Origin: Paludibacteraceae bacterium
GTDB lineage: Bacteria > Bacteroidota > Bacteroidia > Bacteroidales > Paludibacteraceae
Reading direction: 5' to 3'
Assembly: GCA_018056165.1 (NCBI GenBank)
Contig: JAGPGD010000014.1
Location: forward strand, 1 to 45,926
DNA: 45,926 nucleotides
Every line of letters begins with the position of its first letter. The first letter of the stretch is position 1. The notes beneath the pieces are model-generated. The model was given only the letters and a program-made list of their open reading frames with translations. It was not told the origin of the DNA and searched no databases. Below are positions 1 through 45,926 of this stretch, in pieces. The position numbers and the translations under genes were made by a program.

Positions 1-70
1 AGAATTTCATTCTTGAATAATTTTAATGAACTTTAGTTTAACATTTTAATTGACTTATAGTCAAAATTCA

Positions 71-115
71 GGCGAATTCTATTCGCAATCCAACCTATGG
101 ATTTTCAATCCATAG
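71..115. repeat. two adjacent short hairpins
   Basis: Two perfect inverted repeats lie side by side. GCGAAT (72-77) pairs with ATTCGC (81-86) around a 3-nt loop, and CTATGGATT (95-103) pairs with AATCCATAG (107-115) around TTC. They sit upstream of the ars operon with no gene over them. They may be a terminator for a gene left of the window or a REP-type repeat; the sequence alone does not decide. Apart from these hairpins, nothing gene-like was seen in 1-245. Confidence 0.5.
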
Positions 116-247
116 TATTTGAGTTTTTGCTAAAGATGAGAAAATGTGAGGAAGCCATAAGTTCTACCTTTCAGGCAATATCTTTGATGTGAGAATGTGA
201 TAATAAACAAATTCCTACAGATTTTTAGAAAAAAATCTTCATTGTTT

Positions 248-281
248 ATTGTGATTTGAATATTATTCGTAATTTTGCGAA
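248..281 (+). promoter_or_regulatory. candidate ars promoter with overlapping ArsR operator
   Basis: TAATTTTG at 270-277 matches the Bacteroidota -7 consensus TAnnTTTG, with a weak -33 candidate ATTG at 248-251, 18 bp upstream. An interrupted palindrome, TTCG (266-269), 8 bp, CGAA (278-281), straddles the -7 box. That is where an ArsR repressor would block polymerase. The arsR start codon is 28 bp downstream. Box match and palindrome are seen in the sequence; operator function is inferred. Confidence 0.45.
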
Positions 282-308
282 CAACAAATTAAAATCATCA
301 ATAGAGCG

Positions 309-650
309 ATGGCTTACCCTAAAAATAAAACATACGACATCGACATCGAAGAGTTGGCACGTTTTGCCAAAGCGATGGGACATCCTGCCCGCATCAGCAT
401 TCTTCGATATTTGGCTTCGATGGACAGTTGCTTCTTCGGCGATATTTGTCAGGAACTTCCCATTGCAAAGGCTACCGTTTCGCAACACTTGACGGAACTG
501 AAGAATGCGGGATTAATCAGAGGCGAAATCGAGCCGCCCAAAGTGAGATACTGCATCGATCAGGAGAATTGGGAAAAAGCCAACGAAGCTTTTCGGCAAT
601 TCTTCTCCAACATTCAACCCAAAGACATTTGTTGCAATCCCGAAGATTAA
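309..650 (+). CDS. arsR: ArsR-family metal-responsive repressor
   Basis: A 113-residue winged-helix regulator. Residues 18-45 form the first helices (KAMGHPARISILRYL is typical of ArsR), and the recognition helix is near 54-70 (KATVSQHLTELKNAGLI). Cysteines at 41, 47, 82, 108 and 109 could bind As(III); the classic ELCVCDL motif is not exact but is replaced in position by DSCFFGDIC, as in many type-II ArsR proteins. It opens a same-strand operon with arsC 10 bp downstream, then DUF3147 and arsM. It presumably represses this operon from the palindrome at 266-281 and releases when arsenite binds. An overlapping longer frame on the other strand is not coding. Family call is firm; the exact metal is inferred from its neighbours. 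Confidence 0.9.
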   Translation: MAYPKNKTYDIDIEELARFAKAMGHPARISILRYLASMDSCFFGDICQELPIAKATVSQHLTELKNAGLIRGEIEPPKVRYCIDQENWEKANEAFRQFFSNIQPKDICCNPED

Positions 651-660
651 TTTTACATTT

Positions 661-1080
661 ATGAAAATACTCATTCTTTGCACCGGCAACAGTTGTCGCA
701 GCCAAATGGCAGAAGCATTTCTGCGTTCGTTTGATAATCGTTTGACGGTTTGCTCTGCCGGCACCGAACCGGCGGAGAAAGTGAGCGAGAAGGCCATTCA
801 GGTAATGCGTGAAGCCGGTATCGATATTAGCCGGAACATTCCGAAATCGGTCAGCCAGTATCTGTCGGAAACGTGGGATTATGTGATTACCGTTTGCGCC
901 GATGCCGACCGCAATTGTCCGGTATTCTCGGGAAAAGTAAAACACCGGCTGCATATCGGTTTTGATGATCCGGCCAAAGTTACAGGTTCTGATGAATTTG
1001 TCTTAAACGAATTCAGAAGAATAAGAGACGAAATAAAGGAAAAATTTCACCAATTCTATCAAGAAAATTTACAGCTATGA
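661..1080 (+). CDS. arsC: thioredoxin-coupled arsenate reductase, LMW phosphatase fold
   Basis: A 139-residue low-molecular-weight protein tyrosine phosphatase-like protein. The phosphate loop CTGNSCRS has the nucleophile Cys7 and Arg13. Cys79 and Cys86 (VCADADRNC) have the 7-residue spacing of the redox cysteine pair in thioredoxin-linked ArsC, which separates it from plain tyrosine phosphatases. It reduces arsenate to arsenite in the cytosol using a Cys7-Cys79-Cys86 disulfide relay. The stop codon overlaps the start of the next gene (ATGA at 1077-1080), indicating translational coupling. Length is normal for the family. G+C is higher than in the chromosomal genes to the right, consistent with transfer as an operon. 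Confidence 0.9.
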   Translation: MKILILCTGNSCRSQMAEAFLRSFDNRLTVCSAGTEPAEKVSEKAIQVMREAGIDISRNIPKSVSQYLSETWDYVITVCADADRNCPVFSGKVKHRLHIGFDDPAKVTGSDEFVLNEFRRIRDEIKEKFHQFYQENLQL

Positions 1081-1433
1081 ATGTGATTTACACCATCGTC
1101 AAAGTACTGCTTTCGTCGGTTGTATTGGTAGCCGTTTCCGAAATAGCCAAACGCAGTACTTTCGTGGGCAGCCTGTTAGCTTCCATACCGCTTGTTTCGC
1201 TGCTGGCCATCGTTTGGCTGTATATCGACACCAAAGATACGGCACAAATTGCCTCGTTGTCCACCGGCATTTTCTGGCTGGTGATTCCTTCGCTTGTCTT
1301 TTTTATTGTGCTGCCTATGTTGCTCAAAAGAAGTCTCAACTTTTGGCTGTCGCTGATTATCTCTTCGGTGCTGACGGTCATTGCCTATTTCATTATGCTT
1401 TATTTGCTAAAAAATTCAGGAATAAAACTCTAA
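1077..1433 (+). CDS. DUF3147-family small membrane protein
   Basis: A 118-residue protein with four predicted hydrophobic segments (about 5-22, 31-49, 62-84 and 90-112) and a short basic tail. It resembles DUF3147 proteins, which often sit in metal or arsenic resistance clusters but have no proven biochemical role. The start overlaps the arsC stop by 4 bp, and arsM begins 11 bp after its stop, so it is cotranscribed. No canonical arsenite pump (ArsB or Acr3) is visible in the window; whether this protein helps arsenical export is only a guess. The start is fixed by the ATGA overlap. Confidence 0.8.
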   Translation: MNVIYTIVKVLLSSVVLVAVSEIAKRSTFVGSLLASIPLVSLLAIVWLYIDTKDTAQIASLSTGIFWLVIPSLVFFIVLPMLLKRSLNFWLSLIISSVLTVIAYFIMLYLLKNSGIKL

Positions 1434-1444
1434 CATTCAAATCT

Positions 1445-2254
1445 ATGGAAAAAAATATCAAATCCGTTGTTAAAGACACTTACACGATGATTGCCCGGCA
1501 ATCGAAAGAACAAAACGAAACTTCCTGCTGCGGCGTTGGCGGATGTTGCTCGACAGTCGATTACGCCGTATTCAGTGAAAACTACCGCCATCTGAAAGGT
1601 TATCACGAAGAGGCCGATTTGGGATTGGGATGCGGCATACCTACCCAGTTTGCGTCCATCAAAGAGGGCGACAGCGTGCTTGATTTGGGAAGCGGAGCAG
1701 GCAATGACTGTTTTGTTGCCCGAGCCATTGTGGGGAAAACCGGTAAGGTGGTCGGCATTGATTTTACCGACGCCATGCTGGAGAAAGCTCATAAAAACAG
1801 GGCCAAACTCGGTTTTCAAAATGTAGAATTTGTCAAAGGCGACATCGAAGATATGCCGTTGAATGATAATCAATTTGACGTAGTTATTTCCAATTGCGTG
1901 CTGAATCTGGTGCCCGACAAACGGAAAGCATTTGCAGAAATCAAACGGGTATTGAAGCCAGGCGGTCATTTTTGCGTGTCGGATGTGGTTGTCAAAGCCA
2001 ATCTGCCGGAAAAGTTGAAAAACGATGCCGAAATGTATGCCGGTTGCGTTTCGGGAGCCATCGAGATGCAGGAGTATCTGGATATTATTCGGGAAACCGG
2101 CTTTCAATCGGTTACCGTTCACAAGCAAAAGGAAGTGCAACTGCCACAGGAAATTCTGCAGAAATACCTCACCGAAGAGGAAATCCGGCAGTTTAATCAA
2201 AAGGAAATCGGAATTTTCAGCATCACCGTTGCCGCAGAGAAAGCAAGTAAATAA
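1445..2254 (+). CDS. arsM: arsenite S-adenosylmethionine methyltransferase
   Basis: 269 residues starting at MEKNIKSV. An in-frame start 231 bp further upstream exists but would overlap the DUF3147 gene in another frame, so it was rejected. A class I SAM-binding motif VLDLGSGAGND lies at 78-88 and an acidic GIDFTDAML at 104-112. Cys63, Cys151 and Cys201 fit the three conserved As(III)-binding cysteines of ArsM; extra Cys pairs at 28-29 and 34-35 (CCGVGGCC) are a common N-terminal addition. It methylates arsenite made by ArsC to volatile or exportable methylarsenicals. Last gene of the operon; no clear terminator was seen after it. Confidence 0.92.
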   Translation: MEKNIKSVVKDTYTMIARQSKEQNETSCCGVGGCCSTVDYAVFSENYRHLKGYHEEADLGLGCGIPTQFASIKEGDSVLDLGSGAGNDCFVARAIVGKTGKVVGIDFTDAMLEKAHKNRAKLGFQNVEFVKGDIEDMPLNDNQFDVVISNCVLNLVPDKRKAFAEIKRVLKPGGHFCVSDVVVKANLPEKLKNDAEMYAGCVSGAIEMQEYLDIIRETGFQSVTVHKQKEVQLPQEILQKYLTEEEIRQFNQKEIGIFSITVAAEKASK

Positions 2255-2705
2255 GAATTGTGCAACCTACCAAGTTTTTCTCTATTTAAAAGGCTTCAAT
2301 TCAACATTGAAGTGCCATTGAATATGTAGATGGGGAAAATTTGGGTGATATAGCTTTCGGTAATCTACTATAGAAACATTCGTAAATGCAAATATTTTAA
2401 AAAAATAATCAGCCTATCATATTGATACTATTTGATTTATCGTTTCTATTAAACAAATATTAAAATAATTTTCATAATTTATGTTTTTTATTTACAAATG
2501 TTGTATATTTATGGCGGAAATAAGACGTTAGCAAAAATGTTTGAAGGCACGCAAAATCGCAGTTTCGCTGTTTTGCTTTTGCTATTTTCGCTAACGGCAT
2601 GGCAGTAGCCTAATTTACTTTATGTGTCTTCGGCACTATCCACCAGGCCTTTGGCAGTGACTCTTAGACGACAGTTGTAAACAGAAAGAAAAGAACGACA
2701 AAACA
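2255..2705. other. intergenic region with start of the cassette array
   Basis: About 270 bp of AT-rich sequence with no credible gene lies after arsM. It is followed by a hairpin whose arms are CGTTAGC (2526-2532) and GCTAACG (2590-2596), extended by A/T complementarity, and then an irregular dyad region ending at TTAGACGACAG near 2664. This may be the first, ORF-less unit of the attC-like array. The left boundary of the array is uncertain. Confidence 0.4.
2589..2675 (+). repeat. possible attC-like site 1 (upstream of DAC-like gene)
   Basis: It begins with GCTAACG, pairing with CGTTAGC at 2526, and may end at the TTAGACG near 2664, followed by the DAC-like gene at 2706. The inner dyad (GGCATGGCAGTAGCC against GGCCTTTGGCAGTGAC) is only partly complementary and the closing GTT is CTT here. 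This is the least certain member of the series. Confidence 0.3.
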
Positions 2706-4466
2706 ATGAGTAATGTAATTGAATATTTTATGTGGGGATACCAACAACACATTTGCATTTCCTTACAAGTATCTGCTGAAAGTTTGTTTAACGAAATTGA
2801 CAAAAAACTAAGACCTAAAATATTTCTTCTTGGAATTTTAACAGACAAACGAGACGACAGACATCCAATTTGTATTGAACCCGAGGATTATGGTTATTCA
2901 GTAAAGTCTTTTGCAGAAGTCAATTCTTTAGCTCAAGAACTTGAAAAGGTTAATGAAGAATCAAGGATTTTCCATTCACACCCAGTAGCACAAAAAAATC
3001 ACGAAAAAAGTATTTCAACCAATGCCCTAAGAGAAGCCATTGACAAAATTCTAAAAAAAGAAGATTTGTATGGCGATACTGAAAAATTTATTTCATATCC
3101 AACATACATTGAAGGCTTTCTTGTCTTTGTAGTTCTTGAGCTCGACAAAAAAACTCTGAACAGCTACTATTCTTTGACAAAAGAAAAATTCAACGACCGT
3201 TATAAAATTAGTCGTTCATTTATTGAAAGTGCCATTGAGACCTATTTAAAAGAAAGTGCAATTGCCCTTAAAGACCCCAACAAAGGAATTGGTGCTATTG
3301 AAAGACCTACGGACGAACTTTTAAGAGAATCAGGCAAACAATTTATGTATTCTATCTCTCAAGCAGGCGAAAATTTTGATGGACTTCACGGACTCTATGA
3401 TGCTTGCAATACAATCTCATCATTAAAATACGAAGGTGCAGATGGACTTGGAAAAATGATTATTGCAAAGAAAGACCACCCAAATATTCGTTTGACACTA
3501 CAACTCAAAGAACCGATTAAAGTTAGAGATTATAGAAAAGTCAGAAAATTTTTAGAATTATCTAATGACAACGCTGTAATCATTTCTGACTCTGCATTAA
3601 TATATGGTTTAGGAGAACAAACAGGAAAATACAATCCGAAAAATGAATCTCTTTTTGAAATTAATTTTATTAGCCATTTTAAGTGGGAAGTTTTGCACGA
3701 CAACAATCCTATGATGGTTGTTGAATATAGTCAACCTAATTTACCAAAAGACAGAATTGATAGGGTTAAATTTTACTCTGACTTTAAAAGAATTTTCAAA
3801 GACATTGACAAAAATCAGTTAGACAATCTTTGGGACATTACAACAGAAGCCACAAAACAAAAACACGGGACAATGTTAGTAATCTCTGACAATGCAAAAG
3901 CAGAAGCAGAAAGATTGGGTAAACAAAGTTTCTCTCTTAAACCGCTAAAATTGACTATTGGTATTGTTCAGCAAATCACTTCTATTGATGGTTCAGTTCT
4001 TATAGACAAAGACGGAATTTGCCACGCTATTGGAGTTATCCTTGACGGTTTAGCGACTGACAAAGGAGACTCTTCAAGAGGTGCAAGATATAATTCTGCC
4101 ATTCGTTACTACGAGCATTTCGGCACAAAACACCCGACAGTTTTGGTAATTATTTCGGAAGACGGAATGATAAACCTTATTCCCAATTTAAGACCACAAA
4201 TAAAGTACTCCGACATTCTTGACGCAATCAAAAAATTTGAAGAGTTGAGTAAAGGCGAAAAGGTTGCAAGAAAGTATTTTAATCAAGCAATGACTTACTT
4301 TCAAAATGTTGCTTTTTATTTGACGGCTGACGAATGTGATAAAATTAACTCACTTCGCAAACAAATTGAAGAAGCGGATAAAGACATTGATAGCGTGAGA
4401 ATTGTTTACAATGACATTAAACCAAATCCAGAAATGAATGACAGTTACTACATTGACGAGAAATAG
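2706..4466 (+). CDS. DisA_N/DAC-like nucleotidyltransferase-fold protein with N-terminal sensor-like region
   Basis: 586 residues, no signal peptide or membrane segment. Residues about 386-500 resemble a diadenylate cyclase (DisA_N) domain: KHGTMLVISDNAKAEAERL (386-404), then IDGSVLID (427-434) where cyclases have DGA, then SRGARYNSAIRY (457-468) where they have the RHR motif, then VIISEDGMINLIP. The first Asp and first Arg are kept, but Ala is Ser and HR is YN, so it may make another product or only sense nucleotides. Residues 1-360 resemble the poorly known sensor regions found before such domains; the HSHP at 90-93 lacks the rest of a JAMM motif. A coiled C-terminal tail (505-565) follows. 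It is the first clear cargo gene of the cassette-like array. Signalling or defence role is inferred. Confidence 0.6.
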   Translation: MSNVIEYFMWGYQQHICISLQVSAESLFNEIDKKLRPKIFLLGILTDKRDDRHPICIEPEDYGYSVKSFAEVNSLAQELEKVNEESRIFHSHPVAQKNHEKSISTNALREAIDKILKKEDLYGDTEKFISYPTYIEGFLVFVVLELDKKTLNSYYSLTKEKFNDRYKISRSFIESAIETYLKESAIALKDPNKGIGAIERPTDELLRESGKQFMYSISQAGENFDGLHGLYDACNTISSLKYEGADGLGKMIIAKKDHPNIRLTLQLKEPIKVRDYRKVRKFLELSNDNAVIISDSALIYGLGEQTGKYNPKNESLFEINFISHFKWEVLHDNNPMMVVEYSQPNLPKDRIDRVKFYSDFKRIFKDIDKNQLDNLWDITTEATKQKHGTMLVISDNAKAEAERLGKQSFSLKPLKLTIGIVQQITSIDGSVLIDKDGICHAIGVILDGLATDKGDSSRGARYNSAIRYYEHFGTKHPTVLVIISEDGMINLIPNLRPQIKYSDILDAIKKFEELSKGEKVARKYFNQAMTYFQNVAFYLTADECDKINSLRKQIEEADKDIDSVRIVYNDIKPNPEMNDSYYIDEK

Positions 4467-4469
4467 CTC

Positions 4470-4612
4470 AGCAGCTAACACGAGTTTTGCGTCAGGCGGA
4501 CTGACGTGTGACGATAACAATCGGGATGCTTCTATTCGACTTCAGTGTTAGTTTGACAGTTTTGTATTCCGAAAAACCCGCCCGAACGCAAAGTCCGGAA
4601 CCGTTATAGGGC
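4470..4612 (+). repeat. attC-like site 2
   Basis: It starts 4 bp after the DAC-like gene with GCAGCTAACACG (4471-4482) and ends with CCGTTATAGGGC (4601-4612). The inner arms TTTTGCGTCAGGCGGACT (4485-4502) and GAACGCAAAGTCCGGAAC (4584-4601) are largely complementary, so a single strand would fold into a long hairpin. Predicted crossover is G|TT at 4603. Confidence 0.55.
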
Positions 4613-4697
4613 ATTTTAGGGATAACCCTAAGTCCAAAACAAAAACAACGAATGACTGAAAATTAAATTAACAATCAACTTTTAAACAAAACAGACA

Positions 4698-4880
4698 ATG
4701 CAAAAAGTAATCACAATCACAACACACACAAACATTATTGACAAAGACAATAAGTTTACAGAGAAAGAATACCCGACACTTGACAGTTATTTACAAGCAG
4801 GGTACAAAGTTGTTCAAGTAATACCAGTTGCTGACAATAGTTCATATATGTATTCTCTGACTTTTGTGTTAGAAAAATAA
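4698..4880 (+). CDS. small cassette-encoded hypothetical protein (60 aa)
   Basis: A 60-residue soluble, mixed alpha/beta-looking protein with a clean start (MQKVITITTHTNII) 85 bp after the attC-like crossover. The final residues SYMYSLTFVLEK are compatible with a beta strand. No known domain, cysteine motif or signal peptide is seen. It is the only gene in a cassette of about 606 bp between crossovers at 4603 and 5209, which argues that it, rather than a longer gene, is the cargo. Its spacing and size match the short orphan proteins usual in cassettes. Function unknown; reading-frame confidence is moderate because it is short. Confidence 0.6.
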   Translation: MQKVITITTHTNIIDKDNKFTEKEYPTLDSYLQAGYKVVQVIPVADNSSYMYSLTFVLEK

Positions 4881-5081
4881 TTACAACTCGGTTACAATTT
4901 CTTTGACCGACTTAAAAAAAGGGATAAAGAAAAAGTAGTAAACTGTAATTTGCTTTTCGATGTTGTTTGTTCCGACAGACAACCTTGCTCTTGTTACTTT
5001 TTTAATCATAATATTTGTGACAGTTGACCCGACACTGACAGGCTTATTTTTAATTTAAACAATAACGACAGAAAGAAAAAC

Positions 5082-5220
5082 GCCCTATAACAGCACCTAT
5101 CCAAAAGTGGCGGTTCAGTGGTTAAATCAAGTTTTGTACTTCTATCAACTTTTGTGGCGGGCTGACAGTTTCTCGCTCCGAACCCCCCACTACTGCAAAC
5201 GTGGGAACGTTATGCACAAT
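5082..5220 (+). repeat. attC-like site 3
   Basis: It opens with GCCCTATAAC (5082-5091), the exact reverse complement of the GTTATAGGGC that starts its own cassette at 4603. It closes with ACGTTATGCAC (5207-5217). The interior contains partly complementary AAAAGTGGCGG and CCCCCCACT arms and a central imperfect hairpin. The 200 bp between the 60-residue gene and this site hold no other credible gene. Confidence 0.6.
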
Positions 5221-5264
5221 TTTAAAAAGTGACAGCGACCATTATAAACATTGAATTTAAAGAA

Positions 5265-5334
5265 TATGAAACCCACAGGTATTACATACACAAACACGAA
5301 TGAATATAATATTCAGACATGTGGGTTCCATCAG
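5265..5334. repeat. imperfect inverted repeat upstream of hydrolase cassette gene
   Basis: TATGAAACCCACAGGT (5265-5280) is nearly the reverse complement of ACATGTGGGTTCCATC (5318-5333), with 13 of 16 positions matching. It lies between the cassette start and the first possible start codon. It may be a leader hairpin or an old small insertion; no promoter or riboswitch family was recognised. Confidence 0.4.
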
Positions 5335-5360
5335 ACCTTTAAAAAATAAATTATATTCTG

Positions 5361-5546
5361 ATGAAAATTAAACTTGGCAAAGAGATTCTTGATACAATGG
5401 GTAAAGACCCTCGATTATTGGTGCCAAAATTATATCTATCAAGGGTTTGTACTTTTAATTTTCAAGTCCCTATGCCTAATATAGCATTGATTGGTATAAT
5501 CTTGATTGTAATTGTTTCCAAATATTTATTAAAATTACATGTATGA
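5361..5546 (+). CDS. possible 61-aa single-span membrane peptide
   Basis: An open frame of 61 residues with one hydrophobic segment (about 38-60, IALIGIILIVIVSKYLL). Its stop overlaps the start of the hydrolase gene (ATGA at 5543-5546), which would allow translational coupling. No homolog is recognised and composition is ordinary AT-rich, so it could also be a chance open frame in the leader. The overlap is the only positive evidence. Confidence 0.3.
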   Translation: MKIKLGKEILDTMGKDPRLLVPKLYLSRVCTFNFQVPMPNIALIGIILIVIVSKYLLKLHV

Positions 5547-6508
5547 AAAAGCTTTTGTTTATTATTGCAGTATCTATCCTATCAATTGATTTATTTGCAC
5601 AAGCTCAAAATAATCCTGTTTTTTCTGAATCCGAAATTGTTTTAAAAACTTCATCTGGAGACATCTATGGTACTTTGACGGTTTCTAATATTACAAAACC
5701 TTCACCGATAGTTTTGATTATTGCAGGTTCAGGTCCAACTGACAGGGATTGTAATTCACCTATGGGTATTCAGACAAATGCCTATAAAATGCTTGCAGTA
5801 GATTTGGCAAAAAATGGTATTTCATCTTTGCGATTTGATAAGCGAGGAGTAGGCAAAAGTAAACAAGCAATGACGACCGAAAGTGAACTTAGATTTGAGA
5901 CATATATAAATGACGTTGTTGCATGGATATCTTTATTAAAAACTGATAAACAGTTTTCATCAATTATTATATTAGGCCATAGTGAAGGCTCATTGATTGG
6001 AATGGTAGCTGCTGAACAAACTAATGTTGCAGGGTTTATTTCCATTTCGGGAGTTGGGAGATCAGCTGATAAAGTTTTGCAAGAGCAACTAAAAACTAAA
6101 TTGCCGCCGCAATTACTTGATGAATCAAATAAAATACTTGACAGCTTAAAAATTGGGAAAACAGTTTCAAATGTAAATCCTAATTTATTTGCATTATATC
6201 GTCCGAGCGTTCAGCCATACATGATTTCATGGATAAAATATGACCCAGCAAAAGAGATCAGTAAATTAAAAATGCCAGTATTAATAATACAAGGTTCAAC
6301 TGATTTGCAAGTTACAATTGACGATGCTAAATTGCTTTCGATATCAAAGCCTGATTCAAAACTTATTATAATTGATAATATGAATCACGTTTTAAAAGAA
6401 TCTGATTCTGATATTCAAAAAAATATGGCAACTTATCGAAATCTTGATTTACCCTTAAAGGCAGAATTGACAACTGATATAGTTAATTTTATAAAGGCCA
6501 TAAAATAA
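5543..6508 (+). CDS. secreted alpha/beta hydrolase (serine esterase-like)
   Basis: 321 residues with a Sec signal peptide (1-20, ending LFAQ). The alpha/beta-hydrolase landmarks are in order: oxyanion region IIAGSGPTDRD (59-69), RFDKRGVGKS (97-106), nucleophile elbow GHSEG with Ser147 (145-149), an acidic residue Asp254 in IIQGSTDLQV, and the catalytic His282 in NMNHVL. This resembles the exported dienelactone-hydrolase or acyl-peptide-hydrolase-like enzymes of Bacteroidota; the substrate cannot be told. It is the main gene of the cassette between crossovers 5209 and 6639, and its stop lies only 6 bp before the next attC-like site. Family call is firm, physiological role unknown. Confidence 0.85.
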   Translation: MKKLLFIIAVSILSIDLFAQAQNNPVFSESEIVLKTSSGDIYGTLTVSNITKPSPIVLIIAGSGPTDRDCNSPMGIQTNAYKMLAVDLAKNGISSLRFDKRGVGKSKQAMTTESELRFETYINDVVAWISLLKTDKQFSSIIILGHSEGSLIGMVAAEQTNVAGFISISGVGRSADKVLQEQLKTKLPPQLLDESNKILDSLKIGKTVSNVNPNLFALYRPSVQPYMISWIKYDPAKEISKLKMPVLIIQGSTDLQVTIDDAKLLSISKPDSKLIIIDNMNHVLKESDSDIQKNMATYRNLDLPLKAELTTDIVNFIKAIK

Positions 6509-6514
6509 AAAATA

Positions 6515-6650
6515 TGCATAACAACGGGTATAAAATATAGCGGTTTCGGTGGTAATTCAAGCGTAATAGCCGCATGAAGTTTCGTAACAGGTGATACGGT
6601 TGAAGTTCCGCAATCCCTTACGGCACATACACTCAAACATTGGGTGCAAG
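6515..6650 (+). repeat. attC-like site 4
   Basis: It opens with TGCATAACAACGG (6515-6527), complementary to the GTTATGCA that begins its cassette at 5209. It closes with ACATTGGGTGCAAGCTG (6637-6653), where G of the GTT core is A. Inner arms such as TAGCGGTTTCGGTGG and CGGTTGAAGTTCCGC form an imperfect dyad. Sequences of this kind, TGCATAACAACGGG at one end and TTGGGTGCAAGC at the other, recur between Bacteroidota genes. Confidence 0.6.
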
Positions 6651-6801
6651 CTGCCCAATAGCGCAGAGCAGACACAGACAAAACAAAATTTAAGGTTACC
6701 CGCTCGACAACACAAAAATTTTGACTTTTGTAATTTTGTGATATAACTGACTGTAAAAAAGTAACGATAAATGTAATCTACAAACGCTTAAAAATACAGA
6801 T

Positions 6802-7770
6802 ATGAATAGATTGTTCTTAATTATACTTTTGGTTTTGTCTGCAATATTAATTTGCACAAGTTGCGACAAAGAAGAAGCGAGAAAAGAAAATTTTACTGGC
6901 ATAGAAAACATTTCGTTTGAAAATTATCCGAAGGTGGATGGTTCTACTTCTGCAAATGTGCTGAATGTGATGGTTGCCTGTAAACTGTTGGGTGTTCCTT
7001 ATAGATGGGTTGAGCCAGGGATTGTTACTGAATGGACTTTACAACCTAAATATGAAGAACTCTCCGAACAGTATAAAAACTTTTTTTGGCAACAAGTGAA
7101 AAGTTCCGGAACACATGGTGCATTTATGAATTTGATTGACGGAGATGCTGATATTATCCTCACACACAGGACTATTTCGCAAGACGAAAAAGTCCATGCC
7201 AATGCAGCTGGAGTTATGCTGATTGAAACACCCATTGCATTAGACGCTTTTGTTTTTGTTGTTAACAAGAATAATCCTGTAAAATCGCTGACGGTTAATC
7301 AAGTTCAGAAAATATATACAGGCGAAATAACCAATTGGTCGCAGGTGGGTGGTAAAAACGCAAGTATAAAAGTATTTACGCGTCCCCGCAATTCGGGCAG
7401 CGAGGAGGTGCTGAGGGAGTTAGTAATGGACGGTTTAGAACCGGCTGATTTTCCGGAAAGCGCAATAGGCGGAATGTCACAGGTTTTTGGTGAAATTTTA
7501 CACAACGAGGATGCTATCTGCTATACTTTCAATAACTACAAAAATTTACAAGCGCGGGTACCTGACAGCGAAGTGCCAAAAATAGCTATCAACGGTATTT
7601 TTCCTAATGAAAAAACGGTTAAAAATGGAACATATCCCTTTATATCAAAAGTACACGTTGCAATTCGTTCAGATTTAGACCATAATACGATGGCTTACAA
7701 ACTATACGAATGGTTGCAATCGGAGGACGCAAAATCGACAATTACAGAATGTGGGTTTATTCCGAAATAA
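6802..7770 (+). CDS. PstS-like phosphate-binding lipoprotein
   Basis: 322 residues with a lipoprotein signal peptide: hydrophobic 3-18 and lipobox ICTSC with Cys21. The mature part has PstS-family features: YPKVDGSTSA (42-51) as the first phosphate-binding loop, SSGTHGAF (about 97-104), DADIILTHRTIS (about 115-126), and the KSLTVNQVQKIYTGEITNW segment followed by FTRPRNSGSEEVL. It probably binds phosphate or a related oxyanion at the cell surface. No pstABC transporter genes are nearby; the gene stands alone in the cassette between crossovers 6639 and 7959, so it may serve as a scavenging or sensing binder. A TAATTTTG box at 6731-6738 is a weak promoter candidate 63 bp upstream. Confidence 0.85.
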   Translation: MNRLFLIILLVLSAILICTSCDKEEARKENFTGIENISFENYPKVDGSTSANVLNVMVACKLLGVPYRWVEPGIVTEWTLQPKYEELSEQYKNFFWQQVKSSGTHGAFMNLIDGDADIILTHRTISQDEKVHANAAGVMLIETPIALDAFVFVVNKNNPVKSLTVNQVQKIYTGEITNWSQVGGKNASIKVFTRPRNSGSEEVLRELVMDGLEPADFPESAIGGMSQVFGEILHNEDAICYTFNNYKNLQARVPDSEVPKIAINGIFPNEKTVKNGTYPFISKVHVAIRSDLDHNTMAYKLYEWLQSEDAKSTITECGFIPK

Positions 7771-7830
7771 TATCAATCAGAACAATACAATGGTTTGACT
7801 CGGCCTGACAAACTTTTACCAACAGACTGC

Positions 7831-7965
7831 CAGCACCCAACAAGCAGTATAGTTAATTGCCAGTTCAGTGCGTATTCGAGTCGCGTAGCCCGTATCAAAA
7901 GTAATTGTAACTTGACAGGGAAGTGCTCCGAAATGCCAAACGTTTCATACACAGAACCGTTATTT
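7831..7965 (+). repeat. attC-like site 5 (array end)
   Basis: It opens with CAGCACCCAACAAG (7831-7844), whose GCACCCAA is the exact reverse complement of TTGGGTGC at the start of its cassette (6640). It closes with AACCGTTATTTC, giving a predicted crossover at 7959. Beyond that point the sequence is the tyrosine-integrase remnant, so this is the right end of the array. A 75-residue open frame crossing this site is judged spurious. Confidence 0.6.
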
Positions 7966-8358
7966 CTGCAAACGTTATCTTTTCTCGTTTCTCATATTTT
8001 CGGAGATGATGGAGACAACTAAACCAGTTTCCCCAATTGCCCCGATTTTCTTCGCCGAGACGTTTTTCGCACATCGACCGATAATGATCAAAAAATAGCG
8101 TATCTGTCGCATACTCTGATTTAAAACCATACTCCCCATTTCGGAGTTCAACAACCCGCTTCGATTTAATAGCCTCCGCGAGTTTTAATGTTTCCTGATT
8201 CGTTTTCTTATTCTCTCTGTTCTTTTTCCGGGATAAGATACAGTTTCAAGTATTCGTATAAGCGATCTCCATTTATGTAAATGACGAGATATAGGGAAGT
8301 GTTTCCTGCCGGAGTTTTTCTTTTCCGCAATCTTACTAGTTCTTTAGAATTTCCCATT
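7962..8358 (-). pseudogene. 5' remnant of a tyrosine integrase, frameshifted and truncated
   Basis: Reading the minus strand from ATG at 8358 gives MGNSKELVRLRKRKTPAGN, then SLYLVIYINGDRLYEYLKL, the Arm DNA-binding start of Bacteroidota phage-type integrases. That frame stops after LIPEKEQRE. A neighbouring frame resumes the family sequence: TLKLAEAIKSKRVVELRNG, then NRGNWGNWFSCLHHLRKYE and ITFAEI, the start of the SAM-like core-binding domain. Homology ends at the attC-like crossover near 7960; the catalytic domain is absent from the window. The start codon lies 8 bp beyond the outer copy of the mnmE 3' end, the usual place for the integrase of an mnmE-targeting island. Confidence 0.75.
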
Positions 8359-8365
8359 GCCGCCT

Positions 8366-8383
8366 TATTTTCCGATGCAAAAA
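8366..8383 (-). repeat. attachment-site copy (outer), mnmE 3' end duplicate
   Basis: On the minus strand TTTTGCATCGGAAAATAA encodes FCIGK followed by a stop, matching the end of mnmE at 14872-14889 with two silent differences. Only this short piece of mnmE is duplicated, as expected for site-specific recombination rather than gene duplication. Confidence 0.75.
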
Positions 8384-8422
8384 GTAATAATATCTGAATA
8401 TCAGTAAGTTATAAAATGGAGG

Positions 8423-8442
8423 TACAAATGGGGTACAAATTC
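8423..8442. repeat. paired GGTACAAAT motif, left end
   Basis: GGTACAAAT, two bases, GGTACAAAT. The same pair in the same orientation, also with a 2-bp gap, lies near the other end at 14743-14762. Position next to both attachment copies suggests arm-type binding sites for the element's integrase. Confidence 0.5.
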
Positions 8443-8506
8443 ATATAAAAAACAGTATTTTTTACAAAATTATTAGATTAAAATCAATTTGAATTAAAAT
8501 CTACTG

Positions 8507-8641
8507 AAAAAAAGTTTTTGTTTAGTGAGTCACTTTAGTCACTTGAGTCACTTTTTAGACTTTTCAAAGTTATAAAAAAGAAATCAGAAAAAAAAAGTTT
8601 TTGTTTAGTGAGTCACTTTAGTCACTTGAGTCACTTTTTTA
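8507..8641. repeat. two direct copies of a 44-bp AGTCAC-rich repeat
   Basis: Copies at 8513-8556 and 8596-8639 are identical over 44 bp (start AGTTTTTGTTTAGTGAGTCA). A third, inverted copy with one mismatch lies at 14071-14128. Each contains three AGTCAC-type units. A diverged version occurs inside the primase coding sequence at 9111-9154. Confidence 0.8.
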
Positions 8642-8887
8642 AGATTGTGGATATTGTTCCCAGCTGTTTTTTTTATTAAAGTTATATCATTAAACAAACT
8701 AACTATTTGATAAATAATTCATTATTGAAATAAGTTTTTTAAAAAAAAGGTGAGAAATATACAATTTAACCTATTTTCTTTTATAAAATGCTACAAAATA
8801 CACTTTTATTCTATCAAAATGAAGCTGAATATAGTTAATTAATGTTAAATTATTTGATTTATTAAATACTAATTGATTGAATATAAG

Positions 8888-10402
8888 TTATTTGATATTC
8901 ATTATCTCAAGTAATTGTTTAACCTCATTTAATCGTTTTAAATAAGGTAAAGCTATTTCTTTCCCTGTGTATGCTTTTACTATATTCAAATGAGATTGAA
9001 CAAATAATGAACAATCAATTATTTTTGTACATTCATTCAGCTTTATAGGTTCGGTTGGTAGTGTGATATTTTCAAAGAAGTTTTCTAATTCTGAAACATC
9101 AGCACTATTAAAAAAAGGTTTTTGTTTGTGAGTAGCTTTAGTAATTTCAGTAACTACTTCAGGTTGCGGTTCGTAATCTTTAAAAGGGTTTTCTAATTCT
9201 GAAACATCATTATCATTGAAAAAATCATTTTGTTTTATTTCAGTAACCTTTGTAATTTCAGTAACTTTTTCAGGTTTAGCTATTTCAGGTTGTTTAATTA
9301 TTCCAGGTTGTTCTATTGCTTTAGCTTTATTAAATACTTTTCTGTATTCTCTCCAGTCCTGTTTTATTAAAAAGTCAGCAATATCATAACCTTTTATTTT
9401 ATCGGCTTCAGAAGCAATTTTCTCTAACAAATCAAACACTTTGAATTGTGTACCATTTAACCGTTGTTCAAATTCATTTGCTTTTTCCTTCCATTCTTTG
9501 AACGTATTACCGTCTTTTGACAAGTCAGGAAATACATATACAAACCGCCCTTTTAATGGTATTATTTTATCAAATGAAAAACTGCTTTTATTGTAAACAG
9601 CAAGCCAAAGTAAATCATTTTCATTTTCAGGAAAGCCAAAATACAACGTACCATAAACGGCTGTTTTAGGTGCTTCTACCAGTGCAATAGGATTGTGAGG
9701 ATATTTAGATAAAAGATGCTCACCAAACAAACAAGTAACTTTTTTTTCATTCTTTAGATACAATTGTAACCATTTTGGTACTTCCTTTTTATTTCGTATG
9801 CATTCCTTTTCAATGATAGAATGTAAAAAGTCTGTTTTTATAGTATGATTTTCTTTATCAAATTGCTTTACTTGTACGGCTCTAACATTACCGTTTTTAT
9901 CAATAAAAGGGAACGTAACCGCTCCAGCCATATAACCCTCTGTAATTGTTCCAAGCCCGTACATACTTATAACCTTTTCAATATCAGAAGCATCAAAAGG
10001 GTAGGGGATATTACAAAGTAAATTTTGAATAAATATATTTATATCATATCCTTTTAATGTCCCTTTGAAAGTATCAGGGTCAAAATAAGTTATTTGTGGT
10101 TCAGGTTCAGGTTCAGGTTCAGGTTCAGGTTCAGGTTTAAATTCAGGTTTGTTATAAGTAAAATTTTGATATTTATAATTGTCCAGCTTTTTTGTTTCTC
10201 TTTCATTAATCAATTTAGCATAACCATCAGAATAAGGGTTTAAATGATAACAACAATCAGCCTCACGGTCGCAACGTCCATATTTCTCTGGTAGATATTC
10301 ATTTGTATAGGTATCAATATACCTGACAAACCTTTTTTTATGGCAAGCTGGACAAATAAATTTTCTACTGCTTTTGTCTAATGTGTATCTATATTCTCCC
10401 AT
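8888..10402 (-). CDS. DUF6371-like primase/toprim-type replication protein
   Basis: 504 residues when started at MGEYRYTLDK, 5 bp after the helicase stop; an upstream start would overlap the helicase by about 160 bp and was rejected. A zinc-ribbon-like N-terminus has Cys17, Cys20 (CPAC), Cys44 and Cys50/51, like phage primases. A toprim-like core follows with VEAPKTA (a Glu in the first motif) and FPDLSKDG. A Glu-Pro tract (PEPEPEPEPEP) near residue 100 is encoded by a hexanucleotide tandem repeat. The C-terminal third has two diverged repeats of VTEITKxTxxKQxxFF followed by DVSELEN. It probably primes replication of the excised element together with the D5 helicase. Assignment to DUF6371 is from memory of the family's N-terminal pattern. 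Confidence 0.75.
   Translation of the reverse strand: MGEYRYTLDKSSRKFICPACHKKRFVRYIDTYTNEYLPEKYGRCDREADCCYHLNPYSDGYAKLINERETKKLDNYKYQNFTYNKPEFKPEPEPEPEPEPEPQITYFDPDTFKGTLKGYDINIFIQNLLCNIPYPFDASDIEKVISMYGLGTITEGYMAGAVTFPFIDKNGNVRAVQVKQFDKENHTIKTDFLHSIIEKECIRNKKEVPKWLQLYLKNEKKVTCLFGEHLLSKYPHNPIALVEAPKTAVYGTLYFGFPENENDLLWLAVYNKSSFSFDKIIPLKGRFVYVFPDLSKDGNTFKEWKEKANEFEQRLNGTQFKVFDLLEKIASEADKIKGYDIADFLIKQDWREYRKVFNKAKAIEQPGIIKQPEIAKPEKVTEITKVTEIKQNDFFNDNDVSELENPFKDYEPQPEVVTEITKATHKQKPFFNSADVSELENFFENITLPTEPIKLNECTKIIDCSLFVQSHLNIVKAYTGKEIALPYLKRLNEVKQLLEIMNIK
10094..10140 (-). repeat. hexanucleotide tandem repeat encoding Glu-Pro
   Basis: About seven units of GGTTCA on the plus strand give an alternating Glu-Pro tract in the primase-like protein. 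Unit changes keep the frame, so copy-number variation would lengthen or shorten the linker without breaking the gene. Confidence 0.85.
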
Positions 10403-10406
10403 TGGT

Positions 10407-11999
10407 CTAAAATGGATTAAACGAACTTTCCACATATACATACGTTGCCCCTGCTGTACCTCTTTCAACAAAATAGCCAAGTTCCCGCAATTGTTTGCTG
10501 AAATTATTTTTTTGAAATGGTTTATAACCGTTCTCAGTAGAATAATTTCTATATTCAGTATAAAATTCACCTAACAATTTACGTTCGGTAGTGCTTTTTG
10601 TATAACCATTCTCATTTAAAAACATTTGAACACTACTACTTTCAATTTTATACTGTTCAACTGCTTTACGTACTGCAGTACATTCCGTAAAACGCCCCTG
10701 TTTTAATAGTCTCCGAAGCCCTTCTAAAGCCCAATTAAAAACTCCAGGTAATTCATTTTCAATAATTTTTGTATGTAAGTTTGGGTCTTGTTCGTTTTCT
10801 GGTATTGTTACATTAAACGGAATAATTATAAACCTTCTGAAATAAGCGTTTGTATGCTCTACATCTTTAGGTAATTGATTACAATTAAAAATTAATTTCG
10901 CATATTGATTGGTATTAAAGGGTCTTCCATACGGGGAACGTACTGAAATATCTTCCCCTGAAGCCATTTGCTTAAATATACTTGTTTCTAAATTTATACT
11001 AATTTCAGAAGAATAATTTACTATTTTGTTAACTATTTCAGCCCCGTAATATCCACTTTTATCGGTTAATTGCTGAATTGGGTAACTGCTTACATTTTCT
11101 TTTCCAAGCATTGCCTTAATAATTTCATAAAATACACTTTTCCCGTTTGCTCCAGAACCGTATAATACTAAAACTTTTTCAGCCTTCAGTCTCTTACTCC
11201 CATTCCTTATGAAAAGGTATCCAATAAATTCAGCCAATACCTTTTGGCTTTCATTGTCTGGCAATACTCTATTTAAAAACGCTTCAAACATTGGTGCTTT
11301 TGCATCGGGGTCATACTCAAAAGGTAATTGATAGGTTAAAAAGTCTGCACGGTCAAACGGTCTTAATTTCTCTTCTTTTAAGTTTATTTCAAACGTTCCA
11401 TTTTTTAAATTTATTAATACAATATCATTATTGTATTCAGGACGTGGAAGGAATTGAGTGGCATAAAATTGCTTCAACAGTTTATCTCTAAAGTCATATA
11501 GTTGTGCATCATATTTTGGGACTTTCATTTTTTCAGCAGCTTCACCTAAAAAAATTTTAAATTCTTCCTCTCCGATTACTTTCCAATATGCACCATTGTA
11601 CAAGTAAATAAAACCATTATTTACACACAAAGCCCATTTATTCCTTTTTGCAATTTTTCCAATTTGATTAATAGATTCAACTAAATAATGTTTATTGAAT
11701 AATTTCAGGTTTTCGGTATTGGTTACATTATTCCCGTTTTCATTGTAAACAATTTCCCTGAAATTGACTGGCTCTATTTGTTCCAATAATTGGTGTAATA
11801 TATCAGAATGATTTGCTGTTTCTGAAGGTTCAAGAAGCTTTTTAACCCCGCCTCTTATTATTTCAGGAGTTATTTTATTATCAGGGGGTAAAATGTTTGA
11901 AAAATCAGGGTTAATTTGGATATTTCTCTGAAAATTACTATCTTTGTGTTGTCCTTCACCCTCAAAGTTATTAGGGCTGTTTAATTGATTATTTTCCAT
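10407..11999 (-). CDS. D5/P4-type replicative helicase (primase-associated SF3 ATPase)
   Basis: 530 residues. Residues about 120-250 match the D5 N-terminal region (the NGxYW element NGAYWKVIG, and LINLKNGTFEI). An SF3-type ATPase follows with Walker A GSGANGKSV (281-289), a VNYSSEIS Walker B region, FNCNQLP, and the arginine-finger segment FRRFIIIPF. The C-terminus has a winged-helix-like part (about 460-525). Such proteins unwind origins in P4-like satellites and many integrative elements. The start overlaps the end of the excisionase-like gene by 11 bp, and the primase gene starts 5 bp after its stop, so the three form one minus-strand operon. Confidence 0.88.
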   Translation of the reverse strand: MENNQLNSPNNFEGEGQHKDSNFQRNIQINPDFSNILPPDNKITPEIIRGGVKKLLEPSETANHSDILHQLLEQIEPVNFREIVYNENGNNVTNTENLKLFNKHYLVESINQIGKIAKRNKWALCVNNGFIYLYNGAYWKVIGEEEFKIFLGEAAEKMKVPKYDAQLYDFRDKLLKQFYATQFLPRPEYNNDIVLINLKNGTFEINLKEEKLRPFDRADFLTYQLPFEYDPDAKAPMFEAFLNRVLPDNESQKVLAEFIGYLFIRNGSKRLKAEKVLVLYGSGANGKSVFYEIIKAMLGKENVSSYPIQQLTDKSGYYGAEIVNKIVNYSSEISINLETSIFKQMASGEDISVRSPYGRPFNTNQYAKLIFNCNQLPKDVEHTNAYFRRFIIIPFNVTIPENEQDPNLHTKIIENELPGVFNWALEGLRRLLKQGRFTECTAVRKAVEQYKIESSSVQMFLNENGYTKSTTERKLLGEFYTEYRNYSTENGYKPFQKNNFSKQLRELGYFVERGTAGATYVYVESSFNPF

Positions 12000-12336
12000 T
12001 ATTCAGCCCTTTCTTTTTCTTTAAATAGGTTTCAGCTTCAGCATCAATTTCAGCATTAGTTTTTTTGCGTCCACCTTTTAAATACTCATACAGTTCAATA
12101 TTAGAAAAATAAAGTCGTTTTCCCCGCTTCATATACGGCAATTCACCCCGTGAAACTTTTTCATAAATAGTTTGTTTGGTAATGTTTAACAATTTGGCTG
12201 CTTCCTCAACTGTTAAAAATCTTTCTGTTTGTTCTGTTTGGGTTGATTTTTCAGCAACTAATTCTTCTATTTTGCTTACTTTTTTAATAAGCGTTGTTAC
12301 TGCTTGCGGTAATTGTTCAAATGTGATTGTTTCCAT
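11989..12336 (-). CDS. excisionase-like HTH_17 DNA-binding protein
   Basis: 115 residues. The middle holds a MerR/excisionase-type helix-turn-helix: RFLTVEEAAKLLNITKQTIY, then EKVSRGELPYMKRGKRLYF, at about 39-79, followed by a basic tail. This family includes excisionases and small regulators of Bacteroidota mobile elements. It is the first gene of the operon with the helicase and primase, so it may both direct excision and control replication-gene expression. Upstream is a 500-bp gap with its likely promoter. Confidence 0.85.
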   Translation of the reverse strand: METITFEQLPQAVTTLIKKVSKIEELVAEKSTQTEQTERFLTVEEAAKLLNITKQTIYEKVSRGELPYMKRGKRLYFSNIELYEYLKGGRKKTNAEIDAEAETYLKKKKGLNNGK

Positions 12337-12836
12337 TGTTTTAAAATTTTAAATTGTTAATAAGATTGATTTGATTAACCTTAACTTTTAATTAAAATTA
12401 ATACTACTGCAAATATATTAATAATTTTTAAATAAAACAATAGGTATATTTACATTTTTTATGTCTTTTCACGCCTTCCTATTCTTTTAGTAGGTGTTTA
12501 TATATTGCTAAATATCTAAATATCAATTGATAAAAGATAAATTTATGTATTTTATTTTTTTTAACTTATCCTAATAAGAACAATAAACTTTAACTTTATT
12601 TAACAATTCAGGCCATTTTTTATTGGAATAATTTAGAATATAAACAAGGTGAGAAATAAACGGCTGGATAAGTATTGGAATAAATTATCTGAATAATAAT
12701 ATATTGGAATGATAAAAAATAAAACGCTTCAAATCATTTTCAAAGCGTTTTAAACGTATATTTTTACAAGCCGATAAATTTATCAACTTCAATATAAAAT
12801 ATGGTTAATCAAAAAGCAAATGGTAAAAGAATAAAA
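12337..12836. other. intergenic region with operon promoter and terminator
   Basis: No gene is seen in these 500 bp. It contains the presumed leader of the minus-strand replication operon, three copies of TATTGGAAT (12621, 12673, 12702) that could be regulator sites, and the integrase terminator at 12721-12751. The sequence is very AT-rich, as expected of a replication or regulatory region, but no origin can be claimed. Confidence 0.45.
12715..12751 (-). terminator. rho-independent terminator of the integrase gene
   Basis: AAAACGCTT (12721-12729) and AAGCGTTTT (12743-12751) form a perfect 9-bp stem. Read on the minus strand it is followed by a T-rich run, 86 bp after the integrase stop. Confidence 0.6.
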
Positions 12837-13982
12837 TTAATCAATATCTAATTTGATTTTATTGGCTGCTTCACGTTTTGCTTCATCCACAACTTTAGCA
12901 TAAATTTGAGTGGTTTTTATATCTCTATGTCCTAACATTTTAGAAACAGTATAAATATCAGTTCCTTCTGTTAATTGCAAAGTGGCAAATGTATGTCTGA
13001 AGCAATGGAATGTGATTTTTTTGGTTATTCCAGCCTCTTTTATCCATTTGGATAATTGTTCGTTGGTGCAAGTTGAATAAATCAACCCAGCAAAAACTTT
13101 TTCATTTTCCCCCCGCCGTTCACCTAATAAATTAAACGCTTGTTCTGAAATAGGTAAGGTCTCCACGCCTTGCGTTTTCTTTTGTCTAAAATTCAGGAAA
13201 TACCCTTGTCCTTTTATATATTCAATTTCACCCCAAACCATTTTTTGAATATCAGAAAATCTTAAACCAGTAAGGGCTGAAAATAAAGCTGCACGCTTCA
13301 ATATATCATTACTGCAAGGTGTTTTTACAAGTTTATTCAGCTCCTCAATAGTTAAGTGCTCCCGCCGTGTCTCCTTGCTTTTAATTGGCTGTATTTTGGC
13401 ATTTAGGTCGGTTTGCAGTAAGCCTTCAGCATATGCTTGTTTTAAAGCAGCTTTTATTTTTAAAAAGTACGAAGCTGCCGAATTGATGGAAAGGTTTGTT
13501 TTGTCGCTCCGATGGCTTTTGGCTGTAAGCAAATAATCTTTGAAATCATTAAAAAATTTTTCGTTGAGTTCTGAAAACTTTATACTTCCATTTGTGAACG
13601 TTTCAAGGTAATAAAGGGCTGAAGTCCAATTACCTGAATTACTCCCTTTGCGTTTCTTTGTTAATTCCCTGAAGTATTCAACAAAACATTTTTCTCCTTG
13701 CTCCTTAATATGTAGTTGTTTCTTTTCAAACTCCGTATATATTTCGGGCTTGTTTAAAATGTTTTCCCGTTTCTGTTTTATACTTTCAGCAACCTTAATT
13801 GTTTCAGTATTGTGGTTCTTTTCATTTTGTGTTTTTGGTTTATCAAAGATATATAACCCTAAAAACTCCCTTCGTGTCGGTTTACCTGTAGCAGGGTTGT
13901 TTATTGCTGGATAAAAATCTAAATAAAGACTTTCCCTGCCATTACTGATTTTCTTTTTTCGTAATGTTACTTTTGTTCCCAT
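12837..13982 (-). CDS. tyrosine site-specific integrase of the element
   Basis: 381 residues with the three-part layout of Bacteroidota phage-type integrases: Arm DNA-binding region (about 1-50, TLRKKKISNGRESLYLDFYP), SAM-like core-binding domain (about 95-190), and catalytic domain with Arg241 (TGLRFSDI), a basic strand around Lys268, His326-x-x-Arg329 (HCFRHTFA), His352 (GHRDIKTT) and the nucleophile Tyr361. All key residues are present, so it should be active. Its likely substrate is the 18-bp mnmE 3'-end site duplicated at 8366 and 14872. It is transcribed apart from the replication operon, with a terminator after it. Confidence 0.93.
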   Translation of the reverse strand: MGTKVTLRKKKISNGRESLYLDFYPAINNPATGKPTRREFLGLYIFDKPKTQNEKNHNTETIKVAESIKQKRENILNKPEIYTEFEKKQLHIKEQGEKCFVEYFRELTKKRKGSNSGNWTSALYYLETFTNGSIKFSELNEKFFNDFKDYLLTAKSHRSDKTNLSINSAASYFLKIKAALKQAYAEGLLQTDLNAKIQPIKSKETRREHLTIEELNKLVKTPCSNDILKRAALFSALTGLRFSDIQKMVWGEIEYIKGQGYFLNFRQKKTQGVETLPISEQAFNLLGERRGENEKVFAGLIYSTCTNEQLSKWIKEAGITKKITFHCFRHTFATLQLTEGTDIYTVSKMLGHRDIKTTQIYAKVVDEAKREAANKIKLDID

Positions 13983-14070
13983 ATTAATTAAAATTTAAGT
14001 ATTTATATTATTTCCTTTTCTGTTAATCGTGCAAAATGCCACAAATGCCATATATAAGTATAAATTTATT

Positions 14071-14128
14071 AAAGTCTAAAAAGTGACTCAAGTGACTAAA
14101 GTGATTCACTAAACAAAAACTTTTTTTT
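14071..14128. repeat. inverted copy of the 44-bp AGTCAC-rich repeat
   Basis: The reverse complement of the copies at 8507-8641, with one mismatch in the core (GATTCAC for GACTCAC). It lies between the integrase start and the zinc-finger/HTH gene, so the replication genes and the integrase are bracketed by inverted copies 5.6 kb apart. Confidence 0.8.
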
Positions 14129-14185
14129 GAAATATCATCTATTAATTTTTTTGGAATGAAATAAACCACCTTTTTTATTTTGGAA

Positions 14186-14593
14186 TTAATTTATATCTGA
14201 AGCACCTGAATTATTTGAAAAAAGTTTATCAATATCGGAACGTTTTACAATTGTTTTTTTAATCAATAAATTGGTTGCTTTTAATTTTCCTGACTTTATC
14301 AGCTTATAAACATTTTGCCGTGAACAATTAATTAGCATTGAAACCTCTTTGACTGTCAAATACTCTTTATCTTTTAAATTCTCAATTGACTTTGTTTTTA
14401 GGGGTACAATATCCTTGCTTATTTTCATTTGTTCAGTTTCATTGTTTGACTGTTTAATTTTACCAGCCTTAATTTTTGCTTTATAAGCTAAACTATTACA
14501 ACTATGTGAACAATAAGCCGTTTTTGTGGTCTTTGCTATAAACTCCTTACCACAATACTGGCAAATACGTTTAATCTGTATATTACTACTCAT
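14186..14593 (-). CDS. zinc-finger plus HTH_17 DNA-binding protein
   Basis: 135 residues starting at MSSNIQIKRIC; a longer start 42 bp upstream would read through a 10-bp repeat array and was rejected. An N-terminal treble-clef-like zinc site has Cys11, Cys14, Cys28 and Cys32 (CQYC, CSHSC). A linker follows, then a helix-turn-helix at about 78-112 (YLTVKEVSMLINCSRQNVYK). Similar small proteins accompany integrases in Bacteroidota islands and may be excisionases or regulators. The five phased repeats just upstream (14624-14673) are a plausible binding array for it or a partner. Role inferred. Confidence 0.8.
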   Translation of the reverse strand: MSSNIQIKRICQYCGKEFIAKTTKTAYCSHSCNSLAYKAKIKAGKIKQSNNETEQMKISKDIVPLKTKSIENLKDKEYLTVKEVSMLINCSRQNVYKLIKSGKLKATNLLIKKTIVKRSDIDKLFSNNSGASDIN

Positions 14594-14623
14594 AAGACAA
14601 ATAATTTCTCCTTTTAAATATGA

Positions 14624-14673
14624 AAAGTGTATCAAAGTGCATCAAAGTATATCAAAGTGTATTAAAGTGTAAA
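14624..14673. repeat. five tandem 10-bp repeats
   Basis: Five consecutive units of about AAAGTGTATC with single-base variations. The period of one helical turn would place a bound protein on one DNA face. Located between the zinc-finger/HTH gene start and the right attachment site. Confidence 0.75.
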
Positions 14674-14742
14674 CTTTGTAAACTATTTGAGGTACAAAAT
14701 CAGTGAAAAAAAATACCTTTTATAGTTCGAGGTACAAATAAG

Positions 14743-14762
14743 GTACAAATATATGATAAAAA
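14743..14762. repeat. paired GGTACAAAT motif, right end
   Basis: GGTACAAAT, two bases, GGTACAAAT, with a further GGTACAAAA at 14691. Same orientation as the pair at 8423-8442. Likely integrase arm sites. The rest of 14674-14871 is AT-rich with no gene. Confidence 0.5.
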
Positions 14763-14871
14763 TTCAAATAAAGAACAATAAACAAAAATAAATTTACTTT
14801 TGTTTAAATGCTAATTATAAGCACTTTAATATGTTTTTTATTTGTTTTGTTATTTGTTTATTTAGGGGGGG

Positions 14872-14889
14872 TTACTTTCCGATACAAAA
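14872..14889 (-). repeat. attachment-site copy (inner) forming the mnmE 3' end
   Basis: TTTTGTATCGGAAAGTAA on the minus strand encodes the universal MnmE C-terminus FCIGK plus stop. It differs at two positions from the copy at 8366-8383 and closely resembles the published SGI1 target at the thdF 3' end. Confidence 0.75.
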
Positions 14890-16263
14890 CTTACTAAAAA
14901 TATTACCGAGGATTTCGTCATTAGTAATTTCACCTGTTATTTCGCCCAGAAAATAAATGCATTCTCGTAAATCTTGTGAAATAAAATCGCCTGACAGCCC
15001 ATTTTCAAGGCCTTGTTTTACTCTTTGGATAGCTTTTAAAGCATTTTGTAAAGCTTCGTAATGTCTCACGTTGCTGATTACCACATCACCAGGCTGAATT
15101 TCAGGTAATTGAGCTGCTTTAACGAGTGCTTTTTTTAATTTTTCAATGTTTAATTGTTTTTTAGCAGAAATATAAATTCGTTCACCTTTGTAATGTTCAA
15201 AAAACTCCCAAACCACATTCCGTTCTTCTTCTGTAAGTTTGTCTATTTTATTGAATACCAGAATAAATTTTTTCTTTTCAACTTTTTTAGCAATTTTTTC
15301 GGTCAATGATTCGATACGTTCACTCAATTGTGTGCAATCAATGAGCCATAAAATAATAGAAGCTTGCTCAATTTTCTGAAAAGTTCGTTCTATGCCAAGC
15401 GTTTCTATTTCGTCTTTTGTTTCACGTATGCCGGCTGTGTCAATAAAACGAAAGGTAATTCCTTCAATGTTCACCGAATCTTCGATTGCATCCCGAGTTG
15501 TTCCGTGTATATCAGAAACAATGGCTTTTTCTTCATTTAATAAAACATTCAATAAAGTTGATTTTCCTACATTGGTTTCGCCTATAATAGCTACAGGAAT
15601 TCCATTTTTTAATGCATTGCCAATTTTAAAGGAATTTGATAATTTTCCCATCAATTTTTCAATTTCGTCCGCAAGTGTCAATAATTTTGATCGGTCAGCA
15701 AATTCCACATCTTCTTCTGAAAAATCGAGTTCTAATTCAATTAAGGAAACAAAATCAAGAAGTTGTGAACGAAGTTTCTTTAATTCATTGGAAATGCCAC
15801 CTCTCATTTGAGTTAATGCTATTCGATGCGAAGCAGCAGAAGTGGCAGCAATTAAATCGGCAACTGCTTCGGCTTGAGACAAATCCATTTTTTTGTTCAG
15901 AAAAGCTCTTTGCGTGAATTCACCTGGTTTTGCCAGCGAACAACCTTCCTCAATCAAAATTTGCAGAATTTGTTGCTGAATATAAATAGATCCATGACAA
16001 GAAATTTCCACAACATCTTCACCCGTGTAAGAATGAGGAGCACGAAAAACAGTGACTAAAACATCATCAATAATTTCATTTTTTTTGTTTATTATACTAC
16101 CAAAATTAACCGTATAAGGCTGTTGTTGAAAAAGATCAAGCGATTCTTTTTTCGGCATGAAAATTTTATTGGCATAACTGATCGCTTCTGGACCAGAAAG
16201 TCGAATAATAGCAATACCTCCCGTACCTGGTGGAGTTGATATGGCACAAATAGTTGGATTCAT
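14872..16263 (-). CDS. mnmE: tRNA modification GTPase MnmE
   Basis: 463 residues, full length. An N-terminal folate-binding domain starts MNPTICAISTPPGTGG. A helical domain is interrupted by a Ras-like G domain with G1 GETNVGKST (228-236), G3 DTAG and G4 FNKID. The C-terminal FCIGK carries the conserved Cys. With MnmG it installs the cmnm5 or nm5 group on wobble uridine of certain tRNAs. Its start overlaps the stop of the acetyltransferase gene by 4 bp. Its last six codons, stop included, are the integration site of the adjacent element and are preserved. Confidence 0.96.
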   Translation of the reverse strand: MNPTICAISTPPGTGGIAIIRLSGPEAISYANKIFMPKKESLDLFQQQPYTVNFGSIINKKNEIIDDVLVTVFRAPHSYTGEDVVEISCHGSIYIQQQILQILIEEGCSLAKPGEFTQRAFLNKKMDLSQAEAVADLIAATSAASHRIALTQMRGGISNELKKLRSQLLDFVSLIELELDFSEEDVEFADRSKLLTLADEIEKLMGKLSNSFKIGNALKNGIPVAIIGETNVGKSTLLNVLLNEEKAIVSDIHGTTRDAIEDSVNIEGITFRFIDTAGIRETKDEIETLGIERTFQKIEQASIILWLIDCTQLSERIESLTEKIAKKVEKKKFILVFNKIDKLTEEERNVVWEFFEHYKGERIYISAKKQLNIEKLKKALVKAAQLPEIQPGDVVISNVRHYEALQNALKAIQRVKQGLENGLSGDFISQDLRECIYFLGEITGEITNDEILGNIFSKFCIGK

Positions 16264-16856
16264 TTTTCAAAAAAATTTTCAGGAAAAACGCCTAAATCTA
16301 TTGACGATTTATTTGATATGATTTTTGCAGGTATGCCTCCGATTGTTACGTTATCGGGTATATCTTTATTTACAACAGAGTTAGCTCCTATGGCAACGTT
16401 ATTTCCTATGGTTATGTTACCGAAAATTTTTGCTCCTGGTCCTATGTACACGTTGTCACCTATAGTTGGAGCTCCATTGTATTCCCCTATGCAGGTGGAA
16501 GGATGAATTCGACAATTTTTACCTATTTTGGCAAATGGACTCACTACAATAGTACCATAATGAACAATACAAAGCCCTGCTCCAAAAACATTTTTTGGAA
16601 TGGATAAACCTAATCTTGTCCCTAAGCGATGGTTGAGTATCTGCAGGCAAAGTAAGTAGAATTTACAAAAAGGGTTTTTCTTTTTTACATTGAAAAGATA
16701 TTCAATTTTTCTCAATCGACATTGAAATCTCAGGCAATCCATTTTCCAAAAATTAAGCCATGTTATACGTGACAATTGATAGGCATGCAAATCGCTTTTG
16801 AGATAATACTTGTATGTTTCTTTATCTGTAATCATTTTTGCAATGTTGAAGATCAA
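16260..16856 (-). CDS. serine acetyltransferase-like hexapeptide transferase
   Basis: 198 residues. Residues about 90-180 form a left-handed beta-helix of hexapeptide repeats (VVSPFAKIGKNCRIHPSTCIG, shortened here, then IGDNVYIGPGAKIFGNITIG and VAIGANSVV), ending in the GIPAKII signature. A basic helical N-terminus (about 1-75) precedes it. It resembles the CysE-like O-acetyltransferases found in polysaccharide loci more than true CysE, which has a larger N-terminal domain. An alternative start at Met8 is possible. It overlaps mnmE by 4 bp, suggesting coexpression, with no obvious functional link. Acceptor unknown. Confidence 0.8.
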   Translation of the reverse strand: MIFNIAKMITDKETYKYYLKSDLHAYQLSRITWLNFWKMDCLRFQCRLRKIEYLFNVKKKNPFCKFYLLCLQILNHRLGTRLGLSIPKNVFGAGLCIVHYGTIVVSPFAKIGKNCRIHPSTCIGEYNGAPTIGDNVYIGPGAKIFGNITIGNNVAIGANSVVNKDIPDNVTIGGIPAKIISNKSSIDLGVFPENFFEK

Positions 16857-16876
16857 AGCAAATTATTCACATTCTT

Positions 16877-17746
16877 TTAAATTCTATCCAGTACCAATTG
16901 AATCAATTTTTCCATTTGAGGTTGATAATTCGTGTTGGCAGATTCAATTCTTCGATTAGCTATGATACAACAAACAGTCATTGCTTTGTGACCCATTAAT
17001 TTCGATAGTCCAGCAATGGCAGAACTTTCCATTTCAAAATTAGTAATTTTATAGCCATTATGTCGAAAACTTTCAATTTTATCATTCAAATGACTATCAT
17101 GCAAGTCAAGGCGAAGAACACGTCCCTGAGGTCCATAAAATCCATTGGCTGAAATGGTTACTCCTTTCAGCATATCATCTTTACTAATTCTTTCAATTAA
17201 TTCTTTATCATTGTCAACCACATAAGGAGAAGCTAATTTTGGATTCCAATCTACATGTTTTTTGAAAGCCTCTTCAAAATCCAGATCACAAACTTTATCT
17301 CTACCAGCATAAAAACTTAAAAGACCATCAAATCCCAACGATTTTTCTGAAATTAAAAAACTTCCCAGTGGAATTTCAGGTTGCATTGCTCCTGAAGTGC
17401 CAATACGAACAATGGTCAATTGTCTGAATTCTGGTTTTTCAGTTCTTTTTTCCAAATCAATATTAGCAAGAGCATCCAACTCGTTCAAAACAATATCAAT
17501 GTTATCGGTACCAATTCCAGTGGAAATCACCGTAATTCGTTTGGATTTGTAAGTACCTGTAATGCTTTTAAATTCACGATTCGATACCGAACATTCTTGT
17601 GAATCAAAATATGAAGCAACTGTAGCAACTCGTCCAGGATCACCAACCAATATTACATTGTCAGCCAACTGTTCAGGTTTGATATGCAAGTGAAAAATGC
17701 TACCATCTTCATTGATAAGCAGCTCGGAAGGTGGGAAATATTTCAT
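16877..17746 (-). CDS. nucleoside phosphorylase, uridine phosphorylase-like
   Basis: 289 residues of the PNP/UDP family. Phosphate-binding VGDPGRV (34-40), ISTGIGTDNIDIVLNEL (74-90), IGTSGAMQPEI, and the purine/pyrimidine-site signature NFEMESSAI near 235-243 are visible. The Bacteroidota relatives of this length are annotated as uridine phosphorylases; the cytosolic reaction would release the free base and ribose-1-phosphate. Directly upstream of the acetyltransferase (20 bp gap) on the same strand. Base specificity is not certain from sequence. Confidence 0.85.
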   Translation of the reverse strand: MKYFPPSELLINEDGSIFHLHIKPEQLADNVILVGDPGRVATVASYFDSQECSVSNREFKSITGTYKSKRITVISTGIGTDNIDIVLNELDALANIDLEKRTEKPEFRQLTIVRIGTSGAMQPEIPLGSFLISEKSLGFDGLLSFYAGRDKVCDLDFEEAFKKHVDWNPKLASPYVVDNDKELIERISKDDMLKGVTISANGFYGPQGRVLRLDLHDSHLNDKIESFRHNGYKITNFEMESSAIAGLSKLMGHKAMTVCCIIANRRIESANTNYQPQMEKLIQLVLDRI

Positions 17747-18418
17747 AACGGTAAAAAATTAATGTATTTTTTTAAATATAGATTTGCTTAATTGCCACAA
17801 ATATAACCTTTTTTATTCAATTTTTGCTTTTTAATGGCTATTTAAGCTCTTTTTATAAAAAATAACTCAAAAATATTTTTAAATGATTGAAATACAACAA
17901 TTTAAGGTATTATTCAAAATAAAAGAGTAGGGGAGGGGTAATTATTTAAAAATCAAGTGATAATATGAGATTAATAATCAACTAAATAAAGTAATAAGGT
18001 TATAATCAATTTAATCGAAAGAATTCCTCGAGGCTTGCCTCGGGGTTATTCATTAATAAAATTTTAATAACAAAAGGTTTTAAGGTCAAATTGAAAATGA
18101 ATAAAATTATCAAAATTTTTTGCGGGTACAAAATCACACTAAAAACTTTATTGTCTTATTATATTTTGAATTTTTATCACAAAATATTTGTTGTTTATTA
18201 AACATGACCAAAGAACAAGAAAAAATATACAGTTACAGGTATATACCTTCGCCAGTGTAACTTTAATGTAAATTTAATAAAATTGAAAGCATCACATAAA
18301 AAAGGAGAATGTCACCGAAATAAATTTTCTACATAGTTTTCCTATAATTTATATTATGTCAAATAGTATAATAATATAAAGCTATTTAAATTATCTTTCT
18401 TCCCTAATTTTCAATGCT
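17747..18418. other. 670-bp intergenic region, no clear gene
   Basis: AT-rich. It contains a hairpin CCTCGAGGC/GCCTCGGGG at 18026-18045 followed by TTATTCATT. A tiny frame at 18204-18260 (18 residues) is too short to support. GGTACAAAATCA at 18125 resembles an arm site of the mnmE element but stands alone. Confidence 0.5.
18026..18045. repeat. GC-rich hairpin in AT-rich spacer
   Basis: CCTCGAGGC (18026-18034) pairs with GCCTCGGGG (18037-18045) across TT, with one G-T pair. It is strikingly GC-rich for this region. Not followed closely by a T run, so it looks more like an interspersed repeat than a terminator. Confidence 0.5.
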
Positions 18419-18673
18419 TCATTCTTGCGAAAATAACTCAACAATTTTCATTCTAAAATCAAAAAGCCGTTTGACATCCTCTTGTGTATTAATTTCGCCT
18501 GTAAAATTTTTGAGATATTCAATATAAGCGTCACGAATAGCTATAAAATTAGGATGATCAGCTAATTTTCTGAAAATTTCACCAGAAAAAATATTAGGAT
18601 TTTTACCAAGACTTAAAGCTGTCAATGCTTCAATAATTTTTTCAGCTTTCAGCTTCACCTGCATTTCATTCAT
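18419..18673 (-). CDS. small hypothetical helical protein
   Basis: 84 residues, charged and mostly helical by composition (MNEMQVKLKAEKIIEALTAL at the start). No signal peptide, cysteine motif or known domain. It follows aspS on the same strand with a 52-bp gap and could be cotranscribed. Start and stop are clean and codon use matches the neighbours, which supports a real gene. Function unknown. Confidence 0.6.
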   Translation of the reverse strand: MNEMQVKLKAEKIIEALTALSLGKNPNIFSGEIFRKLADHPNFIAIRDAYIEYLKNFTGEINTQEDVKRLFDFRMKIVELFSQE

Positions 18674-18725
18674 AAATCAACGAATTTAAATTAATTAGTT
18701 GAATATCAAGTAATTAATGTTATAA

Positions 18726-20474
18726 TTATAATTTTATTGTTAGATGCAATTCTTCCAGTTGGCTTTCATCTAATGGTGCTGGAGCATTGATCATAACATC
18801 TCTTCCTGCATTATTTTTGGGAAAAGCTATACAATCACGAATGGAATCCAAACCATTTAACAACGCAACGAATCTGTCCAATCCAAAAGCCAGTCCACCA
18901 TGTGGAGGAGCTCCGTATTGAAAAGCATTCAGTAAAAAGCCAAATTGAGCTTGAGCTTTTTCTTCGGTGAAACCAAGCACTTTAAACATTTGATCTTGTA
19001 ATTTACTGTCGTGAATACGAATAGAACCACCTCCCAATTCTACACCATTTATTACCAGGTCATAAGCATTTGCTCTTACTGCTCCTGGATCAGTTTCCAA
19101 CAAAGGTATATCTTCCAATTTTGGTGAGGTAAAAGGATGATGCATAGCCTTATAACGCTGTAATTCATCATCCCATTCTAGTAAAGGAAAATCTACTACC
19201 CACAAAGGAGCAAACACATTTTTATCACGAAAGCCTAACCTCTCTCCCATTTCCAAACGCAATTCGCAAAGAGCTTTTTGTGTTTTCAATTCTTCGCCTG
19301 CCAGAATAAGAATAAGGTCACCTGCTTGAGATTGAAATTGAGAAGCAATTTTCTTTAAATCTTCATTATTAAAAAATTTGTCAATAGAAGATTTGAAGGT
19401 TCCATCTTTTTCATATTTAATATAAATCAGTCCTTTTGCTCCAATTTGAGGGCGTTTGACAAACTCTGTCAATTCATCAAGCTGCTTTCTGCTGTAATCC
19501 GCACAACCTGTGACACAAATTCCGCCAACATATTCAGCATTATCAAAAATAGAAAATTGATGTCCTTGAACAACGTCTTTCAATTCAACGAATGTCATTC
19601 CAAAACGAATATCCGGCTTATCAGAACCATACAGTTTCATAGCATCAGCCCATCTCATTCTTGGAAATGGTTGAATAAAATCAACATTTTTGAGGGTTTT
19701 AAAAAGATATTTGATTAGTCCTTCAAAAGTTTGTAACACATCTTCTTGCGTTACAAAAGACATTTCGCAATCTATTTGTGTAAATTCAGGCTGACGATCG
19801 GCTCGCAAATCTTCGTCGCGAAAGCATTTTACAATTTGAAAATATCGATCAAAACCCCCTAACATCAATAATTGTTTCAAAAGTTGTGGCGATTGCGGTA
19901 ACGCATAAAATTCTCCAGGATTCATTCGTGATGGCACCACAAAATCTCGTGCACCTTCTGGTGTAGAAGCAATTAAAGCAGGTGTTTCTACTTCAATGAA
20001 ACCCAACTGGTCGAGATAACGTCGAGTTTCAATAGTTAATTGATGACGTAATTCAAGGTTCTGTCGAATAATGTTTCGTCGTAAATCCAAATATCTGTAT
20101 TTCATCCTCAAGTCTTCGCCACCATCCGTATTGTCTTCTATGGTGAATGGCGGTGTTTTTGACTCATTTAATATATTCAATTCCTCAACGAGAATTTCTA
20201 TTTCGCCCGTTGGAAGATTCAAATTTTTATTGCTTCGTTCTGCTATTTCTCCTGTTGCTTGAATGACAAATTCACGCCCCAATTCATTAGCTTCTTTCCA
20301 GAGATTTTCGTTAATCTGTTGATTGAAAACTAATTGTGTTATTCCGTATCGATCTCGAAGGTCAACAAAAACCATTCCCCCCATTTTTCGAATGCGTTGT
20401 ACCCAGCCTGCCAAAGTCGTTTTTTGACCAACATTGGTGAGACGTAATTCACCACAAGTATGTGTTCTGTACAT
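18726..20474 (-). CDS. aspS: aspartyl-tRNA synthetase
   Basis: 582 residues, normal for the bacterial type. Starts [11 protein letters not shown] with an OB-fold anticodon-binding domain (to about 105, including [19 protein letters not shown]). The class II catalytic core has motif 2 [18 protein letters not shown] and motif 3 [15 protein letters not shown], with the bacterial GAD insertion between (about 285-400). It charges tRNA-Asp. The fabD gene lies 26 bp upstream on the same strand, but no shared function is implied. Confidence 0.97.
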
Positions 20475-20500
20475 TTTTTATAATATTTTTTTAAAAAAAA

Positions 20501-21373
20501 TTATCTCACCATCACATTTGGATTAATTTTTTTAATCAAACCTTTTAGTACGTCGCCAGGACCTAATTCTATAAATTCTGTAGCCCCATCATTAATCATG
20601 TTTTTAATGGTTTGTGTCCATCGAACAGGTGCAGTTAACTGAGCAATGAGATTTTGCTTGATATTTTCAGGATTGGTTTGAGGATAGGCATTTACGTTCT
20701 GATAAACTGGGCAGATAGGTGTAGAAAAAGAAGTTTGATGAATAGCTTGGCTAAGTTCAATTCTGGCCGGTTCCATCAAAGGTGAATGAAAAGCTCCGCC
20801 AACACTAAGTTTCAGTGCGCGTTTAGCTCCTTTTTCTTTTAATAATTCACATGCTTTTTCTACTCCCCTTATTGTTCCTGAAATAACGATTTGTCCGGGG
20901 CAATTATAATTTGCAGGTACAACAATTTCATCTTTGATCGAATCGCAAACTTCTTCTACAGTTTCGTCATCTAAACCAATGATGGCCGCCATAGTTGATT
21001 CTTCCAGTTCACATGCTTTTTGCATGGCTTGTGCACGTTTTGAAACCAAAATGAGTCCATCTTCAAAAGTCAAAGCTTGAGCTGCCACAAGAGCTGAAAA
21101 TTCACCTAATGAATGTCCTGCTACCATATCAGGTTTGAAATTATCTTCTAAAACGAAAGCTGAAATTACTGAATGCAAAAATATGGCTGGTTGAGTTACT
21201 TTGGTTTGCCGTAAATCTTCATCAGTTCCTTCAAACATTAAATCAGTAATGCGAAATCCCAAAATTTCATTGGCTTTTTCAAAATACTTTTTTGCTATCT
21301 CAGATTGCTCGTATAAATCCTTACCCATGCCTACAAATTGGGCTCCTTGACCAGGAAAAACGTATGCTTTCAT
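20501..21373 (-). CDS. fabD: malonyl-CoA:ACP transacylase
   Basis: 290 residues. VFPGQGAQFVGMG near the N-terminus, the active-site serine in GHSLGEFSA (about 92-100), and the catalytic His in GGAFHSPLM (about 197-205). Transfers malonyl groups to acyl carrier protein to start fatty acid synthesis. Divergent from rsmG, with a 260-bp AT-rich spacer between that must hold both promoters. Confidence 0.95.
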   Translation of the reverse strand: MKAYVFPGQGAQFVGMGKDLYEQSEIAKKYFEKANEILGFRITDLMFEGTDEDLRQTKVTQPAIFLHSVISAFVLEDNFKPDMVAGHSLGEFSALVAAQALTFEDGLILVSKRAQAMQKACELEESTMAAIIGLDDETVEEVCDSIKDEIVVPANYNCPGQIVISGTIRGVEKACELLKEKGAKRALKLSVGGAFHSPLMEPARIELSQAIHQTSFSTPICPVYQNVNAYPQTNPENIKQNLIAQLTAPVRWTQTIKNMINDGATEFIELGPGDVLKGLIKKINPNVMVR

Positions 21374-21605
21374 TTTTGATAAATTTATAAACAGTTAATT
21401 ATATTAATTCTTTAAAAAATTTTATTAAAAGATCTAAAGACGAAATATCAAGAAAGGTTTGGCAAAGTTAATAAAAAAGATATATGTAAACTTCAATGTG
21501 AAGATTTAACTATAAACAAATTAAAAAATAGATTTATAAATTATTGTTTTTCAATTATTTAGAAATTATATTAAATTGGATTTTTACTTTTTAATAAAAA
21601 ACCTG

Positions 21606-21613
21606 TAATTTTG
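21606..21613 (+). promoter_or_regulatory. candidate -7 box for rsmG
   Basis: TAATTTTG matches TAnnTTTG 20 bp before the rsmG start. No well-spaced -33 TTG was found, so support is weak. Confidence 0.3.
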
Positions 21614-21633
21614 AGAGGTAAAACATTGAAGAT

Positions 21634-22260
21634 ATGGATTTAATTTTAAAATATTTTCCTCACCTCACTCCTACTCAAATTTCCCAATTTGAAGCACTTT
21701 ATGGACTTTATTCAGAATGGAACCAAAAAATTAATGTCATTTCACGGAAAGATATAGAAAATTTATATGAACATCACGTATTACCTTCATTAGGAATTGC
21801 ACAAGTAATTCATTTTCAAAAAGGAACTTCCATTCTGGATGTTGGTACAGGTGGCGGTTTTCCAGGAATTCCACTTGCTATTTTGTTCCCTGAGGTAAAT
21901 TTTACCTTGATTGATTCAGTCGGAAAAAAAATTAAGGTAGCTTCGGAAATTTCAAAAGCAATTGCCCTTGAAAATACAGTTTTTAAACAAATAAGATTAG
22001 AAGAAGAAAAAGGTCAATATGATTTTATTGTGAGTCGTGCTGTAATGACGATGAATGAATTGGTAAAACAAGGTAGCAAAAACATCTTAAAACGCCAAAT
22101 AAATGCCCTTCCTAACGGTATTATTTGCTTGAAAGGTGGAGAAATTTCTAATGAAATTCGTAACTATAAAAATATTGCTGAAATTTTTCCACTTTCCAAT
22201 TATTTCAAAGAAGAGTATTTTAAGACTAAAAAAATAATTTATATGCCTGTTTTTAAGTAA
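21634..22260 (+). CDS. rsmG: 16S rRNA (guanine-N7) methyltransferase
   Basis: 208 residues. The SAM-binding glycine-rich loop ILDVGTGGGFPGIPLAI lies at about 68-84, with an acidic D/S at the next strand end (TLIDSVGKK). NVISRKD near residue 35 is typical for RsmG. It methylates G527 of 16S rRNA. Transcribed toward and 23 bp before the metallo-hydrolase gene, likely cotranscribed. Confidence 0.93.
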   Translation: MDLILKYFPHLTPTQISQFEALYGLYSEWNQKINVISRKDIENLYEHHVLPSLGIAQVIHFQKGTSILDVGTGGGFPGIPLAILFPEVNFTLIDSVGKKIKVASEISKAIALENTVFKQIRLEEEKGQYDFIVSRAVMTMNELVKQGSKNILKRQINALPNGIICLKGGEISNEIRNYKNIAEIFPLSNYFKEEYFKTKKIIYMPVFK

Positions 22261-22283
22261 AATATTTTAACGAGTGGAAAAAT

Positions 22284-22931
22284 ATGAAAATCAAAAAATT
22301 TGTTTTTAATCCTTTTGAAGAAAATACTTATATTGTTTCAGATGAAACCAAAGAAGCTATCGTTATTGATGCTGGCTGTTTGGATAAAGAAGAGAAAAGA
22401 TTATTAAAAGAATATATAGCTGACAATCAGCTAATTATAAAATATATTTTAAATACTCATTTGCATATTGATCATCAGTTTGGGAATCGTTTTTTACTTG
22501 AAAATTATTTTATTGCTCCTTTAGCTGGCAAAGAAGACGAATTTTTTTTAGATACTTTTAGAGAACAAACTTATTTTTTTGGAATTAAAGTTCAAGAGGA
22601 GCCCGCTCCACTTGGTGGATATTTAATTGATAATCAAAAAATAAATTTTGGAAATACTTCTTTACAGGTTTTTCATGTGCCAGGCCATTCACCAGGAAGT
22701 ATGGCTTTTTATTTTGAAAATGAAAAGGCAATTTTTACGGGTGACGTACTTTTTAAAGGAACTATTGGAAGAACTGATTTTGAAAAAGGAGACTTTGATA
22801 CTATTATTCGTTCTATTATACAGCGTTTACTTCCACTTCCTGACGAAACCGTTGTTTATTCTGGACATGGACCTATTACTACCATTGGAAATGAAAAAAA
22901 ATATAATCCTTATCTACAAAATTATTGCTGA
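22284..22931 (+). CDS. metallo-beta-lactamase-fold hydrolase (GloB-like)
   Basis: 215 residues with the metal ligands THLHIDH (58-64), His in VPGHSPGSM, Asp in FTGDVLF, and the final His in YSGHGPIT. Spacing matches the glyoxalase II/YcbL group rather than beta-lactamases. It probably hydrolyses a thioester or similar small substrate. It is convergent with nadD, whose stop lies inside its last 10 bp. Substrate unproven. Confidence 0.85.
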   Translation: MKIKKFVFNPFEENTYIVSDETKEAIVIDAGCLDKEEKRLLKEYIADNQLIIKYILNTHLHIDHQFGNRFLLENYFIAPLAGKEDEFFLDTFREQTYFFGIKVQEEPAPLGGYLIDNQKINFGNTSLQVFHVPGHSPGSMAFYFENEKAIFTGDVLFKGTIGRTDFEKGDFDTIIRSIIQRLLPLPDETVVYSGHGPITTIGNEKKYNPYLQNYC

Positions 22932-23527
22932 TATAATTTATTTTCGATAATAAACTGATAAACAGCAGGATGTAGCCATTTGTCAACATCTTTTTGCTCT
23001 TTTAAAGCTTGTCGGATAGTAGAAGAAGAAATATCATAATAAGGTGTGGAAAGAAATTTCATTTGAGGGTATTTGGAAAGTAAATGAGAAGCATCAAAAT
23101 TTTTCCTGGGATAAACAAGTACCGGATATTCTTCCAGAATTTTTTGATAATCTTTCCAACGATCGAAAATTAAAACATTGTCGCTCCCGATCAGCAAATA
23201 AAATTTATTTTCTGGATATTTTTCAGAAAAAGCATGTAAACTGTTGATGGTATAAGACGGTTTAGGTAAAGAGAATTCCAGATCAGAAACTTTTAATTGG
23301 GGATGGTTTTGAATAGCTAATTCAACCATCTTCAACCGAATATTTTCATCAACTAATTCTGTGTCCTCTTTTAAAGGATTGTGAGGTGAAACAACAAACC
23401 AAACTTCGTCAACATATTGATTGTCAATTATATATTGAGCTAAATTTACATGACCCAAATGAACTGGGTTGAAAGAACCAAAATATAGACCAATTTTTTT
23501 ATTCGTATTTTCAGTTTGAGTATTCAT
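22922..23527 (-). CDS. nadD: nicotinate-nucleotide adenylyltransferase
   Basis: 201 residues. The nucleotidyltransferase signature GSFNPVHLGH (17-26) and the SSSTIRQALK motif near the C-terminus are both present. Adenylates NaMN to NaAD in NAD synthesis. A short hydrophilic N-terminal stretch (MNTQTENTNKK) precedes the fold, so a start at a later codon cannot be excluded, but no later Met is available. gmk lies 12 bp upstream on the same strand. Confidence 0.93.
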   Translation of the reverse strand: MNTQTENTNKKIGLYFGSFNPVHLGHVNLAQYIIDNQYVDEVWFVVSPHNPLKEDTELVDENIRLKMVELAIQNHPQLKVSDLEFSLPKPSYTINSLHAFSEKYPENKFYLLIGSDNVLIFDRWKDYQKILEEYPVLVYPRKNFDASHLLSKYPQMKFLSTPYYDISSSTIRQALKEQKDVDKWLHPAVYQFIIENKLYQQ

Positions 23528-23539
23528 TAATTTCGAAAA

Positions 23540-24112
23540 TTATTTATTCAGAAAATCTCGAACGGTTTCTTCAATTTCCTTTTTTGTTTTTTCCAGATCA
23601 TCATTAATGATAATTTTATCAAATTGGGGAGCAAAACTCATTTCATAAGCAGCTTTCTCTATTCTTTTCTGAATCATTTCAGGTGTTTCTGTTCCTCTTT
23701 TGAGCAAACGTTCTTTTAATGCCTCCATGTTAGGTGGAGCAATAAAAATAGCCAAAGCCTGATTACCAAATTGTCTTTTTATGTTGAGCCCACCTTTTAC
23801 ATCCACATCAAAAATGACATTCTTATCTTTTTGGGTGATTCTATCAATTTCACTTCGCAATGTTCCGTAAAAACAATCTGGATAAACTTCCTCGTATTCT
23901 AAAAATTCTCCATTGGCAATTTTTTGTTTAAATTCTTCAGGTGTCAAAAAATAATAATCAATGCCTTCTTTTTCATTCAGACGTGGAGCACGACTGGTAG
24001 CAGAAACAGAAAATTCAAGATTCAAATTGCTGTTTAATAAATGATGTACCAATGTACTTTTCCCTGCACCCGAAGGGGCTGATAATATAATTAATTTACC
24101 TGCCATTCGCAT
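23540..24112 (-). CDS. gmk: guanylate kinase
   Basis: 190 residues. P-loop SAPSGAGKSTLV (about 10-21), GMP-binding SATSRAPRLNEKEGIDYYF, and the EYEEVYPDCFYGT segment are standard. Converts GMP to GDP. An alternative start two codons later (MAGKL) is equally plausible. In the order yicC-gmk-nadD, a common arrangement in Bacteroidota and other bacteria. Confidence 0.95.
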   Translation of the reverse strand: MRMAGKLIILSAPSGAGKSTLVHHLLNSNLNLEFSVSATSRAPRLNEKEGIDYYFLTPEEFKQKIANGEFLEYEEVYPDCFYGTLRSEIDRITQKDKNVIFDVDVKGGLNIKRQFGNQALAIFIAPPNMEALKERLLKRGTETPEMIQKRIEKAAYEMSFAPQFDKIIINDDLEKTKKEIEETVRDFLNK

Positions 24113-24205
24113 TGTTTTTTAAAATGAAATCCAAAAAATTTTGACCAAAATTCCATTTTCTTTTCTTGAACCTTAAAACTCGTATCAAACATCTGTACCA
24201 CAATT

Positions 24206-25081
24206 TTAGAGAACATTCAAAACCTGTTCTTTGATTTGTTCCAGTTCATCTTTCATTTTGACAACAATTTTTTGGATTTCGCTGTGATTTGCTTTTGCCC
24301 CCAGCGTGTTTATTTCGCGTCCGATTTCCTGAGCAATAAATCCTAATTTTTTACCTTGTGCCTGTTCTTCTTCCAATACCTGAATAAAATAGTTTAAATG
24401 ATTTTGCAAACGAGTTTTCTCTTCATTGATATCGAGTTTTTCAATATAATAAATTAACTCCTGCTCCATTCTGTTTTTGTCGTAATCAACCTTATCTGAA
24501 ATACTTTCCAGTTCTTCTTTCAGTTTTGCTTTGATTTTTTCAATTCTTTCAGCTTCGAAAGGAGCAATTTCGTTGAGCAATTGCTGAATATTGCTTATTT
24601 TGTTATAAAACACATTTTCAATGGCTTTTCCTTCTTGCATACGAAAAGCCTTTAACTCATCAAAAGCCTGCTGTATTGCTTTTTTTACTGCTTGCCATTC
24701 ATTTTCGTCCAATTCTGAAATTTCTGTTTTCAAACTATCAGGTAAACGTAGAAAAATATCAAACCAATTGTTGGGAGGATTAATACCTAAATATTCTGAT
24801 AAGTCGTTGATTTGTTGATAATAACCTTCTATTATAGGCTGGTTAAATTGTGTTGCGGTTTCTTTGCCTGCATTCTCAATAAACAAAGAAAAATCAATTT
24901 TTCCTCTTTCGAGTTTTTGAGAAATTTCATTTCTAATTTCCAATTCTTTTTCCCGATACAAATTTGGAATTTTAATAGAAACATCGAGTTGCTTACTATT
25001 AAGCGATTTTACTTCTATTACAATTTTTTTGTTATTATATTCGCATGTAGCTTTCCCAAAACCCGTCATCGATTGTAACAT
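24206..25081 (-). CDS. YicC-family endoribonuclease-like protein
   Basis: 291 residues, normal for the family. The N-terminal signature MLQSMTGFGKATCEYNNKKI, with VEVKSLNSKQLDV after it, and the C-terminal DUF1732 ending with QEIGREINTLGAKANHSEI are diagnostic. Some YicC members have been shown to act as endoribonucleases; this one is untested. It lies 93 bp upstream of gmk on the same strand, a widespread gene pair. Confidence 0.92.
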   Translation of the reverse strand: MLQSMTGFGKATCEYNNKKIVIEVKSLNSKQLDVSIKIPNLYREKELEIRNEISQKLERGKIDFSLFIENAGKETATQFNQPIIEGYYQQINDLSEYLGINPPNNWFDIFLRLPDSLKTEISELDENEWQAVKKAIQQAFDELKAFRMQEGKAIENVFYNKISNIQQLLNEIAPFEAERIEKIKAKLKEELESISDKVDYDKNRMEQELIYYIEKLDINEEKTRLQNHLNYFIQVLEEEQAQGKKLGFIAQEIGREINTLGAKANHSEIQKIVVKMKDELEQIKEQVLNVL

Positions 25082-25176
25082 AATCTTAATTTTTTAAAAC
25101 TATTCGAGAAAAAATTGAAATATTCTATGAATAAGTAAATTAATTAATTCGTTTTAATTATTTTAAAATCAGCTTA

Positions 25177-26847
25177 TTAGTTATTAAAATAATTAATATT
25201 TAGAAGTTCCTCTGCATTTTTAAGAGAAACTTCCGTAACATTTTCTCCACTCAACATCTGAGCAATTTCTTGAACTCTTTCTTCTTGATTTAGAGGAACA
25301 ATATGTGTCTGGGCTTTTTCGCCTGATTCATCCTTATATACGCGATAATGATACTCTCCCTTCGAAGCAATTTGAGGAAGATGGGTGATGGCAATTACCT
25401 GCATATCTTTGCTCATATCGTGCATAATTTGACCCATTTTATGAGCAATTTCACCTGAAACACCTGTATCAATCTCATCAAAAATAATGGTTGGTAAACC
25501 AGCTCGATGAGCCACTAACGATTTGATTGACAACATCAATCGTGAAATTTCACCGCCAGACGCAATTTGAGCAACTGGTTGTAAAGATTGATTTTTATTT
25601 GCAGAGAAAAGAAATTGCACATTATCTTTTCCATTTTCTGTAAAATCAAAAGTTTCTGAAATTTCAACTTTAAATTGAATATATGGCATACCCAGTTGAG
25701 AAAGTTGTTGCTTTAAGTAATTTTCAATAGATTCCGTAGCTTTTATTCGAGTTTCCCTAAGTATGTTGGCTTGTTGAATCAATTGTTCATAAACCTCATT
25801 AATTTTTTTCTGTAAATCAGCCAATTCGTCATCAAAAGATTCAATTTTTTCCAATTGATCTTTTATATTATCTCTGATAGAAATAAGTTCTTTCTCGGTT
25901 GATACCTTGAATTTCTTTTCCAAAGCATAAATTTCGTTCAACTTGTTTTCAATCCATTGTAATCTATCTGGTTGAAATTCAATTCTTTCTTCCAATGAAA
26001 TAATTTCGTCGGCAATATCTTTTGTTTCAATTTCTACTGATTGTAAACGTTGATACCAATTTTCACCTTCAGGAATAAAATTTTTTATATGATCCAGCGA
26101 ATTAATAGCATTTTTAATCATGGAAATCGCCATTTGTTCCTCATTCAGAAAATAATAAGCTTTTTGCAATTCTTCCTTAATTTCTTCCGTGTGACTTAAT
26201 GTTTGAAATTCAGCTTCTAATTCAGTTTGTTCGTTCTCAGAAAGATGAGCATCATTAAGTTGCTGAAATTGGAATTGCAAATAATCAAATTCTGCCAGTT
26301 GTTTTTCAGCTTCTTTTTGCAATTGACGGAAATCGTTTTGTAGTGTTTTCCATTCGAAAAAAGTAATTCGGTAATTCTCCAGAATTTTTTCGTTTTGAGC
26401 CATTGTATCCACTACTTGCAATTGATAATCGGCATGTGATAGCAGTAAATTTTCGTATTGTGAATGGATGTCAATCAGTTTATCGCCAAGTTCACGTAAT
26501 ACTTGCAAAGAAACAGGGGTATCGTTTACAAAAGCTCTTGATTTTCCAGCGACAGTGATTTCTCGTCTTAAAAGGCAATTGGAAGAATTATAATCCAGTT
26601 CATTTTTTTCAAAAAAATCTTCTAATTGATAATCGTGAATATCAAATTCTGCTTCAATCACACACTTTTCTTCTCCTTCCTTAATAAGCTTACTATCAGC
26701 CCTTTGTCCCAATAAGAGAGAAAGTGCTCCCAGAATAATGGATTTTCCAGCACCCGTTTCACCTGTAATAACTGAAAAACCACTTTCAAAATTGATATTT
26801 ATTTCTGAAATTAAAGCAAAATTACTGATATAAAGCGATTTAAGCAT
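25177..26847 (-). CDS. recN: DNA repair protein RecN
   Basis: 556 residues, an SMC-like ATPase. Walker A ITGETGAGKSIIL (28-40), a long coiled-coil middle (about 150-370), the ABC signature ASGGEISRLMLS, and Walker B TIIFDEIDTGVSGEIA near the C-terminus. Acts in double-strand break repair. Same strand as coaBC and the DUF4835 gene upstream; this order is typical of Bacteroidota. Confidence 0.96.
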   Translation of the reverse strand: MLKSLYISNFALISEININFESGFSVITGETGAGKSIILGALSLLLGQRADSKLIKEGEEKCVIEAEFDIHDYQLEDFFEKNELDYNSSNCLLRREITVAGKSRAFVNDTPVSLQVLRELGDKLIDIHSQYENLLLSHADYQLQVVDTMAQNEKILENYRITFFEWKTLQNDFRQLQKEAEKQLAEFDYLQFQFQQLNDAHLSENEQTELEAEFQTLSHTEEIKEELQKAYYFLNEEQMAISMIKNAINSLDHIKNFIPEGENWYQRLQSVEIETKDIADEIISLEERIEFQPDRLQWIENKLNEIYALEKKFKVSTEKELISIRDNIKDQLEKIESFDDELADLQKKINEVYEQLIQQANILRETRIKATESIENYLKQQLSQLGMPYIQFKVEISETFDFTENGKDNVQFLFSANKNQSLQPVAQIASGGEISRLMLSIKSLVAHRAGLPTIIFDEIDTGVSGEIAHKMGQIMHDMSKDMQVIAITHLPQIASKGEYHYRVYKDESGEKAQTHIVPLNQEERVQEIAQMLSGENVTEVSLKNAEELLNINYFNN

Positions 26848-26894
26848 TTAGATTTCAAGTTAGACTTTAATTTTGTAAAAATTCAATTCACTTT

Positions 26895-27797
26895 TTACTT
26901 ACTATTTAAAATTTGCTCATATTTAGCAGTTTGGGCAGGATCAACATCTGAAAGGATTTCTACTACTAGCATTTTTTCCTTCTCAGTTCCTTTTGAAAAT
27001 ATATTCATAAGTTCATCTGTTTTAGCATCTAAAAAAGAAGAAATAACAACAGCGGAAGGTCGAGCCCTATTGACATCACGCAAGACGTGCAATCCTTCGG
27101 CTATTTTTGCACGTGCGTTAGCAGGATTATCTACCATCATATCCAACCCTAAACGATGATACTCATAAAAATAATTCCTAAAAGGTTTAAAAGCTTCATC
27201 CAATAAATTACTAACCAAAGCATAACGATTTCGCGGACTTTCAAAAGCTTTCCATCCAGATAAATTAATTCCTTGTGCCATGTTTACAATGTTCTCTGCT
27301 GCCTGAAAAGCAGAAGTGCCTCCCAATCGAGAAAAAGAATCCATATCATAACCAATGATGATATAGGCATAATATGACAGAACAGCAGTTAAATTGGAAG
27401 TAATAACAGAGGGATTCCATTCCAGTTGATCAAACTCTTTGTAGGTAAACGTAAAATCGTTGTCCTTGAAATTAAAAAGTGTGGTGGTATAGCTTGAATT
27501 ATAAACGGGACGACGTGATTGTACAAGAATTTCTGCTGTAAAATTGTCTCCTTCTACTTTTTTAACGGTAATGTTCATAGTACATTCTATTCGTTCTTCG
27601 GGAGTGAAAGTCATTTCTGTCCATTTGCGATTGTTTATAAATTCATACATGGATTTTTGCAATGTTGTAAAAACCGATTTATTGGTGCCTTGAATAAGGT
27701 CAGAATTAATATTGATATTACAATTCAATTCTTGAGCGGGAACAAATTGAAAAAGAGAAAGAAACAAAATTGTTTCTAAAAACTTAATTTTTTTCAT
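26895..27797 (-). CDS. DUF4835 / PorD-like type IX secretion-associated protein
   Basis: 300 residues with a signal peptide (1-21, ending VPAQ before ELNCNININ). The ELNCNININSDLIQGTNKS start and the RKWTEMTFTPEERIECTMNI segment are characteristic of DUF4835, which I recall is now often labelled the type IX secretion protein PorD. It would be periplasmic or outer-membrane associated. The type IX-type sorting domain on the M6 peptidase at 42062 shows that the organism uses this pathway. The start overlaps the coaBC stop by 4 bp. The family call is good; the PorD name is from memory. Confidence 0.8.
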   Translation of the reverse strand: MKKIKFLETILFLSLFQFVPAQELNCNININSDLIQGTNKSVFTTLQKSMYEFINNRKWTEMTFTPEERIECTMNITVKKVEGDNFTAEILVQSRRPVYNSSYTTTLFNFKDNDFTFTYKEFDQLEWNPSVITSNLTAVLSYYAYIIIGYDMDSFSRLGGTSAFQAAENIVNMAQGINLSGWKAFESPRNRYALVSNLLDEAFKPFRNYFYEYHRLGLDMMVDNPANARAKIAEGLHVLRDVNRARPSAVVISSFLDAKTDELMNIFSKGTEKEKMLVVEILSDVDPAQTAKYEQILNSK

Positions 27798-28999
27798 TTT
27801 TCGGCGTTTAACATTTGAATTAATTCATTGACAATATCCTCAGCTACTTCTTTTTTAGGTTTTAAATTGAATGCTTTCTTTTCGCCAGAAGGATAAAAAA
27901 TCGTAATTTTATTAGTATCATAACCGAAACCAGCTTTTTCATCATTTAATGAATTAAGGACAATAAAATCAAAATCTTTCTTTTTGAGTTTATCAAATGC
28001 ATTTTTTTCTTCATTGTTGGTCTCGAGAGCAAATCCAATCAGAAATTGCTTTTCATTTTTCATTTTTCCAAGACTTGCTGCAATATCGGGTGTGGGCTTT
28101 AATTCCAGCGTTAAATTATCGTTTTCACGTTTTAATTTATTTTCGGATTTTTCTACAGGAGTAAAATCTGCAACAGCCGCAGAAAGAATGGCTCCATCCA
28201 TATCTTTAAAATGGTTTTTTACAGCATGATACATTTCTTCAGCCGAAGTTACATTGATTTGTTGAACTTTTGGATGATGAATAGAAAGATGAACAGGACC
28301 TGTAATTAAAAGAACTTCCGCACCTTGACGGGCACAAACTTCTGCCAGAGCAAATCCCATTTTCCCCGAAGAAAAATTACCAATAAAACGTACTGGATCA
28401 ATCTTTTCGTAAGTTGGACCAGCCGTAATTAGAATTTTTTTACCAGTTAAATTTTTAGGAGTAAAATAATCTTCCAGAAAATCAACAATTTTTTCTGGTT
28501 CCTCCATCCTACCCTTTCCTTCTAATCCACTCGCCAATTCTCCACTGGAAGGTTCGATAATGAAATTTCCTAATTGCTGTAATTTATAAAGGTTTTCTTG
28601 TGTTATTTTATTAAAAAACATGTTTACATCCATTGCAGGAGCAATAAATACTGGACATCTTATTGATAAATAAGTTGTTAGTAATAAATTATCAGCGATT
28701 CCTGCAGCCATTTTTGCAATGGTATTTGCAGTAGCAGGAGCAATTAAAAAAGCGTCAGCCCAGGTTCCTAAATCTACGTGGCTGTTCCAATTGCCACTGG
28801 TAGGATCGAAAAAATCAACTAAAATTGGATTTTTAGCAAGTGTTGCCAGCGTAAGCGGAGAAATAAATTCTTTAGCTGTCGGCGTCATAACAACCTTTAC
28901 CTGTGCTCCTTGCCTGACTAATAAACGAATAAGCTGAGCAGTTTTATAAGCAGCAATGCTTCCTGTTACTCCCACTAATATTTTTTTATCTTTCAACAT
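27794..28999 (-). CDS. coaBC: phosphopantothenoylcysteine decarboxylase/synthetase
   Basis: 401 residues, a fusion. The N-terminal flavoprotein decarboxylase has ILVGVTGSIAAYKTAQLIR, APATANTIAKMAAGIADNLL and PAMDVNMF. The C-terminal CoaB ligase has ITAGPTYEKIDPVRFIGNFS and SGKMGFALAE. Makes 4'-phosphopantetheine for coenzyme A. In the cluster bamD-rpoZ-coaBC-DUF4835-recN, all on the minus strand. Confidence 0.96.
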   Translation of the reverse strand: MLKDKKILVGVTGSIAAYKTAQLIRLLVRQGAQVKVVMTPTAKEFISPLTLATLAKNPILVDFFDPTSGNWNSHVDLGTWADAFLIAPATANTIAKMAAGIADNLLLTTYLSIRCPVFIAPAMDVNMFFNKITQENLYKLQQLGNFIIEPSSGELASGLEGKGRMEEPEKIVDFLEDYFTPKNLTGKKILITAGPTYEKIDPVRFIGNFSSGKMGFALAEVCARQGAEVLLITGPVHLSIHHPKVQQINVTSAEEMYHAVKNHFKDMDGAILSAAVADFTPVEKSENKLKRENDNLTLELKPTPDIAASLGKMKNEKQFLIGFALETNNEEKNAFDKLKKKDFDFIVLNSLNDEKAGFGYDTNKITIFYPSGEKKAFNLKPKKEVAEDIVNELIQMLNAEK

Positions 29000-29144
29000 A
29001 TTAGTTTCATTGTGATAATAGAATTCTGCACAAAGGTACGAGATATTTTTTACATAAAATCGGGGAAAGATTTCCCACTTATTTTAAGTATCTGAAAATT
29101 TCATTCGAAATTTACAAAAAATAATTGAAGTACCTATTAACAAA

Positions 29145-29192
29145 AAAGATAAAAGAATAATTTTTGATCAGGAAAATTATTCTTTTATCTTT
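29145..29192 (-). terminator. strong hairpin terminator after rpoZ
   Basis: AAAGATAAAAGAATAATTTT (29145-29164) and its exact reverse complement (29173-29192) give a perfect 20-bp stem with an 8-nt loop. On the minus strand a T run follows. It lies 25 bp past the rpoZ stop, so transcripts of bamD-rpoZ probably end here, before coaBC. Confidence 0.8.
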
Positions 29193-29216
29193 AAAAATTA
29201 AAAAAACAGTAAAAAA

Positions 29217-29546
29217 TTATTTCAACTTTTCCTTAACGGGATTTCTGTAATAGATTTTATCTTCGATAAACTCTTGTGTTGCAATTAACGTCGGTTTAGG
29301 TAATTTTTCATAAAAACGAGAAATTTCTATTTGTTCTCTATTTTCATAAACTTCATCAAGCCCTTCACCAATGGAAGAAAATTCTTGTAGTTTTTTGTTT
29401 AACTCTTCCTTTATTTCTACACTGATTTGATTTGCGCGTTTTGCAATAATCACGACCATTTCATAAACATTTCCTACTTTTTCACTCATTTTATTGATAT
29501 CGCGAGTTACTGTTGTAGTTGGTGCATTTATTTTTTTAAAATCCAT
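29217..29546 (-). CDS. rpoZ: RNA polymerase omega subunit (Bacteroidota type)
   Basis: 109 residues. MDFKKINAPTTTVTRDINKM and NVYEMVVIIAKRANQI match the Rpb6/omega proteins of Bacteroidota, which diverge from the E. coli form. It assists assembly of the RNA polymerase beta' subunit. Starts 14 bp after bamD and ends before the 20-bp-stem terminator. Confidence 0.88.
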   Translation of the reverse strand: MDFKKINAPTTTVTRDINKMSEKVGNVYEMVVIIAKRANQISVEIKEELNKKLQEFSSIGEGLDEVYENREQIEISRFYEKLPKPTLIATQEFIEDKIYYRNPVKEKLK

Positions 29547-29560
29547 TTTTTAATATTGTT

Positions 29561-30367
29561 TTAATAGTTGATTATTTTTTTCGATTCATTAAAAATTTTA
29601 TCTGCTTGTTTTTTATATTTTCCTTCTGGAAATTCATTTATATAATTATAATATTCATCGATAGTATTTTGATAACGTTCAATTTTTTTATCTGGTATAC
29701 TTTGCACTGCTTGAGCATATTTTGATTCGAGAATTAAAAACATCAAATCTTCTCTGTATGAATTTAAAGGATATTTTTTTAAGGCATTTTCCGCTGTGAT
29801 AACAGCCGATAAATAATTGTTACCCATATAATTACCTAAATTGTAATACAATTTTGCATTCAAATAATATTTATAAGCTAACTTATCATTTAATTCATCA
29901 ATCAATTTATTTACTTCTGGAACTCTTTTACTTTCAGGATAAAAGTCTAAAAATTCTTGAAAAGCTGAAAGTGCATTGTAAGTTGATGTTTGATCCAACC
30001 GAGGATCAGGCGAATCGAGATAATAACAATAGCCTACCATGAATCTTGCCTCTTCAATATATTTGCCTGTAGAATATGACTTAATGTAGGCTTTATAATA
30101 CTCGCATGCAGTCACATAATCTTTTTGTCCCATGTAACATTTTGCTAAATAATTAAGCAAGTCTTCTGAGCGGTAAGTACCTCTGAAATAAGCAGAAACG
30201 TCATCAAACAAGGTAGCTGCACGAGCATAATCTCCTTTCTCAAAATATTCTACTGCTTTTGAGTATTTTAACTCAGCATCAGGATTTTTTAACAATTTTT
30301 GATAATCGCTACATGATGCCAGCATCAAAATCCACAAAAAAAACAAGAAAAAATGCCTTTTTTTCAT
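29561..30367 (-). CDS. bamD: outer-membrane assembly lipoprotein BamD
   Basis: 268 residues with lipoprotein signal peptide and lipobox LASC (Cys19). TPR repeats fill the rest (AVEYFEKGDYARAATLFDDV, then YVTACEYYKAYIKSYSTGKY and ALSAFQEFLDFYPESKRV). Part of the Bam complex that inserts beta-barrel proteins. Length and order beside rpoZ are typical of Bacteroidota. Confidence 0.9.
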   Translation of the reverse strand: MKKRHFFLFFLWILMLASCSDYQKLLKNPDAELKYSKAVEYFEKGDYARAATLFDDVSAYFRGTYRSEDLLNYLAKCYMGQKDYVTACEYYKAYIKSYSTGKYIEEARFMVGYCYYLDSPDPRLDQTSTYNALSAFQEFLDFYPESKRVPEVNKLIDELNDKLAYKYYLNAKLYYNLGNYMGNNYLSAVITAENALKKYPLNSYREDLMFLILESKYAQAVQSIPDKKIERYQNTIDEYYNYINEFPEGKYKKQADKIFNESKKIINY

Positions 30368-30514
30368 AAAAAAAATTGAACTTCAAAATTAACTATTTTA
30401 TTGTAAACAAAAAAGTTAAATTTTCTATTTAAATAAAATTCTTTTTCTCCTTTAGATAAGGTATTACAAAATTAACGAAATAGCTCTCAAATTTTAAAAA
30501 ATAATCTATCTTTT

Positions 30515-31540
30515 TTATTGAGAAAGATATTTCTTAAACCCTTCAGTATAAATTACTTGATCTTTTCCTTGATTGTCCACATATATCAAGTAACTGTCTA
30601 TTTCAGGTAATTTTTTACAAAGTTCCAAAGCACTATCCACACCTAATACCATGAAAGCAGTGGCATAAGCATCTGCTTCAATGCAGGTTGGTGCTATCAC
30701 AGTGGTGCTTAACACATTGTTATTCACTGGAAAACCTGTTCTTGGATCGATAATATGAGAGAATTTTCTTTCTTTTTTGTAATAAAATTGGCGGTAATTG
30801 CCTGAAGTCGCCAAAGCTTTATTGGAAATATGAATAATAGTTTGAATTTCGTTTATCATGTTTGTACTGTCCTCAATTGGTTTATCAATTCCAATACGCC
30901 ATTTTTCACCTTTAGGATTCAGTCCTTTACAAACTATTTCACCTCCAATTTCTACCAGATAATTCTCACATTGATTTTCTTTTAATAATTGACCAATTAC
31001 ATCAGCAGAATAACCTTTGGCTATGGCACTCGCATCCAACATAATTCGAGGATCATCCTTTATTAATTTATGATTTTCCAGATGAATTTTCCAATAACCA
31101 ACATATGGCAAAATATTCTTTACCTCAGGTGCTTGAATTCGGTTGGTATCATTTGTTCCAAATCCCCATGCATTTACTAAAGGTGATACAGTAATATCAA
31201 AAGCTCCGTTAGTTTCTTTTGAAATTTTTTGAGCTACTTGAAACATTTTTTCAAAATAAGAATCAGTAACTACCGAAGTATCATTTTGATTGATACGGGA
31301 AATAATAGATTGTGTATTGAAAATGGAAAGTGAATTTTCAAATTCATGTAGCCGCTCTTCTATTTTTTTCTGTAAATCAATTTGTTGTGGATGTTGGTAA
31401 GTAATATGATAATAAGTTCCAAAAATTTTTCCTTCATTATGAATATATTGTTTTCCCTGCTTGTTTTTGCTAAAGATGAAAAATATTATTAATCCGATAG
31501 CTAATAGGGCAATTAAAGAATAGACTTTTTTTCTGTTCAT
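30515..31540 (-). CDS. apbE: FAD:protein FMN transferase (ApbE)
   Basis: 341 residues when started at MNRKKVYS; an upstream start would overlap pyrC by 11 bp. An N-terminal signal anchor spans residues 6-24. ApbE features: IFGTYYHITYQHP, FDITVSPLVNAWGFG, LDASAIAKGYSADVIG, the YLVEIGGEI strand, and the metal-site segment SHIIDPRTGFPV. It flavinylates exported proteins such as NqrB/C or RnfG outside the membrane. Ends well before bamD. Confidence 0.92.
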   Translation of the reverse strand: MNRKKVYSLIALLAIGLIIFFIFSKNKQGKQYIHNEGKIFGTYYHITYQHPQQIDLQKKIEERLHEFENSLSIFNTQSIISRINQNDTSVVTDSYFEKMFQVAQKISKETNGAFDITVSPLVNAWGFGTNDTNRIQAPEVKNILPYVGYWKIHLENHKLIKDDPRIMLDASAIAKGYSADVIGQLLKENQCENYLVEIGGEIVCKGLNPKGEKWRIGIDKPIEDSTNMINEIQTIIHISNKALATSGNYRQFYYKKERKFSHIIDPRTGFPVNNNVLSTTVIAPTCIEADAYATAFMVLGVDSALELCKKLPEIDSYLIYVDNQGKDQVIYTEGFKKYLSQ

Positions 31541-31556
31541 TATAAATACATTGTTT

Positions 31557-32906
31557 TCAATTATCAAAAATTAACGGTTCGCCTTTTATACTTTCGTCAA
31601 AATATCCTTCGTCATAAACTTTGTGACCATTGACCCAGGTTTTAACAACTTTTGAATCAAATTTAGTTCCTGTAAAAGGTGACCAGCCACACTTGTATAG
31701 CAAATTATCAGGCGAAACTTGCCAGGAACATGATGGATTAATCAGCACTAAATCAGCATAATAACCTGGTCTGATAAAACCACGTTTTTGAATTTTATAA
31801 ATAATAGCGGGAGCATGGCACATTTTTTCTACTACTTTTTCCAGTGTAAAAATACCTTCTTTTACCAATTGTAACATAGCAGTTAGTGAATGTTGTACAA
31901 ACGGTGCTCCAGAAGCAGCTTTCAAACAAGAACCTTCCTTTTCGTTCCACAAATGAGGTGCATGATCAGTCGCCACCACATCCAATCGATTATCGTTTAT
32001 AGCTTTTCTCAATGCTGAACGATTATCTTTGCTTTTAATAGCAGGATTACATTTGATACTATTCCCTAATTGTTCATAATCTTCATCAGAAAACCATAAA
32101 TAATGAATGCAGGTTTCTGCTGTTATTTTCTTCTCATTCAATGGAATACTGGAAGAGAACAATGATATTTCCTTTTCAGTAGAAACATGCAACACATGCA
32201 AACGACTTTGATATTTTTCTCCTAATTTTACAGCTTTCGTTGTAGCTCGATAACAAACATCTGTATCTCGAATTAACAGATGATAAAAAATAGGGAGCTC
32301 CTCTCCTATCAAATTTTGATAATAACGGATATGTTGTTGAATCATTTGTTCATCTTCACAATGAACAGCAATCAGAAAGGGGATCTCAGCAAAAATTCGT
32401 TCTAAAGTCAATTCATTATCAACCAGCAAATTTCCTGTTGATGACCCCAAAAAAATTTTGATTCCACAAACTCGATGAATGTCTGCTTTTTTAAGTTCTT
32501 CGAAATTATCATTGGTAGCTCCGAGATAAAAAGAATAATTTGCAAGTGATTTTTCTGATGCAAGTTGAAATTTTTGCTCTAAAGCTTCAATGGTTGTTGT
32601 GGGTGGAATAGTGTTAGGCATATCCATAAAACTGGTAACTCCGCCTGCTACCGCAGCCTTACTTTCGGTAGATAAATCGCCTTTATAAGTTAAACCCGGT
32701 TCACGAAAATGGACATGTTCATCGATTACACCAGGCAAAAGCCAATAACCTTTTGCATCGATTTCATCGAAAGGTTCTTTCAATTGAATATCTGCTTCAT
32801 TCGTATATATTGCTTGAATAAATTTATCTTTTATAAGTACCGAACCTATAAAAGTTTCTCCTTCGTTAACAATAGTCGCATTTCGGATTAATTGAAATTT
32901 ATTCAT
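31557..32906 (-). CDS. pyrC: class I dihydroorotase
   Basis: 449 residues. Metal site HVHFREPG (64-71), GGVTSFMDMPNT, IKIFLGSSTGN, and the ATDHAPH motif near 310 with the catalytic Asp. The Lys that would be carbamylated is in the IKIFLG segment. It cyclises carbamoyl aspartate in pyrimidine synthesis. Overlap or near-overlap with apbE and a 35-bp gap from the glycosyltransferase suggest one operon. Confidence 0.93.
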   Translation of the reverse strand: MNKFQLIRNATIVNEGETFIGSVLIKDKFIQAIYTNEADIQLKEPFDEIDAKGYWLLPGVIDEHVHFREPGLTYKGDLSTESKAAVAGGVTSFMDMPNTIPPTTTIEALEQKFQLASEKSLANYSFYLGATNDNFEELKKADIHRVCGIKIFLGSSTGNLLVDNELTLERIFAEIPFLIAVHCEDEQMIQQHIRYYQNLIGEELPIFYHLLIRDTDVCYRATTKAVKLGEKYQSRLHVLHVSTEKEISLFSSSIPLNEKKITAETCIHYLWFSDEDYEQLGNSIKCNPAIKSKDNRSALRKAINDNRLDVVATDHAPHLWNEKEGSCLKAASGAPFVQHSLTAMLQLVKEGIFTLEKVVEKMCHAPAIIYKIQKRGFIRPGYYADLVLINPSCSWQVSPDNLLYKCGWSPFTGTKFDSKVVKTWVNGHKVYDEGYFDESIKGEPLIFDN

Positions 32907-32941
32907 AAATTATAAACATTGCTTGGGGAAGGATACAAAAA

Positions 32942-33682
32942 TTATTTCTTCTTCTGCGGATAATGATAAAAGAGACTTTGAATTTTTAATTTGATCACCC
33001 CTAAAAAAGCCTCACTAAAAATTCCGCCACTCATTTTGGAAGTACCTAATTCTCTATTTATAAAGATAATGGGTATTTCTTTTAATGTAAAACCACTTTT
33101 ATAAGCTTTGAATTTCATTTCGATCTGGAAACCATAACCTTTGAAACGAATTTTATCTAGTTCAATTGTTTCAAGCACTTCTCTACGATAACATTTAAAA
33201 CCTGCAGTAGTATCTGCAATTTTCAGACCTGTTACTAACCTTACATAAATAGAAGCCATATAAGACATTAATACTCTTCCTAAAGGCCAGTTAACTACAT
33301 TTACACCCGTTAAATAACGAGAACCAATTGCTAAATCAACTCCTTCATTAGCACAAGCTTGATATAATTTCGGTAAATCATTTGGATTATGTGAAAAATC
33401 GGCATCCATTTCATAAATATATTCATAATCTCTATCTAATGCCCATTTAAAACCCTCTATATAAGCGGTTCCAAGTCCTAATTTTCCTCCTCGTTCGAGA
33501 AGAAAAAGTTTTTCAGGAAATTCTTTTTGGAGATTTTTTACAATTTCGGCTGTTCCATCGGGTGAATTATCATCAACAATCAATATATGAAAATCATAAG
33601 GTTGACGAAAAACAGCATGGATAATATTTTCAATATTTTCCTTTTCGTTATAGGTTGGGATAATAACTAAATTTTCAGGCAT
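32942..33682 (-). CDS. polyprenol-phosphate mannosyltransferase-like family 2 glycosyltransferase
   Basis: 246 residues with the GT2 fold: NLVIIPTYNEKENIENII, VDDNSPDGTAEIV (35-47), and the DXD-like YEMDADFSHNP. RYLTGVNVVNWPLGR and FKCYRREVLE are typical of DPM1-like enzymes. No membrane segments, so it is the soluble DPM1 type. It would transfer mannose or another hexose to a lipid carrier. The Bacteroidota member is usually paired in operons with pyrC, as seen here. Confidence 0.9.
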   Translation of the reverse strand: MPENLVIIPTYNEKENIENIIHAVFRQPYDFHILIVDDNSPDGTAEIVKNLQKEFPEKLFLLERGGKLGLGTAYIEGFKWALDRDYEYIYEMDADFSHNPNDLPKLYQACANEGVDLAIGSRYLTGVNVVNWPLGRVLMSYMASIYVRLVTGLKIADTTAGFKCYRREVLETIELDKIRFKGYGFQIEMKFKAYKSGFTLKEIPIIFINRELGTSKMSGGIFSEAFLGVIKLKIQSLFYHYPQKKK

Positions 33683-33720
33683 AAATTATTAATTTCAACT
33701 TGCGAAGAATCATTGATTGA

Positions 33721-34524
33721 TTAAAAAATAAATATATTCGATGGTTGAATTCTTTCTAAAACATTTAATTGAACATTTTTTCCAACGATAATTTTATTAT
33801 TTTCTAAATGCTTTTGAACAGTGTTATATGCTATTGTTGGTAGATTATTTTCTTTGCTGAGATGACACAAAAAAATATTTTTAAGTTTTTCTTGATAATT
33901 TTCAGAGAGAAAAATTCCCGCTTGATCATTGCTCAAATGTCCTGTATCAGAAGCAATTCGTTCTTTTAAGTAAAAAGGATACGAACCATCCCATAACATT
34001 TTTTCATCATAATTTGCTTCTAATACCAAATAATTTGCATCAGTTAAATAAGTTATAATTTCGTTGCTAATGTAGCCCAAATCGGTAGCAAAAACAAATT
34101 TTTTCTCTTGATAAATTACGACATAACCTACACTATCAGTTGCATCATGAGAAACAGGAAAAGCCGTAAAACAAAAATCTTCTATAGTTATACTCTCCCA
34201 TTTTTCAATGATTTTTTTGCTGAAAGTCAAATTTTTCTTTACATAAAAGCTTTTTTGGATACCTTCGTGAACTTTTTTCGTCGTAAAAATAGGTATATGA
34301 TATTTTTCACCTAATACGCCTACTGATTTGATATGGTCAGCATGATCGTGAGTAATAAAAACAGCTAAAATATTTTCAAAATTAAGTCCAATATTGTACA
34401 GATATTTTTTTATGTTTCGTATGCCTATTCCTGCATCAATTAAAAATCCATAGTTTGAATTGCCTATAAAATAACAATTTCCACTGCTTCCACTTCCAAA
34501 ACTTTGAAACTTTAATTGAGCCAT
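33721..34524 (-). CDS. YycJ-like metallo-beta-lactamase-fold nuclease or hydrolase
   Basis: 267 residues when started at MAQLKFQSFGSGSSGN; a start 48 bp upstream adds a non-homologous stretch. Motif ITHDHADHI (about 58-66) is the metal site, SHDATDSVGYVV and FATDLGYI supply further ligands, and LCHLSKENN is near the end. This pattern matches the YycJ/WalJ group, some members of which are 5'-3' exonucleases. Exact substrate not established. Confidence 0.85.
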   Translation of the reverse strand: MAQLKFQSFGSGSSGNCYFIGNSNYGFLIDAGIGIRNIKKYLYNIGLNFENILAVFITHDHADHIKSVGVLGEKYHIPIFTTKKVHEGIQKSFYVKKNLTFSKKIIEKWESITIEDFCFTAFPVSHDATDSVGYVVIYQEKKFVFATDLGYISNEIITYLTDANYLVLEANYDEKMLWDGSYPFYLKERIASDTGHLSNDQAGIFLSENYQEKLKNIFLCHLSKENNLPTIAYNTVQKHLENNKIIVGKNVQLNVLERIQPSNIFIF

Positions 34525-34628
34525 TACTTTTTTGAAGGCAAAAATAAAAGAAAAAAGTTGAATTAAGTGCACAAAATTTTAGAAAATTAAATTAAGTGAT
34601 AATAAAATGAGGCATAAAATATAAAAAA

Positions 34629-34660
34629 CGAAACAGTAATAAATAGTTTTTACTGTTTCG
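34629..34660 (-). terminator. terminator after the CDGSH gene
   Basis: CGAAACAGTA (34629-34638) and TACTGTTTCG (34651-34660) form a perfect 10-bp stem. On the minus strand it runs directly into TTTTTT. It lies 27 bp past the CDGSH-protein stop. Confidence 0.8.
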
Positions 34661-34687
34661 TCAGGATAAAAAATTTTACATTAACAA

Positions 34688-34873
34688 TTAATCAAATTCT
34701 ATATCATGATGAGAACCATCGCAAAAAGGCTTATTTTTACTGTGTCCACATCTGCATAAAGCAGTTTTTCCAACTAATTCTTTTTCCTCGCCCGATGGCA
34801 AAATTAATTTAACGTTACCGTTTATAACATACGGGCCGCCTTTCATTACTTTTATTGAAATTTCATTTTCCAT
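34688..34873 (-). CDS. CDGSH iron-sulfur domain protein
   Basis: 61 residues. The C-terminal half has the full CDGSH motif CRCGHSKNKPFCDGSH (40-55), whose three Cys and one His bind a 2Fe-2S cluster. No membrane anchor, unlike mitoNEET. Probably an electron-transfer or redox sensor protein. It has its own terminator and a 100-bp upstream gap, so it looks monocistronic. Confidence 0.93.
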   Translation of the reverse strand: MENEISIKVMKGGPYVINGNVKLILPSGEEKELVGKTALCRCGHSKNKPFCDGSHHDIEFD

Positions 34874-34982
34874 GATTTTTTGTTTTTAAATGTTATTTAT
34901 ATAAAAACAATTTCAACAATAAAAAGTTTCAGGTAAAATTAACATTATTAAAACATTAATGTTAAAAATTGAAAATAAAATT

Positions 34983-36395
34983 TTAATGTAAATTATTTTG
35001 AATAAATTTTATCTCACAATTACGCAACTCTATGGTTTTTTTGTCTATTAAGTCTTCCTGATCGGTGATTTCTTTTTCCAATGCTAATATTTTCAGGGCA
35101 AGTTCTTGCTTTTTATTTTCATTTTGATCATATTGCAATCGCAATTCCTGCAACTGCATTTTCTTATTCTGCAAATCGGTATTTAATTTGTTTAGTTCGT
35201 ACCAACGTTGTATGGATTCTTTACTTCGAAATTGCGTGACATCTGTATAAATTAAAGTATCATTTATTATAAAACTAAATTTTTTTTCAGACTCAAAAAT
35301 ATTTTCTTTATTCTCTTTTTCCATGTGATAATCAACACGATGTACCTTCCTAAATGTTTTTAGTTTTGCTACTTCTCGAATTGAATCTAAATTATTAGAG
35401 CGAATAATTTTTTTTGTTTCATTAGGAACAAAGGTAAAAATAGTAACTTTCCCTTCGGGCAAAAAACGATCGGTAGCAAACCAACCTATATTATGCAATT
35501 CATCAATCACCATCATATAGTCATTATAAGGCGAATTGTAAGGCATTCCGATATTGTCAGGAATGAAAAAATCGTTTTCTGATGGAACATAACGGGTAAT
35601 AAAAATGTCATATCCTCCTATGGAATTTTCACCATCAGATGCAAAATATAGGGTAAGTCCATCCAACATAAGGAAAGGATAATTTTCATTGGCTGAAGTA
35701 TTAATTTGATTGGAAACAGGCTTAGGATCAGACCACTTTTCTAATAATTTGTAACAAGTAAAAATATCCATTTGCCCACGAATAGAATCAGAAAAATACA
35801 TTCTGTCTTGACGTTCAGTAGTATAAACTATTTTTTCTTCCGCTCGATTTTTTAATTGAATGGGACTGGCAGTAAGAGAACCTAATTCATGAGTAAAATT
35901 ATAAAAATTTAGAAATTTACTTTTATCTACTATCATACTATCTATTATTGAAATATCATCTACTCTTTGAATAAAATTTTCAGCCAATTGTGCTCTTTTC
36001 AATGCAAGTTTGATTTTATCATAATCTGCATCATTTTCTTTTAAGGTAGTAAGGTATCCTTGATAAGCATTTGCAGATTCTGAAAAACGATAAGCTTTCA
36101 TGTACAATTCACCTAAATATTTGTTTCGTAAAGGATATTTTGTTCCAGCACGTTCAAAATATGTGATAGCATTTTCATCATCATTTAGTTCATAACAGCA
36201 ACGTGCATAACGATAATTATATAAAGCACTTTTTGGATTTCGTCGTAACAAAGTTTCATAAGCTTTTTTTGCTTCGAGATATTTTTTTTGCTGAAACAAA
36301 TTATCTGCCTCCTGGGGTGTTTGTCCCAATACTGAAAAGGAAACAAGTAATAATAATATAGAAAATAATCGGTATTTTTTTTGTAAGTTAATCAT
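34983..36395 (-). CDS. periplasmic TPR / WD40-like beta-propeller protein
   Basis: 470 residues starting at MINLQKKYR, with signal peptide (to VLGQ about 25). TPR repeats occupy about 30-130 (ADNLFQQKKYLEAKKAYETL and AITYFERAG). A PD40/WD40-like beta-propeller region has YPFLMLDGLTLYFASDGEN (about 235-253) and DIFITRY. A C-terminal coiled coil (about 400-455) follows. This layout resembles PorE-like and OmpA-associated Bacteroidota envelope proteins but lacks a visible OmpA domain. It sits 54 bp from the AsmA-like gene on the same strand. Role in the cell envelope is inferred. Confidence 0.75.
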   Translation of the reverse strand: MINLQKKYRLFSILLLLVSFSVLGQTPQEADNLFQQKKYLEAKKAYETLLRRNPKSALYNYRYARCCYELNDDENAITYFERAGTKYPLRNKYLGELYMKAYRFSESANAYQGYLTTLKENDADYDKIKLALKRAQLAENFIQRVDDISIIDSMIVDKSKFLNFYNFTHELGSLTASPIQLKNRAEEKIVYTTERQDRMYFSDSIRGQMDIFTCYKLLEKWSDPKPVSNQINTSANENYPFLMLDGLTLYFASDGENSIGGYDIFITRYVPSENDFFIPDNIGMPYNSPYNDYMMVIDELHNIGWFATDRFLPEGKVTIFTFVPNETKKIIRSNNLDSIREVAKLKTFRKVHRVDYHMEKENKENIFESEKKFSFIINDTLIYTDVTQFRSKESIQRWYELNKLNTDLQNKKMQLQELRLQYDQNENKKQELALKILALEKEITDQEDLIDKKTIELRNCEIKFIQNNLH

Positions 36396-36449
36396 CATTT
36401 AAAAATCGTTTAACAACTATTTTAAAAACGAATTCAGTTAAAAATGGAT

Positions 36450-39149
36450 TTATTGCAAATTTTTTGTCGCATTTTGGATAATTTTTTGGGCTTCAGCTTC
36501 TGCTTCACTATTTATTTGATCAACTTTTTTCTGGGCTTCGTCCAATAATTTTTTTGCAGTAGTTTCAGCTACTTTTTTAGCCACAGGATTTGTAGCCTTT
36601 GCAACAAGGGCATCGCTTTCTTTCCGAGCCTCTTCAAGAATTTTTTCACTTTTTTTCTGAGCCTCTAATCGAATTTTATCAGCTTGTTGTTGGGCTTCCT
36701 GTAAAGCTTTTTCTTTTTGTTTTTGAGCCTTTTCTAATGCTTCTTGTTTGGCTTTATCTACTTGTTTTGCTACTTCGGCTTCTACTTTTAATTTTGTTTC
36801 ATCTACTATTTCACTTAAAGTATTCATGACATCCAACTTAATTTTTGGTTTATCATAAGTACCTGTAATGTTGACTTTTACAGTAGAAAAACGTCCTATA
36901 TTCACCTGATCAGGTAATTGGATAATTCCCTGAAAATCAATTTCTTTGTTTAGGCTCGAACTACCACCTAAATTCATTTTTATATTTGAAATTTTAAAAT
37001 CAAAAGGTTTTATAAAGATTTTACCGTTCAATATTTCAAATTTTAAAGCAATATCTTTTAAAGTTGGTTGCATAAATTCAGGACGATTCAAATTATTAGC
37101 CAAAGCATTGAAAATAGGAGAATTTTTTATTCCAACTGCTCTGGTTGAAAAAACGCCGTTTGCATTTAATGATGTTAAATCTAAACTCATATCATTCTTT
37201 AAATTTGCATCAAGCGACAGATTTGTTGAAAATTTTCCATCAGTATTTTTCAAAAATGGAACCAGTTTTTCCATAAATCCTATTTGAGTAAAAATTTTAT
37301 TAATAACAACACTATCAATGTTTAAATCTACTTTTAATTTTGGATTTTCTGGCAATAAAGTACTGTACAAACCTTTTGCTAAGATATTTCCACCAAAAGC
37401 CTGTAATGCAACATTTTGAAGTTTCAATTCTCCATTTTCAATTTCTAATTTCCCTTTAATGTTTTCAAAAATCATTTTATCAAACTTCACTTTATTTAAG
37501 TCAGCATTTACAATAAAGTTTATATTTTTGGGAATTTCCAAAACTTTCTTTTCTGTTGCACTTTCGTTATCGGGCTGTGATGTAATAAAATCATTTAAAT
37601 TGAGATAAGAAGACTGTGCATTTAATTGACCACTTAAAGTTTTGTTTTTTAATAAGTAAGCTATTATGTTTTCAAGCTTTCCTTGAGCTGATAAATTGTT
37701 TTCACCTATTTTTAGCCCTGATAATGATAAATTTACAAATGAAGGATTCATCAATAAACTCGCATTATTAATGGTGATTTCCTGTGGATAAAGATTTACA
37801 TCTTTCATTAAAAACCTTTCCAAATTTAGTTTCCCTTGAAAATTAAATTTATCATATTGATTATTTTCAATATACGACATTCGTCCATTTAAACTGGCAT
37901 CTATATCAAGAAGTCCATTCAATTTGGTTTTATCACCAAGTGGATAAAAATCTTTAATTTTATCCATTTCAATTTTTCCTTGAGCAACTACCTGAATTTG
38001 TGGATCAGAAACAGGGGTTAAAATTCGGCACGAAACAAAAAAGGGTTGTTTATCTAATACAAATGAAACCTTAGAAATATCCACCACTGTTTTATCTAAA
38101 TTACCATCAGGATGGAATATTTGAGTAGCTATTTGGATATTCTGAACAGCTTTAGGTAAAGAAGGATAACGAAACCAGCCATCATCTACATTTAATTTTA
38201 AGTTAAAAGAAGGATAATTATCTTCTTTCATTTGCCCTTTTACTGAGGCATCAAGAGAAATTTTACCATCCGCTTTTAATTCTTTGAATGATTGATAATA
38301 CAAAGCAGGTATCAATGACAAAATCGACTTAAAATCAACTTTATCAGCCAATAATTTTAAATCCATATCAAATCCATCATCCAAAACTTTCAACCAACCA
38401 TTTATAGAAAAAGGAAGAGCATTAATGAGAATTGAATTATCACTCAATTTAAACATCATGTTATTCAAATCAGCATCAACATCTACTTTTAATTTTACAT
38501 TAGCTTTTGAAAGATATGCCACATTGTTCATCCAAAAACTCAAAGAATCAATTCTGGTATCGGTTTCCAACAATGAGCTGTCAGCAGTCAAATCACCACT
38601 GGTATGATGATTCAAATTGCAGACTTGAATTTTCATATTTCCTTGTTCATCAAGATAAGTCAAATTTATATTTTGCAAAATGACATCTTTTAATTTTAAA
38701 TGAAAATTCATTTTTGAAGTATCTTTTTCAGCTTCTGGTTTTTCTTTAACTATATTCCAATTTGCTTTTCCATCAGGTAAAACATGAGCTTTTACTTGAG
38801 AATTGGCCAAAAGAATTTTTGAAATATCGTAACCTGTATCGGAAAAAAAACTTTTTAAATTCACTACTGCTTCAATTTTTTCAGTAGCCAATAAAGTATC
38901 CTTTTCAAATTCATCTATTCCAATGATTTTCAAGTTTTTAATTTGTATAGAAGCATTGGGGAAACGACGTATGAAACTTAGCTGAATTTTATCGAAATCA
39001 ATATGAGCAATTAATTGCTTGTTTAATTGTTGCTTTGTAAAATCAACAATTTTACCTTTAAAAACAAAAGGCAAACACAATAATATTATAAAAAACAATG
39101 CAATAACTGCTAAAATAATCCACAGTTTACGCCATTTAGATGTTTTCAT
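36450..39149 (-). CDS. AsmA-like large envelope protein
   Basis: 899 residues. One N-terminal transmembrane segment (about 9-30), then the AsmA start pattern (KFDKIQLSFIRRFPNASIQI-like, here HIDFDKIQLSFIRRFPN) and repeated beta-strand segments. The AsmA C-terminal part is near 655-760 (LNANGVFSTRAVGIKNSPIF). The last about 110 residues are an Ala/Lys/Gln/Glu-rich coiled coil, which is unusual and specific to the Bacteroidota subset. AsmA-type proteins are thought to bridge inner and outer membranes for lipid transport. It is divergent from the first CDF exporter. Confidence 0.85.
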   Translation of the reverse strand: MKTSKWRKLWIILAVIALFFIILLCLPFVFKGKIVDFTKQQLNKQLIAHIDFDKIQLSFIRRFPNASIQIKNLKIIGIDEFEKDTLLATEKIEAVVNLKSFFSDTGYDISKILLANSQVKAHVLPDGKANWNIVKEKPEAEKDTSKMNFHLKLKDVILQNINLTYLDEQGNMKIQVCNLNHHTSGDLTADSSLLETDTRIDSLSFWMNNVAYLSKANVKLKVDVDADLNNMMFKLSDNSILINALPFSINGWLKVLDDGFDMDLKLLADKVDFKSILSLIPALYYQSFKELKADGKISLDASVKGQMKEDNYPSFNLKLNVDDGWFRYPSLPKAVQNIQIATQIFHPDGNLDKTVVDISKVSFVLDKQPFFVSCRILTPVSDPQIQVVAQGKIEMDKIKDFYPLGDKTKLNGLLDIDASLNGRMSYIENNQYDKFNFQGKLNLERFLMKDVNLYPQEITINNASLLMNPSFVNLSLSGLKIGENNLSAQGKLENIIAYLLKNKTLSGQLNAQSSYLNLNDFITSQPDNESATEKKVLEIPKNINFIVNADLNKVKFDKMIFENIKGKLEIENGELKLQNVALQAFGGNILAKGLYSTLLPENPKLKVDLNIDSVVINKIFTQIGFMEKLVPFLKNTDGKFSTNLSLDANLKNDMSLDLTSLNANGVFSTRAVGIKNSPIFNALANNLNRPEFMQPTLKDIALKFEILNGKIFIKPFDFKISNIKMNLGGSSSLNKEIDFQGIIQLPDQVNIGRFSTVKVNITGTYDKPKIKLDVMNTLSEIVDETKLKVEAEVAKQVDKAKQEALEKAQKQKEKALQEAQQQADKIRLEAQKKSEKILEEARKESDALVAKATNPVAKKVAETTAKKLLDEAQKKVDQINSEAEAEAQKIIQNATKNLQ

Positions 39150-39183
39150 ATTTTTCTGAATTTAAAATGATTGATTTATTTTT

Positions 39184-39191
39184 CAAAGATA
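39184..39191 (-). promoter_or_regulatory. candidate -7 box for the AsmA-like gene
   Basis: TATCTTTG on the minus strand (39191 down to 39184) matches TAnnTTTG, 34 bp before the start codon. A -33 box at the usual distance was not clear. Confidence 0.35.
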
Positions 39192-39256
39192 GGATTAATT
39201 TAACAAAAAATAGAATAATTAAGTGATGCTTTTTCAATCAATTTAATCAAAAAACA

Positions 39257-39264
39257 TACCTTTG
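39257..39264 (+). promoter_or_regulatory. candidate -7 box for the CDF exporter gene
   Basis: TACCTTTG matches TAnnTTTG and would give a leader of about 70 nt before the start at 39342. No strong -33 element was seen. Confidence 0.35.
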
Positions 39265-39341
39265 TATTTTAAAAAAGTAAACATTTTAACTAAATTTTAA
39301 AAGTTTTTTTCGTAATCATTTTTCCAAAAACATAACTAATC

Positions 39342-40244
39342 ATGTTGCATCACGAACATCAAGATTATCAAAAACATAACGATATAAAAAATATTAAGAC
39401 AGCTTTTTTTCTTAATTTTGGATTTACCATTTTTGAAATATTGGGAGGTATTTTTACTAACAGTATTGCCATTGTTTCAGATGCCGTACATGATTTAGGC
39501 GACAGTCTTTCGCTGGCTTTGGCATGGTATTTTCAGAAGAAATCCAAAAAAAGCAGTGACAAATCTTATTCATACGGTTACAAACGATTTTCGTTGCTGG
39601 GAGCAATTTTTAATTCTATCATTCTTTTAGTAGGAAGTTTTATTATTCTTTATACTGCTATTCCACGTTTGATTCATCCTGAACAACCTTATGTAAAAGG
39701 AATGTTTTTCTTTGCCATTGTAGGAATTTTGGTAAACGGGAGTGCTCTTCTTCAGTTGAAAAAAGGTGATTCGTTAAATGAAAAAGTAGTTTCACTTCAC
39801 ATGCTAGAAGATGTACTTGGCTGGGCAGCTATTTTAATTGGCACCATTATTATGTATTTCTGGAAAGTTCCTGTTGTTGATGCCGTCCTTTCCATTATAA
39901 TTGCTGTTTTTATTTTATACAATGTTCTAAAAAATTTGCGAAAAAGTTTACACATCATTTTACAGGGAATTCCTTATGAAGTAGATTCCGAAGTTATCAA
40001 TCAATATCTTTTGAGTCAAGAAGAAGTGGAAAGCGTTCACGATTTACATATCTGGTCTATTGATGGCACTTACAACATACTTACCGTTCATATTGTTTTA
40101 AAACAATCCACGCCCATGAGCAAGATAGCCCTGTTAAAAAAAAAGTATCGCAGTGGACTTACATCGCTTGGCATTGAGCACGCCACCATTGAATTTGAAA
40201 CCTCCGAAGAGCATTGTTCAATGGAGCAATGTGTAAGTGAATAA
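39342..40244 (+). CDS. cation diffusion facilitator exporter (CzcD-like)
   Basis: 300 residues with six membrane segments (about 20-205). The His-Asp zinc site is shared by DAVHDLGDS (TM2) and HMLEDVLGW (TM5), the CzcD/ZitB pattern. The C-terminal cytosolic domain (about 208-290) ends in EHCSMEQC. A His-rich start (HHEHQDYQKH) may bind metal. It exports Zn2+ or a related ion in exchange for protons. Divergent from the AsmA-like gene; followed 200 bp later by a second, distinct CDF. Confidence 0.9.
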   Translation: MLHHEHQDYQKHNDIKNIKTAFFLNFGFTIFEILGGIFTNSIAIVSDAVHDLGDSLSLALAWYFQKKSKKSSDKSYSYGYKRFSLLGAIFNSIILLVGSFIILYTAIPRLIHPEQPYVKGMFFFAIVGILVNGSALLQLKKGDSLNEKVVSLHMLEDVLGWAAILIGTIIMYFWKVPVVDAVLSIIIAVFILYNVLKNLRKSLHIILQGIPYEVDSEVINQYLLSQEEVESVHDLHIWSIDGTYNILTVHIVLKQSTPMSKIALLKKKYRSGLTSLGIEHATIEFETSEEHCSMEQCVSE

Positions 40245-40445
40245 TTTAGAATGATTTAAAACATTATTTATTCTCTTTATAAATTAGCTTCTCAAAACAA
40301 AATAATTAAGAAAATGTCCTTTTAATGATTATTTTTGTAAGATTAAGCAAAAATAATTGTGACACAAGCTGAGTAAAATAATTTTATGCTTCAGCAAAAT
40401 ATTTTATTAGCAAAATCCATATAGCCTTATTAATATACCAAGTGT

Positions 40446-41363
40446 ATGGAAAATCAAGAGAGGACAGCACAAGCTATTCATGTTACGTGGGTAGGTTTTT
40501 GGACAAATTTCATTTTAACTATTTTTAAACTATTAGCAGGTTTTTTCGGCAAAAGTACTGCCATGATTGCTGATGGTGTGCATTCGTTGTCTGATTTTAT
40601 AACTGATGTAATTGTTATTGTATTTATTGGAATTTCAGGAAAAGAACGCGATAAAGACCATCAATATGGACATGGAAAATTTGAAACGTTTGCTTCATTT
40701 CTGGTAAGTTTAGCATTGGTAGTAGTAGGAGTATTTATTTTTTTGAATGGACTTACAAAAGTAATTCAAATTATTAAAGGGAATGTAATAGAACCGCCTT
40801 CGATGATAGCTTTTGTAGCTGCTTTAGTAAGTATCGTGACAAAAGAATGGGTATATCGTTATACAGTAAAAACAGGCAAGAAAATTGATAATCAAGCTGT
40901 TATAGCAAATGCTTGGCATCATCGCTCGGATGCATTTTCTTCCCTTGGTACAGGTATAGGTATCGGCGGAGCAATTTTTTTCGGGGAACAAGCTCGGATA
41001 TTAGATCCCATAGCTGGAATTATTGTGAGCTTTTTTATTGTTCAAGTGGCAATTAAAATTTTAGTACCCAGTGTAAATGAATTACTTGAACGTTCACTTC
41101 CAGAAGAAACCGAAAAAGAAATTTTTCAAATTCTCGAAACAAATCCTGAAATATTATCATATCATAATTTAAAAACTCGTAAAATTGGAAATATATTTGC
41201 CATTGATGTTCACATCAAATTAGACCCTTCCACTACTTTTGTACGTTCGCACGAGGTTGCCACAGACATTGAAAATAAACTTCGAAATCGTTTTGGGAAA
41301 CAAACCATTATCAACATTCATACAGAACCTTTTAATGAAGAAAAAGATAAAAAAATGAAATAA
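40446..41363 (+). CDS. cation diffusion facilitator exporter (FieF-like)
   Basis: 305 residues. ADGVHSLSDFITD (TM2) and HHRSDAFSSLG (TM5) give the HxxxD/HxxxD four-ligand type of FieF/YiiP, and DHQYGHGKFE is the conserved loop after TM2. The C-terminal cytoplasmic domain includes HEVATDIENKL and a final INIHTEP motif. This sub-type usually moves Fe2+, Zn2+ or Mn2+. It is in tandem with the CzcD-like exporter but differs in its metal-site sequence, so the two likely do not duplicate each other's role. Confidence 0.9.
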   Translation: MENQERTAQAIHVTWVGFWTNFILTIFKLLAGFFGKSTAMIADGVHSLSDFITDVIVIVFIGISGKERDKDHQYGHGKFETFASFLVSLALVVVGVFIFLNGLTKVIQIIKGNVIEPPSMIAFVAALVSIVTKEWVYRYTVKTGKKIDNQAVIANAWHHRSDAFSSLGTGIGIGGAIFFGEQARILDPIAGIIVSFFIVQVAIKILVPSVNELLERSLPEETEKEIFQILETNPEILSYHNLKTRKIGNIFAIDVHIKLDPSTTFVRSHEVATDIENKLRNRFGKQTIINIHTEPFNEEKDKKMK

Positions 41364-41608
41364 ATTTGACAGGATTTATTAGAATAAAGAAAATTATTCT
41401 TTTTAACTGTTCGGCAAGACGTTATAAAAAGCAGTATAAGCATACAAATTCAAAGAAAACAATCCCCGCATTTAATAAGATAATAAAGTTGGAAGAAAAA
41501 AAATTTTTAGCGTTATGAATGTTTTCAAGTTTTATTCACGTTTTTATTCATTATATTATAAAACTTGAACTTGGATATGCTGAAAATCAAATAAATAGAA
41601 AATTATTG

Positions 41609-41692
41609 TGCGCAGAATGAGACTCGAACTCACACGCCGAAACCGGCACTACCCCCTCAAAGTAGCGCGTCTACCTATTCCGCCATCTGCGC
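41609..41692 (-). tRNA. tRNA-Leu (anticodon GAG)
   Basis: An 84-nt gene on the minus strand. The acceptor stem GCGCAGA pairs with TCTGCGC, followed by discriminator A at 41609. The D-arm has TGGCGGAATAGGTAGACGC, the anticodon loop reads TTGAGGG (anticodon GAG), a long variable arm typical of class II tRNAs is present, and the T-loop is GTTCGAGTC. CCA is not encoded. Tandem with the next tRNA-Leu. Confidence 0.95.
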
Positions 41693-41720
41693 AAAATTTT
41701 AAAGATAATTCTCAATTTTG

Positions 41721-41804
41721 TGCCCAAAACAGGACTCGAACCTGCACAGCCTTGCAGCTACTAGTCCCTGAAACTAGCGCGTCTACCAATTCCGCCATTT
41801 GGGC
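41721..41804 (-). tRNA. tRNA-Leu (anticodon CAG)
   Basis: 84 nt on the minus strand. The acceptor stem GCCCAAA pairs with TTTGGGC (one G-T region), discriminator A at 41721. The anticodon stem-loop CTAGT-TTCAGGG-ACTAG gives anticodon CAG. Long variable arm, T-loop GTTCGAGTC. CCA not encoded. 28 bp upstream of the other tRNA-Leu in the transcription direction. Confidence 0.95.
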
Positions 41805-42061
41805 TTAAAAATTTTTTCTTCAATATCTCTGTTTCTAAAAAGGATAGAGTTCTATTCAAAAGGCATTAAAAAACTTAGCAAAGATACATTTTTTTACCAA
41901 TTGCCAAAAACTTTAAAAGTAAAAAATTGTTGTTTAAAGGTAGCTAACAAATTTATAATTATATTTGTACATGTAATTTTAATTATTCTTTCATCCGAAA
42001 ATTATTGTATTAATTTTTATAAATTATTGATTATTATAATAAAACAAGTTATTTTAAAAAT
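41805..42061. other. AT-rich spacer before the peptidase gene
   Basis: About 260 bp with no supported gene. It should hold the promoters of the minus-strand tRNA-Leu pair and of the plus-strand peptidase gene; no clear consensus boxes were identified. Confidence 0.5.
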
Positions 42062-44896
42062 ATGAAGAAAAATATATGGTTCTTTTTTATTCTGTTTTTT
42101 GAAATAATAGGCAATTTGCAAGTTTTTGCAATACCTGCCTACCCCTACCCCATTAAAGTTACCCAGCCAGATGGAAGCGAAATAACCATCAAGATGAAAG
42201 GAGATGAATTTTATCATTATCATACTACATTGGACGGATATCCCATAAAAAAAGACAAAGATGGCTATTTTAAATATGCAAAAGTAGATAAAAAAGGGAA
42301 ATTTTCCCTCACCAATATAATAGCCCGTGAAATAGATAAACGTTCTACTGAAGAAAAGGAATTTATTAAGAATATTCCACAAAAATTTAATTATCAACAA
42401 TTTAACTTATCTGCACGAGTTCAACGCATTTCACATGCTCCTGCTGTTGCTTCAAGACAATATCCTTTAACAGGGAGTCCAAAATCGCTGGTTATTTTGG
42501 TAAATTTTTCTGATAATAGTTTTACTGTACCTCGACCTCAAGTTGCCTTCACAAACATGTTAAATCAACAAGGTTACTCTGAAAATGGAGCTACAGGATC
42601 TGCTCGTGATTATTTTCGAGATGCTTCCAATGGAGTGTTTGCACCACAATTTGATGTAGTAGGACCTTATACTTTACCCAATAAAATGGAGTATTATGGA
42701 GCTAATGGTTCGGATGGCTATGACAAAAATCCACGACAAATGATTATAGACGCTTGTAAATTAGCTGATCAAGATGGTGTAGATTTCAGTCAATATGATA
42801 CAGATCATGATGGTTTTGTAGATAATATTTTCGTATATTATGCTGGATACAATGAAGCAGAAGGAGCACCTGAAAATACTATCTGGCCTCATCGATGGAC
42901 ATTGGCAGATACAAGAACCAAATTTGATGGTGTTGTTATCTTTGATTATGCTTGTTCTTCTGAACTTCGTTCGTCGAGGGGAACAAATATGTGTGGCATT
43001 GGAACTTTTTGTCATGAATTTGGGCATGTATTAGGGTTACCAGACTATTACAACACTGAAAATGATGAAGCTTATACTCTGTCAGTATGGAACATTATGG
43101 ATGCTGGTGCTTATTTGAATAATGGAAAAACACCACCTACTTATGCTGCATTCGACAGATTTTATTTGAATTGGTTGATTCCTGAAGAGCTAAAATCACC
43201 ACAAAATGTCACTCTTGAAGCTTTAATTTCTAGTAATCAAGCTTTTTTAATTACTCAATATGGAAATCATAATTTAATAGGTAATAATCCATCACCAGTG
43301 GAATTTTTCATGCTGGAAAATCGTCAACAACAAAGTTGGGATGCTTTTCTTCCAGGACATGGTATGTTGATTACACACATTTATTATAATGCCAGCGATT
43401 GGGAAAACAATTCCCCAAATAATAACATGAATGCTATGGGCTACGATATTGTGGAAGCCGACGGAATGGCTTCCGAACATACTCGAGCAGGTGATCCTTT
43501 TCCGGGTTTGAGCAATGTTACTTCCTTTTCTCCTGTTTTACGTTCAGGCATTAATATTAATAAGCCATTAACCGATATTAAAGAACAAAATGGATTCATT
43601 ACTTTTAATTTTATAGGAGCTTATGTTCCTATTATAAATGTTGGAAAAAATAATTTTACTTCTTTTCAAACTGTACAAGGAACTCCTACCACTCCACAAG
43701 AAATAAAAGTTTATGGAAAAAATTTAAAAGATAACATTCATATTTCTTTTTCAGAGAACAATCATTTCGAAATGAAGCTGGCTGCAGAAGAAATCACCCA
43801 ATGGAGAAAACATATTGAACTCATACCTAATGATTCAATTGTTGACACTACGACGGTGCTGATTCGTTATAATCCTATTGTACCTTCCTATATTGACAAA
43901 CATTATGAAACACTGCTTTTGGAATCAAAAAATGCCGAAATAATAGAAATATCCTTAGTAGGATTTTCCACTCCTTATCTAACTGTTCCAGAAGCTCTTG
44001 AACCAAGTGAAATCACTACAAGTAGTTATATTGCTAATTGGGCATCTGTTGATGATGCAACAGGTTATTATTTAACTGCTTATACGATTTCCGAAGGAAT
44101 AACTATTTTAACAGAAAGTTTCGATAACGGCTTGACTGTACCACAAGATTGGCTCATTACAGCAAAAATATTAAATAATACTGCTACATATTCAGGAAAA
44201 GCTTTCCCGTCAATTCAGTTAAGTAATCCTAAAGAAATGATTCAAACAGAAAAATATGTGATTCCTGTTGACGAGTTATCTTTTTTTGTTGGATTAATTT
44301 CTGGAAATGTAAAAATATTAATTGAAGCATACGATGGAACTCAATGGCAAATAGTGGACACTTTATCGTTGTCTAATTCATTTAAAAAAACAAAAAGTTA
44401 TCCTTTTAATGAAGTAGATAATTTTATTCAATTCCGACTTACTTATCTGAATGGAACAGGTTCAGTAACAATAGATGATGTTTCAGTAAGTTTTTTGAAA
44501 AAAATTGAATTCAATGCTAAAAACAAATGGGTTACAGTCACTTCAGACACGATTATAAATCTGTTTCCTGACAGCGAATGTTTTTATAAAGTTCGGGCAA
44601 GCGACAAAACTTATTTGTATGAAAACATTACTGATTATTCCAATACTATTTCATTACGTACTGAAAAAGATACCGATGCAAGAAAATTAAGAGTCAAAGT
44701 TCATGAAGATAATTCCATTACGGTTTATGTTCCTCAAACTAATACAATGATTTACATCTATGACGTGATGGGAAGAACAATTGCTACTTATCTTGCTAAT
44801 TATAACATCATAAATATTGATGATTTGAAAAACCGACCACGAGGACAAGTGTACATTATTCAGGCAGGTAATCGACGAACAAAGATTTTGTTATAA
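42062..44896 (+). CDS. secreted M6-family metallopeptidase with type IX sorting domain
   Basis: 944 residues. Signal peptide 1-23 (ending QVFA). An N-terminal propeptide-like region leads to an M6 (immune inhibitor A-like) catalytic domain with zinc motif HEFGHVLGLPDYY (starting about 318) and WNIMDAG (the Met-turn). C-terminal parts include a beta-rich, fibronectin-III-like region (about 640-680) and a MAM/jelly-roll-like module. The last about 75 residues match a type IX C-terminal sorting domain: IYIYDVMGRTIATY, GQVYIIQAGNRRTKILL. It is exported across the outer membrane and likely degrades host or environmental protein. Not adjacent to other peptidase genes. Confidence 0.92.
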   Translation: MKKNIWFFFILFFEIIGNLQVFAIPAYPYPIKVTQPDGSEITIKMKGDEFYHYHTTLDGYPIKKDKDGYFKYAKVDKKGKFSLTNIIAREIDKRSTEEKEFIKNIPQKFNYQQFNLSARVQRISHAPAVASRQYPLTGSPKSLVILVNFSDNSFTVPRPQVAFTNMLNQQGYSENGATGSARDYFRDASNGVFAPQFDVVGPYTLPNKMEYYGANGSDGYDKNPRQMIIDACKLADQDGVDFSQYDTDHDGFVDNIFVYYAGYNEAEGAPENTIWPHRWTLADTRTKFDGVVIFDYACSSELRSSRGTNMCGIGTFCHEFGHVLGLPDYYNTENDEAYTLSVWNIMDAGAYLNNGKTPPTYAAFDRFYLNWLIPEELKSPQNVTLEALISSNQAFLITQYGNHNLIGNNPSPVEFFMLENRQQQSWDAFLPGHGMLITHIYYNASDWENNSPNNNMNAMGYDIVEADGMASEHTRAGDPFPGLSNVTSFSPVLRSGININKPLTDIKEQNGFITFNFIGAYVPIINVGKNNFTSFQTVQGTPTTPQEIKVYGKNLKDNIHISFSENNHFEMKLAAEEITQWRKHIELIPNDSIVDTTTVLIRYNPIVPSYIDKHYETLLLESKNAEIIEISLVGFSTPYLTVPEALEPSEITTSSYIANWASVDDATGYYLTAYTISEGITILTESFDNGLTVPQDWLITAKILNNTATYSGKAFPSIQLSNPKEMIQTEKYVIPVDELSFFVGLISGNVKILIEAYDGTQWQIVDTLSLSNSFKKTKSYPFNEVDNFIQFRLTYLNGTGSVTIDDVSVSFLKKIEFNAKNKWVTVTSDTIINLFPDSECFYKVRASDKTYLYENITDYSNTISLRTEKDTDARKLRVKVHEDNSITVYVPQTNTMIYIYDVMGRTIATYLANYNIINIDDLKNRPRGQVYIIQAGNRRTKILL

Positions 44897-44897
44897 G

Positions 44898-44932
44898 ATT
44901 TTTTGATTTTTCTCAAAAAATCAAAAAAATTT
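44898..44932 (+). terminator. AT-rich hairpin after the M6 peptidase gene
   Basis: GATTTTTTGATTTTT and AAAAAATCAAAAAAAT form a long A-T stem starting 2 bp after the stop. It is followed by TTTCTTAAT, so it resembles a weak rho-independent terminator. Confidence 0.55.
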
Positions 44933-44944
44933 CTTAATCCCAGA

Positions 44945-45240
44945 TTACTCATTAGCCAATTTAAAGGGAGAGTAAAACTCAGAAGAGCTATTCCATAGCC
45001 CGGAAAACCAGGCTCGCCTTTTTTTATTTAAAGCGATTTTGAGAACCAATTGGTTGTTGATTTTTTTAAAATATGCACCAATGGCAAAAGTTCTATATCT
45101 AAGTGTAGATAAAGCTTTTTGCGTTTTTTCCTGCAAAATAAACATTCTAAACAGCGACATAAGATTATAGGCTATCATCACAAAGATTAAAGCTGCTTCC
45201 GTTGCAAAAAAGTCTTTTATACCAAGTTGTGTTCTAAAAT
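44945..45240 (-). pseudogene. C-terminal fragment of an IS1380-type transposase
   Basis: The minus strand encodes LGIKDFFATEAALIFVMIAY, then NLMSLFRMFILQEKTQKALS, TLRYRTFAIGAYFKK and KRRAWFSGLW, the usual end of IS1380-family transposases. The reading frame stays open upstream of the internal Met and is cut near 45240 by the IS630 element. No N-terminal DDE part is in the window, so it is dead. A short AT-rich stretch separates it from the M6 peptidase. Confidence 0.7.
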
Positions 45241-45926
45241 ATAATATTTAAATAAAGAAACAAAGTCATAGATTTTACATACTCAGGTTTTGCATTTAAT
45301 TCGTTTATTCCTCTGCAAACCGCTTCCATTGTTTCTGCTAAAGAATCAAATATCTTGTTGTGTAAATACTTTTCTCTTATCTCATCCCAAAGATGTTCTG
45401 TTGGATTTACTTCAGGACTGTAAGGAGGTTGTTGTAGGAAATGTATATTTGACGGAATCTTTAAACCTTTTGCTTTATGCCATCCTGCTCCATCTAATTG
45501 CATGATAACTTCAAAATCCTTATACTCCTCTGATACATTTTCTAAAAATAAATTCATCATTTCCGTATTGGCATAGGGTAATATTAAAGAGCTAATGCGA
45601 CCTAACTTCGGACATATTCCTGCATAAACATAAAAACTTTCTCTTACTACTTGTTTAGCGACCAGAGGACGAATTTGTTTGGGTGCCCAACAATTTCTTG
45701 AAATATTTACTCTCCCAAATCTTCCTTCATCCTGAGTCATGAGTATAACTTTGCTTTTATCAAGATCTTCTTGCTCAATTATTTGTTTTACTTTCTTAGC
45801 AAAGTTTTTTTAAAAGCCTCTCTTTCTTCCTTCTTCTGTTTGGGGTGAACAGGAAGAGGTACAATCTTTCTCCAACCATGCTTCTTAAGCATTCTGTAAA
45901 TAGTAGTTTTGTTAACTTTCTTTCCT
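45234..45926 (-). mobile_element. IS630-family insertion sequence (partial at window edge)
   Basis: Contains a DDE-type transposase in two frames running off the right window edge. The left end abuts the IS1380 fragment within AT-rich sequence rich in TA, the IS630 target dinucleotide. Terminal inverted repeats cannot be checked because the other end is outside the window. Confidence 0.7.
45234..45926 (-). CDS. IS630 transposase, two frames joined by a putative -1 frameshift (partial)
   Basis: The upstream frame (partial, 45926 down to a stop at 45788-45790) encodes VNKTTIYRMLKKHGWRKIVP, then HPKQKKEEREAFKK, an HTH region. The downstream frame resumes the family sequence with NFAKKVKQIIEQEDLDKSKV, then MTQDEGRFGR (first catalytic Asp), MQLDGAGWH (second Asp) and PPYSPEVNPTEHLWDEIRE (Glu). 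The switch falls on a run of seven A (45805-45811 on the plus strand as T7), where a -1 slip gives exactly EAFKKNFAKK. So the protein may be made by programmed frameshifting, or the gene lost one A. Family call is firm; activity is not. Confidence 0.8.
45805..45811 (-). other. A7 slippery run at frame switch in IS630 transposase
   Basis: GCTTTTAAAAAAACTTTGC on the minus strand. In frame 0 the protein ends EAFKKTLLRK-stop; after a -1 slip it reads EAFKKNFAKKVKQ, restoring the family sequence. IS elements are known to use such A runs for -1 frameshifting. Confidence 0.55.

What the first reader, a model, noticed from the sequence alone, without database searches (positions are those of the whole stretch)
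2527..7965. Integron cassette-like array without an integrase (CALIN-like) in a Bacteroidota genome
Five dyad-symmetric spacers separate same-strand genes. For three successive units, the first 8-10 bases after GTT are the exact reverse complement of the bases before AAC in that unit's own trailing spacer (4603/5082, 5209/6515, 6640/7833). Random or REP-type repeats would not show this unit-by-unit pairing with a different sequence each time; circularised cassettes would. The core sites (GTTATAG, GTTATGC) deviate from GTTRRRY, so standard models may miss them, which could point to an under-described Bacteroidota attC class and to an integrase acting from elsewhere.
Basis: partly seen in the sequence, partly recalled or inferred. 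Interest (0 to 1): 0.72.

Follow-up and report, generated by a model that had tools for sequence, protein, structure and literature searches.

The report
Second integron system in Bacteroidota
This stretch of a Bacteroidota genome is a row of genes separated by predicted hairpin sites like those of integrons, the gene-swapping platforms of bacteria; the genes were likely captured one at a time by a recombinase family outside the known integron integrases, which would make this a second, largely overlooked integron system.

Summary
The finding holds and is bigger than stated. Window 2527-7976 carries four integron-type sites (4464-4618, 5076-5224, 6507-6654, 7826-7976); a covariance model trained without this genome finds exactly these four in 45.9 kb. 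The unit-by-unit end pairing is a rule across Bacteroidota: 46 of 70 sites show it (1.4 expected). Position 11 carries a conserved A/C mismatch, and the folded bottom strand is the more stable in 98 of 100 modelled sites. The own genome has 23 such sites but no dedicated integrase. In relatives the same sites form arrays beside one family of tyrosine recombinases, related to IntI but, where tested, without its additional domain and outside its clade. One subtype has an N-terminal HARP/DUF5710-like segment and lies co-directionally upstream of its array (37 of 51); the other mostly lies divergent from its array (16 of 20). The flank up to 2529 is the genus's attI-like leader: a congener has the same locus (92% identical to exactly 2529) followed by a different first cassette. 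Similar cassettes (84-94%) recur in other genomes, cut at the unit ends. So this is an integrase-less array of a distinct integron-like system. Recombination itself is untested.

The parts
2370..2529 (+). attI-like leader of this genus; similarity runs up to the G of GTT
   Evidence: 13 further copies (alignments of 47-192 bp) in G000, G541 and G542 that reach GTT, followed by 11 distinct leads, all with A at position 11; at the orthologous ars locus of G541 identity (92%) stops at window 2529
   Evidence: no R1 hit; 80% copy in own contig C45, L253:6471-6554, overlapping the end of an R1 site at 6337-6486
2706..4466 (+). cassette 1 gene: DACNG-DACNH-DAC predicted diadenylate cyclase with sensor domains; its paired leading end was not found
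   Evidence: Pfam; found in 1 of 149 genomes of the order, the own one
4464..4618 (+). attC-like site 1 (trailing end of cassette 1, core, leading end of cassette 2)
   Evidence: R1 71.6 bits, E 2.3e-16; related stretch in Emticicia plasmid
4603..5091 (+). cassette 2 (60-aa ORF 4698-4880), ends pair GTTATAGGGC/GCCCTATAAC, position 11 A versus C, then TTTT/AAAA
5076..5224 (+). attC-like site 2, phylum-wide type (core GTGGCGGTTCAGTGGTTAAATC at 5107-5128)
5209..6522 (+). cassette 3 (ORF 5361-5546; alpha/beta hydrolase 5543-6508), ends GTTATGCA/TGCATAAC
6507..6654 (+). attC-like site 3
   Evidence: R1 48.2 bits, E 1.7e-10
6639..7841 (+). cassette 4 (PBP-like protein 6802-7770), ends (A)TTGGGTGCAA / CAGCACCCAAC
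7826..7976 (+). attC-like site 4, end of array
   Evidence: R1 34.0 bits, E 6.9e-7

Best explanation
Window 2527-7976 is an array of gene cassettes bounded by four attC-like sites behind an attI-like leader, with no dedicated integrase in the assembly; the cassettes likely arrived as folded bottom-strand hairpins recombined by a Bacteroidota tyrosine recombinase that is not IntI. Shown by sequence: such cassettes carry their own self-complementary ends. The leading end is GTTRNNNNNNANNNTA; the trailing end is its complement except for a fixed mismatch at position 11. A core of mostly about 118 nt follows the trailing end, so end, core and own leading end would make one long imperfect hairpin in the excised circle. 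Shown: the same sites stand next to one recombinase family in other genomes, in a fixed layout and orientation. Shown: at one locus two congeners share the leader but not the first cassette, and similar cassettes recur elsewhere with boundaries at the unit ends. Inferred: the recombinase binds the folded bottom strand and exchanges one strand at G^TT with a double-stranded attI-like leader, as IntI does. Inferred: in this genus the enzyme is the subtype without the N-terminal segment, seen in G542, and was lost or not assembled in the window's genome.
For: R1 finds exactly the four window sites, with no training sequence from this genome, and 23 sites at E<=3e-5 in the own genome. End pairing: 46 of 70 sites with >=9 nt against 1.42 expected on swapping ends. 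Position 11 is A in 65 of 65 leads though not used for selection. Cores: 60 of 114 are 118 nt. Bottom strand more stable in 98 of 100, own lead beats a swapped lead in 100 of 100. Recombinase: 37 of 51 members with the N-terminal segment have a cassette starting within 700 bp of the stop codon, 163 same-strand units against 3 opposite. Members without it: 16 of 20 have divergent sites, 14 of 20 by paired ends, 27 divergent units against 0. Site counts: 40 of 40 family-positive genomes (median 15; at least 12 of them gave seed sites to R1) against 24 of 40 negative ones (median 1), p 2e-9. Type-A sites: 21 of 36 genomes with such a site have the family, against 94 of 359 without (p 1.2e-4). True IntI loci as control: 1 R1 hit with E<0.001 in 344 kb, against 93 in 380 kb of family loci, many of which seeded the model. 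Mobility. Plasmid-borne: Chryseobacterium sp. SNU WT5, recombinase plus 7 sites; Persicobacter pPP2, 23 sites in the 20 kb read.
Against: No recombination was observed. The own genome encodes no close family member; of the two congeners, G541 (28 sites) has none at E<=1e-40 beyond Xer-type proteins and G542 (10 sites) has one, on a contig without detected site. 24 of 40 family-negative genomes have sites, so sites and enzyme are only partly linked. 14 of 51 members with the segment have no unit within 700 bp (11 none at all), 4 of 20 without it have no site, and the Chryseobacterium oryzae plasmid has the recombinase but no R1 site in the 25 kb read. The window's pairings are short (8 nt in two units), cassette 1 has no paired leading end, and the last leading end (7959) lacks A at position 11. 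The window's DAC, 60-aa, hydrolase and PBP proteins had no relative (tblastn E<=1e-8) in the loci at hand, and the best DAC relative on a plasmid (Dyadobacter, 43%) has no R1 site in 4 kb either side.
Confidence: 0.88

Rival explanations
1. It is an ordinary CALIN: classical attC sites moved by a classical IntI from elsewhere.
For: Same logic (end pairing, bottom-strand bias); true IntI is present over cut-off in 105 of 395 genomes of the phylum.
Against: Among those genomes only one (G185) is in the window's class. R1 finds 1 hit (E<0.001) near 20 IntI loci. Among end pairs with GTTRRRY leads, A facing G at position 11 is seen in 1 of 38 at IntI loci and 6 of 28 at family loci; pairs were counted on both strands, so at most half can score. 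Leads here break GTTRRRY in half of cases (position 5 is T or C in 35 of 65). The array recombinases lie outside the IntI clade (100/100).
Confidence: 0.06
2. The units are moved by XerC/XerD or by the integrase of the neighbouring mobile element (12837-13982), not by a dedicated enzyme.
For: Tyrosine recombinases of those kinds are what the own genome shows.
Against: A dedicated family co-locates with the sites in fixed position and orientation in dozens of genomes. Co-location of Xer genes with sites was not tested directly.
Confidence: 0.04
3. An old operon with terminator-like or REP-like spacers, no mobility.
For: Single-strand gene order and AT-rich dyads.
Against: Unit-specific end pairing, different first cassette at the orthologous locus, cassette sharing bounded at the unit ends.
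Confidence: 0.02

Closest known systems
Classical integron / CALIN (IntI, attI, attC)
   Same: Cassettes with self-complementary ends around GTT/AAC, long imperfect hairpin site, more stable bottom strand, arrays in one orientation starting at a leader beside the recombinase, integrase-less arrays common. The subtype without the N-terminal segment even has the divergent integrase layout (classical layout recalled).
   Different: Recombinase lacks the IntI additional domain (24 versus 66 residues between the two matched blocks of P0079 and 2A3V) and lies outside the IntI clade; R arm of about 15 nt with a fixed A/C mismatch at position 11; leads not restricted to GTTRRRY; one subtype has an extra N-terminal segment and a co-directional array.
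XerA / XerC / XerD recombinases
   Same: Nearest solved sequences and folds together with IntI.
   Different: The XerC/D rows of this genus form a separate branch; no cassette arrays are known to me for them (recalled).
'Integron-like' subgroup of a published tyrosine-recombinase classification (PMC8138268) and NCBIfam NF040815 'site-specific tyrosine recombinase/integron integrase'
   Same: Database records name several family members this way; the published subgroup is said not to conserve the IntI insertion fully, so family members may already sit in it.
   Different: NF040815 is a broad XerA-type model that some members miss. The passages I saw describe no cassette system without IntI; whether that subgroup holds these proteins was not checked.

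Membership tests
Classical integron (IntI type) | Integrase with the IntI additional domain / over the TIGR02249 cut-off | tested here: not met
   Three full-length members 210-217 bits against cut-off 265, match split in two; spacing to 2A3V. Own genome: none over cut-off.
Classical integron (IntI type) | Integrase inside the IntI clade | tested here: not met
   20 IntI rows form a clade at 100/100 with no other row inside; five family members with arrays group next to it at an open fork, 87/95.
Classical integron (IntI type) | Core sites RYYYAAC ... GTTRRRY (recalled consensus) | tested here: not met
   Position 5 is T or C in 35 of 65 leads; window leads GTTATAG, GTTATGC.
Integron-like system (function level) | Cassette ends that pair unit by unit, giving a site complete only in the circle | tested here: met
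   window units.
Integron-like system (function level) | Bottom-strand folding preference | tested here: met
   98 of 100 modelled circular sites, mean 4.8 kcal/mol, DNA parameters. Energy only; no binding data.
Integron-like system (function level) | Extrahelical bases and unpaired central spacer as in attC | tested here: inconclusive
   The consensus fold shows bulges and an unpaired spacer, but equivalence to attC features was not established.
Integron-like system (function level) | Recombinase adjacent to an attI-like site and array | tested here: met
   In relatives. Not in the window's own genome.
Integron-like system (function level) | Cassettes gained or lost as discrete units | tested here: met
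   Different first cassette at one orthologous locus; shared cassettes with boundaries at the unit ends. Comparative, not experimental.
CALIN | Two or more attC sites without integrase, called with the published attC covariance model | not testable with these tools
   That model was not on hand; with R1 four sites and no integrase are found.
Integron-like system (function level) | Catalysed attC x attI recombination on single-stranded sites | not testable with these tools
   Needs an experiment.

The most novel reading that the evidence does not exclude
Bacteroidota carry a second integron system with its own integrases, attI and attC, older than or ancestral to the IntI integron: the cassette lifestyle would predate the IntI additional domain, and array recombinases that appear to lack both that domain and the N-terminal segment (L191, L193, L204) would be living intermediates.
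Probability: 0.3. Interest if true: 0.95.

Novelty: new variant of a known kind. Interest (0 to 1): 0.86.

Why it matters
Integrons are the textbook gene-capture platform. For Bacteroidetes, IntegronFinder 2.0 reports that only cassette-less integrases were known and adds one complete integron, in Salinibacter ruber (PMC9024848, passages). A system with up to 37 sites per genome in my sample, also on plasmids, would change that picture and help explain how accessory genes travel in the phylum: 100 cassette ORFs include restriction, defence and antibiotic-modifying families. It also makes the origin of integrons testable: is the IntI additional domain needed to recombine folded single strands, or did cassettes come first?

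Tried and rejected
Rejected or corrected: (1) Rfam family for the site: none in the window or in 16 loci (only group II introns and a tRNA). (2) DAC protein in viral contigs: nothing. (3) My first reading that family members without the N-terminal segment have no arrays (4 of 29 downstream, one of them, L198, a borderline case with part of the segment) was wrong: most arrays are divergent. (4) HARP as a firm domain name: one of four proteins hit PF07443 (E 0.038); DUF5710 hits 18 of 56 members at E<=1, best 5e-4; all below Pfam cut-off. I write HARP/DUF5710-like. (5) G542's recombinase contig has no unit and no R1 site, but the genus leader starts about 30 bp upstream of it, divergent. (6) My GTTRRRY pair finder is strand-symmetric and says nothing on orientation. 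(7) Window cassettes as cassettes elsewhere: not found.

Limits. One search's output was cut, and some copies there lack most of the core. In one search, 26 of 91 sites gave no unit; pairing at 1-9 was a selection criterion and 12-15 helped rank candidates, position 11 was not used. Later unit finders require A at 11. One search counts some loci twice; removes duplicates (92 of 110 loci kept, 80 with >=1400 bp downstream). The 20 loci were picked from those without the segment for their upstream sequence; three (G535, G186, G155) had a known type-A site. In one search the 40 negatives were the first family-negative genomes of the listing, and the tool used stricter filters. The AlphaFold2 model has pTM 0.56 and its PDB matches TM-scores near 0.5.
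Full report
OBSERVATION. The window (2.02-Mb genome, 103 contigs, 94.7% complete) has an arsenic-type locus at its left (ArsR-type regulator, LMW phosphatase family, methyltransferase), then the array, then a region with a tyrosine integrase (12837-13982). With GTT counted they are 10, 8 and 8 nt; the third unit starts ATT. Each occurs once upstream, against 0.0, 0.048 and 0.016 expected in shuffles.

THE SITE IS PHYLUM-WIDE. BLAST of spacer 5060-5240 hit plasmids of Emticicia and Chryseobacterium at 81-83%. The Emticicia array has its own unit-by-unit pairings around unrelated genes. In most copies printed (the output was cut) the core is nearly constant while the bases before AAC and after GTT vary. 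The core letters occur in no paper of the library.

END PAIRING IS THE RULE. Of 70 distinct sites with at least 1.5 kb upstream, 46 have >=9 nt of the complement of their trailing end upstream; exchanging ends between loci predicts 1.42 (30 against 0.49 for >=10 nt). Aligning 65 units (of 91 sites) gives a pattern: positions 1-9 pair (a selection criterion), position 11 never pairs, the leading end has A there in 65 of 65 and the trailing complement G in 53; positions 12-15 pair in 68-95%. On the top strand this is an A/C mismatch, on the bottom strand a T/G wobble. With trailing end, core and own leading end joined as in an excised circle, the bottom strand is more stable in 98 of 100 sites (mean 4.8 kcal/mol) and the own leading end beats a swapped one in 100 of 100. 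Core length is 118 in 60 of 114.

THE RECOMBINASE. A tyrosine-recombinase profile over loci L009-L127 hit eight proteins, six of one family. The three full-length ones score 210-217 bits on TIGR02249, below the cut-off of 265, in two separate pieces. For relative P0079 against VchIntIA (2A3V), 24 residues replace 66 between the two matched blocks, so the IntI additional domain is missing. Many members carry about 55 extra N-terminal residues, HARP/DUF5710-like but below Pfam cut-off. The AlphaFold2 model (mean pLDDT 86, pTM 0.56) matches XerA and IntI best. The family occurs in 115 of 395 Bacteroidota genomes at E<=1e-60, not in the window's; a deeper profile finds only Xer-type and mobile-element recombinases there.

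LAYOUT. In 20 loci of 19 kb a strict unit finder gave 79 units on the recombinase's strand and 1 on the other, with 0-5 per strand for each of seven decoy triplets. Over deduplicated loci, 37 of 51 members with the N-terminal segment have a unit starting within 700 bp of the stop codon, most often at 36-126 bp. The sequence between is dyad-rich and often ends like TATAAACAAG|TT, an attI-like site. Members without the segment looked empty downstream (4 of 29 with a unit), but upstream and divergent 14 of 20 have paired units (27 divergent, 0 co-directional; decoys 2 and 4) and 16 of 20 have R1 sites, all 43 divergent. In 8 of the 14 the first unit lies 84-132 bp from the ORF's first Met. Three members without the segment (L191, L193, L204) have co-directional arrays instead.

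MODEL AND CONTROLS. R1 was built from 60 sites, none from this genome. It finds the four window sites and nothing else at E<=1, 23 sites at E<=3e-5 in the own genome on 12 contigs, 28 and 10 in two congeners, 0 in a family-mate of another genus. In 80 genomes, 40 of 40 family-positive and 24 of 40 family-negative have sites (medians 15 and 1); at least 12 of the positives had given seed sites. Near 20 true IntI genes of the same phylum it finds 1 site below E 0.001 in 344 kb, against 93 in 380 kb of 20 family loci, many of them seeds. The simpler type-A pattern occurs in 36 of 395 genomes, 21 of them family-positive, against 94 of the other 359 (p 1.2e-4). True IntI is common in the phylum (105 of 395 over cut-off) but in one genome only of the window's class. 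A tree of 69 rows makes IntI one clade (100/100) with no other row inside; L188, L206, L191, L193 and L204, all with arrays, group next to it at an open fork (87/95). Members with and without the segment are each scattered (5 and 4 changes).

MOBILITY. The window's flank 301-2529 is 92% identical to congener G541, and the match stops at 2529, where the window has GTTAGCAAAAA and G541 has GTTGTGCGTCA, a different first cassette followed by an R1 site. The last part of this flank is a leader with 13 further copies that reach GTT in three genomes of the genus (2 more in G000, 6 in G541, 5 in G542); 11 different leads follow, all with A at position 11. One copy starts about 30 bp from, and divergent to, a family recombinase in G542. 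Between genomes, cassettes recur with ends at the unit boundary (bp beyond unit start / beyond AAC): L019/L107 94.5% (+1/+41), L163/L086 84% (-1/+3), L166/L127 87% (+8/+1), L198/L229 91% (+4/+139, the whole site). A cassette of own contig C26 is 86% identical to one in the integrase-bearing array of G207 (-40/+11). A Chryseobacterium plasmid carries recombinase and 7 sites, all on the recombinase's strand; Persicobacter plasmid pPP2 has 23 sites in 20 kb, all on one strand.

CARGO. One hundred cassette ORFs hit 75 Pfam families at E<=1e-5, none in more than two ORFs, among them restriction, defence and antibiotic-modifying families. Four window proteins hit no PADLOC model.

LITERATURE. IntegronFinder 2.0 mentions, for Bacteroidetes, earlier In0 only and one new complete integron in Salinibacter ruber, besides those of Chlorobi and Ignavibacteriae (PMC9024848, passages). 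Two articles list Bacteroidota among phyla with integrons (PMC9668308, PMC8618304, passages). A paper with taxon-specific attC models does not contain the words Bacteroidetes or Bacteroidota (PMC8352920, term counts). A 2008 survey kept only matches with the IntI additional domain or patch (PMC2426708, passages). A recombinase classification calls the IntI insertion essential though not fully conserved in its integron-like subgroup (PMC8138268, passages). Bottom-strand selectivity of attC is from PMC8946536 (passages). Searches listed no paper whose title or abstract start describes this system; subscription papers and preprints are not in that library.

INTERPRETATION. Shown: site class, pairing, strand bias in energy, recombinase neighbourhood, leader, replacement of the first cassette, sharing of cassettes. 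Inferred: catalysis by the neighbouring recombinase on folded bottom strands, G^TT crossover, and that the window's array lost its enzyme or uses one in trans.

Noticed in passing
window 2527-2605; L253:6471-6554; L017:1037-1139: A gene-less hairpin element sits at a GTT junction in the window and at a site end in own contig C45; about 80% similar stretches also in L017.
   Followed up: partly
L010, about 263, 2643, 5713 and 12799: The Chryseobacterium plasmid array has a repeated hairpin-rich element of roughly 170 bp (GTTGGGAAAAATCGCCC...) at several leading ends, seen by eye; it may be a small mobile element that targets these sites.
   Followed up: no
L010, L075: Group II introns lie in these loci (Rfam group-II-D1D4); association with classical attC sites is known from the literature (abstract listing of PMC7923331).
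   Followed up: no
one search hits H3-H7 (Riemerella, Empedobacter, Myroides plasmids): Stretches about 71% similar to window site 1 lie in Bacteroidota plasmids, two at a lincosamide nucleotidyltransferase gene, so resistance genes may ride in these cassettes.
   Followed up: no
Outside Bacteroidota, the best listed plasmid relatives are about 52% identical recombinases, matched only beyond the N-terminal part, on Acinetobacter, Klebsiella and Aeromonas plasmids.
   Followed up: no
window 8888-13982 and 41609-41804: Right of the array lie a DUF6371/zinc-ribbon protein and a tyrosine integrase (12837-13982), probably of an integrative element; two tRNA genes are at 41609-41804. Its extent was not worked out.
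   Followed up: partly
L255:76-147 and 2149-2220; G541:C92:39206-39277: Several sites in the genus are only 72 nt long yet match the whole model, a short subtype of the site.
   Followed up: no
L175:11904-12423 and 12544-13063: Two successive units with identical leading ends and equal length look like a tandem duplicate; sequence identity was not checked.
   Followed up: no
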